Part shown: one piece after another, positions 1 to 45,765 of the stretch
Position numbering within the stretch: the stretch's first letter is position 1
Layout of the letters: every line of letters begins with the position of its first letter
Assembly: GCA_000998045.1 (NCBI GenBank)
Contig: LCCS01000012.1
Span: 1 to 45,765, forward strand
Length of the DNA stretch: 45,765 bases
Reading direction: 5' to 3'
Origin: Parcubacteria group bacterium GW2011_GWD2_42_14
Lineage (GTDB): Bacteria; Patescibacteriota; Minisyncoccia; Phycocordibacterales; UBA12088
The notes under the pieces: model-generated
Databases searched by the model: none
Told to the model about the DNA's origin: nothing
The model's input: the letters and a program-made list of their open reading frames with translations, nothing else
Position numbers and translations under genes: made by a program

Positions 1-2
1 AG

Positions 3-98
3 GGGGTGGTTGCACATGCGGCGAAAGCAGTTGAGGTACTGGTTTTGGAAGGACAAGCACGTGCAATGCAGGACTTTAATGGGGTCATAAAAAAATAA
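3..98 (+). CDS. C-terminal end of an unidentified protein (partial)
   Basis: The only convincing reading frame at the window edge runs in from the left and stops at TAA 96-98, giving about 31 residues that end in QDFNGVIKK. The segment is alanine/valine rich and looks like a helical tail (AAKAVEVLVLEG). The next gene begins 6 nt downstream, so the two are probably co-transcribed. I cannot name the family from this fragment. Confidence 0.5.
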   Translation, partial: GVVAHAAKAVEVLVLEGQARAMQDFNGVIKK

Positions 99-104
99 TC
101 GAGT

Positions 105-500
105 ATGAATAAAACAACACTCATTGCTAGTACCTTGATAGTGGTTTTTGTCGTTATTGGAGGAATGTTTTTTTTACAGAAAACTGAACCCCGAACTGAA
201 TTTTCGCAAGAGGATTTAACTGAATTTGCTACCTGTCTCAAAGAGAGTGGTGCAAAATTCTATGGAGCTTTTTGGTGTAGTCACTGTCGAAACCAAAAAG
301 CGGCTTTTAAGGAAGCTGTAGATGCACTCCCTTACATAGAATGTTCTACAGAGGATAGTCGTGGACAAACAGATGTATGTAAAGAAGCCGGTATCACCAG
401 TTACCCAACCTGGGAATTTAGCAACGGAACGCGACTTTCTGGAGAAGTGCCATTTGCTGATCTTGCACAGAATAGTGGATGTTCTGCTCCAACACTCTAG
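105..500 (+). CDS. membrane-anchored thioredoxin-fold protein (WCSHC)
   Basis: A 131-residue protein with one N-terminal membrane anchor (about residues 7-25) and an extracytoplasmic thioredoxin-like domain. The active-site motif is FWCSHCRNQK near residue 57, a CxxC motif like that of the thioredoxin domain attached to or partnered with VKOR proteins. Further cysteines (IECST, VCKEAG, NSGCSAPTL) and the cis-proline-like SYPTW segment (about residues 99-103) fit the fold. It probably handles disulfides outside the membrane. No VKOR or DsbB partner is seen in this window. It lies between an unidentified gene and tgt. The domain is clear; the exact redox direction is not. Confidence 0.82.
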   Translation: MNKTTLIASTLIVVFVVIGGMFFLQKTEPRTEFSQEDLTEFATCLKESGAKFYGAFWCSHCRNQKAAFKEAVDALPYIECSTEDSRGQTDVCKEAGITSYPTWEFSNGTRLSGEVPFADLAQNSGCSAPTL

Positions 501-526
501 AAAAACCGTAGCTGGTAGTCTGCTAT

Positions 527-546
527 GTTTCTACAAATGTAGAAAC
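527..546 (+). other. small perfect hairpin before tgt
   Basis: GTTTCTAC, loop AAAT, GTAGAAAC: an 8-bp perfect stem with a 4-nt loop, 8 nt before the tgt start codon. There is no T-run, so it is a weak terminator candidate; a 5'-leader hairpin of tgt is equally possible. TGCTATGTT at 521-529 could be an extended -10 box. Confidence 0.4.
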
Positions 547-554
547 GGTGTCGT

Positions 555-1733
555 ATGAATGCAATCACTTTTGAAATACTAAAAAAAGATACGCAGAGTA
601 AGGCGAGAGCTGGGATACTGCATACGCCCCATGGTGACATAGAAACTCCGGCTTTTGTCGCTGTGGGTACTAAAGGGACTGTAAAAGGTGTTACAGTCCC
701 AACACTCCGAGATATCGGTCTCCAAACACTCATTGCGAATACGTATCACCTACATCTTCAGCCAGGGAGTTCTGTGGTAAAGGCAGCCGGAGGACTGCAT
801 ACATTTATGGGATGGGATGGTCCACTTCTTACTGACTCAGGTGGTTTTCAAGTCTTCTCCCTCGGGGTTGGATTTGGAAAAACAGTGTCTAAAGTTACAC
901 GCGAAGAACTAGATGCTGAATCAAAGATAGCAACTGTGTTTGATCAAGAGGTAGCTTCACAGCATGGAAAGTTGGCTCAAATAGATGATGAGGGTGTTAG
1001 CTTCACGAGTCACCTGGATGGTTCGTTACATCGGTTTACCCCAGAACGTTCAGTTGAGATACAGCATGAGCTTGGTGCAGATATGTTCTTCACCTTTGAT
1101 GAGTGTACTGCTGCAGAAGCAGATCATACCTATCAGCAAGAAGCGATGCATCGTACCCACAGATGGGCAGAACGGTCACTCCGTGCTCACCGACAAAACA
1201 TCGAAGCAGGTACGCGACAGGGAATATTTGGCATAGTACAAGGAGGACGGTTTGAAGATTTGCGAAGGGAAAGTGCTCGAACACTTGCAGATATGGAATT
1301 CGATGGGTTTGGCATAGGCGGGAGCTACCAGAAGCAAGATCTTGATACGGCAGTGGGGTGGGTTACTGATGAATTACCGGAAAATAAACCACGACATCTA
1401 TTAGGAATAGGAGAGCCTGAAGATTTGCTTAAAGGTGTGCAACAAGGGATTGATTTATTTGATTGTGTGCAACCCACACGACTCGCACGTACTGGTACTG
1501 TCTATGGACCGCAAGGAAAAAAAATGACACTCACCAGAGGGGAATACACCCTTGATTTTTCTCCTATAGATGCATCGTGTGAGTGTCCCGTATGTCGCAC
1601 CTATTCACGAGCGTACCTTTCACACCTCTTCCGTGCACATGAAATGCTTGGTGCTACACTAGGGAGCGTACATAACCTTTATTACTTGATTCAACTTGTG
1701 AAAGGGGAACGAGCACGCCTGCTCAACTCGTAG
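555..1733 (+). CDS. tgt: tRNA-guanine transglycosylase
   Basis: A 392-residue protein of normal family length. Bacterial TGT swaps guanine-34 of GUN-anticodon tRNAs for preQ1 on the way to queuosine. Diagnostic features are the DSGGFQVFSL segment with the catalytic aspartate region (about residues 93-102), GIVQGG (about 226-231), GIGGSYQK, the second aspartate region FDCVQPTRLARTGT (about 303-316), and the zinc site CECPVCRTYSRAYLSHLFRAHE spaced C-x-C-x2-C-x25-H. No queuosine biosynthesis gene is near, so precursor may be salvaged or made elsewhere. The ATG at 555 has no Shine-Dalgarno. Identity is very secure. Confidence 0.97.
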   Translation: MNAITFEILKKDTQSKARAGILHTPHGDIETPAFVAVGTKGTVKGVTVPTLRDIGLQTLIANTYHLHLQPGSSVVKAAGGLHTFMGWDGPLLTDSGGFQVFSLGVGFGKTVSKVTREELDAESKIATVFDQEVASQHGKLAQIDDEGVSFTSHLDGSLHRFTPERSVEIQHELGADMFFTFDECTAAEADHTYQQEAMHRTHRWAERSLRAHRQNIEAGTRQGIFGIVQGGRFEDLRRESARTLADMEFDGFGIGGSYQKQDLDTAVGWVTDELPENKPRHLLGIGEPEDLLKGVQQGIDLFDCVQPTRLARTGTVYGPQGKKMTLTRGEYTLDFSPIDASCECPVCRTYSRAYLSHLFRAHEMLGATLGSVHNLYYLIQLVKGERARLLNS

Positions 1734-1757
1734 ACAGTGACAGGAAAAACGACATAG

Positions 1758-1785
1758 GTATCGACGTCGTTAACGACGTCGATAC
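1758..1785. repeat. 28-bp perfect palindrome between tgt and uvrB
   Basis: The half site GTATCGACGTCGTT is followed directly by its exact reverse complement, centred on GTTAAC. No T-run follows, so it is a poor intrinsic terminator. Its position 25 nt after the tgt stop and about 35 nt before the likely uvrB promoter (TATACA at 1821-1826) fits either a transcript end signal for tgt or a dimeric repressor operator for uvrB. It is unlike the LexA box at 19315-19332. Confidence 0.6.
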
Positions 1786-1837
1786 ATTCTTCTATGAACT
1801 TGTCTTGGTAGTAAAATCAGTATACAGTAATCATGCT

Positions 1838-3886
1838 ATGTCAATAAGTACGAACAATCAGAAATTGAAACTTAACTCGATGTATTCACCTGCAGGAGAT
1901 CAACCTGACGCCATAGCTGCACTTACCAATGGAATCAAGAAAGGTATGCAACACCAAGTTCTTTTTGGTGCCACAGGAACAGGAAAAACTTTTACGATGG
2001 CAAACGTCATAGAAAAAATTCAGAAACCAACGCTTGTGATAGCGCACAACAAAACACTTGCTGCACAGCTTGCGCAAGAGTATCGAGAATTTTTTCCCGA
2101 TAATGCGGTTCATTTTTTCGTTTCGTATTATGACTACTACCAGCCTGAAGCTTACATGCCGGTAAGTGATACCTATATAGAGAAGGAGGCTATGATTAAT
2201 GAGGAAATCGAACGTTTGCGACATGCCTCCACGCAAGCTCTGCTATCGCGTCGTGACGTAATTGTCGTCGCTTCCGTTTCATGTATCTATGGACTTGGAA
2301 GTCCTGAAGAGTATCAGAAAGTTAATCTTAAGCTTGAAGTAGATGCTACCTTGACTCGTGCAGTATTGATACGAGAGTTGGTACATATTCATTTTAGTCG
2401 AACGAACGCAGACCTATTCCCCGGCTTGTTCAGAGCACGAGGAAACATGGTAGAAATCATGCCAACGAGTGAACGAGTAATTTATAGAATACTTTTTAAC
2501 GATAACGCAATTGAGAGTATTACCGAGCTTGACCCGGTATCAAGAATGGTGCGGAGGACACATCCTGCTTTTTTCCTCTTTCCTGCGAAACATTTTATTA
2601 CGCCAGAGCATGAACGAAAACGAGCTATTGCTGATATTCAGGATGAGTTGCGAGATCGGTTGCAAACACTTGAAAAACAAGGAAACGTCTTAGAATATGA
2701 ACGTTTAAAGCGGAGAACAAATCATGATCTCGCACTCGTCAAAGAAATTGGATACTGCAACGGTATCGAAAACTATTCTCGCCATTTTGATGGACGTAAG
2801 GCGGGTGATCCAGCACATACGTTGTTGTCGTACTTCCCACACCTTCCTGATGGATCACCTGATTTTCTCACTATTATAGATGAGTCGCATGTCACTGTAC
2901 CGCAACTAGGTGGTATGTATGCAGGAGATCGTTCTCGGAAAGAAACGCTTATAGAACATGGTTTTCGCTTACCATCAGCCCTTGATAATAGGCCATTACG
3001 ATTTGATGAGTTTACGGAACGTGTCGGACAGGTACTCTATACTTCAGCGACTCCAGGTACGTACGAGCTTGAAGCAAGCAAAGAACAGGGACAGATTGTT
3101 GAGCAAATTATTCGACCAACAGGATTACTTGATCCTGAGCTTATTGAACGACCTATTGTCTCGAGTGGTTCCTACAAAGGACAGGTACATGATTTCTTGA
3201 ACGAGGTTGAGCGTGTGGCAAAGAGTGGGGAGCGAGCTCTCGTGACTACACTTACAAAAAAAATGGCAGAAGACTTGACTGAATATATTAAGGAAAAGAA
3301 GATTAAGGCGACGTATATACACAGTGATGTGAAAACCATGGAACGAATAGAAATACTCTCCCAGTTTCGCCGTGGTGATTTCGATGTGTTGGTAGGGGTC
3401 AACTTATTGAGGGAAGGTCTTGATTTACCAGAAGTATCTTTGGTAGGTATTCTTGATGCAGACAAGGAAGGTTTCTTGCGTTCTGAAACATCACTTATAC
3501 AGACTATCGGGCGAGCTGCACGAAATGTGAATGGACGTGTTATTTTGTACGCTGACAAAACAACACGGTCTATGAAAGCCGCGATTGACGAGACCAACAG
3601 AAGGAGGGAAATTCAAAAAGCATATAACAAAAAACACAACATCACTCCACAAACCATTGTCAAAGCTATTAAGGACATTACCGAGCAAATTCAATCGGAA
3701 CATAAAAAAACAGTTGGTGCGCTTTTAGAAATTGACAGTGATTTATTTAAGAAAAATCCTAAAGCTCTCATAAAAGAAAAGACACGTCAAATGAATGAGG
3801 CTGTTAAGATTTTAGATTTTGAAACAGCTGCCATACTTCGAGACGAGTTATATGAATTAAAGAAGTTACACAATCCCAAAAAGTAA
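1838..3886 (+). CDS. uvrB: excinuclease ABC subunit B
   Basis: A 682-residue UvrB, the damage-verification helicase of nucleotide excision repair. Seen: Walker A GATGTGKTFTMANV, the beta-hairpin region YYDYYQPEAY that clamps DNA, the DEAD-like box IIDESHVTVPQ, TSATPGTYE, helicase motif VI QTIGRAARNVNGR, and a C-terminal UVR motif (ALIKEKTRQMNEAVKILDFETAA) that contacts UvrC. I chose ATG 1838 (MSISTNNQKL) because TATACA at 1821-1826 places the transcription start near 1833, which excludes a TTG at 1805. It is followed by a strong terminator and heads the uvrB-uvrA-uvrC cluster. No LexA-type GAAC-N4-GTTC box is seen upstream. Confidence 0.97.
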   Translation: MSISTNNQKLKLNSMYSPAGDQPDAIAALTNGIKKGMQHQVLFGATGTGKTFTMANVIEKIQKPTLVIAHNKTLAAQLAQEYREFFPDNAVHFFVSYYDYYQPEAYMPVSDTYIEKEAMINEEIERLRHASTQALLSRRDVIVVASVSCIYGLGSPEEYQKVNLKLEVDATLTRAVLIRELVHIHFSRTNADLFPGLFRARGNMVEIMPTSERVIYRILFNDNAIESITELDPVSRMVRRTHPAFFLFPAKHFITPEHERKRAIADIQDELRDRLQTLEKQGNVLEYERLKRRTNHDLALVKEIGYCNGIENYSRHFDGRKAGDPAHTLLSYFPHLPDGSPDFLTIIDESHVTVPQLGGMYAGDRSRKETLIEHGFRLPSALDNRPLRFDEFTERVGQVLYTSATPGTYELEASKEQGQIVEQIIRPTGLLDPELIERPIVSSGSYKGQVHDFLNEVERVAKSGERALVTTLTKKMAEDLTEYIKEKKIKATYIHSDVKTMERIEILSQFRRGDFDVLVGVNLLREGLDLPEVSLVGILDADKEGFLRSETSLIQTIGRAARNVNGRVILYADKTTRSMKAAIDETNRRREIQKAYNKKHNITPQTIVKAIKDITEQIQSEHKKTVGALLEIDSDLFKKNPKALIKEKTRQMNEAVKILDFETAAILRDELYELKKLHNPKK

Positions 3887-3896
3887 TCTCAGGAAT

Positions 3897-3928
3897 AAAA
3901 ACAGGCTACGGAGACGTAGCTTGTTTTT
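3897..3928 (+). terminator. rho-independent terminator after uvrB
   Basis: ACAGGCTACG, loop GAGA, CGTAGCTTGT: a 10-bp stem with one G:U pair, followed by TTTT and preceded by AAAA. It ends just before the opposing small gene on the minus strand and could serve both directions. Confidence 0.85.
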
Positions 3929-3949
3929 ACAATACGTAATGTGAGTAAC

Positions 3950-4150
3950 TTAATCTTTAAGATGTACGAGCGCAAAGTACGCCATCAAGAAAAGTACTCC
4001 AGTGAGTGCCCAAATCGCGTTTTGCTCCAACTCAGCACCTCCTATAATTACTACTGAGTCTCGAGCTGCATCTATCCCGAAGAGGAGTCCGAGTATACCA
4101 AACACAGTTGCTGCGGCTATAGAAAAAAAAGGCTGTCGAATATGAATCAT
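3950..4150 (-). CDS. small two-helix membrane protein, unknown function
   Basis: Encodes 66 residues with two hydrophobic segments (about residues 9-26 and 46-63) joined by a short polar loop containing GGAELEQN. No family recognised. It is supported as a real gene by its own promoter: minus-strand TATAAT at 4161-4156 puts the transcription start at about 4149, one base from the ATG at 4150, the same leaderless arrangement seen for many genes here. It is convergent with uvrB and divergent from uvrA. Confidence 0.6.
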   Translation of the reverse strand: MIHIRQPFFSIAAATVFGILGLLFGIDAARDSVVIIGGAELEQNAIWALTGVLFLMAYFALVHLKD

Positions 4151-4155
4151 ATCAA

Positions 4156-4161
4156 ATTATA
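4156..4161 (-). promoter_or_regulatory. -10 box for leaderless small membrane gene
   Basis: Minus-strand TATAAT ends 6 nt before the start codon (4150), predicting an mRNA with essentially no 5' leader. Confidence 0.55.
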
Positions 4162-4298
4162 CTATTTAATAAAACGAATAACGTTACAACATTATTGCTT
4201 GTCTTATATTGTACTGTTAATTACAAAACATACTTGACTTGTATGTGGATAATTGCATGGTAAGATGATTCCACCTAATCTGTGCCACCTTGCACAGG

Positions 4299-4304
4299 TA
4301 TGAC
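4299..4304 (+). promoter_or_regulatory. putative -10 box of the original leaderless uvrA promoter
   Basis: TATGAC ends at 4304, so the expected start of transcription is 4311, exactly the A of an ATGGAT copy that duplicates the first six bases of uvrA. This suggests uvrA was once leaderless from this site before an element separated promoter and gene. The box is a moderate match to consensus only. A small hairpin (CTGTGC/GCACAG, 4280-4297) precedes it. Confidence 0.4.
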
Positions 4305-4310
4305 TTATAT

Positions 4311-4492
4311 ATGGATCCCGTTAGAGACGGTAAATGATGGAAGGGAGACGTGTATCAAGCCATTTAACATGAAAATTGGAACAGACGGTAAAAGTTGTAG
4401 GCATTTGCAAGTAACAATGAAGAAGTTGGATTATAAAAGAATTACTAGCTTAACCGACGGACACTTTGTGTCCTGTCTCTAACGGGATGGAT
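4311..4492 (+). mobile_element. CCCGTTAGA element, copy 1 (170 bp, at uvrA start)
   Basis: Terminal inverted repeats CCCGTTAGA (4317-4325) and TCTAACGGG (4478-4486) bound a 170-bp insert. Identical 6-bp direct repeats ATGGAT flank it (4311-4316 and 4487-4492); the right copy is the uvrA start. Inner bases next to the ends also pair (GACGG with CCTGTC, allowing G:U), extending the stem. Inside are a local CCGT-TAGAG-ACGG hairpin and a GGACAC-TTT-GTGTCC hairpin (4460-4473). The left ATG opens an 8-codon frame (MDPVRDGK, stop at 4337). It contains no gene. It could be a MITE-like insertion, a structured 5' leader, or both. Confidence 0.7.
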
Positions 4493-7072
4493 GACATCAT
4501 ACATGTAAAGGGTGCACGCACCCATAATTTGCAGAATATCTCGGTGACCATGCCCAGAAACAAACTGGTGGTATTTACTGGTCTTTCTGGTTCTGGAAAA
4601 TCATCACTGGCTTTTGATACCATTTTTGCAGAAGGACAGAGAAGGTATGTTGAATCACTCTCGGCATACGCTCGACAGTTTCTCAACCAAATGAGAAAGC
4701 CTGACGTCGATGAAATACTTGGTCTTTCTCCTGCTATTTCGATAGACCAGAAGTCTCGATCAAACAACCCCCGTTCCACGGTAGCGACTATTACCGAGGT
4801 GTATGACTACATGCGTATACTGTATGCACGTGTCGGTACCGCATACTGTCCAAAATGTGATACACCGATACACAAGCTCTCAAACGAGGAAATGCAAAAA
4901 ACTGTACGCGAAAGTGTTCTGGCATCAGGCGAAAAAAACAATAAAGAAGTAATGGGTATTTCCTATGATGATAGAAAGTTGCGTCTCTGGGCACCTGTTG
5001 TTGTAGGGAGAAAAGGTGAGTACTACCAACTTTTATATGATCTCCTTGGAAAAGGGTATGAAAAAGTTAAAATTGATACTGTCGAATACTCACTACGCGA
5101 AAAAATACTACTGAGCAAGCAAAAACGTCATGACATAAGCGTGTTGGTAGATGAGCTCTATGTGTCGGAGTTAACGACTTCCAAGAAAGATGCACAGGAG
5201 CGTTTGGCAGAGGCTATTGAGTTGGCACTTCGAGAATCAGAAGGGCTCATAGAGATAGAGGCACCAGATGGCACACTACAGACACTTTCTTCAAAATTTA
5301 TTTGTCCCAAGGATGGAACATCGTTCCCAGAAGTGGAACCACGACTTTTTTCATTTAACTCCCCGTATGGAGCATGTCCGGAGTGCAATGGTTTGGGTAC
5401 GATTGGTTTTTTCCATGATGACATTTGTCCGGTGTGCGAAGGGAAGCGACTTCGTCCTGAAGCACTTCATGTTTTTCTGGGTAAAGACAAAAAAACAAGG
5501 AAAACGATTGTTGACGTTACTTCTCTATCTATACGAGACGCGCAAACGTTTATGAACACGCTTGTTCTCACGCCAAAAGAAAAAGAAATCGCATCTGTGG
5601 TGCTCAAGGAGATACATGCACGGTTGCAGTTTATGCTCAATGTGGGCATCGACTACCTCACCCTTGATAGGCGTGCAAATACGCTCTCGGGAGGTGAGGC
5701 GCAAAGAATCCGTCTTGCAAGCCAGCTTGGGTCTGGTTTGGTGGGGGCGCTCTACGTACTTGATGAACCGACCATTGGACTACATCAACGAGACAACGAC
5801 AAGCTCATAAAAACACTGACCGCACTACGAGATTTAGGTAATACTATTATTGTAGTTGAGCACGACGAGGATACTATTTTCTCCGCTGACTATATCGTGG
5901 ACATAGGACCAGGAGCAGGCATCCATGGTGGTAAGGTGGTGGTGTCTGGGTGGTTGGAAGATTTGCTCACTGCAAAAAAGAACGAGAGTGGCTCACGGAC
6001 ACTTGCTTACCTGCGTGGAGAAGAAGAAATAGAAGTTCCGGAAAAGCGACGGGAGGAAGAAGCTGGCTGGCTTCGGATACGAAATGGAAACGCCTTCAAT
6101 ATCAAAGAGATGAACGTTGATATTCCTTTGAGGAAGCTCGTTGCTATTACCGGTGTATCTGGTTCTGGAAAGTCTACTTTGATGTATGAACTTTTGTTTA
6201 AAAATTTACGAGCTCGGCTTGAACGACAGTTTCGTACTGCGAAGTTATATAACATCTCAAGTTTGACAGGGACTGAGTATCTTTCTCGTGTTGTACTTAT
6301 GGATCAGAGTCCTATTGGCCGCACACCACGGAGCAACCCTGCCACGTACACAGGGGTATGGACGTACGTTCGAGATTTATTTACCTCTACAGAAGAGGCA
6401 CGAGCACGCGGGTGGAAGCCAGGACGTTTTTCTTTTAATGTGTCTACAAATAAGGGTGGCGGACGTTGTGAGGCTTGTCAGGGAAACGGAACCATAGCGG
6501 TGGAAATGCACTTTTTGCCAACAGTGTATGTCACCTGTGATGTGTGTAATGGACGACGTTTTATGAAAGAGACGCTTGATGTCCGGTATAAAAAGAAAAA
6601 TATCTATGATATTTTGCACATGAGTGTGGAGGAGGGACTGGAATTTTTTAAAGATATTCCACAGATAAGCGATAGATTGCAGACATTGAGTGACGTTGGG
6701 CTTGAGTACCTAGAGCTAGGACAAGCGGCGAATACCCTCTCGGGTGGCGAGGCACAACGTGTAAAGATTGCAAGTGAACTCTATCGACCACATACAGAAA
6801 AAACAATATACCTTCTCGATGAACCTACTATTGGTTTGCACTACGATGACGTCAAAAAACTTCTCGATGTTTTAAATGCACTTATACGCCGAGGTAATAC
6901 CGTGGTACTGATTGAACATAATCTTGACGTGATTAAGTCAGCGGACTGGATTATAGACATAGGACCAGAGGGCGGTGTAGGAGGTGGTACTATTGTAGCT
7001 AAAGGTACACCCGAAACGGTGGCACGAAGCAAAGAGTCGCATACTAGTAAATATCTCAAGAAAGTGTTGTAA
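4487..7072 (+). CDS. uvrA: excinuclease ABC subunit A (shortened form)
   Basis: UvrA, the damage-scanning ATPase. Starting at ATG 4487 the protein begins [17 protein letters not shown], the family N-terminus. Seen: Walker [15 protein letters not shown], signature [18 protein letters not shown] with DEPTIGLH, second Walker [11 protein letters not shown], zinc module [27 protein letters not shown], second signature [15 protein letters not shown]. It has 861 residues against about 940 typically. The missing part lies between CPECNGLG (about residue 295) and CPVCEGKRL (about 313), where most UvrAs carry an insert near 80-90 residues longer. The first CxxC of zinc site 1 is CPKD. The start codon abuts the right end of the CCCGTTAGA element. 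Confidence 0.96.
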
Positions 7073-7074
7073 AA

Positions 7075-7198
7075 TAGGACTTACGCAAACGGATGCAGTT
7101 CGAGGCGCCCTAGCAAAATGGAACAAGTTGTATGAACAATACTACGAGAGACATTTTGTGACGGACAACGATGAAATGCGCCGTTTACGTAGGTTCTA
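7075..7198. mobile_element. 124-bp palindromic MITE-like repeat, copy a
   Basis: Begins TA-GGACTTACGCAAACGG and ends CCGTTTACGTAGGTTC-TA, so the ends are inverted repeats flanked by TA. It fills almost the entire gap between the uvrA stop (7072) and the uvrC start (7204). Its orientation is reversed relative to most copies. The interior is the subtype with GTATGAACAATACTACGAGAG. Confidence 0.8.
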
Positions 7199-7203
7199 CT
7201 ATT

Positions 7204-8469
7204 ATGTTGTTAAATCATCCAAGTATACAAAAACTTCCTGATGCACCTGGAGTCTACTTTTTCCTAGGTCCAAAACAAGAAGTGCTTTATGTGGGAAAAG
7301 CGACGTCACTCAAAGATAGAGTGCGTAGTTATTTTGCTTCGACCCTTTCTTCTGCACGAGGTGAACAGGTGGTTGCTATGGTAGAGCGCGCGGTACGTGT
7401 GGATTTCCACAAGACAGATTCGGTACTTGAGGCGCTTATTCTGGAAGCAAAATATATTAAAGAACTTAAACCACCGTTTAATGTTCGTGACAAAGATGAT
7501 AAAAGTTTTAACTTTCTTATTATCACAATGCACGAAGCATTTCCACGTCTGTTGACTGTACGAGGTAAGGAGCTACCGATGCGGTACAACGAGCTCATGG
7601 CGCGGAAGAATGGGACTTTTAAAAAAGCTGAACCTTTGGTGTATGGTCCTTTCCCACATGCGATGCAGTTTAAACAAGCTCTTAAAATATTACGGAAAAT
7701 TTTTCCTTACTATGACACCACTAAACCTGTTGATGAACTTCTTGCAAAGGGAGATAGCAAGCTTCGTTTTAATCAGTCTATAGGTGTGTATCCTGATGCT
7801 TCGCTTACTCCGGACATGTACAGAAGGAACATACGACATCTTAAAACTATTTTCGATGGAAAGTTACGATCAGTGGTCGACACTCTTAAAAAAGATATGC
7901 GGCGGTTTGCACAACTGAAACAGTTTGAAAATGCGCATATTGCAAAGATGCAACTCTTTGCGCTCCAGCATATAGAAGACGTGTCGCTTATCCAGAAGGA
8001 GCGTGTAGGAGGTGTTGCAAATACTTTTCGCATAGAAGGGTATGATATTGCGCATCTAGGTGGAAAAAACACAGTTGGTGTTATGGTGGCTGTAGAAGGT
8101 GGACAGGCACAAAAGAAAGAGTATCGGACGTTTACTATTCGTACAGCTTCAGAAGGAAGCGACACGGGTGCGCTTAAGGAACTTTTAGAGAGAAGACTTG
8201 CACATCCTGAGTGGCAGTATCCAAGAATCATAGTAATCGATGGTGGTATTGCACAGCTTAATACTGCAAAAAAGGTACTTGCCGAAGCAGGTGTTACCAT
8301 ACCACTTATAGCAGTAACCAAGGATGCGCGTCACAATCCCCACATACTTCGCGGACCAATAAAACTGAGAACATTGCATCAAAGTGACATACTGCTCGCC
8401 AACGCAGAGGCGCATAGGTTTTCTCTCGCAGTCCACACAAAAAAACGTGCAAAACATCTTCTTGGTTAA
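7204..8469 (+). CDS. uvrC: excinuclease ABC subunit C, lacking the HhH domain
   Basis: A 421-residue UvrC, the dual-incision nuclease. Seen in order: GIY-YIG domain (APGVYFFLGP...VLYVGKATSLKDRVRSYF, about residues 15-50), linker with YGPFPHAMQFKQALKILRKIFPY, UVR-like helix pair (LKQFENAHIAKMQLFALQ), and the RNase H-like 5'-incision domain (YDIAHLGGKNTVG, IDGGIAQLNTAKKVL, ANAEAHRFSLAVH). It stops at KKRAKHLLG, where normal UvrC (about 600 residues) continues into a tandem helix-hairpin-helix domain, absent here. No frameshifted remainder is visible, as ddl begins 21 nt later. ATG 7204 is chosen because the upstream codons lie in the repeat. Confidence 0.93.
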   Translation: MLLNHPSIQKLPDAPGVYFFLGPKQEVLYVGKATSLKDRVRSYFASTLSSARGEQVVAMVERAVRVDFHKTDSVLEALILEAKYIKELKPPFNVRDKDDKSFNFLIITMHEAFPRLLTVRGKELPMRYNELMARKNGTFKKAEPLVYGPFPHAMQFKQALKILRKIFPYYDTTKPVDELLAKGDSKLRFNQSIGVYPDASLTPDMYRRNIRHLKTIFDGKLRSVVDTLKKDMRRFAQLKQFENAHIAKMQLFALQHIEDVSLIQKERVGGVANTFRIEGYDIAHLGGKNTVGVMVAVEGGQAQKKEYRTFTIRTASEGSDTGALKELLERRLAHPEWQYPRIIVIDGGIAQLNTAKKVLAEAGVTIPLIAVTKDARHNPHILRGPIKLRTLHQSDILLANAEAHRFSLAVHTKKRAKHLLG

Positions 8470-8474
8470 GCTTC

Positions 8475-8483
8475 TGCTATACT
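8475..8483 (+). promoter_or_regulatory. extended -10 promoter of leaderless ddl
   Basis: TG-C-TATACT, with the hexamer ending at 8483, predicts transcription from 8490, one base before the ddl ATG (8491). No Shine-Dalgarno is present. Confidence 0.6.
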
Positions 8484-8490
8484 ACTCTAC

Positions 8491-9456
8491 ATGTACAAGA
8501 TGCGTGTAGGGGTATTACGCGGTGGTCCATCTGCCGAATATGAAGTCTCGCTCAAGACTGGACAATCGGTTATACAAAATCTTTCAAAAGATCGATACGA
8601 GGTCAAGGACATTCTCATTGATAAGGCAGGAAAGTGGCATATGCGGGGTATGCCAGTAGAGGCGACCCGAGCACTTGATCAAGTGGATGTCGTATTTAAC
8701 GCACTTCATGGTAAGTATGGAGAAGATGGTGAAGTGCAACGTTTTCTGGATTCCCATGGAAGCAAATATACAGGAAGCGGGTCTCTGGCTTCTGCCATCG
8801 CTATGAACAAAGTACTCAGCAAAGGACATTTGTCGAGTGCGCCATTCAAACATGCACCGCATCGGCTTTTACATCGAGATGAGATGAACAAAAATCAGGT
8901 CATTGCACTTTTTCAAACATTTCCACAACCCTGTATCGTTAAGCCTGTAAGTGGTGGCTCGTCTATTGCTACTGCACTAGTATCATCTTTTGATGAATTG
9001 CTTTACGCTCTAACCGTTGCCTTCAGTTATGCAGATCAAGTGCTTGTTGAGAAATATATTAAGGGGAGGGAAGCAACAGTAGCTGTGGCTGATGGTTTCC
9101 GTGGGCAAGACGTGTATGCTTTTCCACCTATAGAAATAATTACAAGTAATACAACTTTTTTTGATTATACTGAAAAGTATGGAGGGAATGCTCGTGAGCT
9201 TTGTCCGGCACCTTTTACCAGAGAAACTACAGATGTACTCCTGCATGCCGCAAAACATGTTCACAAAACACTTGGGCTTCGTGATTATTCGCGAAGTGAT
9301 TTTATAGTTGCACGAGATGGTGTGTACTTCCTAGAAGTGAATAGCTTACCAGGACTCACTCCTACTTCACTTCTCCCGAAGACGGTTGAGGCTGTTGGTG
9401 CGACGTTGCCGAGTTTCCTTGGGCATTTGGTGGAACGTGCGTATGCTCGAAAATAA
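8491..9456 (+). CDS. ddl: D-alanine--D-alanine ligase
   Basis: A 321-residue ATP-grasp enzyme that joins two D-alanines for peptidoglycan precursors in the cytoplasm. Seen: N-terminal VLRGGPSAEYEVSLKTG, the HGKYGEDG loop, KPVSGGSSIATALV, the EKYIKGREATVAV segment, YGGNARELCPAP and the metal-binding FLEVNSLPGLTPTSLLPK near the C-terminus. Length is normal. It starts from its own promoter just after uvrC and is followed by a MITE-like repeat and a bidirectional terminator. A D,D-carboxypeptidase gene (37 kb) and a murein hydrolase (43.6 kb) elsewhere in the window act on the same wall. Confidence 0.95.
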   Translation: MYKMRVGVLRGGPSAEYEVSLKTGQSVIQNLSKDRYEVKDILIDKAGKWHMRGMPVEATRALDQVDVVFNALHGKYGEDGEVQRFLDSHGSKYTGSGSLASAIAMNKVLSKGHLSSAPFKHAPHRLLHRDEMNKNQVIALFQTFPQPCIVKPVSGGSSIATALVSSFDELLYALTVAFSYADQVLVEKYIKGREATVAVADGFRGQDVYAFPPIEIITSNTTFFDYTEKYGGNARELCPAPFTRETTDVLLHAAKHVHKTLGLRDYSRSDFIVARDGVYFLEVNSLPGLTPTSLLPKTVEAVGATLPSFLGHLVERAYARK

Positions 9457-9458
9457 TG

Positions 9459-9582
9459 TAGGACTTACGGAAACGGTGTATTTCGTTGTCAAACTTCACA
9501 AAATGTCGTTCACTGTACGACTAGTACAGTTCACTCCATTTTGTTTGTTTTCCTAGAACTACACTCGTTTGCGTAAGTCCTA
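9459..9582. mobile_element. 124-bp palindromic MITE-like repeat, copy b
   Basis: TA-GGACTTACGGAAACGG at the left and CGTTTGCGTAAGTCC-TA at the right; same length as copies a, c and i. The interior is of the AACTTCACAAAATGTCGTTC...CCATTTTG type, itself imperfectly palindromic. It begins 2 nt after the ddl stop. Confidence 0.8.
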
Positions 9583-9585
9583 AAA

Positions 9586-9614
9586 GACCTACGCAATATG
9601 TATATGCGTAGGTC
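9586..9614. repeat. mini hairpin made of the repeat ends
   Basis: GACCTACGCA and TGCGTAGGTC form a 10-bp perfect stem around a 9-nt AT loop. The arms match the outer ends of the neighbouring 124-bp element, so it looks like an internally deleted derivative sitting directly beside copy b. Confidence 0.65.
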
Positions 9615-9625
9615 CTAGAAATGAA

Positions 9626-9656
9626 CAAGGCCGGCAGTTTAAAACTGTCGGCCTTG
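9626..9656. terminator. bidirectional terminator between ddl and the exported-protein operon
   Basis: CAAGGCCGGCAGTTT and AAACTGTCGGCCTTG form a near-perfect 15-bp stem with one G:U pair. It is placed between the ends of two convergent transcription units. T-runs are short, so confidence is moderate. Confidence 0.7.
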
Positions 9657-9681
9657 ATGGTTAAACAAATATCAAAAACTC

Positions 9682-10224
9682 TTACTTCGTTGGGTTGAAG
9701 CGGGTACTGGTGTTTTGTTCTATACCGATGCCCACCTCACTTGTCTGCTGACTTACGGCAGTAGCGCCAGAGTACGAGCTTGCCGACCCATCATTGATGA
9801 TTATATTACTTGGAGCTGAATGTTCAGCGGCATATTTATATGCCTCCGCTTGTTTCTTTGCGCCATAACGAACGGCATCTGCATGGATTCCTGCTGAACC
9901 AAGTTGTGCGCCAGCACCAACCAATGATGGTAGCATAGTGTCTACGCGGTCAGCATTCGCACTTGCTGATATAACTTTTGCTCCAAGTGGGACGGTTTGT
10001 GGTTGTCCATTTTTGTCGGGTACTACCTGAGTACCACCAAAGAGGACTGTTGTTTTCTGTACACCGCCACCCTCCGCATCCATCCCAGCACTCATAAAAG
10101 AAACACACGTCTCTCCTTGAGGACATACTCCGTCTGGGTCTAAACGCGCCACTTTTGTGTGAGCTCCGCACGCTGACAACGTGACGAGAATTACCAGCAT
10201 ACTGAGTAGGTTAGTTATTTTCAT
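9682..10224 (-). CDS. predicted lipoprotein, unknown function
   Basis: A 180-residue protein with a signal peptide and lipobox (MLVILVTLSACG, cysteine about residue 19), so it is probably lipid-anchored outside the membrane. The mature part is low in hydrophobics, with a CPQGETC pair and a C-terminal region rich in Ser/Gly/Asn (INDGSASSYSGATAV). No recognisable domain. The start at 10224 has a strong Shine-Dalgarno (AAGGAGGGG), and the upstream gene stop overlaps it (ATGA), so the two are translationally coupled. Its use of a Shine-Dalgarno contrasts with the leaderless genes nearby. Possibly acquired as a block with the next two genes. Confidence 0.75.
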   Translation of the reverse strand: MKITNLLSMLVILVTLSACGAHTKVARLDPDGVCPQGETCVSFMSAGMDAEGGGVQKTTVLFGGTQVVPDKNGQPQTVPLGAKVISASANADRVDTMLPSLVGAGAQLGSAGIHADAVRYGAKKQAEAYKYAAEHSAPSNIIINDGSASSYSGATAVSQQTSEVGIGIEQNTSTRFNPTK

Positions 10225-10937
10225 TTCTTCCCCTCCTTGTCTCTTTCTTGATAGTCTCTTTCTGAAATGCATTCCGTGGGATAAAAGATAACGTTGTTGT
10301 GGTGAGATGAATCTGCAACACCATAACCTCCACTCCACGGAGAATATCCAACTCCACTGCGAGTAGTGGTAGAACCCAGTAACTGAAGCGGTGCACCTTG
10401 TAAGCAACCTACCGGTCTGAATTGAGGGGGTTCTGGTGCAGGTTCTTTAGGTTGTGGGACGGCTGGCGCTGGCGGTTGTTGCTGAGGCGGTTGCGGTTCC
10501 GGCGGTTTGGTTTCTTTTCTTTCGCGTACAGGGTTTGCACAGCGAATCAGAAACCAAGGCTTCCATTGCTTGTCAATAAGGACAAACACCACCTCTTCTG
10601 AAGGCTTTACCGTACGCCAGTACGTGCTGATATTGTTCTTAAGGCCAGCAGTTTCCAGATTGCACTTTCCGCAAGTCTCGACCTTGACCATACCTTGAAT
10701 AGCAAACAGTGCCTTGAATTGACTTTCATCAAGTCCCAAGTTGGCTTGGGATTCCTTGAAGAATTCTTTTCGTGCCAGGGAATTTTCTGGCATCTGTTGG
10801 ATTTCCCCAAACACTACCAAAGCAGGTGTCCCCGCTTTTTGGTCGGGAACATACGGGGCAGGGTTTTTTGCGAACACCCCTAAGGGTGTGAGCAAAAGCA
10901 ATAAGATGTACATCAATGTGAACAGCTTTCTTTTCAT
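10221..10937 (-). CDS. exported proline-rich protein, unknown function
   Basis: A 238-residue protein with a Sec signal peptide (LFTLMYILLLLLTPLGVFA, cleavage about residue 22). The N-terminal half contains VETCGKCNLETAGL and ends with FVLIDKQWKPWFLIRC; a Pro/Gln linker (PPEPQPPQQQPPAPAVPQP, about residues 147-180) leads to a Gly/Ser-rich tail. The paired cysteines suggest an oxidised exported domain. ATG 10937 is preceded by AAAGGAG at good spacing. A 17-bp palindrome lies upstream at 10967-10983. No family recognised; the organisation resembles small secreted components of an envelope or secretion apparatus, but that is a guess. Confidence 0.75.
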   Translation of the reverse strand: MKRKLFTLMYILLLLLTPLGVFAKNPAPYVPDQKAGTPALVVFGEIQQMPENSLARKEFFKESQANLGLDESQFKALFAIQGMVKVETCGKCNLETAGLKNNISTYWRTVKPSEEVVFVLIDKQWKPWFLIRCANPVRERKETKPPEPQPPQQQPPAPAVPQPKEPAPEPPQFRPVGCLQGAPLQLLGSTTTRSGVGYSPWSGGYGVADSSHHNNVIFYPTECISERDYQERDKEGKK

Positions 10938-10966
10938 TTTTTTCTCCTTTCTGAATTTTGATATTT

Positions 10967-10983
10967 GTTTGTATAGTACAAAC
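10967..10983. promoter_or_regulatory. 17-bp palindrome in the promoter of the exported-protein operon
   Basis: GTTTGTA-TAG-TACAAAC: perfect 7-bp arms, 30 nt before the ATG at 10937. On the minus strand the centre reads TACTATAC and could hold a -10 box, so a bound dimer would block the promoter. Operator function is inferred from position and symmetry only. Confidence 0.4.
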
Positions 10984-11042
10984 TCCCTAGAAAAACAATA
11001 GCACAAATCTTATTAAAAAGCAAGTTTTTTTGATCGGTCAAC

Positions 11043-11069
11043 TTGACAATTATATATTATTATGATAAC
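11043..11069. promoter_or_regulatory. possible divergent promoter region
   Basis: On the plus strand TTGACA (11043-11048) is followed 15 nt later by GATAAC. On the minus strand the same AT-rich stretch contains TATAAT (11054-11049). It could fire toward both the minus-strand operon and the exported gene at 11205. Spacings are imperfect. Confidence 0.35.
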
Positions 11070-11083
11070 CTTCAATAAGCATC

Positions 11084-11197
11084 GGGCTAAGCCCATTACC
11101 AATTTTTAAAAAGAAAAGTGGTAAAAACATTAGGCGAAAGCCTGATGTGTACATTCAACGTCTGGGATAACTCAGGCATAAAACATCCAGAAAGGGG
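11084..11197 (+). ncRNA. candidate structured 5' leader (riboswitch-like)
   Basis: Successive hairpins precede the gene at 11205: GGGC-TAA-GCCC (11084-11094), TTACCA/TGGTAA (11096-11124), CATTAGGC-GAAA-GCCTGATG (11128-11147), and TCTGG/CCAGA (11161-11191), directly followed by the Shine-Dalgarno AAAGGGG (11191-11197). GCCTGA (11140-11145) can pair either with the upstream TTAGGC or with TCAGGC (11172-11177), giving two exclusive folds. I do not recognise a known riboswitch class. Confidence 0.4.
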
Positions 11198-11204
11198 TAA
11201 AGAA

Positions 11205-11582
11205 ATGAAAAAGATGATTGTAGCAGCAGCTCTAACCCTCATGTTTGCATTCTCCGTGGCGCCAACTTTTGCGACAGAAACGCAACAACCGACGACACAG
11301 GTGCCGCAACAGACGACTGTCAACCAGGGGAAATTTTATGTTGATATTGGTGGAGCCTCGAGTGCTTGGGCAGATGCTCAAAAATCGTATACCAAATCCA
11401 TGTCCGGCGGCCAGTTTGCCTTCAGTGCGACCAGGGGCGATGAAAACAACGGCCTCTCAGTCATGTCGGTCGGTGGTTACCTCTCCGAAGGTGAAGGACA
11501 GAAATTTTCCAATACCGGCGGTTACACCAAAGGGTGGGGCGAGTGGGGGACATCCTTCACCAGTCCCAACTACGGCAACTAA
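11205..11582 (+). CDS. small exported glycine/serine-rich protein
   Basis: A 125-residue protein with a clear signal peptide (MKKMIVAAALTLMFAFSVAPTFAT, cleavage about residue 23). The mature part is rich in Gly, Ser, Thr and aromatic residues (FYVDIGGASSAWADAQ, GYTKGWGEWGTSF), the style of a surface or structural protein. ATG 11205 is chosen for the Shine-Dalgarno AAAGGGG 8 nt upstream. It lies divergent from the other two exported proteins and has a strong terminator and a REP palindrome downstream. No known domain. Confidence 0.75.
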   Translation: MKKMIVAAALTLMFAFSVAPTFATETQQPTTQVPQQTTVNQGKFYVDIGGASSAWADAQKSYTKSMSGGQFAFSATRGDENNGLSVMSVGGYLSEGEGQKFSNTGGYTKGWGEWGTSFTSPNYGN

Positions 11583-11599
11583 CCCTTTCGTTCTGTATC

Positions 11600-11624
11600 A
11601 TGAGGGAGGTTCAACCTTCTTCAT
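11600..11624. repeat. REP palindrome 1
   Basis: A 25-nt palindrome with arms ATGAGGGAGGTT and AACCTTCTTCAT around one base: the diverged (two mismatches) member of the family seen at 13016, 13075, 13626 and 13901. It lies just after the stop of the exported gene. Confidence 0.7.
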
Positions 11625-11668
11625 TCTTCAACCGCAGTGTGGTTAAAACGTTGACGTAAAGTTGACAT

Positions 11669-11700
11669 AAAGGGGTATCTTCGGATGCCCCTTTCTTTGT
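11669..11700 (+). terminator. intrinsic terminator with TTCG tetraloop
   Basis: AAAGGGGTATC, loop TTCG, GATGCCCCTTT, then CTTTG. An 11-bp stem with one G:U pair. It ends the transcript of the exported gene. Two TTGAC-containing 11-nt direct repeats precede it (11651-11668). Confidence 0.85.
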
Positions 11701-11727
11701 GTGTATACCTAATGGTATTGTTCTACA

Positions 11728-11851
11728 TAGGACTTACGCAAACGGCGTATTTCTTCGTTGTCCATCGCAAAATATCTCTCGTAGTATTGTTCATACAACT
11801 CGTTTTATTATGCTCGGCCGCCTCGAACTCCATCCGTTTGCGTACGTCCTA
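11728..11851. mobile_element. 124-bp palindromic MITE-like repeat, copy c
   Basis: TA-GGACTTACGCAAACGG ... CCGTTTGCGTACGTCC-TA. Same subtype as copies a and g (CTCGTAGTATTGTTCATACAA interior). It ends 5 nt before the GH1 gene, so the element supplies almost all of that gene's upstream region. Confidence 0.8.
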
Positions 11852-11856
11852 TACAC

Positions 11857-13068
11857 ATGAATGAAAAAAAAGTATTTCCAGATACCTTTCTATGGGGTTC
11901 AGCCACATCGAGTTATCAGGTAGAAGGAGGAATAGATAACAATGACTGGGCACAGGGTGCACGTGAGGGGAAGGTGCCTCCATGTGGTACTGCGTGCGAC
12001 CACTACAATCGCTATGAGCAAGATTTCGATATCGCAAAATCCCTCGGACATAACACACACCGGTTTTCTATAGAATGGTCTCGCATCGAGCCTGAAGAAG
12101 GGAAGTTTGATGAGAAAGAAATCGAGCATTACAGAGAAGTACTTCGAGCACTTCAAGCACGAGGTATCTATCCACTGATCACCCTCTGGCACTTTTGGCT
12201 TCCGTTATGGTTTTCGCGTAGTGGAGGATGGGAAAGGAAAGATGCACCTGAAGTTTTTTCACGATATTGTACGTATGTAGTGGAACAGTTAGGGGACCTT
12301 TGTGATAATTATGCGACCATAAATGAGCCGATGGTTTTTTCTGGGTTTGGGTATATTCGAGGGGAGTGGCCACCATTTTATAAAAAATCATTTTTAAAAT
12401 ATTTAAATGTAATAGTACAGTTAATACGGGGACACAACCTTTCATATCAGAGTATAAAAGCAACTTTTCCTAGAAAGAAAGTTGGAATTGTAAAGCATAT
12501 CGTGGTGTTTGGTGCTAACAAGAATCCTTTTAATATCTTTTTGGCATGGACTTTTAATTTAGGTTGGACTCATTTGTTTATGAGAAGAGTCTACAAAAAT
12601 ACAGACTGGGTAGGCTTAAATTACTATAACCGCAGGGTCTTTGGTGATACCTGTGTACTTGGAAAAACGGACATGGGATGGAATATAGATCCTAGGGGTA
12701 TCTATGAGGCACTTCATATGCTGTGGAAATATAAAAAACCAATCTATATTGCAGAAGCTGGGTGTGCTGACGCACACGATCGTTTTCGTGCTGACTATAT
12801 ACGCGATACGGTGGAGAGTATAAGTGAAGCAATTCAAGATGGAGTGGATGTGCGTGGATACTGTTATTGGTCACTGCTTGATAATTACGAATTGGCGGAG
12901 GGTTTTGAAAAACGATTTGGCTTAGTGGAGGTAAACTTCGACACACAAGAACGCACTATCCGCCCCTCCGCGCTCGTCTACCGTGACCTCATTCTTTCTC
13001 ATTCCCACCCAAAACATGAAGAAGGTTCAATCTTCTTCATAAAAAATCGCAAGGACCATATTTTATGA
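11857..13068 (+). CDS. glycoside hydrolase family 1 (beta-glucosidase-like)
   Basis: A 403-residue GH1 enzyme, retaining beta-glycosidase fold; no signal peptide, so cytoplasmic. Seen: N-terminal FPDTFLWGSATSSYQVEGG, HRFSIEWSRIEPEEG, the acid/base glutamate in ATINEPM (about residue 157), NYYNRR, the nucleophile region YIAEAGCAD (Glu about residue 306, variant of ITENG), and YCYWSLLDNYELAEGFEKRFGLV. It is somewhat shorter than the usual 440-480. The last residues HEEGSIFFIKNRKDHIL are encoded by REP palindrome 2, so the native C-terminus was probably replaced. Substrate unknown; an EamA-type transporter and a second glycosidase lie downstream. Confidence 0.93.
   Translation: MNEKKVFPDTFLWGSATSSYQVEGGIDNNDWAQGAREGKVPPCGTACDHYNRYEQDFDIAKSLGHNTHRFSIEWSRIEPEEGKFDEKEIEHYREVLRALQARGIYPLITLWHFWLPLWFSRSGGWERKDAPEVFSRYCTYVVEQLGDLCDNYATINEPMVFSGFGYIRGEWPPFYKKSFLKYLNVIVQLIRGHNLSYQSIKATFPRKKVGIVKHIVVFGANKNPFNIFLAWTFNLGWTHLFMRRVYKNTDWVGLNYYNRRVFGDTCVLGKTDMGWNIDPRGIYEALHMLWKYKKPIYIAEAGCADAHDRFRADYIRDTVESISEAIQDGVDVRGYCYWSLLDNYELAEGFEKRFGLVEVNFDTQERTIRPSALVYRDLILSHSHPKHEEGSIFFIKNRKDHIL
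13016..13040. repeat. REP palindrome 2, inside the GH1 gene
   Basis: Arms ATGAAGAAGGTT and AATCTTCTTCAT around one base, one mismatch from perfect. It is translated as HEEGSIFFI at the C-terminus of the glycosidase. Confidence 0.85.
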
Positions 13069-13074
13069 AAGTAT

Positions 13075-13099
13075 ATGAAGAAGGTTGAACCTTCTTCAT
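13075..13099. repeat. REP palindrome 3
   Basis: Perfect palindrome of arms ATGAAGAAGGTT / AACCTTCTTCAT around a single G, between the convergent GH1 and transposase genes. Confidence 0.9.
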
Positions 13100-13117
13100 T
13101 CTCTTCTGTTTAAAATC

Positions 13118-13855
13118 TTAAGAGTCGCTGTAATCAATACAGTCTTTTGAATCAATGTGTGACAAAAGGTCATTTTCTTCAACTACTGAACTGATGCTCT
13201 TAAAATATTTATTCTTATCTTCAAAAAGAGAAAAAATAAAATCTCGAGATGTAACTGATGGGAAATTCTTAATCTCAACATAGTCAGGGAAGCTACTCCA
13301 TTTATATTTTTTTAAATATTCTACACTCTCTTCTAGATTTAATAAGTTATTTTTTCCAAGGGGGTTAAGATGTATGTAATGCGTGATATATCTCAACTGT
13401 TCATCACTTAAGATGTTTTTACTTTTATATCGACCTTGAAACAAGGAACCTGAACGTTCATGTTTTTCATTGAACATCATGGTATACCCAGTACCCAACT
13501 TTTGCATAAATTTTGAAACCCCGTTGTCAACTTTTTGTTTGAGAAGTAGATGGTAATGATTTGGCATTAATACAAAAGCATATATATCGACCAACATGTC
13601 TCTTTTATAATTGTTAGGGTTACTAATGAAGAAGGTTGAGCCTTCTTCATTAGTGGCAGTTTGATAATTGTTAGATTTTGTTATTGATAGAAAATCTCTC
13701 CTAATATTAGTAGAAGTATTTTTTGAATCATTCAGAGTGTATAAGAAATGAATAAAATATCTATACTCATCGTCATCATCAAAAGTAATACGTTTATCAA
13801 CACCACGATTATAAATGTGATAAATACCGTCTGTCTCAATCGGTTCTCGTTGCAT
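13118..13855 (-). CDS. REP-associated tyrosine transposase (Y1/IS200-like, RAYT)
   Basis: A 245-residue single-domain HUH transposase. Seen: GIYHIYNRGVDKR (about residues 10-22), the HUH motif MPNHYHLLLK (His100 and His102), the catalytic-tyrosine helix region FMQKLGTGYTMMFNEKHERSGSLFQGRYKS (Tyr124 likely), and ITHYIHLNPL. RAYTs nick and join short REP hairpins. REP copies lie on both sides (13075, 13901) and one lies inside the gene (13626), coding NEEGSTFFI at residues 69-77 between the first strand and the HUH motif. ATG 13855 is chosen because family similarity begins there; minus-strand TATTAT (13871-13866) gives a leader of about 4 nt. Reading frame intact. Confidence 0.92.
   Translation of the reverse strand: MQREPIETDGIYHIYNRGVDKRITFDDDDEYRYFIHFLYTLNDSKNTSTNIRRDFLSITKSNNYQTATNEEGSTFFISNPNNYKRDMLVDIYAFVLMPNHYHLLLKQKVDNGVSKFMQKLGTGYTMMFNEKHERSGSLFQGRYKSKNILSDEQLRYITHYIHLNPLGKNNLLNLEESVEYLKKYKWSSFPDYVEIKNFPSVTSRDFIFSLFEDKNKYFKSISSVVEENDLLSHIDSKDCIDYSDS
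13626..13650. repeat. REP palindrome 4, inside the transposase gene
   Basis: ATGAAGAAGG-TTGAG-CCTTCTTCAT; the symmetry extends outward to 13622-13654 (ACTA/TAGT). In frame with the transposase on the minus strand, adding NEEGSTFFI without disrupting it. Confidence 0.85.
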
Positions 13856-13900
13856 AAGCAAAAAAATAATATAGAAAATATATTTATAGTATAAAGATCT

Positions 13901-13925
13901 ATGAAGAAGGTTCAACCTTCTTCAT
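13901..13925. repeat. REP palindrome 5
   Basis: Perfect arms ATGAAGAAGGTT / AACCTTCTTCAT around C, upstream of the transposase start and of the divergent EamA-like gene. Confidence 0.9.
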
Positions 13926-13961
13926 GTTAATATGTTTACAAATGTATTGGTTTTTTTCAGG

Positions 13962-13967
13962 TACAAT
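13962..13967 (+). promoter_or_regulatory. -10 box of leaderless EamA-like gene
   Basis: TACAAT ends at 13967; the predicted start of transcription (13974) is the A of the ATG. Confidence 0.55.
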
Positions 13968-13973
13968 AATAGT

Positions 13974-14909
13974 ATGAGTCTTTGGCTTGCACTCGCTGTT
14001 GTTGGGCAATTGATAAATGCAATTGTAGCTCTTTTTGATAAGTACATTGTTACCTCCGAAACCGTGGTGTTTCGTCCTTTTGTGTATGCGTTTTACGTGA
14101 GCGTGCTTTCTTCCGGTGCGATACTCATCTACTTTTTTAGTTGGTTGCCGATACCTATTGAAGGTCTTTCGATGCCCTCGTTTGCTAACGTGAGCCCCCT
14201 CGACCTTATAGTATTTTCATTTTCAATACTTGCGGGGTACACTTTTTTCTCTGCGCTCATGTCATTCTTTGATGCATTGCGGTTATCTGATGCGTCTGAC
14301 GTGGTGCCCGTAACTGGTGGTCTTACCGCTTTTTTCACGTTGCTTTTTTCATATATGTTTCTGGCAACACCTCTCCCTCGCGAGTTTATGGGTGGTTTTC
14401 TCTTATTGATGGTAGGAACAATTTTAATTTCTCAATTTCGTTTTTCATGGCAAGTCATGCTTTCAGCAACTCACGCATCTCTCATGTTTGGATTGCACTA
14501 CGTAGTATTTAAGTCGTTTGTTGAACTGACAAATTTTGACAATGCTTTTCTTTGGACAAGATTGGGTATTGTTTTTGTTGCGCTTTCTATGCTTCTTATT
14601 CCTGAATACTGGCACAAAATTACTGCGCGTACCTCCCGTGCAAAAGGACGTGACGGGCTGTTGGTTGTGGGCAACAAAGTGCTCGCAGGATTTGGAAGTA
14701 TTATTATCCTTAAAGCCATTGAGTTTGGGGATGTTGCACTCGTGCAGGCATTAGGTGGGTTGCAATATCTCTTTTTACTCATCATCAGTGTTATTTTTGG
14801 AAGTAAACTCAATAGAGATTTTGGTGAGAATCTCACAACACAAGATATGATACACAAGGCGATAGCCATTCCACTTATTGCATTTGGCTTTTTCCTCTTA
14901 TTTATATAA
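13974..14909 (+). CDS. EamA/DMT-type membrane transporter
   Basis: A 311-residue integral membrane protein with about ten hydrophobic segments arranged as two repeats, the pattern of the drug/metabolite transporter superfamily. Helices are evident near the start (LWLALAVVGQLINAIVALFDKYIV), around FSILAGYTFFSALMSFFDALRLSDASDVVPV (the end of the first half, with the typical Asp/Pro-rich turn), and in KVLAGFGSIIILKAIEFGDVALVQAL in the second. The substrate cannot be read from sequence. ATG 13974 is fixed by the -10 box. The next gene starts 3 nt after its stop, so it is co-transcribed with a membrane-anchored glycosidase, consistent with handling sugars or wall fragments. Confidence 0.8.
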   Translation: MSLWLALAVVGQLINAIVALFDKYIVTSETVVFRPFVYAFYVSVLSSGAILIYFFSWLPIPIEGLSMPSFANVSPLDLIVFSFSILAGYTFFSALMSFFDALRLSDASDVVPVTGGLTAFFTLLFSYMFLATPLPREFMGGFLLLMVGTILISQFRFSWQVMLSATHASLMFGLHYVVFKSFVELTNFDNAFLWTRLGIVFVALSMLLIPEYWHKITARTSRAKGRDGLLVVGNKVLAGFGSIIILKAIEFGDVALVQALGGLQYLFLLIISVIFGSKLNRDFGENLTTQDMIHKAIAIPLIAFGFFLLFI

Positions 14910-14912
14910 GGT

Positions 14913-15944
14913 ATGAAAATGTTCACATGGATTTTACTACTTATCTTCATTATTCTTGTCGGTGCAGGTCTTGTTTGGTACGCACTTACGCATGAGGTGT
15001 ATCCAAAAGACATCCAGTATGGTGTATCGTTTAACACACTGTATGCACGAGAGCTCGGGCTTCCATGGGAAGAGGTATACACTGCAATCCTTGAAGACCT
15101 ACAGGTTCGCCACTTGCGACTTGCTGCCCATTGGCCAATGGTTTCTCCCGCAGAAGGCGAGTGGAATTTTTCGGAGCTTGATACCCAAGTACGACTTGCA
15201 GAGGAACATGGTGCCGATGTAGTTTTCGCTGTAGGTAGACGACTTCCTCGTTGGCCAGAATGTCACGTACCTGTTTGGGCACAAGAGAAATCATGGGAAG
15301 AGCAAAAAGATCTTATTCGAGAGTATCTAGAACAGGTAGTTACTCGGTACAAAGACAGTCCTGCAATTGTGTATTGGCAGGTTGAAAATGAACCATTCTT
15401 GACGGTGTTTGCAAAAGAGCATTGTGGGGAACTCGACACCGCATTTCTTGACGAAGAAATAGCACTTGTTCGTACGCTTGACCCATCACATCCAATACTT
15501 GTGACAGATAGTGGAAATCTGGGGATGTGGTATGGAGCATATAAACGAGGAGATAGTTTTGGTACGAGCGTCTACGTATACCTCTGGAATGAGGCTACGG
15601 GTCCTATTGAATCAATTCTTCCCCCTGAGACATACATAGCTAAAAGAAAATTGCTTGAAATTATATTTGGAAAAAAGGAAACGATGTTGATTGAACTTTC
15701 TGTTGAACCTTGGCTCAACGTGCCTGTGGTAGACGCAGATATTGATACCCAATTAGCACGTATGAATAGTGAAAAGTTTGAGAAAATTATTGCATACGCA
15801 AAAGAAACACGTTTTGAAAAACAGTATCTTTGGGGAGCAGAATGGTGGTACTGGCTCAAGAAACATAAAGATCATCCTGAGTTTTGGGAAAGAGCACGAA
15901 AACTGTACGGTGATCAGCTGGCAGATACTGCTGAAAATTCATGA
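14913..15944 (+). CDS. membrane-anchored glycoside hydrolase-like TIM barrel
   Basis: A 343-residue protein with an N-terminal membrane anchor (about residues 3-25) and an exported (beta/alpha)8 domain. Seen: YGVSFNTLYARELGLPWEEVY, LRLAAHWPMVSPAEGEWNF (typical of the GH-A clan), VYWQVENEPFL with the probable acid/base Glu (about residue 158), and a second carboxylate in MLIELSVEPW (about residue 261) near the nucleophile position, plus QYLWGAEWWYWL. It resembles cellulase/GH5- or GH42-like proteins found in CPR genomes, but I cannot fix the family. It follows the EamA gene with only 3 nt between. Confidence 0.8.
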   Translation: MKMFTWILLLIFIILVGAGLVWYALTHEVYPKDIQYGVSFNTLYARELGLPWEEVYTAILEDLQVRHLRLAAHWPMVSPAEGEWNFSELDTQVRLAEEHGADVVFAVGRRLPRWPECHVPVWAQEKSWEEQKDLIREYLEQVVTRYKDSPAIVYWQVENEPFLTVFAKEHCGELDTAFLDEEIALVRTLDPSHPILVTDSGNLGMWYGAYKRGDSFGTSVYVYLWNEATGPIESILPPETYIAKRKLLEIIFGKKETMLIELSVEPWLNVPVVDADIDTQLARMNSEKFEKIIAYAKETRFEKQYLWGAEWWYWLKKHKDHPEFWERARKLYGDQLADTAENS

Positions 15945-15961
15945 AATAATAGGGATGTTGA

Positions 15962-15970
15962 TGGTATTCT
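15962..15970 (+). promoter_or_regulatory. extended -10 box of leaderless S49 protease gene
   Basis: TG-G-TATTCT; the hexamer ends at 15970 and the predicted transcription start, 15977, is the A of the ATG. Confidence 0.5.
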
Positions 15971-15976
15971 ATAAAT

Positions 15977-16870
15977 ATGAATATGGAAGAAAATAGTGTT
16001 ACTCAACCGAATAAAAAACGTGGTGCATGGCATTTCGTGTATGCGATTTTGGTACTCATCCCTTCTCTTTTTTTCTGGGGATTTGTACTTATTCTTTTTT
16101 TGGGATTTATAACTATTTTATACAATGAGGATATAACCTGTAACGTCGCAAGGATACCCATTCAGGGTGTTCTTACCTCCACCGACAGCGGAATAGGTGA
16201 ACTTCTTGGTATGGGAGTTATTGCAAGTGCAGATAGTGTTGTTCAGAAAATTACTGATGCTGACGATGATGAGGATGTTGTTGCCATTTTACTTGATGTT
16301 GATTCTCCAGGGGGAACGCCACTCGCCGGAGATGAAATAATGGCAGCACTTTTGGATACACAAAAACCCGTTGTTGCGGTGGTGAGAGATAGAGGTACTA
16401 GTGCCGCGTACTGGGCTATTTCTGGAGCTGACTATATAGTCGCATCACCTGTTTCTGCTGTTGGTTCTATCGGTGTCACTATGTCGTACCTGGAAGTGGC
16501 AAGCTCTACGGAGTATGTGGGCTCACGGTGGATTGATCTATCAAGTGGATTATACAAAGATGTAGGGAATCCAGAACGAGTATTGACGCAGAAAGAAAAG
16601 GAGTATTTACAATCACAAGTAGATAGTGCGCATGCATACATGATTGATCGTATCTCAACTGCACGTACAAAATTCTCAAAAGAAGAACTGACTGCACTGG
16701 CCGATGGACGTGCCTTTTTTGGAGACGAAGCGCTTCGGTTGAAACTTGTTGATGTGCTTGGTGGTTTTTCCGAAGCGACCAAGTACCTGCAGGAAACACT
16801 CTCAATGAACGAAGAAGACGTGGTACTGTGTGAAGCAGAGGGTGGGGGGTTAGAAGACCTTCTTTATTAA
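15977..16870 (+). CDS. sppA: S49 family signal peptide peptidase (SppA-like)
   Basis: A 297-residue protein with a strong N-terminal membrane helix (about residues 20-46) and a ClpP-fold S49 domain, the short Bacillus-type SppA. It degrades cleaved signal peptides in or at the membrane. Seen: IPIQGVLT, LLDVDSPGGTPLAGDEI (oxyanion region), the nucleophile in DRGTSAAYWAIS (Ser about residue 142), YIVASPVSAVGSIGVTM, and the likely general-base lysine in SGLYKDVGNPERVLT. It contains AL-ADGRAFFGDEAL-LKLVD, a family signature. The gene starts 33 nt after the glycosidase but has its own promoter. The C-terminal tail is acidic. A repeat begins immediately at the stop. Confidence 0.93.
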   Translation: MNMEENSVTQPNKKRGAWHFVYAILVLIPSLFFWGFVLILFLGFITILYNEDITCNVARIPIQGVLTSTDSGIGELLGMGVIASADSVVQKITDADDDEDVVAILLDVDSPGGTPLAGDEIMAALLDTQKPVVAVVRDRGTSAAYWAISGADYIVASPVSAVGSIGVTMSYLEVASSTEYVGSRWIDLSSGLYKDVGNPERVLTQKEKEYLQSQVDSAHAYMIDRISTARTKFSKEELTALADGRAFFGDEALRLKLVDVLGGFSEATKYLQETLSMNEEDVVLCEAEGGGLEDLLY

Positions 16871-17046
16871 GGGACCTATGTAAACGGCGCGTTTCGTCGT
16901 CAAACTTCACAAAATGTCGTTCGCTGTACGACGTTGTACAGCTCACTCCATTTTGTTCGTTTTCCTAGAAGTGCGACCAATTTTTGTTAGCCGAAGGCGT
17001 TACAAAAATGAAGTACTCTTGTGGTGCATCCGTTTACGTAGGTCCC
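16871..17046. mobile_element. palindromic MITE-like repeat, copy d (enlarged)
   Basis: GGGACCTATGTAAACGG ... CCGTTTACGTAGGTCCC, about 176 bp. The core matches copies b, f and i; an extra block of about 50 bp near the right end (GCGACCAATTTTTGTTAG..., 16973-17025) is shared, in reverse complement, with copy e. Confidence 0.75.
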
Positions 17047-17129
17047 AAATTTATTTTCGTAAGTGTTTTTACCTATAATCGTAAAACTATTTTGAGATAC
17101 GTGAAGTTTTCGCATAACCCTGCTCAAGG

Positions 17130-17135
17130 TATACT
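17130..17135 (+). promoter_or_regulatory. -10 box of leaderless gene 17142
   Basis: TATACT ends at 17135, so transcription should begin at 17142, the A of the ATG. Confidence 0.6.
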
Positions 17136-17141
17136 GCCACA

Positions 17142-17984
17142 ATGATTCGTTTTGGTATTATTGCACTACTTGTTGTTATTCCTCTATGGGCTCCATGGAT
17201 GGATACAAAAGGAGTAGAAAGCATCACAAAAGAAGTGTTTGAAGCTTTTGGTCCCGTGGCCTCGAGTTGCTATGACAGTGAAGGTAAGCTACTCCATGAA
17301 GGTGTGGAGGTGAGCTGGTATCCCCTTGGACGCTTAGTACATACCTGTGCGGGAGACTATGTTATTTGGGTATGGGGTGCGATTAAAGAGCAGGGCGGAG
17401 TGTACAAGCGCTCAAATGAGTTGCAGGCAGTAAAGTCAAAAGCGATTACTTGTGCAGATGTGATTGAGCGGCAAGAACAACGGCTGGCCACTACCACGGA
17501 CAGTACACTTATTGAGTATAAAGGTACGTATGCTACGGAGCCGGACTTTGCAATTTTCAAAGAGGCAAGTGAACATAAAAGAATTCTTTCCGAAGGGCTT
17601 AAACGTGGACCGACCTTTGCGGGAAAGTTTACAGTCGTCGAGTGGGGTTGTGGTTCAAACTGTCAACAGCACGCTGTTTTGGACGTGGAGAGTGGGCTTG
17701 TCGTGGCATATGGTCCACAAACAGAATATGGGGTGGAGTATTCATTAGACAGCACACTCTTGGTAACCAATCCAAAAGATAGATTGCCCCCACTCCCTGA
17801 GTCTGCCTATGAGACTGAAAACATTGCTCTTACTATTGCTCGGCTACCACGAGAATATTACAGGCTTACGACGGACGCACTCTCGGGTAGCCAGTATCTC
17901 GTGCGACTCTGTGTGGAAAGTTCCGCAACAGGATACATCGAACTAGAAGATGATCGCCTGGGTCTGATAGATGAACAACAATAA
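17142..17984 (+). CDS. exported protein of unknown function (WGCGSNC motif)
   Basis: Encodes 280 residues with an N-terminal signal or anchor (FGIIALLVVIPLWAPW). The recognisable part is GPTFAGKFTVVEWGCGSNCQQHAVLDVESG (about residues 163-192), which resembles an uncharacterised periplasmic domain of the form FAGHY...WGCGTGC; other cysteines (SSCYDS, HTCAG, ITCAD) suggest disulfides. No enzymatic function is known to me. Its stop is 2 nt before the HD gene, so the two share a transcript. Confidence 0.75.
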   Translation: MIRFGIIALLVVIPLWAPWMDTKGVESITKEVFEAFGPVASSCYDSEGKLLHEGVEVSWYPLGRLVHTCAGDYVIWVWGAIKEQGGVYKRSNELQAVKSKAITCADVIERQEQRLATTTDSTLIEYKGTYATEPDFAIFKEASEHKRILSEGLKRGPTFAGKFTVVEWGCGSNCQQHAVLDVESGLVVAYGPQTEYGVEYSLDSTLLVTNPKDRLPPLPESAYETENIALTIARLPREYYRLTTDALSGSQYLVRLCVESSATGYIELEDDRLGLIDEQQ

Positions 17985-17986
17985 TA

Positions 17987-18589
17987 ATGTCAGACGAAAA
18001 AAATATTAAAATAGTTAATTTTCTTTTTGAGGCAGGTACCATGCGCAAACTTGCTCGCATGCATCGGCAAACTCTGTTGACCGATGATATGTCAGATAAC
18101 ATTGCCTCACATTCATATCGTGTTGCTCTCATAGCGTGGATACTTGCGCAGGAAGAGGGAGTTGATCCATACAAAACTGTCATGATGGCACTTTTCCACG
18201 ATTTAGGTGAGACACGAAGTAATGATCACAATTGGATACATAAACGGTACGTGACAGTACATACACAAGAAATATCTAACGACCAGTTGGATCCAATGCC
18301 TTATCCCTTCATGAAGTCTCTACAGGAGGAATACGAAAAAAGAGAAAGCAAGGAAGCAAAAATCACCAAAGATGCAGATCTTCTTGAACAAGCATTTCTG
18401 TTGCGTGAGTATGAGTGGCAAGGCAACAAAGAAGCCAGTATATGGTTGCGAGGTAAAGATGGAAAAGGGAACGCACAAATCAACTTACTGCAATTTGAAT
18501 CATCAAAAAAAATTAGTAAAGCTCTGTATTCACAGAGTCCTTCTGATTGGTGGAATGGTTTGTGGACGAGTTTCAACCGTGCGGAATAG
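17987..18589 (+). CDS. HD-domain phosphohydrolase (YfbR/HDDC2-like)
   Basis: A 200-residue cytoplasmic HD hydrolase. Metal ligands seen: His in ASHSYRVALIAW (about residue 42), the HD pair in ALFHDLGE (about residues 68-69), and the distal aspartate in TKDADLLEQAF (about residue 128). This set matches the YfbR/HDDC2 group of 5'-deoxynucleotidases that act on dNMPs. A dNMP phosphatase would fit a host with scavenged nucleotides, but substrate is inferred. It is translated from the same mRNA as the preceding gene. Confidence 0.85.
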   Translation: MSDEKNIKIVNFLFEAGTMRKLARMHRQTLLTDDMSDNIASHSYRVALIAWILAQEEGVDPYKTVMMALFHDLGETRSNDHNWIHKRYVTVHTQEISNDQLDPMPYPFMKSLQEEYEKRESKEAKITKDADLLEQAFLLREYEWQGNKEASIWLRGKDGKGNAQINLLQFESSKKISKALYSQSPSDWWNGLWTSFNRAE

Positions 18590-18609
18590 TGCGATTGCTC
18601 AAATAAAAC

Positions 18610-19203
18610 TTAAGGTTGATTCGCGGGAGTAGTATTGCAAACATCTGGTGCCCATAAGCCTTGCTCTTTTTCAAGTGCTTCAGCCTCCGCAGACATATAG
18701 GAGGCTTGTCGCTCGTATGCTGAGTGGTACGTAAATTCCTGTGCGTATCCGTCTGCGAGCATTTGTTTCCCCAGATCTGTACCATCAGGCATTTCTACGT
18801 AGGCAAGCAGTCTTCCGTAGCTATCGTACATGCCCTGTGACTCATCAAAGTACAGTGTTACGAGTCCGGTGCGAGCAAGCTCTTGAAGGTGTGTGGTGGA
18901 TTCTTGCGCATAGCACTGTGGTCCCCCAGGGTCGTTTGGTTCAGGTGCGTCTATACCAATAAGTCGAACGTACTCGGTCGCATTTTCAAATCCGACAATA
19001 ATAGTGTCGCCATCAACAATTCGCATGAGTGGATACGAGATTCCACTTTCATGAACCTTCTTCTCGATGGTAACGGATTCACTTTCCTCAGACACAGCAT
19101 CATCCTCTGGAGCTAGTGCAACATTTCGTTCTAGTAGTTCGTAGAACAACACTACGTTAAGTATCACTGAGATAATAAGAATACCTTGGCCTATTTTGTT
19201 CAT
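18610..19203 (-). CDS. membrane-anchored staphylococcal-nuclease-like thermonuclease
   Basis: A 197-residue protein with an N-terminal anchor (about residues 5-25), an acidic linker (EDDAVSEESES) and an SNase (OB-fold) domain: MRIVDGDTIIVGF, VRLIGIDAPEPND (catalytic Arg/Asp region), LYFDESQGMYDSYGRLLAYVEM and LVTLYFDE, ending with KEQGLWAP. The usual catalytic Glu-Arg elements (LIGIDAPE; YGRLLAYV) are present, so activity is likely. The anchor places it outside the cell, where it could degrade DNA for nucleotide uptake; this fits a nucleotide-scavenging CPR lifestyle. ATG 19203 is exactly the predicted transcription start. Confidence 0.92.
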   Translation of the reverse strand: MNKIGQGILIISVILNVVLFYELLERNVALAPEDDAVSEESESVTIEKKVHESGISYPLMRIVDGDTIIVGFENATEYVRLIGIDAPEPNDPGGPQCYAQESTTHLQELARTGLVTLYFDESQGMYDSYGRLLAYVEMPDGTDLGKQMLADGYAQEFTYHSAYERQASYMSAEAEALEKEQGLWAPDVCNTTPANQP

Positions 19204-19209
19204 ATATAA

Positions 19210-19218
19210 ACTGTACCA
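19210..19218 (-). promoter_or_regulatory. extended -10 promoter of leaderless nuclease gene
   Basis: Minus-strand TG-G-TACAGT ends at 19210; the predicted start, 19203, is the A of the ATG. Confidence 0.55.
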
Positions 19219-19309
19219 TATTTAATCGGGGTGGTGGTATTTCTCAATACCTATGGTGTTGACAGGATGTATTTTTGTCACAGTAAGAGGCTATCCACAG
19301 GCAAAAAAG

Positions 19310-19338
19310 TTGACGGTGAACGAATGTTCACCTAAACT
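19310..19338 (+). promoter_or_regulatory. SOS promoter with LexA box
   Basis: GGTGAAC-GAAT-GTTCACC (19315-19332) is a perfect 7-bp inverted repeat containing GAAC-N4-GTTC, the Bacillus/Actinobacteria-type LexA operator, not the E. coli CTGT-N8-ACAG form. It fills the 17-bp spacer between TTGACG (19310-19315) and TAAACT (19333-19338), so bound LexA would block polymerase. It precedes the small gene at 19370, lexA, a umuD-like gene and umuC. Confidence 0.85.
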
Positions 19339-19369
19339 ACGTATATACAAATAACACCAGGGCATACAT

Positions 19370-19642
19370 ATGAGTAAAACAACATTATATCAAAAGATAC
19401 ATTCAGAATTAGATAAGTTAAACGACCGCATCGATACTAAAATTATCAAAGGTCTTCAATATGAAAAAGAAGCACGTCGTCACAGAGAGCTTCTTGCAAC
19501 ACTGCAATACCTTCGTGAAGACGCCTCATCATCTCCCGTACAGCCATTACGACGTCGACCGCGCACAGGCAAGAGTCCAGTACGGCAGAGTCTTAATCGC
19601 GGAGTTGTGGCGAGACTTTTTACTTGGAAATTTGCTTTTTAA
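19370..19642 (+). CDS. small basic protein, first gene of the SOS cassette
   Basis: Encodes 90 residues: a predicted coiled coil (LYQKIHSELDKLNDRIDTKIIKG...KEARRHRELLATL, about residues 6-46) followed by an Arg/Pro/Ser-rich basic tail (PLRRRPRTGKSPVRQSLNRG) and an aromatic end (RLFTWKFAF). No family recognised. It stands directly behind the LexA box, so it should be the most strongly damage-induced gene of the cassette. A DNA-binding or checkpoint role would be a guess. The last codons adjoin a partial MITE-like repeat. Confidence 0.65.
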   Translation: MSKTTLYQKIHSELDKLNDRIDTKIIKGLQYEKEARRHRELLATLQYLREDASSSPVQPLRRRPRTGKSPVRQSLNRGVVARLFTWKFAF

Positions 19643-19643
19643 T

Positions 19644-19740
19644 TAGAACTTATGCAAACGGCGCACCACAAGGGCACTTCATTTTTCTAATTCGTACCTC
19701 ATAAGAAAAATTGGTCGCATTTCGGTTGCAAACTTCACAA
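19644..19740. mobile_element. partial MITE-like repeat, copy e
   Basis: Left end TA-GAACTTATGCAAACGG is present; the matching right end is missing. The interior (GCACCACAAGGGCACTTC, then AAAAATTGGTCGCA) matches the reverse complement of the extra block in copy d. Inside is an imperfect hairpin ATTTTTCTAA/TTATGAGG...AAAAAT. It ends at the lexA start. Confidence 0.6.
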
Positions 19741-19745
19741 TAAGT

Positions 19746-20318
19746 ATGGAACAATACACAACAAAACTTAGAACTTTTTTTCAGAAGCACAAACGCATGC
19801 CTGGCTATAGTGAAATGTGTACACTCTTTGGTTTTGCTTCTAAAAATGCCGTAGCTAAGGTGGTGGGAAAACTCATTGATGCAGGTGTGGTAGAAAAAGA
19901 TTCACGAGGCAAATTGGTCCCTGTTGCGCTTACAGAAACAGTGCCGTTGCTAGGACACATAGAAGCGGGATTTCCTTCAGCGGCAGAAGAGGTGGCACTT
20001 GATAGAATTTCGGTGGATGAGCTTTTGCTAGGAAAAAGAGAAAAAATGTATCTTTTGCGAGTAAAAGGTCTTTCTATGGTGGATGCAGGTATTTACGAAG
20101 GCGACCTTTTACTTGTGGAGCGTACATGCCAAGCGAAAGTGGGTGATATTGTCGTCGCCAACCTTGATGGTGATTGGACAGTTAAATACTTACGAGAGAA
20201 GAAAGGTAAAAAGTATCTGGAAGCAGCGAATGAAGACTACCCCGACTTGTGGCCCCAGCTCTCTCTCGAAATAGGTGGCGTGGTTAGAAGTGTGATACGT
20301 ACGTATGGGAATAGGTAA
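19746..20318 (+). CDS. lexA: SOS repressor LexA
   Basis: A 190-residue S24 protein. The N-terminal winged helix (FFQKHKRMPGYSEMCTLFGFASKNAVAKVVGKLIDAGVVE, about residues 11-50) matches LexA DNA-binding domains. The Ala-Gly autocleavage site is in HIEAGFPS (A74-G75), the catalytic serine in VKGLSMVDAG (Ser110) and the lysine in DWTVKYL (Lys147). RecA filaments would trigger cleavage. The only LexA-type operator I find in the window is at 19315-19332, so it probably represses its own cassette. No recA here. Confidence 0.93.
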   Translation: MEQYTTKLRTFFQKHKRMPGYSEMCTLFGFASKNAVAKVVGKLIDAGVVEKDSRGKLVPVALTETVPLLGHIEAGFPSAAEEVALDRISVDELLLGKREKMYLLRVKGLSMVDAGIYEGDLLLVERTCQAKVGDIVVANLDGDWTVKYLREKKGKKYLEAANEDYPDLWPQLSLEIGGVVRSVIRTYGNR

Positions 20319-20512
20319 TATCAGAACTTCATCTTGGCTTAATTCCAGTTTGATAAAATTTACCAGAAGGAAGTATGTGAGAAATCACCAGCATTATTTT
20401 AAAAACATCATTTAAAAAAAATTAAAAGCATTTGTATGAAATCAGTATCTTTCATTAGAGACAAAGAACATATATCAAAAAAAATGCTTACCCAACACAC
20501 CGCATGTAGTGT

Positions 20513-20878
20513 GTGTGGAAGGATTTTTTTGAAGGGTATACAAACCCTCTTTCTCTCGATGCACTTTTTGTGCACAATCCTGCATCAACATTTTTTATCG
20601 AAGTAGAAGGTGATAAAGAAAATTTCGATATCGGTGAAAATATATTTTTAGGCATACATGCTGGGGATGTGCTTACCATAGACAGAGCTTTGACTCCAAC
20701 GCTTGGACGACTTGTTTTGGCTGTTCGTGACGGGGCATTTACGCTATGTCGTTTTACAGAACATGAGGGTCAACAGTTTTTGATCTGTGGTAGTGAATCA
20801 AGTACAGCTCTCGCACTTGAGGATGGTGGAGAGGTGAGTATTTGGGGGGTGGTATCCGCTGTGAGCCGAAAAGTGTAA
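20513..20878 (+). CDS. degenerate UmuD-like S24 protein without catalytic residues
   Basis: Encodes 121 residues aligning with UmuD: LSLDALFVHNPASTFFIEVEGD matches the stretch before the UmuD nucleophile, and AGDVLTIDRALTPTLGRLVLAVRDGAFTLCRF the rest. The GDSM nucleophile is GDKE and the catalytic lysine of FTVKKL is Cys79, so it cannot self-cleave or act as a protease. The GFPSPA cleavage region is absent; a stop at 20507 cuts the frame, and the only start is GTG 20513. Another frame (ATG 20436) overlaps the start, so an N-terminal frameshift is possible. It sits between lexA and umuC and may be a ready-processed UmuD'-like partner of UmuC. Confidence 0.75.
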   Translation: MWKDFFEGYTNPLSLDALFVHNPASTFFIEVEGDKENFDIGENIFLGIHAGDVLTIDRALTPTLGRLVLAVRDGAFTLCRFTEHEGQQFLICGSESSTALALEDGGEVSIWGVVSAVSRKV

Positions 20879-21000
20879 GAACCTACATAAACGGCGCAGT
20901 TCGTCGTCAAACTTCACAAAATGTCGTTCACTGTACGACGAGTACAGCTCACTCCATTTTGTTCGTTTTCCTCGAACTGCATCCGTTTCTGTAAGTTCTA
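20876..21000. mobile_element. 125-bp MITE-like repeat, copy f
   Basis: TA-AGAACCTACATAAACGG ... CCGTTTCTGTAAGTTC-TA, with the CACAAAATGTCGTTCACTG interior shared with copies b, d and i. Its first bases overlap the stop of the umuD-like gene. Confidence 0.8.
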
Positions 21001-21187
21001 TTCTATTTTTGTTCGGACACCTTGAACTTCATCCGTTTGCGTAAGTCCTAACATCTGCTTCAGTTAAGTGTAAGTTCTGTTCTATGAAGTCCTGTTCTTC
21101 GCTCCTCCGGGAGCTACGGACTCTTGCGCCAAAGCTTTAGCGTCGGAGCACGGACAAGTAGAACTGCACCGTTTGTGTAAACTCTAT
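21001..21187. repeat. composite of repeat fragments before umuC
   Basis: Two pieces follow copy f. 21001-21050 is a second right half (CTTGAACTTCATCCG...CGTAAGTCCTA). 21065-21187 runs from GTGTAAGTTCTG to GCACCGTTTGTGTAAACTC and carries a GC-rich module CGCTCCTCCGGGAGCTACGG plus GGACAAGTAGAACT, both also found in copy h (27170-27200). No gene is seen in this 187-bp stretch. Confidence 0.65.
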
Positions 21188-21198
21188 TAAAAATATAC

Positions 21199-22470
21199 AT
21201 GACAGAATATATTTTTTTGATTGATTGTGACAATTTCTTTGTTTCCTGCGAGCGATTATTTCGTCCTGATTTACAAAAGAAGCCTGTGCTTGTTTTATCA
21301 AGCAATGATGGGTGTGTTATTTCGCGTTCACAAGAGGTAAAAAATCTAGGCATAGGAATGGGTGAGCCGTACTTTAAAATACGTGACCTGTGTGAGAAAA
21401 ACACTGTTTTTCTTTTCTCAACAAATTTTGAATTATATAGAGATATTTCAGCACGGGTAATGAGTGTGTTGCGACGTTTCTCAGATACCGTCGAAGTATA
21501 TTCTGTTGATGAGGCCTTTTTAACTTTTTCTGTTTCTCAAAATGCAGAAGCGATACTTTTAGAAAAAGCGAAGGAGGTTCGTTTTGCTGTCATGCGAGAA
21601 ATTGGTGTACCAGTATCTGTGGGAGTGGCTGTGACAAAGACATTAGCAAAAGTTGCAACTCATTTTGCGAAACCGAAACACAGCACTAATGGCTGTTTTG
21701 TCCTCGTGGATACCGATTTGATACATGAATCCCTGAAGAAACTAGAAATTGGTGATGTGTGGGGTATTGGGCGAAGACTTGCGTCCAAACTTGCGAAAGC
21801 AGGAGTACACACTGCTTTTGATTTTTACAGTAAGACCTATCCATGGATACAAGCACAAACAAGTATTCTTGGTGTGCGCACTGCACGAGAGTTACATGGT
21901 GTACGGCAGCTTGCTGTGGGTGAAGATGCCGAGCTTCGCAAATCGCTCCTGCATTCACAGTCGTTTGGTAGCGCGGTACATTGTCTCATCGACCTACAAA
22001 CATCCGTAGCCTATCATGCGCGCAAGGTTGCGGAGATCTTACGCAAGGAAGGTGCGCTCGCGCGTGAGGTGAGTATCTTTCTCTATAGAAAATGCACAAA
22101 CGGAAAGCGTGAGAAAGTGCTAGGCTCTGAGATTCTTGGTACCTATACCAACAGTACACTTATCATCGTTGCTACGACGCTCACCGTGCTTGCGCGCTTG
22201 TATGTGCCGGAACATTCGTATACCAAAGCAGGCGTGTATGTAAAAAGTATAGTTCCCGAAGGAGGTCAACCGAGAAGTACGTTATTTGGGGAGTATACCA
22301 ACACACATCAGGAGATAATGACAGCTGTTGATGATTTACGGAGTAGGTATGGGGACGTGATACACACAGGTCTTGAAACACGCGCTAGCAAAAGTCAGGC
22401 ACATTCAAACCACCTCTCCCCACGGCGTACTACCAGATGGGGCGAGGTTTTACATATAGGGCTTACGTAA
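21199..22470 (+). CDS. umuC: Y-family DNA polymerase UmuC
   Basis: A 423-residue translesion polymerase of the UmuC (Pol V) type. Seen: DCDNFFVSCERLFRPDLQKKPVLVLS with the first carboxylate, SSNDGCVISRSQEVKNLGIGMGEPYFK, the YSVDEAFL catalytic carboxylates (about residues 101-108), helix-hairpin-helix IGDVWGIGRRLASKLAKAG, and a little-finger domain with LHSQSFGSAV. It is the last gene of the SOS cassette. The final residues HIGLT and the stop codon come from the left end of MITE copy g, so the original C-terminus may have been altered. No clear promoter of its own. Confidence 0.95.
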   Translation: MTEYIFLIDCDNFFVSCERLFRPDLQKKPVLVLSSNDGCVISRSQEVKNLGIGMGEPYFKIRDLCEKNTVFLFSTNFELYRDISARVMSVLRRFSDTVEVYSVDEAFLTFSVSQNAEAILLEKAKEVRFAVMREIGVPVSVGVAVTKTLAKVATHFAKPKHSTNGCFVLVDTDLIHESLKKLEIGDVWGIGRRLASKLAKAGVHTAFDFYSKTYPWIQAQTSILGVRTARELHGVRQLAVGEDAELRKSLLHSQSFGSAVHCLIDLQTSVAYHARKVAEILRKEGALAREVSIFLYRKCTNGKREKVLGSEILGTYTNSTLIIVATTLTVLARLYVPEHSYTKAGVYVKSIVPEGGQPRSTLFGEYTNTHQEIMTAVDDLRSRYGDVIHTGLETRASKSQAHSNHLSPRRTTRWGEVLHIGLT

Positions 22471-22582
22471 ACGGCGAATTTCATCGTTGCCCTGCACAAA
22501 AAATGTTTCTCGTAGTATTGTTCATACAACTCGTTCCATTTTGCTTGGGCGCCTTGAACTTCATCCGTTTTCGTAAGTCCTA
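22457..22582. mobile_element. 126-bp MITE-like repeat, copy g
   Basis: TA-GGGCTTACGTAAACGG ... CCGTTTTCGTAAGTCC-TA, CTCGTAGTATTGTTCATACAA subtype like copies a and c. It overlaps the last 14 bases of umuC and provides its TAA. Confidence 0.8.
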
Positions 22583-22677
22583 GAATTATTACTATAATTC
22601 AAGTATTCGAGTGATAATTAATCATACGAGTAACCACGCACTTATGGTAAAATAATTGTGTACGGAGCCTATAAAAT

Positions 22678-23064
22678 ATGAAACTTTACCACGGTTCGCC
22701 AAATGGGAATCTACTATCTCTTAAAAGAATGCAAGCGGAGGCTAGTGAAAGTGTTGAAGTGCCTGAGGACGAGCTGAAGTATGGGATATACCTAACGCCA
22801 CATTACGAGTATGCATTAGCAATGGCTATTCGAACGCATGGTTTAACATTTATCAATGATGATAAAACTATTGAGTTCGAAAACCCTGAATTGTTTAACC
22901 CCAATGAGGACGTATATGTGTATGAGGTAGAAGTGTCTGAAGAATTTGCACAACAAATAGATAAGGATCAATTTGTTGTTGAAAGTCTTGAGGAGATAAC
23001 ACCAACATGTAAATATACACATAAGGCTGGTGAAATTGAGCAATACTATGAGCTTAAAACATGA
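22678..23064 (+). CDS. YHGS-motif protein, possible ADP-ribosyltransferase fold
   Basis: A 128-residue acidic protein. The start MKLYHGSPNGNLLSLKRM followed by ELKYGIYLTPHYEYALAMAI resembles small ADP-ribosyltransferase-like or KptA-like domains, in which a YHGT/S strand and a GxYxTP strand line the NAD pocket. The catalytic acidic residue is not certain. An upstream extended -10 (TG-G-TAAAAT, 22645-22653) and GGAG 10 nt before the ATG suggest a leadered transcript. No antitoxin gene is adjacent. Function unproven; recombination-repair neighbours (umuC, ung) may be coincidental. Confidence 0.6.
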   Translation: MKLYHGSPNGNLLSLKRMQAEASESVEVPEDELKYGIYLTPHYEYALAMAIRTHGLTFINDDKTIEFENPELFNPNEDVYVYEVEVSEEFAQQIDKDQFVVESLEEITPTCKYTHKAGEIEQYYELKT

Positions 23065-23138
23065 AGAAAGAGAATGTAAGTGAATCGTATCCTGAATTTA
23101 AGTTTAGGTAATTTGCTCAAAATAGAAAAATCAAAACT

Positions 23139-23807
23139 GTGACTACAGACGTACGCATAGAAGAATCGTGGAAGAGCGCTTTGCGAGAGCGGTTTGAAAC
23201 TCCTGAGTGGAAAATGCTTTCTGAGTTTGTTAAGAGCGAATACAAAGTGGCAAAAGTGTATCCGCCTCCAAAGTGTATATTTAATGCGTTTGATTTGTGT
23301 TCGTTTGAGAAAGTAAAAGTAGTGATACTCGGGCAAGATCCGTACCATGGTACCTCACAAGCCCATGGTCTCTGCTTCTCAGTACCTGAGGGTGTGCCAA
23401 TACCACCTTCTCTAAAAAATATCTACAAGGAGCTAAATGATGACGTAGGTATTCTTATACCTACGACTGGCAATCTAGAGAAGTGGGCCGAGCAGGGTGT
23501 CCTACTCCTCAATGCGACTCTCACTGTGCGTGCAGGGCAACCAGGAAGTCATCAGAACAAGGGGTGGGAAGAGTTTACCGACGCGGTAATACGAAAAATA
23601 AGTAATGAAAAAGAGCGTGTCGTCTTCATGCTCTGGGGTAACTATGCAAAAGCAAAAAGGGAATTGATAGATACTACAAAGCACTTTGTGCTCGAAGCCG
23701 CTCACCCATCACCCTTCAGTGCCTACAATGGTTTCTTTGGATGCAAGCATTTCAGTCGAGCGAATGAGTACCTACGTGCGAACGGAAAAGAAGTAATTGA
23801 ATGGTAA
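23139..23807 (+). CDS. ung: uracil-DNA glycosylase (family 1)
   Basis: A 222-residue UNG, which removes uracil from DNA at the first step of base-excision repair. Seen: the catalytic water-activating motif VILGQDPYHGTSQAHGLCFSV (Asp in GQDPYHG), IPPSLKNIYKEL, LLLNATLTVRAGQPGSHQNKGWEEFT, VFMLWGNYAKAKR and the leucine-loop motif AAHPSPFSAYNGFFGCKHFSRAN. Length is normal. The only suitable start in frame is GTG 23139. A terminator overlaps the stop. Confidence 0.96.
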   Translation: MTTDVRIEESWKSALRERFETPEWKMLSEFVKSEYKVAKVYPPPKCIFNAFDLCSFEKVKVVILGQDPYHGTSQAHGLCFSVPEGVPIPPSLKNIYKELNDDVGILIPTTGNLEKWAEQGVLLLNATLTVRAGQPGSHQNKGWEEFTDAVIRKISNEKERVVFMLWGNYAKAKRELIDTTKHFVLEAAHPSPFSAYNGFFGCKHFSRANEYLRANGKEVIEW

Positions 23808-23834
23808 AACCCTCCGTTAAGAACGAAGGGTTTT
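23806..23834 (+). terminator. terminator after ung
   Basis: AAAACCCTCCG, loop TTAAGAA, CGAAGGGTTTT: 8 bp of perfect outer stem plus two inner G:C pairs around a mismatch, ending in TTTT. It could also serve the opposing gene. Confidence 0.8.
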
Positions 23835-23857
23835 GTGAAATCTCATCCAAATGTGCA

Positions 23858-24436
23858 TCAAATGAGATTGACAAGAAAAAGTACAAAGAAAATTACAGAA
23901 GTCCAGAAATTCAGACTTTTCTCCCATTCCTTCATACTCAGGTCTCCATGAGCTTTTCGGTATTCAAATTTTTGATTTCGAGACCGAAGCCGGATTCTAA
24001 ATAGCTTTGAAAGGGGAAATAGAAAAGTCGGATCAGTTTTAAGATAGCGCTCTTCCGTGTGCGTAAATATGTCTGGAACTACTCCAGCTAAAAGCGCACA
24101 GAAAAAGAAAATCGATCCCAAAACTCTCGTTTCTCCGTCAGGAAAATACAGACTCCAGAGAAGGCCTACAACAGGCCAGGTATATATCGAATGTGTCACC
24201 TCCTTGAGAAACATAGTCACCGGACCTTCTTCAGTCATTGGTTGAATTTTTTTCACGAACTTGTCCCAGACATATTGAGGGACCATAATCATGTCAGGGG
24301 CTATAGCTCCGAGCATCCCGGCTACGAGAGCGTATAGCCAAACTGTTTCATTTTCGACTTGGATAACATTGAATGTAACAATGGCTTGTGCAACTGTAAT
24401 TCCTATAACTGCATGTGTCGGGACCGTCTGTGCCAT
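23858..24436 (-). CDS. YdjM/DUF457-like inner-membrane protein
   Basis: A 192-residue polytopic protein with about four membrane segments. Features resembling the YdjM-type membrane-bound metal-dependent hydrolases are an early His (PTHAVIG), AGMLGAIAPDMIMV, the HSIYTWPVVG histidine and LAGVVPDIFTHTEERY. These Asp/His pairs beside helices are the proposed metal ligands. ATG 24436 is chosen for the strong AAAGGAGGTG Shine-Dalgarno just upstream, making it one of the few clearly leadered genes; TG-G-TATAAT is its promoter (24494-24486). Substrate unknown. Confidence 0.7.
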   Translation of the reverse strand: MAQTVPTHAVIGITVAQAIVTFNVIQVENETVWLYALVAGMLGAIAPDMIMVPQYVWDKFVKKIQPMTEEGPVTMFLKEVTHSIYTWPVVGLLWSLYFPDGETRVLGSIFFFCALLAGVVPDIFTHTEERYLKTDPTFLFPLSKLFRIRLRSRNQKFEYRKAHGDLSMKEWEKSLNFWTSVIFFVLFLVNLI

Positions 24437-24485
24437 GAGGCACCTCCTTTGTTTTATTTGAAAATAACTAGTAAATACTGTCATT

Positions 24486-24551
24486 ATTATACCATTAAAT
24501 ACACGAAACCGCAATACATTCATTTGACATATTGAGACAAAGGGTTATAAT
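24486..24551. promoter_or_regulatory. divergent promoters: membrane gene (-) and grpE (+)
   Basis: Minus strand: TG-G-TATAAT (24494-24486), giving a leader of about 43 nt with Shine-Dalgarno. Plus strand: TTGACA (24524-24529), 16-bp spacer, TATAAT (24546-24551), the best consensus promoter here; its predicted start, 24558, is one base before the grpE ATG. No CIRCE element (TTAGCACTC-N9-GAGTGCTAA) is present. Confidence 0.75.
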
Positions 24552-24558
24552 AACCACC

Positions 24559-25143
24559 ATGAAAAAAAGGGCTGAAAATGAGGAGATTTCAATCGACCTT
24601 GAGTCTGGCGATGAGATAGTTCCTGAGGAAGAGGAGGTGAGTAATTCTGCACTCAAGGCTAAACTTAAGGAGCTAAGGAAGGAATTACTTGCGACCCAGA
24701 AGGAGCGAGACGAAAATCTTGCTGGTTGGCAACGTGCAAAAGCAGACCTAGTTAATTACAGAAAAAATGTTAATGAGGATGCAATGCGAGACAAGCGACG
24801 CGCAAAAGCCTCTGTCATCGCTTCAATACTTCCTGCTGTAGATAGCTTTACGTCAGCAATGGATGATCCTTCGTGGAAGGATGTAGATGCGAATTGGCGG
24901 AATGGTGTCGAGCGAATAGCAAGTCAACTTACCCAAGCGCTTGCCAGTGTAGGTTTGACGGCTTTTGGAAAAGTAGGAGAACCTTTCAACCCTTCGATTC
25001 ATGAATGTATGAGTATCGTGCCAACGAGTGTAGAAAAAGAAGATCACACTATTGCGCAAGTACTTCAACAAGGGTATATGATAGAACAGGAACTTGTACG
25101 CCCAGCTAAAGTAGTTGTGGCACAAGTTCAAGAAAAGGAATAA
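24559..25143 (+). CDS. grpE: nucleotide exchange factor GrpE
   Basis: A 194-residue GrpE that releases ADP from DnaK. An acidic N-terminus (about residues 1-30) is followed by the long dimerisation coiled coil (LKAKLKELRKELLATQKERDENLAGWQRAKADLVNYRKNV) and a beta-wing domain with AFGKVGEPFNPSIHECMSIVPT and GYMIEQELVRPAKVVVAQ, the family signature. ATG 24559 is set by the TTGACA/TATAAT promoter. dnaK begins 55 nt later and dnaJ follows, separated by a repeat. Confidence 0.95.
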   Translation: MKKRAENEEISIDLESGDEIVPEEEEVSNSALKAKLKELRKELLATQKERDENLAGWQRAKADLVNYRKNVNEDAMRDKRRAKASVIASILPAVDSFTSAMDDPSWKDVDANWRNGVERIASQLTQALASVGLTAFGKVGEPFNPSIHECMSIVPTSVEKEDHTIAQVLQQGYMIEQELVRPAKVVVAQVQEKE

Positions 25144-25198
25144 TCCTTTTCAATTATTTATTTTTGAAAGACTTTACTAGAAGTAACCATCACATACT

Positions 25199-27085
25199 AT
25201 GTCTAAAATTTTAGGGATTGACCTCGGTACCACCAACTCAGCAATGGCCGTCATTGAAGGAGGTGAACCAAAAATAATTGAGAATGAAGAAGGGAATCGC
25301 ACGACACCCTCTGTTGTGTCTATTTCAAAAACGAAGGAACGAGCAGTAGGTGTGGTTGCCAAGCGACAAGCTGTTACAAATCCTGAAAACACTATCTATG
25401 GTATCAAGCGATTCATCGGGCACAATTTTGATGAGGAGGCAGTGCAGAAAGATAAGGCAATTGTGGCTTACAAGGTAAACAAGGCTGACAATGGTGGTGT
25501 TCTCATAAAGATGGGTGAAAAGGAGTATCGTCCAGAGGAAATAAGTGCGATGATACTTCAGAAATTAAAGACTGATGCTGAGCGAAAGCTTGGTGAAAAA
25601 ATTACGCAAGCGGTAATTACAGTTCCTGCCTACTTCAATGACTCACAGAGACAAGCTACCAAAGATGCAGGGAAAATAGCTGGCCTAGAAGTTTTACGTA
25701 TTATCAATGAACCTACAGCTGCAGCTCTGGCATATGGATTTAATAAGAAAAAAGATGAACAAATAGCCGTCTTTGACTTCGGTGGTGGCACCTTCGACGT
25801 GTCAGTGCTTGAAGTTGGCGATGATGTTATAGAAGTAAAAAGTACCGACGGGGATGCACACATGGGAGGTCGTGACATTGACCAAAAAATCGTACGCTGG
25901 ATAGCTGAAGAATTTAAGAAAGAGTCAGGTATTGATGTTACAAAAGATCCGTTAGCTCTTCAGAGACTTGATGAGGCTGCGGAAAAAGCAAAGATGGAAC
26001 TTTCTACGGTTACTGATACGGAAATCAATATTCCATTTATCACTTCGGATGCAAATGGACCAAAGCATTTACTACTCAAATTGAGCCGTACCAAACTTGA
26101 AGAACTTGCAGATGAGTATATTCAGAGAGCTATCACTATAACGAAGCGAGCCATAGAAGCTTCACCATTCAAAAAAGAAGAAATTGATGAAATTATTCTT
26201 GTGGGTGGACAAACACGAATGCCTGCCATAGTGAAAGCTGTACGCGATTTGTTTGGGAAGGAACCGAACAAAACTATCAATCCAGATGAAGTAGTAGCGA
26301 GCGGTGCAGCTATTCAAGCAGGTATTCTTCAGGGTGACGTAAAGGATGTACTTCTTCTTGACGTTATTCCGCTTTCACTCGGTATCGAAACCATGGGAGG
26401 AGTTTCAACGAAGCTCATAGAAAGAAATACCACGATACCAACGCAGCGAAGCCAAACATTCTCAACTGCAGCTGATAACCAAACACAAGTTGAAATCCAT
26501 ATCACACAAGGTGAACGTGCTATGGCTGCAGATAATAAGTCCCTCGGACGCTTCATTTTGGACAGCATTCCACCAGCTCCACGAGGTATGCCACAAATAG
26601 AGGTTAGTTTCGATGTGGATGCCAACGGAATCTTGAAGGTCACCGCAAAAGACAAAGCCTCAAACAAAGAGCAATCGATTAAAATTGAAGCGAGTTCGGG
26701 ACTTTCAGAGAGTGACATTAAGAGTATGCAAGGTGACGCAGAAAAGCATGAGAAGGATGATCAAGAAAAACGTGAGCTCATTGAGACAAAAAATATTGCA
26801 GAGCAACTGATATATACCTCTGAGAAGTCACTTAAAGAGTATGGCGACAAAGCAGGTGATGATTTGAAAAAAGAAGTTCAGGAAAAAATTGATGCACTAA
26901 AAAAAACAATGGAGGGTAATGATCGCCAGACTATTCGAAATGCTTCTGATGCACTGTCTACCTCAGTATCAAGGATAGGAGAGGCGATGAGCAAGCAAGG
27001 CGACACCACCACAAATGAGAATAAAAAAGATGATAATACCGGCAAAGAAGACAAGGGTACGGTGCGTGATGCTGAAACCGAATAA
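25199..27085 (+). CDS. dnaK: chaperone DnaK (Hsp70)
   Basis: A 628-residue Hsp70. Seen: [15 protein letters not shown], the [11 protein letters not shown] and [16 protein letters not shown] nucleotide-binding signatures, [10 protein letters not shown], the linker [19 protein letters not shown], the substrate-binding beta domain ([18 protein letters not shown]) and a charged helical lid, ending with a low-complexity tail ([17 protein letters not shown]). Length is normal. Co-chaperones flank it on both sides. A MITE-like repeat (copy h) begins 2 nt after its stop. Confidence 0.98.
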
Positions 27086-27087
27086 AA

Positions 27088-27220
27088 GGACTTACGGAAA
27101 CAGCCTCTTCTTTGTTGCCCGCGCCTCTCGTAGTATTGTTCATTGCTTGGGCGCCTCCACCTTCGCTCCTCCGGGAGCTACGGCGGACAAGTAGAACTGT
27201 GCATCCGTTTGCGTATGTCC
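27088..27220. mobile_element. MITE-like repeat, copy h (variant)
   Basis: AAGGACTTACGGAAACAG ... CCGTTTGCGTATGTCC, 133 bp. The interior combines the CTCGTAGTATTGTTCAT piece of copies a, c and g with the CGCTCCTCCGGGAGCTACGG module of the composite at 21065-21187, so it is a recombinant form. It lies between dnaK and dnaJ. Confidence 0.75.
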
Positions 27221-27252
27221 AAAATATTCAAAAGAAATTTTTTTAAAAAAAT

Positions 27253-28326
27253 ATGAGCAATAAAGATTATTACAACATTCTTGGCGTTGATAAGAATGCT
27301 TCAAAAGACGAGATAAAAAAGGCTTTCCGCGGCCTTGCTCATAAGTATCACCCTGATAAAAAAGGTGGAGATGAAAAGCGTTTTAAGGAAATTGGTGAAG
27401 CGTATAGCGTCTTAGGTGATGACAAAAAACGCGCGGAGTATGATGCATATGGCAGAACATTTAATGGGTCTGGTGGCGGACAGCCACACGGCGGTTTCGA
27501 CTTTTCTGGTTTTTCGCAAGGGTTTGGAGGAGGTCAACATGTGGAGTTTGATTTAGGAGATATTTTTGGAGATATTTTTGGTGGCGGTGGGCGTGGTGCG
27601 GAACGGAAAAGAGGAAGGGATATTTCTATTGATATTGAACTCACGTTTAAGGAGTCTGTCTTTGGTGTGGAGCGTCGAGTCCTTCTCATGAAGACTGGCA
27701 CCTGTGACGTGTGTAAAGGGTCTGGTGCTAAGGTAGGGACTGAAACGGTTACCTGTGAAAGATGTAACGGTGCAGGAAAGGTTCATGAGACGAAGCAAAC
27801 CATGTTTGGTGCCTTCTCAACGACACGCGAATGTGAAGTTTGTTTTGGAAAAGGATCTATTCCAAAGGAAAAGTGTCCTACCTGTAAGGGTCTCGGAGTG
27901 ACACGACGGGAAGAGGAGATGACTATTGCTGTTCCTGCAGGAATTAACAATGGAGAGATGATACGTATGACGGGCGGTGGAGAAGCTGTACCGGGGGGCG
28001 TGCCTGGTGACCTCTATGTAAAAATCCATGTTAAGCAAGACTCTCGTTTTAAAAAGGAAGGGTTTGATATTGTCATACCACTCTCCATTAAGCTCACCGA
28101 TACACTTCTCGGTAGTTCACAAAAAATTGAAACGCTGGATGGCGAACTTACATTAAAGATTCCACAAGGAGTGACGTTTGGTGAACGACTTCGTATCAAA
28201 GGCAGGGGTGTGCCAAAAGGTAGCGGCAGGGGGGACCTGTACGTTAAAATAGAAATACAAGTACCAAATAAACTTTCTCGTTCTGCAAAAAAAGCAGCAG
28301 AAATGTTGAGAGATGAAGGTATTTAA
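27253..28326 (+). CDS. dnaJ: co-chaperone DnaJ (Hsp40)
   Basis: A 357-residue type I J-protein. J domain with HPDKKGG (about residues 2-66), Gly/Phe-rich linker (GGFDFSGFSQGFGGGQ), four CxxCxGxG zinc repeats (CDVCKGSG, CERCNGAG, CEVCFGKG, CPTCKGLG, about residues 155-220) and a C-terminal substrate-binding and dimerisation domain. It stimulates the DnaK ATPase. The next gene begins 5 nt after its stop, so that small membrane protein is probably co-expressed. Confidence 0.97.
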   Translation: MSNKDYYNILGVDKNASKDEIKKAFRGLAHKYHPDKKGGDEKRFKEIGEAYSVLGDDKKRAEYDAYGRTFNGSGGGQPHGGFDFSGFSQGFGGGQHVEFDLGDIFGDIFGGGGRGAERKRGRDISIDIELTFKESVFGVERRVLLMKTGTCDVCKGSGAKVGTETVTCERCNGAGKVHETKQTMFGAFSTTRECEVCFGKGSIPKEKCPTCKGLGVTRREEEMTIAVPAGINNGEMIRMTGGGEAVPGGVPGDLYVKIHVKQDSRFKKEGFDIVIPLSIKLTDTLLGSSQKIETLDGELTLKIPQGVTFGERLRIKGRGVPKGSGRGDLYVKIEIQVPNKLSRSAKKAAEMLRDEGI

Positions 28327-28331
28327 ACCCA

Positions 28332-28844
28332 ATGTTCAGTGAGACGACAGGCTCTGTGCTTAGTTCAATCGGCAATATATCTGCCGATATCTTTGGTGTG
28401 TTAGGTGTGATAATTTTACTTGTTGCATTGGGTCTCACAAGAGGTAAAAAGATACTTCTTGTAGTGCTTCTGTCCTTGTACCCGACCGCACTTGTGACGC
28501 ACTTTTTCCCATTTTATGGAGGGGTGCCTTTCTTGACTGGTACCATCCCTTTGACGTTTGAACCCTTAATACTATTTATACTTGCTCTAGTTGCAAGTAT
28601 TTTTATTATAAAAAATTATATAGAAACTACGTACCAAATTCATTCATTTTGGCGTATTGTTGAAATAATCTCACTTTCCGTGACTGTTGTCGGTTTAGGA
28701 ATTGCTATTCTGTACCATTCTGTAGGTGTAGACAATTTATATAATTTTAGTATTATATTAAATAGTTTCTTTTCGTCAGCGACTGCTCTATGGTTGTGGT
28801 TTGTAGCACCTCTGGCAAGTATTTCTTTGTTTGTACGTCGCTAG
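28332..28844 (+). CDS. four-helix membrane protein, unknown function
   Basis: A 170-residue hydrophobic protein with about five membrane segments (for example IFGVLGVIILLVALGLT, PLILFILALVASIFII, IISLSVTVVGLGIAIL, FSSATALWLWFVAPLASISLF). No conserved motif. It starts 5 nt after dnaJ and so shares its transcript. It opens a markedly more AT-rich stretch that continues to about 33 kb. Confidence 0.65.
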   Translation: MFSETTGSVLSSIGNISADIFGVLGVIILLVALGLTRGKKILLVVLLSLYPTALVTHFFPFYGGVPFLTGTIPLTFEPLILFILALVASIFIIKNYIETTYQIHSFWRIVEIISLSVTVVGLGIAILYHSVGVDNLYNFSIILNSFFSSATALWLWFVAPLASISLFVRR

Positions 28845-28873
28845 TTTTAAAAATAAAGTGAATAAGCTCTTGA

Positions 28874-29692
28874 ATGACAGGTTCATTTTCTTACTACTTT
28901 TTGAAAGCTTATGGGGCTGCAATTTTGTTTTGTATTGATAACTTCTACATGACTGAAGAAATAATTACAACTTCTATATTTAGAATACATTCAAAAAGAA
29001 TTGGATTTTTTAGGACGCTTTTGGGAGCCTTGCTCATGTATACAACCATTCCTTTTTTTGTTTTTGTTCATCTGAGTATTACACTTTTATTTTACAAAGT
29101 CATCTTACATCCACTTTTAGGTTTACCCTCGCTCGACACAAAAAATTATATCATTTTTGATAGATTTGCTATTCGCGATTTACATTTAATTGATAGATTA
29201 AATTGTCAATTTTGTGAGTATGCGAACGGTTTGACTGTACTGATGAATGCAGAACTGGATCAAGTACTACAAGTAAAAAAAGTATCTTTGATAAAAAGTA
29301 TTTTAATTGTTGTATACCTTATACCTCAAACGTTATTTTTTTTCATTGGTTTGCTTTTAACTACAATTCCTACAGCCATATTAATAAAACTGCTAGGATT
29401 GCATAGGGCATCTTACATGCGTATTCATAAACGCTTAGTGAATAAATCTTACGCTAATCACTTTTCGCCTTTTTTCACTTCAATTGTTAGGTTTTATAAA
29501 GTTTCTGCCGAAACAATTGCCTATAATTTAGAACAGATAGAATCTTCTTGGTGTCCAATAAAACATCTAGAAAGGAGTAACAGAGTACATCCTGCACATC
29601 ATGATAATTTTTATGCACGTGATGAATTGGTTTTTGCTAAAAGAAAATTGGCAGAAGTAGGAAGTGTTTCAAATAACCCCCCAAAGTTCTAA
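28874..29692 (+). CDS. membrane protein of an uncharacterised family (CxxCxYANG, WCPIKH)
   Basis: A 272-residue protein with two strong hydrophobic regions (about residues 44-78 and 135-172). The distinctive soluble parts are FDRFAIRDLHLIDRLNCQFC (about residues 94-113, with a CxxC pair) followed by EYANGLTVLMNAEL, and ESSWCPIKHLERSNRVHPAHHDNFYARDE (about residues 224-252). I recognise this Cys/His combination from widespread uncharacterised bacterial proteins but know no function. Three cysteines and several histidines could bind metal. Its neighbours are an acyltransferase and an acyl-ACP-reductase-like enzyme, so a lipid-related role is possible by context only. Very AT-rich. Confidence 0.65.
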   Translation: MTGSFSYYFLKAYGAAILFCIDNFYMTEEIITTSIFRIHSKRIGFFRTLLGALLMYTTIPFFVFVHLSITLLFYKVILHPLLGLPSLDTKNYIIFDRFAIRDLHLIDRLNCQFCEYANGLTVLMNAELDQVLQVKKVSLIKSILIVVYLIPQTLFFFIGLLLTTIPTAILIKLLGLHRASYMRIHKRLVNKSYANHFSPFFTSIVRFYKVSAETIAYNLEQIESSWCPIKHLERSNRVHPAHHDNFYARDELVFAKRKLAEVGSVSNNPPKF

Positions 29693-29703
29693 ATCTACTT
29701 AAA

Positions 29704-30456
29704 ATGAAAGAGGAAGCAGACATCAAAAAAGAATTATATAAAAAACCAAGTCATATTTTCGTAATCCCCGTTCTTATTATTCGTGGAATACTTTGGTTTC
29801 CTGCATTATTCCTTGTACATTTTTTTCTTAGGATGGAAGTAAAGGGAAAAGAAAATTTAAAAGATATTCCAAATGGAAGAGTATTGTTTGCCGCAAATCA
29901 CTCAAGTGAAATTGACCCCTATGCTTTTCAGTACTCACTTTCTTTCCCTTCAAAATTTGTTCCTCTGTATTTTGTTTCTTTGACTACCAAGTATTATCCT
30001 GTGGCTAAATTTGGTTTAAGATCATTTATTTATGGAGGGTTGTTTTTTAGACTTATGGGAGCTTATCCAGTATATAAAGGTCTGCATGATTATGAGAGTG
30101 CTTTTGTAAATCATATAAAAATTCTTGAAAAAAATCACTCTGTATTAATTTTCCCTGAAGGTGGCATGCAGAAGGGTCAGATAGGAGAAGCACGACCAGG
30201 GTTTATTTACTTAGCTAAAAGAACAAAGGCAACTATTGTGCCAGTTAGAATACTAGGGACTTCAAATCTAAATCTTAAATCAATTTTTTCTTTCCAAAGA
30301 AAAATTACAATTATATTTGGCAAACCTATTTCACATACGGAGTTGCTAGGTGAGAAAGAAGAACTTTCTGAAAATGAATTAGTAAAGCACGCCCAAACAG
30401 TGATGGCGATTATCAAAAATTTAAAAAATTTTAAAAGGTGTTTAATAAATTTCTGA
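29704..30456 (+). CDS. PlsC-like 1-acyl-glycerol-3-phosphate acyltransferase
   Basis: A 250-residue membrane-associated acyltransferase. Seen: an N-terminal hydrophobic segment (VIPVLIIRGILWFPALFLVHFFL), the HX4D catalytic motif in AANHSSEIDPYAF (about residues 64-69), MGAYPVYKG and the glycerol-phosphate binding FPEGGMQKG (about residues 151-159), then VPVRILGTSN. It transfers acyl chains to lysophosphatidate or a related lipid. The gene starts 11 nt after the previous one and 42 nt before the reductase gene, so these form one operon. The host probably obtains fatty acids or lipids externally; nothing here makes them. Confidence 0.88.
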   Translation: MKEEADIKKELYKKPSHIFVIPVLIIRGILWFPALFLVHFFLRMEVKGKENLKDIPNGRVLFAANHSSEIDPYAFQYSLSFPSKFVPLYFVSLTTKYYPVAKFGLRSFIYGGLFFRLMGAYPVYKGLHDYESAFVNHIKILEKNHSVLIFPEGGMQKGQIGEARPGFIYLAKRTKATIVPVRILGTSNLNLKSIFSFQRKITIIFGKPISHTELLGEKEELSENELVKHAQTVMAIIKNLKNFKRCLINF

Positions 30457-30498
30457 TCGTAGGGTAAACTATGATGACTATTAAGCTAGCAGGTACAT

Positions 30499-31551
30499 AT
30501 GTCAAATAAATTCACTATTCATAATAAACTCGATAAGTCAAAAAGGGAGTATGATTTTGCTTTTCTTGTTCATCCGAGAAACATACAAGACATATATAAA
30601 GAATTTCCTTTTTTAAAAATTGTTCCGGTTGTTTTGTTTATGTTTTTCTTTAAAAAAATTCCTCCAGTAATTTTATCAACAGTCAATGGCGTTGTTGATG
30701 AAAAAGGTAAAAAAATAAAAGGAGTCATAATCAGTCTTCCGATTACTGCGGAACAAATGTTGCGTGATAGAAATCTAGCAAAAAAACAAGTGTTTCGAGC
30801 AATTAAAAAAGCGAAAAAATTAGGTGCAACGTATGTGGGACTCGGATCGTTTACCTCGGTTGTGACCTCAGGTGGTCAAGATGTTTGTGGTTTGATAGAG
30901 GGGGTACATGTTACTAATGGAAATGCTCTCACAGCTAGTATGACGTATTTAGGTATTCAAGACTTGATACGTAATTCTACTGTTCGGGAACCAAACATAG
31001 CCATTATAGGTGCGACAGGATCAATTGGTTCTGCAGTTACTGAATTGTTAACAAAAGATGGGTCTTTTGGTACGTTGTATATAGTAGGACGTACTCCATC
31101 GCATATTCAAAAATTATTGCAAAGAATTACTCCACATCCACATTCACATAGAGTAATGGAAACGAATATGGAAGAGGCTCTACCTAAGGTCGATATAGTT
31201 GTCACCGCAACAAGTGCAAGTGGAACTGTTATTCGGGCGGAATTATTAAAGAAAGATGCGATTGTGTATGATATTACACAGCCCAAGAATACCCCACAAG
31301 ATTTACTCACAAAGAGACCCGATGTTACATTTATTGATGGAGGCCTTATTAAGTTGCCAGAGCATATACATGTTGGATATAATTTCGGAATACCAACAAA
31401 CACGAGTTTCTCCTGTTTAGCCGAAACAATTCTACTTTCACTCGCACATTATCCAGATGATTTTTGCGTTGGAAATGTAACCTTAGAGCAAGTAAAATAT
31501 GCAGAAACTCTGGCAAATCGTTATAAATTTTCACCCATACGGCATACCTGA
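30499..31551 (+). CDS. long-chain acyl-ACP reductase-like protein (AAR-like)
   Basis: A 350-residue Rossmann protein. The segment GLGSFTSVVTSGGQDVCG...VTNGNALTASM (about residues 114-153), the NAD(P) motif IAIIGATGSIGSAVTELL (about residues 168-185), LPKVDIVVTATSASGT, FIDGGLIKLPEH and FSCLAETILLSL follow the order seen in cyanobacterial acyl-ACP reductases that make fatty aldehydes for alkane synthesis (there GGFSSI, TTGNTHT, CGATGDIGSAV, NGGIVEH, FACFAESMLLEF). The catalytic cysteine is not certain: VCG at about residue 130 is one candidate. No aldehyde-deformylating oxygenase is present. It could instead be a sugar- or quinate-type dehydrogenase relative, but the context of PlsC favours lipids. 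Confidence 0.7.
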   Translation: MSNKFTIHNKLDKSKREYDFAFLVHPRNIQDIYKEFPFLKIVPVVLFMFFFKKIPPVILSTVNGVVDEKGKKIKGVIISLPITAEQMLRDRNLAKKQVFRAIKKAKKLGATYVGLGSFTSVVTSGGQDVCGLIEGVHVTNGNALTASMTYLGIQDLIRNSTVREPNIAIIGATGSIGSAVTELLTKDGSFGTLYIVGRTPSHIQKLLQRITPHPHSHRVMETNMEEALPKVDIVVTATSASGTVIRAELLKKDAIVYDITQPKNTPQDLLTKRPDVTFIDGGLIKLPEHIHVGYNFGIPTNTSFSCLAETILLSLAHYPDDFCVGNVTLEQVKYAETLANRYKFSPIRHT

Positions 31552-31571
31552 AATAGTAAAAAGATGAAAGT

Positions 31572-33206
31572 ATGTTTTTTGATAACTATCCTTATTTGTT
31601 CCCATTTGTTACAGGAGTGTTTACTTCATTCGCTGGATTGGTAATTTTATTGAGAGGTTGGAAATTACCGCAAGCAAGATTTTTTGCATTGTTTACCTTT
31701 GCACTGAGTATGTGGTTATTTTTAACCACCTTCATGCTTAATTACTGTGAGAATGCAGAATTTGCCGTGATGATTGATAGGGTTATTTACTTTTTTGCAA
31801 TAACTGTGCCTGCCGTCATTTTTCATTTTTCTAGTATTTATTCAGAAAATAAGAAAAGAAGATCGTTAGTAATATTTGCATATATTTTAATGGTGATTTT
31901 TTGGTTTTTTGTTTGGTCACCATATTTTATTGATGGATTGAATCATTTTTCAAACGGTTGTCATTCTCAAGCTAGGATATTACATCATATATATTTAGTA
32001 TATTTTGGTTTTTTTTCCACTATCGTACTGTTTGACATCCTCATTCTCTTTAAAAACGAAACTTCTCATCCAAAGCGAATACAACATTTACTTATTTTCT
32101 TTGTTCTTTTTGCAAATGAGCTAGTAGCTATAAGCGGATTTCTTCCTGCGTATAATATAAATAGTTCCTTAGTTACCTATACTTTAAGTTTTCTTGCCAC
32201 AACAATCCTCATGTATGCCATGTTTCGACACAACTTGTTTGAGTTGAAGGTAGTAGCAATGAATGTTTTTATAGGACTTGTTGTTGTTGCGTCTCTTGTG
32301 CAGATTTTTATTGCTGATACTCCCGTTTTGCAAGTCGTTAATGTTCTTGTTTTTGTTGTAATTGTCTTTCTTGGCTTTTTGGTCACTAAAAATGTTCGAG
32401 AAGAAATTTTGAGTAGAGAAAAAGGAGAGAGACTAGCGCGATATTTGGCAAATGCCAATGCTCGTTTGCGTGAAATCGACAAACAAAAAACCGATTTCGT
32501 TTCTATAGCTTCGCATCAGTTGCGGAGCCCGATAGCTGCAATAAAAGGGTATGCTTCTCTCGTGAGTGAGGGTACGTATGGAGAGGTGCCTGCGACTCTA
32601 CTTGAACCAATACATCGAATTCTTGAATCTGGTCAACGCATCGGCATTATGGTAGACGACTTTCTCAATATTACACGCATTGAGCAAGGACGCATGATTT
32701 ATAACATGGTCCCTCAAAGCATATGCAAATTACTTGAAACAGTCATCAATGAGCTTCGTGTGGTTGCAGAAGAAAAAGGTCTTGCGCTCAGCATGACTTG
32801 TGAAAATGAGAAAAATTACCTTGTGAAAGTTGATGAGGGGAAAATGAAACAGATATTTTCCAACCTTATTGATAACTCCATTAAATACACCCCCGAGGGT
32901 TCAATAACGGTTACAGTTACAACTTTGGAACCAGAACATAAACTGTTAGTTAAAATTAAAGATACAGGAATTGGTATAGCTCCTGAAGAAATCCAAAATT
33001 TATTCCAAAAGTTTAACCGTGCATCAAATGCCAACGAAGCTAATGTGCTTGGTACAGGCCTTGGACTCTATATCGCTCGTGAAATCATGAAAGCGCACGA
33101 AGGTTGGATAAACGTTGAATCAGAAGGGGTAGGGAAAGGTAGTACATTTACGGTAGAGTTGCCAGTCTATGATGAAAAATCTATACCGTCCAAAGAAGTA
33201 GGATAA
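31572..33206 (+). CDS. sensor histidine kinase with multi-helix membrane sensor
   Basis: A 544-residue kinase. About eight membrane helices occupy residues 8-275 with the arrangement of the 7TM-type N-terminal sensor of histidine kinases. Then a short coiled segment (REKGERLARYLANANARLREID) leads to the HisKA H-box DFVSIASHQLRSPIAAIKGY (His about residue 316), N-box IFSNLIDNSIKYTPEG, G1 KDTGIGIAPEE and G2 GTGLGLYIAREI. It is intact and likely active. No response regulator is adjacent; the single receiver gene in the window is at 40715. AT-rich like the upstream lipid genes, 20 nt after the reductase gene. Confidence 0.93.
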   Translation: MFFDNYPYLFPFVTGVFTSFAGLVILLRGWKLPQARFFALFTFALSMWLFLTTFMLNYCENAEFAVMIDRVIYFFAITVPAVIFHFSSIYSENKKRRSLVIFAYILMVIFWFFVWSPYFIDGLNHFSNGCHSQARILHHIYLVYFGFFSTIVLFDILILFKNETSHPKRIQHLLIFFVLFANELVAISGFLPAYNINSSLVTYTLSFLATTILMYAMFRHNLFELKVVAMNVFIGLVVVASLVQIFIADTPVLQVVNVLVFVVIVFLGFLVTKNVREEILSREKGERLARYLANANARLREIDKQKTDFVSIASHQLRSPIAAIKGYASLVSEGTYGEVPATLLEPIHRILESGQRIGIMVDDFLNITRIEQGRMIYNMVPQSICKLLETVINELRVVAEEKGLALSMTCENEKNYLVKVDEGKMKQIFSNLIDNSIKYTPEGSITVTVTTLEPEHKLLVKIKDTGIGIAPEEIQNLFQKFNRASNANEANVLGTGLGLYIAREIMKAHEGWINVESEGVGKGSTFTVELPVYDEKSIPSKEVG

Positions 33207-33230
33207 TTAGCAAAGGACACAGAGCTTTGT

Positions 33231-33236
33231 TATAGT
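33231..33236 (+). promoter_or_regulatory. -10 box of leaderless trpS
   Basis: TATAGT, preceded by TG-T (extended -10), ends at 33236 and predicts transcription from 33243, one base before the ATG. Confidence 0.55.
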
Positions 33237-33243
33237 GTTCTGT

Positions 33244-34215
33244 ATGAATACAAAAAAGCGATTGTTATCCGGTGTCAAACCAACAGGACGACCTCATGTA
33301 GGCAATTATCTTGGTGCAATGCGCCAGTTTGTCGATCTTGCAAAATCACATGAAAGTTTTGTATTTATTGCAGATTATCACGCATTGAACACCATCCATG
33401 ATGCAAGTCAGATGCGACAAAACACTATTGATTTGATACTTGACTATCTTGCTATTGGTCTGGATCCAAAAGAAGTAGTTTTGTTTAAGCAATCTGATCT
33501 CGCTGAACACACAGAACTTTGTTGGATATTTAATACATTTACCACGATGCCATACCTTATGCGTGCTCATGCCTACAAAGACGCACAAGCAAAGAACAAA
33601 GAAATCAATGTTGGTACATTTGACTATCCAATGCTGATGTCTGCAGATATATTGCTCTATGAGCCAGACATTGTTCCGGTGGGTGCTGACCAAAAACAAC
33701 ATGTAGAATATGCACGTGATACAGCAGAAAAATTTAACACACTCTTCGGTGATACATTTAAACTTCCCGAACCCCATATCCCAAAAGAAATAGCAATAAT
33801 TCCTGGTGTTGACGGACAGAAAATGAGCAAAAGCTACAACAACACCATCCCACTCTTTGCTGACGACGATGTCATCAGAAAAGCAACTATGTCTATTGTT
33901 ACAGATAGTCTTGGTGTCGAGGACCCCAAAGATCCAGAAAAATGCAACATTTTTGCACTCCATAAACACTTCAGTAAAGATACGCTTTCTGAAATTGAGA
34001 AACGCTACAGAGAAGGAAACATTGGTTATAAAGAGAGCAAGGAGAGATTAGCAGATAATATTGTGAAGTTCGTTACCCCGATGCGCGAGCTTCGTTCAGA
34101 ACTCTCAAAAGAGAAGGGACTGATAGAAAAGGTGCTTGGCGAGGGACGTGAGAAAGCACATACTGTGGCATCTGCAAAAATGCAGGAAGTAAAGAAAAAA
34201 ATTGGAGTTATTTAG
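33244..34215 (+). CDS. trpS: tryptophanyl-tRNA synthetase
   Basis: A 323-residue class I synthetase of normal bacterial length. Seen: the HIGH-equivalent GRPHVGNYLGAM (about residues 16-27), FIADYHALN, YPMLMSADILLYEPDIVPVGADQKQHVE (tryptophan pocket) and the KMSKS loop VDGQKMSKSYNN (about residues 196-207). ATG 33244 is preferred over an in-frame GTG at 33235, because the -10 box places the transcript start at 33243. It is followed by aspS. Confidence 0.97.
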   Translation: MNTKKRLLSGVKPTGRPHVGNYLGAMRQFVDLAKSHESFVFIADYHALNTIHDASQMRQNTIDLILDYLAIGLDPKEVVLFKQSDLAEHTELCWIFNTFTTMPYLMRAHAYKDAQAKNKEINVGTFDYPMLMSADILLYEPDIVPVGADQKQHVEYARDTAEKFNTLFGDTFKLPEPHIPKEIAIIPGVDGQKMSKSYNNTIPLFADDDVIRKATMSIVTDSLGVEDPKDPEKCNIFALHKHFSKDTLSEIEKRYREGNIGYKESKERLADNIVKFVTPMRELRSELSKEKGLIEKVLGEGREKAHTVASAKMQEVKKKIGVI

Positions 34216-34264
34216 TTTAGTAATAAAGTAGGACGTACATGTTCCTAAGTAATTAATTTTAAGT

Positions 34265-35602
34265 ATGAATGAACGAACGTTAATAGCTGACCTTCACGGA
34301 GGTATTGATGGTGAAATTACTGTCAAAGGATTTATTGATGTCCGTCGTGACCATGGGAAGCTTATCTTTTTTGATATACGTGATAGGTCGGGTTTTGTCC
34401 AAGCAGTCGCGTTGCCAAACAACGCCGAAGCGCTTACTGTTGCACAATCATTGAAGCCCGAAAGTTCAGTTTCAGTGAAAGCAAAGGTTAACAAACGACC
34501 TGAAAGAATGGTTAATGCGGAACAACCAAACGGTGATATTGAACTTGAACTTCTTGATATTGAAGTTCTCTCACTCGGTGGAGAGTTGCCTTTTGAAAAA
34601 GATGCTGACATCAATCTCGATACAAGCCTTGATAACAGACCATTCACTCTCAGAAACACTAGGAATAGAGCTATTTTTAAGGTGCAACACGAGATACTTC
34701 AAGCGTACCGTTCATTTCTGGTCGACAAAGGTTTTACTGAGTTTGAGGCTCCAAAAATAGTAGGAGATGACGCAGAGGGTGGTGGAAATATTTTCCGTAT
34801 TGAATACTTCAAAGATCGTTGGGCATACTTGGCAACAAGCCCTCAACTATACAAACAGATACTGGTAGGGGTTTTCGAACGAGTTTTTTCAATAGGAAAC
34901 GTATTTCGCGCTGAACTACACTCCACAAGCCGTCATATAAACGAGTATACCTCGCTCGACGTCGAGATGGGCTTCATCACAGATCATACCGATATCATGC
35001 GTCTTGAGGAAGAGTTTATGCACCACCTCTACACCGCGCTTGAGAAAAATTGCAAAGCAGAACTTACGATATTTAAAGCTGAGCTTCCTATGTTGCCAGA
35101 AGGAAACTTTCCTTCTATGAAACTGAAAGAAGCACTCGCACTCATTGCAAAGGAAACCGGAGAAGACTGCGTTAATGAGCCAGACTTGGCACCGGAACAT
35201 GAGCGATGGCTCTCCAAATATGCCAAGGAGCACTTTAAAAGTGATTACCTATTTGTGACTCACTACCCAGTGACCAAGCGACCATTCTATACCTATGAAG
35301 ATGAAAATGATAAAGGGTACACCAAAAGTTTCGATCTTCTCTTTCGGGGGGTTGAGGTGACAACGGGAGGACAGCGTATACATACGTACGATGAGCTAAT
35401 AGAAAAAATGAAAGCAAAAAATCTTGTCCCTGAAAACTTCTCGTTCTATCTTCAAACTTTTAAGAGTGGTATGCCACCGCATGGCGGATGGGGTATGGGT
35501 CTCGAGCGACTAACACAGAAAATACTTGGTCTTGAAAACGTGAAAGAAGCAACGCTTTTCCCTCGCGAGATTAATCGGATTGATACACTTCTGTCGGAAT
35601 AA
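34265..35602 (+). CDS. aspS: aspartyl-tRNA synthetase, short archaeal-type
   Basis: A 445-residue class II synthetase. Anticodon-binding OB fold (GEITVKGFIDVRRDHGKLIFFDIRDRSGFVQAVA), motif 2 region EGGGNIFRIEYFKDRWAYLATSPQLYKQ ... FSIGNVFRAE, and motif 3 GGWGMGLERLTQKILGLENVKEATLFPR. Typical bacterial AspRS is near 590 residues with a GAD insertion; that insertion is absent here, so this is the archaeal/eukaryotic-like type, often non-discriminating and able to charge tRNA-Asn with Asp for GatCAB. Whether this one is relaxed cannot be judged by eye. The start has no Shine-Dalgarno. Confidence 0.93.
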   Translation: MNERTLIADLHGGIDGEITVKGFIDVRRDHGKLIFFDIRDRSGFVQAVALPNNAEALTVAQSLKPESSVSVKAKVNKRPERMVNAEQPNGDIELELLDIEVLSLGGELPFEKDADINLDTSLDNRPFTLRNTRNRAIFKVQHEILQAYRSFLVDKGFTEFEAPKIVGDDAEGGGNIFRIEYFKDRWAYLATSPQLYKQILVGVFERVFSIGNVFRAELHSTSRHINEYTSLDVEMGFITDHTDIMRLEEEFMHHLYTALEKNCKAELTIFKAELPMLPEGNFPSMKLKEALALIAKETGEDCVNEPDLAPEHERWLSKYAKEHFKSDYLFVTHYPVTKRPFYTYEDENDKGYTKSFDLLFRGVEVTTGGQRIHTYDELIEKMKAKNLVPENFSFYLQTFKSGMPPHGGWGMGLERLTQKILGLENVKEATLFPREINRIDTLLSE

Positions 35603-35661
35603 TAACTAGAAATTCTCAACAGAAACCATGTAAAAACACCACACTCCTTTGTGTTTATGCA

Positions 35662-35670
35662 TGATATACT
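35662..35670 (+). promoter_or_regulatory. extended -10 promoter of leaderless scpA
   Basis: TG-A-TATACT; the hexamer ends at 35670 and the predicted start, 35677, is the G of the GTG start codon. Confidence 0.65.
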
Positions 35671-35676
35671 AAGCCC

Positions 35677-36408
35677 GTGGAAGAGTATCAGATACGTACA
35701 AAAGTCTTTGATGGGCCGTTGGATATGTTGCTTACGCTTATTGAAAAGCGGAAGCTTTTGATAAATGATATCTCTCTTGCTGAGGTTACTGACGATTACC
35801 TAAAACATTTGGAACGTCTCACGGAGGTACCTTTGGCTGAAGTGGCGCAATTTGTGTTAGTGGGAGCTACACTGCTCCTTATCAAATCAAAATCTCTTCT
35901 TCCTGTACTTACGTTCACTTCTGAAGAACAAGATTCTATTGCAGATTTGGAAATGAGATTAAAAATCTTTGACACATATAAAAAAATATCTAGGGGACTG
36001 GTAGAAATATATGGTACACACGCTATGTATTCTAGACATGCTGTGAGAAGAAGAAGGGTCGAATTTTCACCGGATGCGACTATGACCTTAGAAAATATTA
36101 CTTTGGCAATGGGAGGAGTCCTTGCAAATTTACCTAAGTTTAAACCTGCACTTACCAAAACGGTGGTTCAGAAAGTAGTTTCACTTGAAGAAATGATGGA
36201 CAGATTGAGTAAGCGTATAAATGATGGTATGAAAGTATCTTTCAGGCAATTTGCTTCAGGAGCTCCTGAAGGTAAGCTTAACGTCATTGTTTCTTTTTTG
36301 GCTATGCTAGAATTGGTACATCAGGGTGTAATTCGTGTAGAGCAACATGAATCTTTTTCAGATATTCATATGCATACTGACAAGGTGCAAGTGCCACGTT
36401 ATGGGTGA
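35677..36408 (+). CDS. scpA: segregation and condensation protein A
   Basis: A 243-residue kleisin that bridges Smc heads. The N-terminal part YQIRTKVFDGPLDMLLTLIEKRKLLINDISLAEVTDDYLKHLE is the family signature, as is QFVLVGATLLLIKSKSLLP; the C-terminal winged helix (VIVSFLAMLELVHQGVIRVEQHE) closes the ring. The GTG start is fixed by the promoter. scpB follows after 44 nt with its own -10 box. Confidence 0.95.
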   Translation: MEEYQIRTKVFDGPLDMLLTLIEKRKLLINDISLAEVTDDYLKHLERLTEVPLAEVAQFVLVGATLLLIKSKSLLPVLTFTSEEQDSIADLEMRLKIFDTYKKISRGLVEIYGTHAMYSRHAVRRRRVEFSPDATMTLENITLAMGGVLANLPKFKPALTKTVVQKVVSLEEMMDRLSKRINDGMKVSFRQFASGAPEGKLNVIVSFLAMLELVHQGVIRVEQHESFSDIHMHTDKVQVPRYG

Positions 36409-36438
36409 TTGTCAGTATTTTTTTAAATCAGTATATTG

Positions 36439-36444
36439 TACAAT
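36439..36444 (+). promoter_or_regulatory. -10 box upstream of scpB
   Basis: TACAAT ends at 36444; the predicted start (36451) is 2 nt before the ATG at 36453. A near-leaderless start. Confidence 0.5.
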
Positions 36445-36452
36445 AAACAACC

Positions 36453-37028
36453 ATGGCACTTGAACAAAAACTTGAAGCGGTACTCTTTTATAAAGGAGAG
36501 TCAGAAACCAAAACAAAGCTTGCTAAGCTATTGGGGGTAACCCCTGAAGAAATTGAAGAAGCAGCTATCAAGCTTGGTACAGCGCTTTCTTCGCGTGGTA
36601 TCCGACTTTTACAAGTGCAGGATCAGTTGGAACTTGTAACTGCTCCAGAGGCGAGTGAGGCAGTCAACAATGTTCGGAAGGAAGAGCTTGTGCGAGATTT
36701 GGGGAAAGCAGGCTCAGAAACTCTTGCCGTCGTTCTGTATCGAGGTCCAGTTTCTCGTGCAGACATAGACTACATCCGTGGTGTTAATTGCGCATTTATA
36801 CTACGCAACCTACAAGTGCGTGGACTTGTCCAAAAAATTTCAAATCCTCAAAACAGTCGTTCGTTCTTATATGAAGCAACACCCGACTTACTGAAACATC
36901 TCGGTGTTACTGAAATATCAAGTTTGCCTGACTACCAAGTCATGCGAGAAGAACTCGAGAAATTCGAATCAGAAATACAGAAGCTAGAACAAACCGAACT
37001 AGTGGTAGAGCAACAAACAAACATATGA
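36453..37028 (+). CDS. scpB: segregation and condensation protein B
   Basis: A 191-residue protein of two tandem winged helices that binds ScpA. Seen: LEQKLEAVLFYKGESETKTKLAKLLGVTPEEIEEAAIKL (first helix set), LVTAPEASEAV, and ETLAVVLYRGPVSRADIDYIRGVNCAFILRNLQVRGLVQ, the characteristic region. The C-terminus is a charged helix. Its stop overlaps the start of the carboxypeptidase gene (ATGA), so the two are translationally coupled. Confidence 0.93.
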   Translation: MALEQKLEAVLFYKGESETKTKLAKLLGVTPEEIEEAAIKLGTALSSRGIRLLQVQDQLELVTAPEASEAVNNVRKEELVRDLGKAGSETLAVVLYRGPVSRADIDYIRGVNCAFILRNLQVRGLVQKISNPQNSRSFLYEATPDLLKHLGVTEISSLPDYQVMREELEKFESEIQKLEQTELVVEQQTNI

Positions 37029-38143
37029 TGCATACTGAAAACAATATACCAGAAGACGAAATCAAACATGATCATACGCTCTATGTACCTGCACGTGCTG
37101 AGAATGAAACTGTGAAGTACGAGGGTGGTAGCCATGTAAAAGAAAAAGTTTTTGCTATGATAGGAGCCTTCGCAGTTACAGGTCTCGTTGCAGTAAGTGC
37201 TGTCGCGTACTGGCAACCAAAAGAGAGAGAAGAAGTGGCGGAAGTAGTTCCTGTACTTGTAGAAAACGTTCCAAAGCCACCAGATACAGTTAATCCATTT
37301 CAAACCTTGAAGTTAGAAGCGAAGGCTGCGGTTGTATACGATATACATCAAGACGCAGTGCTGTACGGCCTGCATGAGGAGGAACAGATGCCTCTTGCCT
37401 CGCTTACCAAACTCATGACCGCTTTGGTGGCAACTGAGTCCCTCGACCAACAAAAAAACATAGCAATCTCTGAATTTGCACTTGAGACAGAAGGTGATTC
37501 AGGTTTTCTTGCAAATGAGTTATGGAAGGTTCGTGACCTTATCTCCTTTACAATGGTTACTAGTTCTAACGACGGTGCGGACGCACTTGCAGCAGCAGCA
37601 GGTTCTTTGTTTGAGTCCACTCCTTCAACCTCACCTGAGTACGTAAAGGTTGATGCTTTTGTAAAAAAGATGAACACTAGAGCACGTGAGCTTGGATTGC
37701 AAAACACAACGTATGTTAATGCCACAGGACTTGATGAAGGAAATCGTAATGGAGGTGTAGGTTCAGCACAGGATATTTCGACATTGATGACGTATATTTG
37801 GGAACATGAACCACATGCTATTGCGCATACAGACATGTACAGTCGTGAATATGTTTCTTTAGATGGTTTTCTTCATTCTGCCTTGAATACCAATGAGTAT
37901 GTCAACACAATTCCTGGACTTCAGGGAAGTAAAACAGGCTACACTGATCTGGCAGGGGGAAATCTTGCAATAGTATATGATGCTGGGCTCGATCACCCGA
38001 TCGTAATTGTGGTCTTAGGCTCAAGTCGTGAAGGACGATTTTCAGATGTGGATACCCTTGTAAATGCTACCTATGAGTACATAGCAAGTGGGTGGTATGA
38101 GTATGATCTGCTTACAGCGGGGAGTACCTCCAAGGTTAAGTAA
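37025..38143 (+). CDS. D-alanyl-D-alanine carboxypeptidase (S11, PBP5-like)
   Basis: A 372-residue penicillin-binding protein that trims the terminal D-alanine from peptidoglycan stems. A cytoplasmic N-terminal tail (about 38 residues), one membrane anchor (VFAMIGAFAVTGLVAVSAVAYW) and an external S11 domain with SxxK in PLASLTKLMTAL (Ser about residue 125), SxN in VTSSNDGADAL and KTG in GSKTGYTDLAGGN. The anchor is N-terminal, whereas classical PBP5 uses a C-terminal amphipathic helix, and the PBP5 C-terminal domain is absent. It overlaps scpB by 4 nt. A strong terminator follows. Confidence 0.93.
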   Translation: MMHTENNIPEDEIKHDHTLYVPARAENETVKYEGGSHVKEKVFAMIGAFAVTGLVAVSAVAYWQPKEREEVAEVVPVLVENVPKPPDTVNPFQTLKLEAKAAVVYDIHQDAVLYGLHEEEQMPLASLTKLMTALVATESLDQQKNIAISEFALETEGDSGFLANELWKVRDLISFTMVTSSNDGADALAAAAGSLFESTPSTSPEYVKVDAFVKKMNTRARELGLQNTTYVNATGLDEGNRNGGVGSAQDISTLMTYIWEHEPHAIAHTDMYSREYVSLDGFLHSALNTNEYVNTIPGLQGSKTGYTDLAGGNLAIVYDAGLDHPIVIVVLGSSREGRFSDVDTLVNATYEYIASGWYEYDLLTAGSTSKVK

Positions 38144-38163
38144 AAAAGTCTACGGTAGTATCA

Positions 38164-38193
38164 TAAGAGCCTGTGGTTTACCACAGGCTCTTA
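38164..38193. terminator. strong bidirectional terminator hairpin
   Basis: TAAGAGCCTGTGG, loop TTTA, CCACAGGCTCTTA: 13-bp perfect stem. It lies between the carboxypeptidase gene and the opposing small gene. T-runs on either side are short. Confidence 0.8.
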
Positions 38194-38201
38194 GTTGTGA
38201 C

Positions 38202-38519
38202 CTAGTTTTTGGTAGGCCAGAGATATTCTTTCGCCTCGTCCAGAAGTCTGTGTATCGTAGTCGTCTTCCCAGGGTCATTGGTGTGCTTTAGGATTCGCTT
38301 AAGGTCGTCACACTGTATGAGAAGAAGACCGGCTATGTACGTATCAAATTCTCTTGTGGATTCCCCCATATCCGCAAGGCATCGTATACCGTATTGGATA
38401 GCACCAATGTTGACGAGATTTATTCCCAACACCCTGTCGAAAGGAGTAGCGTATTCTTTCGTTCGAATTATTTTGCGAAAGAGTGATGGTGCCTTGTTTA
38501 CTACAGGTTTAGTAGCCAT
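38202..38519 (-). CDS. small cytoplasmic helical protein, unknown function
   Basis: Encodes 105 residues, soluble and mostly helical by composition (FRKIIRTKEYATPFDRVLGINLVNIGAIQYGIRCLADMGE...). Its frame is preferred to the overlapping plus-strand frame, which has an unnatural composition. A GGGGG stretch lies 8-12 nt before the ATG, and minus-strand TATACT (38584-38579) could be the promoter. No family recognised. Confidence 0.55.
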   Translation of the reverse strand: MATKPVVNKAPSLFRKIIRTKEYATPFDRVLGINLVNIGAIQYGIRCLADMGESTREFDTYIAGLLLIQCDDLKRILKHTNDPGKTTTIHRLLDEAKEYLWPTKN

Positions 38520-38722
38520 AGGTTACCCCCACGGTTGATTTGGTCTTCTCTTGAAGTACGTTAGTTTCTAAAAACACAGTATATCCTAAATATATAATTT
38601 GAAAAGGATTTTTGTCCACCACTTCAATAAAACATGCTAATGATAAGTTTTAAAGTGTGTGGGCCTTGCAGTTATGCCAAGTATTCTGTACTATTCTCAT
38701 GTGAACTCATAAGCTTCAATGG
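38520..38722. other. intergenic stretch before tRNA-Ala, no gene
   Basis: No coding frame is credible. It probably holds the promoter of the minus-strand gene (38579-38584) and that of tRNA-Ala: TTGCAG, 17 nt, TACTAT (about 38665-38693), or CATAAG (38708-38713), whose predicted start falls at 38720, next to the first GGGCCCG copy. Confidence 0.4.
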
Positions 38723-38833
38723 GCCCGCCCCGTTAGAAGTTGTTATGTAAGTTACGATTGTAGCAACTTATAAACTAAAGTTTGAGTTTCAATATTCTGA
38801 ATAGAAGTATCACAGACTTCTAACGGGGCCCGT
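38723..38833 (+). mobile_element. CCCGTTAGA element, copy 2 (99 bp, at tRNA-Ala 5' end)
   Basis: Ends CCCGTTAGA (38729-38737) and TCTAACGGG (38819-38827); the stem extends inward as AGT/ACT. Flanking sequences GCCCGC and GCCCGT match in 5 of 6 bases, and with the two Gs before the left copy GGGCCCG occurs on both sides (38721-38727 and 38826-38832). The right end itself supplies the first two Gs of the tRNA. Same length as copy 3 (99 bp); the interiors share a GAATAGA word at nearly the same position but little else. Confidence 0.7.
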
Positions 38834-38898
38834 AGCTCACCTGGTAGAGCGCCTCATTTGCACTGAGGAGGTAGGGGGTTCGAGTCCTCTCGGGTCCA
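38826..38898 (+). tRNA. tRNA-Ala (anticodon UGC)
   Basis: A 73-nt cloverleaf. Acceptor GGGCCCG pairs with CGGGTCC (one G:U), D arm GCTCACCTGGTAGAGC, anticodon stem CCTCA/TGAGG around TTTGCAC giving anticodon TGC, short variable loop, T loop TTCGAGT, discriminator A. CCA is not encoded (A is followed by CAA). The 5' end overlaps the right end of the CCCGTTAGA element, which could pair with the acceptor strand and affect RNase P processing. Confidence 0.95.
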
Positions 38899-38907
38899 CA
38901 AAGTATT

Positions 38908-38934
38908 AAAGCCGAAGCAAATAGCTTCGGCTTT
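38908..38934 (+). terminator. terminator after tRNA-Ala
   Basis: AAAGCCGAAGC, loop AAATA, GCTTCGGCTTT: an 11-bp perfect stem ending in TTT, 9 nt after the tRNA. Confidence 0.9.
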
Positions 38935-38948
38935 ACTATATCTTTGTA

Positions 38949-39088
38949 GGACCCGAGAGGACTCGAAGGCCGCAGGTGCGCGTGCCTAAGCACGAGAGAG
39001 CACCGAGGCGGGGTCGCAAGCACTTGGTATTTTTGAGCGCACCGCACGAAGAAAATACCTAGTGACTTGGACCGAGTCCTCTCAGACC
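38949..39088. repeat. tRNA-ended palindromic unit A
   Basis: The left end is the reverse complement of the tRNA-Ala 3' part: 19 nt identical to TTCGAGTCCTCTCGGGTCC (38949-38967). The right end is GGACCGAGTCCTCTC (39069-39083) in direct orientation, so the two ends are inverted repeats built from the T-arm and acceptor. Inside are hairpins GTGCCTAAGCAC and CACTTGGTATTTT / AAAATACCTAGTG (one mismatch, 39021-39064). No gene. Confidence 0.7.
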
Positions 39089-39102
39089 AATGCACCTTGC
39101 GT

Positions 39103-39226
39103 GAGGACTCGAACGGCGGAGGCATGTGCCGTAGGCACAGCCGAGCCTAGACGAAACGCACTTAGGATTTGAGGAGTTTACGACGAATAATCCTTAGTGA
39201 CGTATCGTCGAGTCCTCTCGGGTCCA
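39103..39226. repeat. tRNA-ended palindromic unit B, with trailing fragments to 39281
   Basis: Same plan as unit A: left GAGGACTCGAA (39103-39113), right TCGAGTCCTCTCGGGTCC (39208-39225). Inner hairpins GTGCCGTAGGCAC and CACTTAGGATT / AATCCTTAGTG, mismatched at the same stem position as in unit A although the rest of the stem differs. Two more direct T-arm fragments follow (39234-39249 and 39270-39280). Confidence 0.7.
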
Positions 39227-39383
39227 CTTGGACCGAGTCCTCTCGGGTCAAAATATCCGCGATTCTGGGTCGAGTCCTCACGGTACTTGTGTGAGTAGCT
39301 TAAATGTTTATAACAAACAATTACTGATGTAACGAATGGTACAATAATGCTACTACTACTGATGCGCGTGGTGGTTACTTAAT

Positions 39384-40688
39384 ATGAGATTTTTTACATC
39401 GTTCTTAACATTAGTGGTACTCCTCCTGTGTATATTTTTTGCTTTCTTATATTTTGATAGTAAGTACCTACTCGTAGCGACTGACGCAGAATATGCAAAG
39501 AATATTGGTAAACAACTTTTAGAGTTGCTCTTAGTTGTATCTATAGCGGGTTCGATATTTCTTTCTTTGCTCATTTATTCAGTTCTCTCTACTCAAAACG
39601 CGGCACGACGAATGGCATATGCAATATCTAAAGATATGTCATTTTCTAAAGAGCAATTTAGACGTTTCTATGAACTGAGTCCCGTCCCGTATCTACTCAT
39701 TTCTCCAAAAGGCACGATTACGCGACCAAATAAAGCATCGCTCCGGTTTTTCGGGAGAACTGAAGAAGATTTAATTGATAAAAATATCTTTTCATTCCTA
39801 TCTCTACCGGAGCATAGTGAAAAGATAATGAGGTACAAAGACAGTGCAGAGCGACGTATACCTGTGGAGCAAAAGGAAGTGCAGGTGCTGTTGGACTCAA
39901 AAGAGTTACGGTGGGCACTTCTGTCGATTGAGGATATTACTACGCCAGGGTCCCATGAGCACAACTGTCTCGTCACGCTCGTAGATATACATGAACAGAA
40001 AGAGCTTGAACGAATTAAAACTGAATTCCTTTCGCTTGCTTCTCATCAGCTACGTTCACCATTAGCGAACTTAAAGTGGTACATCGACTTCTTACTCAAT
40101 AGACGCCGAGACCAAATGTCCGAAGAAGTGCAAGGTTATCTGCACAAAATGTATCGAAGGAATTCAGACATGATTGAGCTTGTAAATACCTTGCTTAATC
40201 TTTCTCGAATAGAGATGGGTAGGGTAAAAGTTGAAAAAGAATCTGTTGATTTGGAAGCTCTTGCAAAGAGTGTTATTGAAGAGCTTGAGCCGACAGCTCT
40301 AGAAAAGAAAATAGTGATGGAAACAAGCTTTGTGGGGGATCTTCAGCTTGATACAGATACTCGTCTGGTTCGTATAATTCTTCAAAACCTACTTTCAAAT
40401 TCACTTCGCTACACAAAGGAGAACGGTAAAGTCTTTATACGATTGACCGCTTCTACGTCACGGATTCGTTTTGAAGTAGAGGATACTGGTGTCGGGATAC
40501 CGCCAAACGAACAGGGAAGCATTTTCTCGAAACTGTACCGAGCTTCCAATGCCAAGGAAATAGAGGCAAATGGTAATGGTATCGGTTTATATATGTGTAA
40601 AGAGCTTGTGGAAGGTCTAGGTGGTACTATTACTTTTGTGAGTAAGTTGGAAGAGGGTACAACATTCACCTTTGAACTACCTCGATAA
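39384..40688 (+). CDS. PAS-domain sensor histidine kinase
   Basis: A 434-residue kinase with two membrane helices (about residues 4-24 and 47-66) around a short external loop, a PAS domain (FRRFYELSPVPYLLISPKGTITRPNKASLRFFGR..., about residues 93-205), HisKA with H-box EFLSLASHQLRSPLANLKWY (His about residue 220), N-box ILQNLLSNSLRYTKENG, G1 EDTGVGIPPNE and G2 GNGIGLYMCKEL. A receiver protein follows 27 nt downstream with its own promoter and is the obvious partner. TG-G-TACAAT (39337-39345) gives a 32-nt leader without a Shine-Dalgarno. Confidence 0.93.
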   Translation: MRFFTSFLTLVVLLLCIFFAFLYFDSKYLLVATDAEYAKNIGKQLLELLLVVSIAGSIFLSLLIYSVLSTQNAARRMAYAISKDMSFSKEQFRRFYELSPVPYLLISPKGTITRPNKASLRFFGRTEEDLIDKNIFSFLSLPEHSEKIMRYKDSAERRIPVEQKEVQVLLDSKELRWALLSIEDITTPGSHEHNCLVTLVDIHEQKELERIKTEFLSLASHQLRSPLANLKWYIDFLLNRRRDQMSEEVQGYLHKMYRRNSDMIELVNTLLNLSRIEMGRVKVEKESVDLEALAKSVIEELEPTALEKKIVMETSFVGDLQLDTDTRLVRIILQNLLSNSLRYTKENGKVFIRLTASTSRIRFEVEDTGVGIPPNEQGSIFSKLYRASNAKEIEANGNGIGLYMCKELVEGLGGTITFVSKLEEGTTFTFELPR

Positions 40689-40702
40689 TTTTATTATGTA
40701 AT

Positions 40703-40708
40703 TATAAC
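40703..40708 (+). promoter_or_regulatory. -10 box of leaderless receiver gene
   Basis: TATAAC ends at 40708, placing the transcription start at 40715, the A of the ATG. Confidence 0.55.
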
Positions 40709-40714
40709 GTTTGT

Positions 40715-41092
40715 ATGAATGGAAAAAAAATACTCATGGTTGATGATGATCTTGCTTTTTGTGAAATGCTATCTGAAATACTTAGGGAGGAAGGCGCTGA
40801 AGTACTGGTAGAGCATGATGGTGCGTCAGGAATAGAAAAGGCATTGAGCGAGCATCCAGATATCGTGCTTTTTGATGTCATGATGCCGGTAATGAGTGGA
40901 ATAAAAGCTCTTGAAAAACTGCGCGCTGACGGATGGGGGAAAAATGTTCCTGCAATACTCCTCACCAACGTCAATCAACCAGAAGCGATGGCGGCTAGTC
41001 TAGAGAATGGTCCTCCTACAGAATACTTACTTAAAGTAGATTGGACACTCGATCAAATAGCAGAGCGTATCAAGAAAATTCTTGAGGTATAG
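40715..41092 (+). CDS. single-domain response regulator (receiver)
   Basis: A 125-residue CheY-like receiver. Acidic pocket VDDDLAF (about residues 9-12), phospho-acceptor Asp in IVLFDVMMPVMSG (about residue 53), Thr in AILLTNVN and Lys in YLLKVDWT (about residue 109). There is no output domain, so signalling must be through protein contacts. It follows the PAS kinase. The PPTEYLLKVD part is as expected of this fold. Confidence 0.93.
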   Translation: MNGKKILMVDDDLAFCEMLSEILREEGAEVLVEHDGASGIEKALSEHPDIVLFDVMMPVMSGIKALEKLRADGWGKNVPAILLTNVNQPEAMAASLENGPPTEYLLKVDWTLDQIAERIKKILEV

Positions 41093-41160
41093 TGGGCAGA
41101 CTTTTTCTCAATTTTATGCAATACGTATACATACCAGAGAGTGTTTTTTGTGATGTAAAT

Positions 41161-41475
41161 ATGCAATCAAAAAAATTTATAAAAACGAAAGAAAATTTTA
41201 TCTGTGAGCAGTGTGGATTGTCTGTTGTAGGAGATGGGTATACAAATCATTGCCCGCAGTGTTTATGGAGTAAGCATGTCGATGTTCACCCTGGGGACAG
41301 AAAAGCCACCTGTAATGGAATGATGCGTCCTGTGCAAGTAGAATATAAAAGCGATACGTATGTCATTGTGCATCGATGTGTTCTTTGCAAACATACGAAA
41401 CGCAATAAGTCATCTCCTATGGATAACTTTGAGGCGATTATTCAGCTTTCAGCAACACCTTACAAAAAAGTTTAA
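41161..41475 (+). CDS. RNHCP-domain zinc-ribbon-like protein
   Basis: A 104-residue protein of the RNHCP type. Motifs: FICEQCGLSVVGDGYTNHCPQCLWSKHVDVHPGDRKATCNGMMRPV and VHRCVLCKHTKRNK, giving several CxxC pairs that should bind zinc. The name-giving RNHCP is TNHCP here. Function is unknown. ATG 41161 is chosen because the conserved part starts there; an earlier frame extension to 41092 overlaps the receiver stop. Confidence 0.8.
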   Translation: MQSKKFIKTKENFICEQCGLSVVGDGYTNHCPQCLWSKHVDVHPGDRKATCNGMMRPVQVEYKSDTYVIVHRCVLCKHTKRNKSSPMDNFEAIIQLSATPYKKV

Positions 41476-41609
41476 AGTTGAAAGTTAAATGTAGAAAGTT
41501 CACAAGCCCGTGTATACGGGCTTGTGTATGTTGTAATTGATTGCTTTAAACTTCGTTCCTATATCAGAGTAAAGGGTATACTTTAACTTTTAACATTCAA
41601 CTTTCAACT
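41474..41609. repeat. AAGTTGAAAGTT inverted-end element, copy 1
   Basis: The left AGTTGAAAGTTAAATGTAG... (41476-41500) and right ...ACATTCAACTTTCAACT (41585-41609) are 25-nt inverted repeats with few mismatches. Inside, CACAAGCCCGT-GTAT-ACGGGCTTGTG (41501-41526) is a perfect 11-bp hairpin that can end transcripts from both flanking convergent genes. No gene. Confidence 0.75.
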
Positions 41610-41613
41610 CCGT

Positions 41614-42606
41614 TTATACTTTCCTCGCCACGTAATCCGCAGGTGCCTTGGCTAAATAATCTTCAAGTTGTTCTCGTGTGAGTAAGCCTGCTTGAGCTCC
41701 TACGTACTGTACGACAGACATGGAGTTTATAGGTCCCCATCGTAGTGCAGTAGGAATATCATGACCAAGAGCAAGCGCAGAAGTAAATGTGGAGGAAAAT
41801 GCATCGCCCGCCCCAGTGCGATCTACAGGAGGTGCAGGGTCAGGGTACATAGGCATGTGCCATACCCCATCGTCTGCAAGTGCATATGCCCCTTGTGGAC
41901 CATCTGTAATGACAGGAATAGTAGGTCCTAAGTCTCTCATACGTTTTAGCAATTCAGGAATGTCAGACTCGTCTGTAGCAAGTATTTGTTGTGCCTCTTC
42001 TTTGTTACAAAAGAATAACTCACAAGCTTCATACACATCTTTCAGAGCCTCGTGTCCAAGTAAAATTTGAAACGATCCCGGCTGGAAAGACAGCTTTGTA
42101 CCTTCGTGTGCTTGTACGTACTGGGCAATGTCATGATGATACTGTATGCCATGCTCACCGATAGATGAAAAGTATATCCATTTAGGAGAACCCATTTCCG
42201 GTACTACGTAGTCATATTTTTCATGCTTAATAAGAATAGTTCGCTCAGGGCCGTAGCGAAGGACATAGTGATGGTTTGTTTCTTTTCCTTCCTGAATATC
42301 AACAAAGCGTGTGTCGATACCCTCTTTTTCAAGCCATTGAGTAATTTCTTTACCACCTTCGTCATTGCCGATGTCAGTAACCAGACCCGTCTTGAGCCCC
42401 AACCTGTTAGCAGATACCGCAGCGTTTGGGCTGTTACCGACCGCTGGTACATTTACTGCATTTTCAAATTCAAGTTTATCCCCAAAGTACATTGAGAGGA
42501 CATTTCTGCCTGAAAGATCCTTGCTTACCATAGCTCGGTCACTACGAAGCTGAATAAACTCATCAGTTGTGATGTCTCCTATTGCTACAAAATCTAATTC
42601 TTCCAT
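41614..42606 (-). CDS. PfkB-family carbohydrate or nucleoside kinase
   Basis: A 330-residue ribokinase-fold kinase. Seen: FVAIGDITTDEFIQL at the N-terminus, GNSPNAAVSANRLGLKTGLVTDIGND (substrate region with the Gly/Asn pattern), VITDGPQGAYAL, and the anion-hole and catalytic-base motif DRTGAGDAFSSTFTSAL (about residues 262-278). The substrate (ribose, fructose-phosphate, adenosine or other) is not readable. On the minus strand TATAAG (42623-42618) is partly formed by the TA end of the adjacent MITE copy and predicts a 5-nt leader. Confidence 0.9.
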   Translation of the reverse strand: MEELDFVAIGDITTDEFIQLRSDRAMVSKDLSGRNVLSMYFGDKLEFENAVNVPAVGNSPNAAVSANRLGLKTGLVTDIGNDEGGKEITQWLEKEGIDTRFVDIQEGKETNHHYVLRYGPERTILIKHEKYDYVVPEMGSPKWIYFSSIGEHGIQYHHDIAQYVQAHEGTKLSFQPGSFQILLGHEALKDVYEACELFFCNKEEAQQILATDESDIPELLKRMRDLGPTIPVITDGPQGAYALADDGVWHMPMYPDPAPPVDRTGAGDAFSSTFTSALALGHDIPTALRWGPINSMSVVQYVGAQAGLLTREQLEDYLAKAPADYVARKV

Positions 42607-42621
42607 AATTAATATTCCTTA

Positions 42622-42745
42622 TAAGACTTACATAAACGGCGCATTTCGTTGTCAAACTTCACAAAATGTCATTCACTGTACGACGAGTACAGCTCACTCC
42701 ATTTTGTTCGTTTTCCTAGAACTGCATCCGTTTGTGTAAGTCCTA
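42622..42745. mobile_element. 124-bp MITE-like repeat, copy i
   Basis: TA-AGACTTACATAAACGG ... CCGTTTGTGTAAGTCC-TA, closest to copies b and f (CACAAAATGTCATTCACTG interior). It separates the divergent PfkB and bL25 genes. Confidence 0.8.
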
Positions 42746-42804
42746 GCTTATTAAGTTTTCACCTAGGTAATTGTACCAAGTATTGCATGCTTCGCGAAAT
42801 CAGG

Positions 42805-42810
42805 TATACT
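42805..42810 (+). promoter_or_regulatory. -10 box of the bL25 gene
   Basis: TATACT ends at 42810; the predicted start, 42817, leaves a 5-nt leader before ATG 42822. Confidence 0.55.
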
Positions 42811-42821
42811 CGCATTCACAT

Positions 42822-43466
42822 ATGACATATACCGTAACAGTAGAAAAGCGAACACAGGGGGGGTCAAAGGCCTGTCGTGCATTTCGTGCACAAGGGAAAA
42901 TGCCTGCTGTTGTGTATGGTCCCAATAATGAAGCCGAGACAATTCTCTTAAACACCAAGGAATTTGAAAAAATATGGAGTGAAGCAGGAGAATCAACAGT
43001 ACTTACACTTTCTGGACTTGATAAAAAAGTATCAGTGTTGATACAAGATGTTGCGCATGACCCTTTGTACGGTACTCCGACTCATGCTGACTTTTATGCA
43101 ATTCAAGCAGACACGGTTGTTGATGTTGAGGTGCCCCTTGAGTTTGTTGGAGTTTCGCCTGCTGAAAAAGGACTTGGTGGTACGTTGATTAAAGTTATGT
43201 TTACACTTCCTATCAAAGCTCTTCCGAAAGATCTTCCTTCAGAAGTGTTGGTGGATATTTCAAGTCTTGTAACCTTTGAGGATCAATTACAGGTTAAAGA
43301 TATCAAGCTTCCTCAGGGAGTAGTCGCCGATGCGGAACCTGAAGAAGTCGTTGCATTGGTACAAGCACCGCGAGAAGAAGAGGAAAGTGAGGTGTCCGGC
43401 GATGTTGCTTCAGTTGAGGTTGAAAAGAAAGGTAAGGAAGAGGAATCTGCATCAGACAATAAATAA
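42822..43466 (+). CDS. rplY: ribosomal protein bL25 (CTC type)
   Basis: A 214-residue long form of bL25. The N-terminal 5S-rRNA-binding domain (TYTVTVEKRTQGGSKACRAFRAQGKMPAVVYGPNNEAETI) is followed by the TL5/CTC beta domain (VEVPLEFVGVSPAEKGLGGTLIKVMFTLPIKALPKDLPSEVLVDISSL) and an acidic tail (EEEESEVSGDVASVEV...). ATG 42822 is fixed by the promoter and by conservation. It ends with a very stable terminator. Confidence 0.94.
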   Translation: MTYTVTVEKRTQGGSKACRAFRAQGKMPAVVYGPNNEAETILLNTKEFEKIWSEAGESTVLTLSGLDKKVSVLIQDVAHDPLYGTPTHADFYAIQADTVVDVEVPLEFVGVSPAEKGLGGTLIKVMFTLPIKALPKDLPSEVLVDISSLVTFEDQLQVKDIKLPQGVVADAEPEEVVALVQAPREEEESEVSGDVASVEVEKKGKEEESASDNK

Positions 43467-43483
43467 AATAAAATAAAAATTAC

Positions 43484-43530
43484 ATACACAACAAAAAACC
43501 ACAGCACAACCGTGGTTTTTTGTTGTGTAT
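43484..43530 (+). terminator. terminator after rplY
   Basis: A 19-bp perfect stem: ATACACAACAAAAAACCAC and its complement around the loop AGCACAACC, with a T6 tract inside the 3' arm. The longest simple hairpin in the window. Confidence 0.9.
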
Positions 43531-43560
43531 GAAAAACTACTCAAGAGTGCATTTGCAGGG

Positions 43561-43566
43561 TATACT
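43561..43566 (+). promoter_or_regulatory. -10 box of the murein hydrolase gene
   Basis: TATACT predicts transcription from 43573, leaving 8 nt before ATG 43581 and excluding the in-frame GTG at 43569. Confidence 0.5.
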
Positions 43567-43580
43567 ATGTGCACAATTTT

Positions 43581-44987
43581 ATGAGGCGTACTGTTTTTGT
43601 GTACCTACTATGTTTTTCAGTACTGAGTCTTGGTGCTGGCTACTTTGCTTTCGAGACTACCTTAGCTGCATCTATTGATGAAGCTACGATAGCGAAGCGT
43701 CGTGCACAACTTGAGAGTGAGCTTGCCCACCTTGAGACACTCATCAAACAACAGCAGGAGATACTTCAGTCCAAGCAGGGAGAAAGAGTTTCCTTGGAAC
43801 GTGACCTTGAAATCATTGACGCCGAAATAAGTAAATCACGGCTGGCGATAGATGCACAGCGAGTTGCTATAGCCGATCTTACGGAAGATATTTTTTTGAA
43901 AGAAGCCACCGTCCTTGAACTGCAAGAAAAAATAAACCGCGAAAAGGAATCCTTGGCTGGCTTGGTGCGTAGGACGGCGGAGCTGGATGATCAATCACTT
44001 GTTGAAGTTGTTTTTTCAGGAAAAAGCTTCTCAGAATTTTTTGAAGAGGTTGATGATTTTCATGAGGTCAAGTTAGCGCTTGAAAAGAGTTTTCGCGAGC
44101 TTGAGGGGCTTCGTGACAAAAACCTTGATGCAGCACAAATATTAAGTAACAGAAAGGCGGAAGAAGAAGAGCTTCATGAGTTACAAAAGCTTCAGCGTGA
44201 CAGACTACAAAATCAAGAATCTGAAAAAGCAAAAGTGTTGCGTGCGACCAAGGGAGAGGAGTCTAAGTATCAAGAGTACATCAACACCAATCAAAAGACG
44301 GCTGCACAAATCCGAACTGAGCTTTTTGAGCTCAGAGGTACCTCGGCTATCAATCTTGTTGACGCTATCGAGTTTGCAACATTTGCTGGGAACAAAACAG
44401 GTGTTCGGCCTGCCTTCATTCTAGGGGTGTTAAAGCAAGAAACGCGATTAGGAGAATTTCTTGGTAATGGTACGTGGTCTGTCGATATGCATCCTACTCG
44501 TGACAGGCCAGTGTTTCAGGTGATTGTTTCAACGCTCGGGCTCGATCCAAACAGTATGCCTGTTTCTGCAAAACCGGGGTATGGCTGGGGTGGTGCTATG
44601 GGCCCAGCGCAGTTTATCCCAAGTACGTGGGCTTGTTATGGTGGGTACATCAACCTCAAAACTGGTGGCTGTGGCTACAGTAGTTCTGTTGCTGATTTTT
44701 ATGCTGGACCTTGGAAATATGATGCAAACGCTGACCGCTTACGTGTGGTACGAGGGAAGCAAAGCCCTTCAAACCCATGGGATAATCAAGATGCGTTTCT
44801 TGCGACCGCTCTCTACATGAAAGATTTGGGTGCCGATGCTGGCACACTCGCAGCAGAACGCATGGCTGCGCTCAAGTATTTTGCAGGTGGAAATGCTACG
44901 AACCCAGCCTATGCTTTCTATGGGGATGGCGTGATGGGCCATGCCGCTGATTTCCAGAGTGATATAGATATACTAAAGAGCCTTTAA
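43581..44987 (+). CDS. exported coiled-coil murein hydrolase with lytic-transglycosylase-like domain
   Basis: A 468-residue protein. Signal peptide (TVFVYLLCFSVLSLGAGYFAF), then a long coiled coil (about residues 35-260, rich in Glu, Leu, Gln, like PcsB/EnvC regulatory regions), then a C-terminal domain resembling a lytic transglycosylase: FILGVLKQETRLGEFLGNG (Glu in KQETRLG as the likely catalytic acid), GYGWGGAMGPAQFIPSTWACYGG and ATALYMKDLGADAG. The GPAQFIPSTW segment is typical of MltB/SLT enzymes. The coiled coil may hold the enzyme inactive until contacted by divisome proteins. An AAGTTGAAAGTT element begins at its stop. Confidence 0.87.
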   Translation: MRRTVFVYLLCFSVLSLGAGYFAFETTLAASIDEATIAKRRAQLESELAHLETLIKQQQEILQSKQGERVSLERDLEIIDAEISKSRLAIDAQRVAIADLTEDIFLKEATVLELQEKINREKESLAGLVRRTAELDDQSLVEVVFSGKSFSEFFEEVDDFHEVKLALEKSFRELEGLRDKNLDAAQILSNRKAEEEELHELQKLQRDRLQNQESEKAKVLRATKGEESKYQEYINTNQKTAAQIRTELFELRGTSAINLVDAIEFATFAGNKTGVRPAFILGVLKQETRLGEFLGNGTWSVDMHPTRDRPVFQVIVSTLGLDPNSMPVSAKPGYGWGGAMGPAQFIPSTWACYGGYINLKTGGCGYSSSVADFYAGPWKYDANADRLRVVRGKQSPSNPWDNQDAFLATALYMKDLGADAGTLAAERMAALKYFAGGNATNPAYAFYGDGVMGHAADFQSDIDILKSL

Positions 44988-45135
44988 AAGTTGAAAGTTA
45001 AATGTTGAAAGTTAAAAGTTCGAAAGAAAGACGAAACGAGTCAACAAGTTTTAAGCTAAATTAATACTAGTATTTCCACTAGTTTTAATTATAGTATTAA
45101 TATGTCAGTTTTTATAAGTTTTTTAACTTTCAACT
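44986..45135. repeat. AAGTTGAAAGTT inverted-end element, copy 2
   Basis: Left AAAAGTTGAAAGTTAAATG... (44986-45020, three tandem GAAAGTT words) and right TTTTTTAACTTTCAACT (45119-45135). The middle is AT-rich with AATACTAGTATT and a TTAATACTA/TAGTATTAA stem (45061-45100). No gene. Confidence 0.65.
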
Positions 45136-45145
45136 CGGCACACTT

Positions 45146-45216
45146 GCCCGTACACTTACTTTGTTCCTGCACTGCAGTGCGTGCCAGGGGCACAGGAACA
45201 AAGTGAGTGTTCGGGC
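45146..45216. repeat. long imperfect hairpin, possible terminator
   Basis: GCCCGTACACTTACTTTGTTC... (45146-45169) pairs with 45193-45216 over 24 bp with two imperfect positions; the loop contains a perfect GCACTGCAGTGC palindrome. The outer CGGGCTTGT word also occurs in the hairpin at 41516-41525, linking the two element sites. Confidence 0.65.
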
Positions 45217-45259
45217 TTGTCAACCATCGCTTACTCTGGTATTGTTCTCCAACATAAAC

Positions 45260-45370
45260 ATGAATCCCGTTAGAAATTATACAAAGAACGGGTAAAGTAC
45301 GTATTATTTAAGGTTTTTTAATTTTTTAAATGAGAATAGAGTTATTAGAATAATTTCTAACGGGATGAAA
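45260..45370 (+). mobile_element. CCCGTTAGA element, copy 3 (99 bp, at bL31 start)
   Basis: Ends CCCGTTAGA (45266-45274) and TCTAACGGG (45356-45364); pairing continues inward (AATTAT/ATAATT) for 17 bp in total. Flanks ATGAAT (45260-45265) and ATGAAA (45365-45370) match in 5 of 6 bases, and the right one is the start of bL31. The left ATG opens an 11-codon frame (MNPVRNYTKNG, stop at 45295). TG-G-TATTGT (45237-45245) is a possible promoter with a start near 45252. A local CCCGTT...AACGGG pairing (45266-45292) competes with the long stem. Confidence 0.7.
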
Positions 45371-45619
45371 GCAAAAATACACCCAAAAAATTATCGAAAA
45401 GTAGTATTTGAGGACACTTCAAGCGGTGAGCGTTTTTTGATTGGTTCAACTATTCAAACCAATGCGGTTGGGGAATGGACTGATAAAAAGGAATACCCTC
45501 TTGTAAAGGTTGAATTATCAAGTGCTTCGCACCCGTTCTACACAGGTAAAGAAACTGTTGTGGACACAGCAGGACGAGTGGACAAATTCAAGCGTCGAGT
45601 AGCAGCAGCAAAGAAATAG
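45365..45619 (+). CDS. rpmE: ribosomal protein bL31, zinc-free type
   Basis: An 84-residue bL31: [30 protein letters not shown] is the conserved N-terminus, and [28 protein letters not shown] the C-terminal half (HPFYTGK is the signature). It has no CxxC zinc ligands, so it is the type-B/zinc-independent form. The start codon is directly next to the right end of the CCCGTTAGA element, with no Shine-Dalgarno. Confidence 0.95.
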
Positions 45620-45637
45620 CTTGCTCCGTGAACTAAT

Positions 45638-45660
45638 AAAACCGTCCCTAGGGCGGTTTT
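45638..45660 (+). terminator. terminator after rpmE
   Basis: AAAACCGTCC, loop CTA, GGGCGGTTTT: a 10-bp stem with one G:U pair. Confidence 0.85.
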
Positions 45661-45664
45661 GGCG

Positions 45665-45670
45665 TATACT
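45665..45670 (+). promoter_or_regulatory. -10 box of the final gene
   Basis: TATACT ends at 45670; the predicted start is 45677, the G of GTG, which is the second codon counted from ATG 45674. Confidence 0.55.
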
Positions 45671-45673
45671 AGT

Positions 45674-45765
45674 ATGGTGGATATAACTGAATTTAAAAGC
45701 AATCAAAAGACAAGTTACTTGGCCTCAGAGTATGAGCGTCTTTCGCGTCTCGCAGAGGAAATGCG
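45674..45765 (+). CDS. prfA: probable peptide chain release factor 1, N-terminus (partial)
   Basis: About 30 residues before the window ends: MVDITEFKSNQKTSYLASEYERLSRLAEEM. The helical, charged start and the position after rpmE (a common rpmE-prfA neighbourhood) suggest RF1, but no GGQ motif is within reach. Start is either ATG 45674 or, if the mRNA is leaderless as the -10 box implies, GTG 45677. Confidence 0.55.
   Translation, partial: MVDITEFKSNQKTSYLASEYERLSRLAEEM

Follow-up and report, generated by a model that had tools for sequence, protein, structure and literature searches.

A palindromic insert at a tRNA-Ala gene as a probable short copy of a tiny mobile-element family that encodes a GIY-YIG nuclease

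The insert at the tRNA-Ala gene and its empty sites

The tRNA-Ala (TGC) gene of one Parcubacteria genome (1.08 Mb, 44 contigs) raises the question of why its 5′ acceptor strand is found twice, flanking a palindromic insert, and whether this insert is a feature of the tRNA or a mobile element. The gene lies in a 45,765-nucleotide stretch of contig LCCS01000012.1, which was analysed as a whole and is called the window here. As the preliminary description reported and the sequence confirms, two copies of GGGCCCG, 105 bp apart (38721–38727 and 38826–38832), surround an insert with the arms CCCCGTTAGAAGT and ACTTCTAACGGGG at its two sides, which pair with each other (Table 1). The insert had been described as a 99-bp element providing two bases of the tRNA. 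The element is indeed present and its end does supply the first tRNA bases; however, by the 4-bp duplication rule of the family it is 101 bp long, and its last three bases, not two, are G1–G3 of tRNA-Ala (38826–38828).

Table 1. Features of the tRNA-Ala site and two further copies in the window
Feature	Position	Strand	Remarks
Target duplication, left copy, CCCG	38724..38727	+	Within the first GGGCCCG; 4-bp rule taken from the family
Non-autonomous element, 101 bp, terminal C and G	38728..38828	.	No ORF of its own
Element core, CCCGTTAGAAGT...ACTTCTAACGGG	38729-38827		Inside the 38728..38828 element
tRNA-Ala (TGC)	38826..38899	+	ARAGORN and Rfam, both with the start at 38826
Target duplication, right copy, CCCG	38829..38832	+	Bases 4-7 of tRNA-Ala
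Second copy, T...A type, 101 bp	45265..45365	.	Directly before rpmE
Third copy, T...A type, 172 bp	4316..4487	.	At the uvrA start codon

The insert folded as single-stranded DNA reaches -20.5 kcal/mol, 5.3 SD below shuffled sequences. When the tRNA precursor is modelled with the left GGGCCCG forced as the acceptor strand, the fold has -61.9 kcal/mol, compared with -58.9 kcal/mol for the native right copy, and the left copy is used in the unconstrained minimum (-63.9 kcal/mol) too. Either copy is thus predicted to be able to pair with the 3′ acceptor strand after the insertion, the left-hand fold being better by 3 kcal/mol, and the competing hairpin proposed earlier is thermodynamically plausible in these predictions. 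It is a by-product of the insertion. The view that the junction with the tRNA has a function of its own found no support, since the junction follows from the mode of insertion (4-bp duplication, GGGR end) and syntenic sisters are without the insert. In the assembly, which is 94% complete, no second tRNA-Ala (TGC) was found, the remaining tRNA-Ala gene being GGC; the window gene is therefore presumably still functional. Another related copy (L055) lies at the 5′ end of a tRNA-Leu gene, the acceptor strand of which is rebuilt likewise. Downstream of tRNA-Ala, at 38950-39260, the window holds several fragments of either orientation that resemble the 3′ end of this tRNA (GAGTCCTCTCGGGTCCAC and its variants).

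The comparison with related genomes, suggested in the preliminary description, gave proof of insertion. In four sister species (G001–G004) the tRNA-Ala gene has an empty 5′ end, with rpmE at a similar distance from it in G001, whereas the closest sister, G005, carries the insert at the same place with 94% identity. The insertion therefore predates the split of G005 from the genome of the window (G000) and postdates the separation from the others. The rpmE sites are also empty in G001–G004 and in G006, with the ATG in the same context. The insert is a mobile element rather than a feature of the tRNA. The two further copies in the window have intact ends. The final A of the copy before rpmE is the A of the start codon (45365-45367), and this copy is flanked by the duplication TGAA (45261-45264 and 45366-45369); the copy at uvrA is flanked by TGGA (4312-4315 and 4488-4491). 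The same element without a GGGCCCG repeat had been named as contrary evidence; such copies were found, but each site has its own duplication (TGAA, TGGA, TTGA, CAAG and others), as transposition predicts.

Throughout G000 the motif YCCCGTTAGA occurs 30+25 times and the reversed control pattern 2+2 times, which excludes chance; the numbers for G005 are 32+27 and 0-2. At one composite locus of G000 (L161, C8, 1801-2510) a CCCGTTAGA end is joined with the RAYT palindrome ATTAATGAGGTCGGACCTCATTAAT, also found beside a RAYT gene on contig C30. The window further contains a different dispersed repeat family (7074-7198, 9463-9589, 11732-11858, 16874-16933, 20881-21050, 22461-22607 and 42626-42752), whose copies are up to 127 nt long, end in ...CGTTTGCGTAAGTCCTA / TAGGACTTACGCAAACG... 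and occur in both orientations.

Ends, duplications and targets of the family

The anatomy of the family was established with 182 distinct copies, which come from Patescibacteria as well as from other phyla. Its identity depends on the ends, YCCCGTTAGA...TCTAACGGGR, with the termini T...A in 103 copies and C...G in 73, while the size varies from 27 to 283 bp and is chiefly 92–120 bp. Insertion is precise, with a target duplication of 4 bp that lies outside the terminal base of the element. The duplication is exact in 68/103 T/A-ended copies (24 in shuffled data) and in 39/73 C/G-ended copies (3.5 in shuffled data); at some copies it is missing. A duplication of 5 or 6 bp was considered and rejected, as a match at the base preceding the left copy is found in no more than 37/73 of the copies with C/G ends and as a C/G copy at a start codon leaves GTG in place of ATG (L058, L111, L149). 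Public genomes scanned for paired ends yielded at least 115 stretches, and the taxa among the matches listed include Patescibacteria groups, Omnitrophota, Planctomycetota, Nitrospirota, delta-proteobacteria, Elusimicrobiota, Spirochaetota and others. Repeat positions 10–12 vary between copies, yet they match between the two arms in 165, 159 and 157 of 174 cases (72, 88 and 68 expected), and this agreement holds within a single genome (GAT, AAC, GGC, GAC and AGC in G018); from position 13 onward it is not seen. Such agreement fits either a hairpin formed by the paired ends or several co-resident subfamilies. The element matched no known RNA family, and Rfam gave no intron match in the window or at eight short-copy loci. 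Two 107-bp CCCGTTAGA elements carry a complete tRNA as cargo: tRNA-Ala CGC in a Parcubacteria genome (L114, 1141-1247), where the copy is located in the anticodon loop of tRNA-Glu, and tRNA-Val GAC in Spirochaetia (L085, 432-538).

Among the A-ended copies, 86/103 finish precisely at the ATG that opens an ORF with 50 codons or more, the A of this ATG being the element's own last (right-hand) base; the original ATGNN is usually retained to the left of the copy, and in some cases tandem copies stand at one ATG. Of the insertions at ATG(AA/GA/AG), 55/59 are at ORF starts, compared with 38% of non-coding sites of this kind at the same loci (P=3e-19), a percentage that is approximate, as the ORFs were called mechanically. 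The start-codon bias thus exceeds the effect of the motif. Shine-Dalgarno sequences are not above chance in either target or control genes. The possibility that transcription starts are targeted as a general rule was rejected: enrichment of a -10 box at the leaderless spacing is seen ahead of target ATGs, but it is just as strong ahead of control genes; C/G targets lack this signal, and no sign of a transcription start at the insertion point is given by the empty tRNA sites. The bias may come from active targeting or from survival at those sites where YCCC...GGGR rebuilds the ATG and harm is least; selection alone would have to be strong, because other non-coding sites are abundant. As the preliminary description argued from the tRNA target, a general role that depends on translation (start-codon masking, ribosome bypass) is excluded, and dozens of intergenic targets agree with this. 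At one locus of G000 (L157, C1, 1212-1472) the stop codon TGA of the GIY-YIG gene shares an ATGA with the start codon of the host gene that follows, and translational coupling is possible there.

The GIY-YIG gene and the proposed mechanism of movement

The full-length copies (269-283 bp) are nearly filled by one gene, encoding a GIY-YIG nuclease of 82-86 aa. In the class of 275-283 bp, seen in four genomes, the protein is whole or partial and its last codons enter the right repeat. The coding copy of G000 itself (C1, 27392-27668) encodes an 86-aa protein matching PF01541 (E=2.4e-17), a match that fixes its fold; it has relatives of known structure among the UPF0213 proteins and, weakly, in SLX1. 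When the best 30 relatives in 297 genomes of the order were inspected, 24/30 were inside a CCCGTTAGA element of 269-280 bp, 12 of these with an exact 4-bp duplication, and others had variant ends, e.g., CCCGTACGA or CCCGTTCCA. Terminal inverted repeats (score of at least 12) flank 67% of 117 distinct GIY-YIG loci but 0.7% of the 300 windows with the same geometry that served as controls. Ends and protein have diversified together: on the protein tree, which is built from few columns, the seven repeat families, which were delimited visually on the repeat sequence alone, require 6 changes, which is the minimum (shuffled mean 41, lowest 36), and 8 changes when the C-terminal third of the region overlapping the repeat is left out. 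Further GIY-YIG terminal-repeat families (L203-L322) include CCCTGTTAAATAA, CCCGTAGTAG, AAACTTTTTA and CACACY types, and each of them presumably has short derivatives as well. A separate, well-supported clade is formed by 16 GIY-YIG genes that have no repeats and may be cellular. In at least 98% of 82 repeat-flanked proteins Y5, Y16, R26, H30 and E62 are conserved. A cognate GIY-YIG gene is present in 10/13 genomes with at least seven copies and in 2/48 others (Fisher P=2e-7). An intact cognate gene was not found in three genomes with many copies (G018, G034, G055), which may have lost it. Between the repeats no gene other than GIY-YIG was found at any size, and none of the loci inspected has a longer CCCGTTAGA pair enclosing another gene.

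The insert at tRNA-Ala is very probably a short, non-autonomous, MITE-like copy of this tiny family, mobilised by the GIY-YIG protein. In the mechanism that we propose, autonomous copies of 269-283 bp would consist of the terminal inverted repeats YCCCGTTAGARRY and a single GIY-YIG gene of 82-86 codons. The protein would recognise the paired ends, in the form either of DNA repeats or of a folded hairpin, and would cut both the element boundaries and the target R|TNNN with a 4-nt stagger. The joint would then be finished by host repair or ligation, giving the 4-bp duplication; in a start codon the element would enter between A and TG, and in a tRNA between GGG and CCCG. Because the element has YCCC at its start and GGGR at its end, the interrupted start codon or tRNA 5′ end is restored, and the host gene can survive. 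Cutting by this protein and the mode of strand joining are inferences. GIY-YIG enzymes are known as hydrolytic nucleases, not strand-joining enzymes, and to our knowledge none is an established transposition enzyme for DNA elements with terminal repeats. The smallest hairpins, 27–29 bp, may offer too little length for a paired-end transposition complex of the ordinary kind. The elements are likely to be autonomous DNA transposons of a new class and, at ~275 bp, the smallest known, with an 86-residue GIY-YIG nuclease as their only protein, with several repeat families and abundant gene-free hairpins across Patescibacteria and other phyla, and with a preference for start codons and tRNA 5′ ends that their own termini rebuild.

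The chemistry that joins no strands by itself, together with the three high-copy genomes where the intact cognate gene was not found, could be explained if an unidentified other transposase or recombinase mobilised the elements in trans and the GIY-YIG gene were a passenger or an accessory factor. This is rather unlikely, as GIY-YIG is the only gene found within the repeats at any size and as a passenger gene would not diversify together with the ends as is seen here, where the seven repeat families track the GIY-YIG clades. The hairpin architecture, the size of ~100 bp and the Y1 genes, which are common in these genomes, represented once in the window and suggestive in their association with the copies, recall elements of the REPIN/BIME type, which a RAYT (Y1) transposase moves. 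This explanation is extremely improbable: RAYT-like genes typically have palindromes of their own, CCCGTTAGA is present at no inspected locus of this kind, and G021 has ~10 copies but no Y1 gene. We also know of no target duplications produced by insertion of the RAYT/IS200 type. The RAYT-like Y1 transposase gene of the window (13118-13915) is flanked by its own palindrome, GAAGAAGGTTSAACCTTCTTC; such genes in related genomes mostly have their own palindrome too, and the inspected loci have others or none.

A very unlikely possibility is that the copies are not mobile at all and form a selected regulatory or leader element at start codons, e.g., a 5′-UTR hairpin for a gene set. It would account for the abutment of the start codon by 86/103 T/A copies and for the excess at ATG(AA/GA/AG) sites (55/59 against 38% expected), but not for target duplications, empty sites, tandem insertions at one start codon and copies at tRNAs and unrelated intergenic sites. 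Selection at the RNA level was also not seen in the gene-sense mismatches (25 G-T, 32 A-C). It is hardly conceivable that the insert is removed or skipped at the RNA level, by intron-like excision or ribosome bypass: the direct repeats could serve as exchange points, and the copy in the tRNA-Glu anticodon loop would suit such removal, yet copies are almost never found within coding sequence, where removal would render them harmless, and the downstream gene is complete without any removal. The preferred reading, mobilisation by the GIY-YIG protein, agrees with the gene within the repeats and with the co-diversification of both.

Comparison with known systems

In the open-access literature no description of this end sequence or of GIY-YIG elements with terminal repeats was found, and the family is apparently undescribed. 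If confirmed, the lower size limit of autonomous transposons would move to a protein of 86 residues and an element of ~275 bp, transposition would gain an enzyme class, and the abundance of small GIY-YIG genes in Patescibacteria genomes would be explained. A compact nuclease of this kind may also be of use as a tool. It was reported that CPR rRNA genes hold GIY-YIG-encoding inserts matching no known intron, along with uncharacterised gene-free inserts, mostly <200 bp (PMC11270868, 2024). That study searched rRNA genes only, and the passages considered here do not mention inverted repeats, target duplications or a wider family; the present family, if confirmed, possibly accounts for these unexplained inserts in Patescibacteria rRNA genes.

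An integron attC site or gene cassette was considered and rejected, as the element runs from GTTAGA to TCTAAC, the reverse of RYYYAAC ... GTTRRRY, and has target duplications. Penelope-like retroelements also have a GIY-YIG domain within a mobile element; however, the present one is a compact DNA element with terminal inverted repeats and without reverse transcriptase, and has room for the GIY-YIG ORF only. REPIN/RAYT systems are similar in that one small protein mobilises palindromic repeats of ~100 bp in trans, but the enzyme and the flanking palindromes are others, the present family makes target duplications, and none of the RAYT loci inspected has a gene flanked by CCCGTTAGA. With GIY-YIG homing endonucleases (I-TevI, the free-standing Seg) the family shares a single GIY-YIG domain with conserved key residues and, likely, selfish spread. 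It differs from them in its terminal inverted repeats and gene-free derivatives, and in that no intron or intein is involved: the gene fills the 275-bp element, and the sites are not one homing site but dozens of unrelated ones, each with its own 4-bp duplication.

The likeness to the MITEs of DDE insertion sequences lies in short, gene-free elements with terminal inverted repeats and a small target duplication of fixed size, which derive from longer coding copies. Terminal inverted repeats and the fixed-size duplication are both present in the family, whereas its coding partners encode GIY-YIG only. The partner thus differs from that of MITEs in having a GIY-YIG protein without a DDE transposase and in being just ~275 bp long. 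The strong start-codon preference is a further difference and, together with an end that rebuilds the ATG, would represent a new way of living in streamlined genomes.
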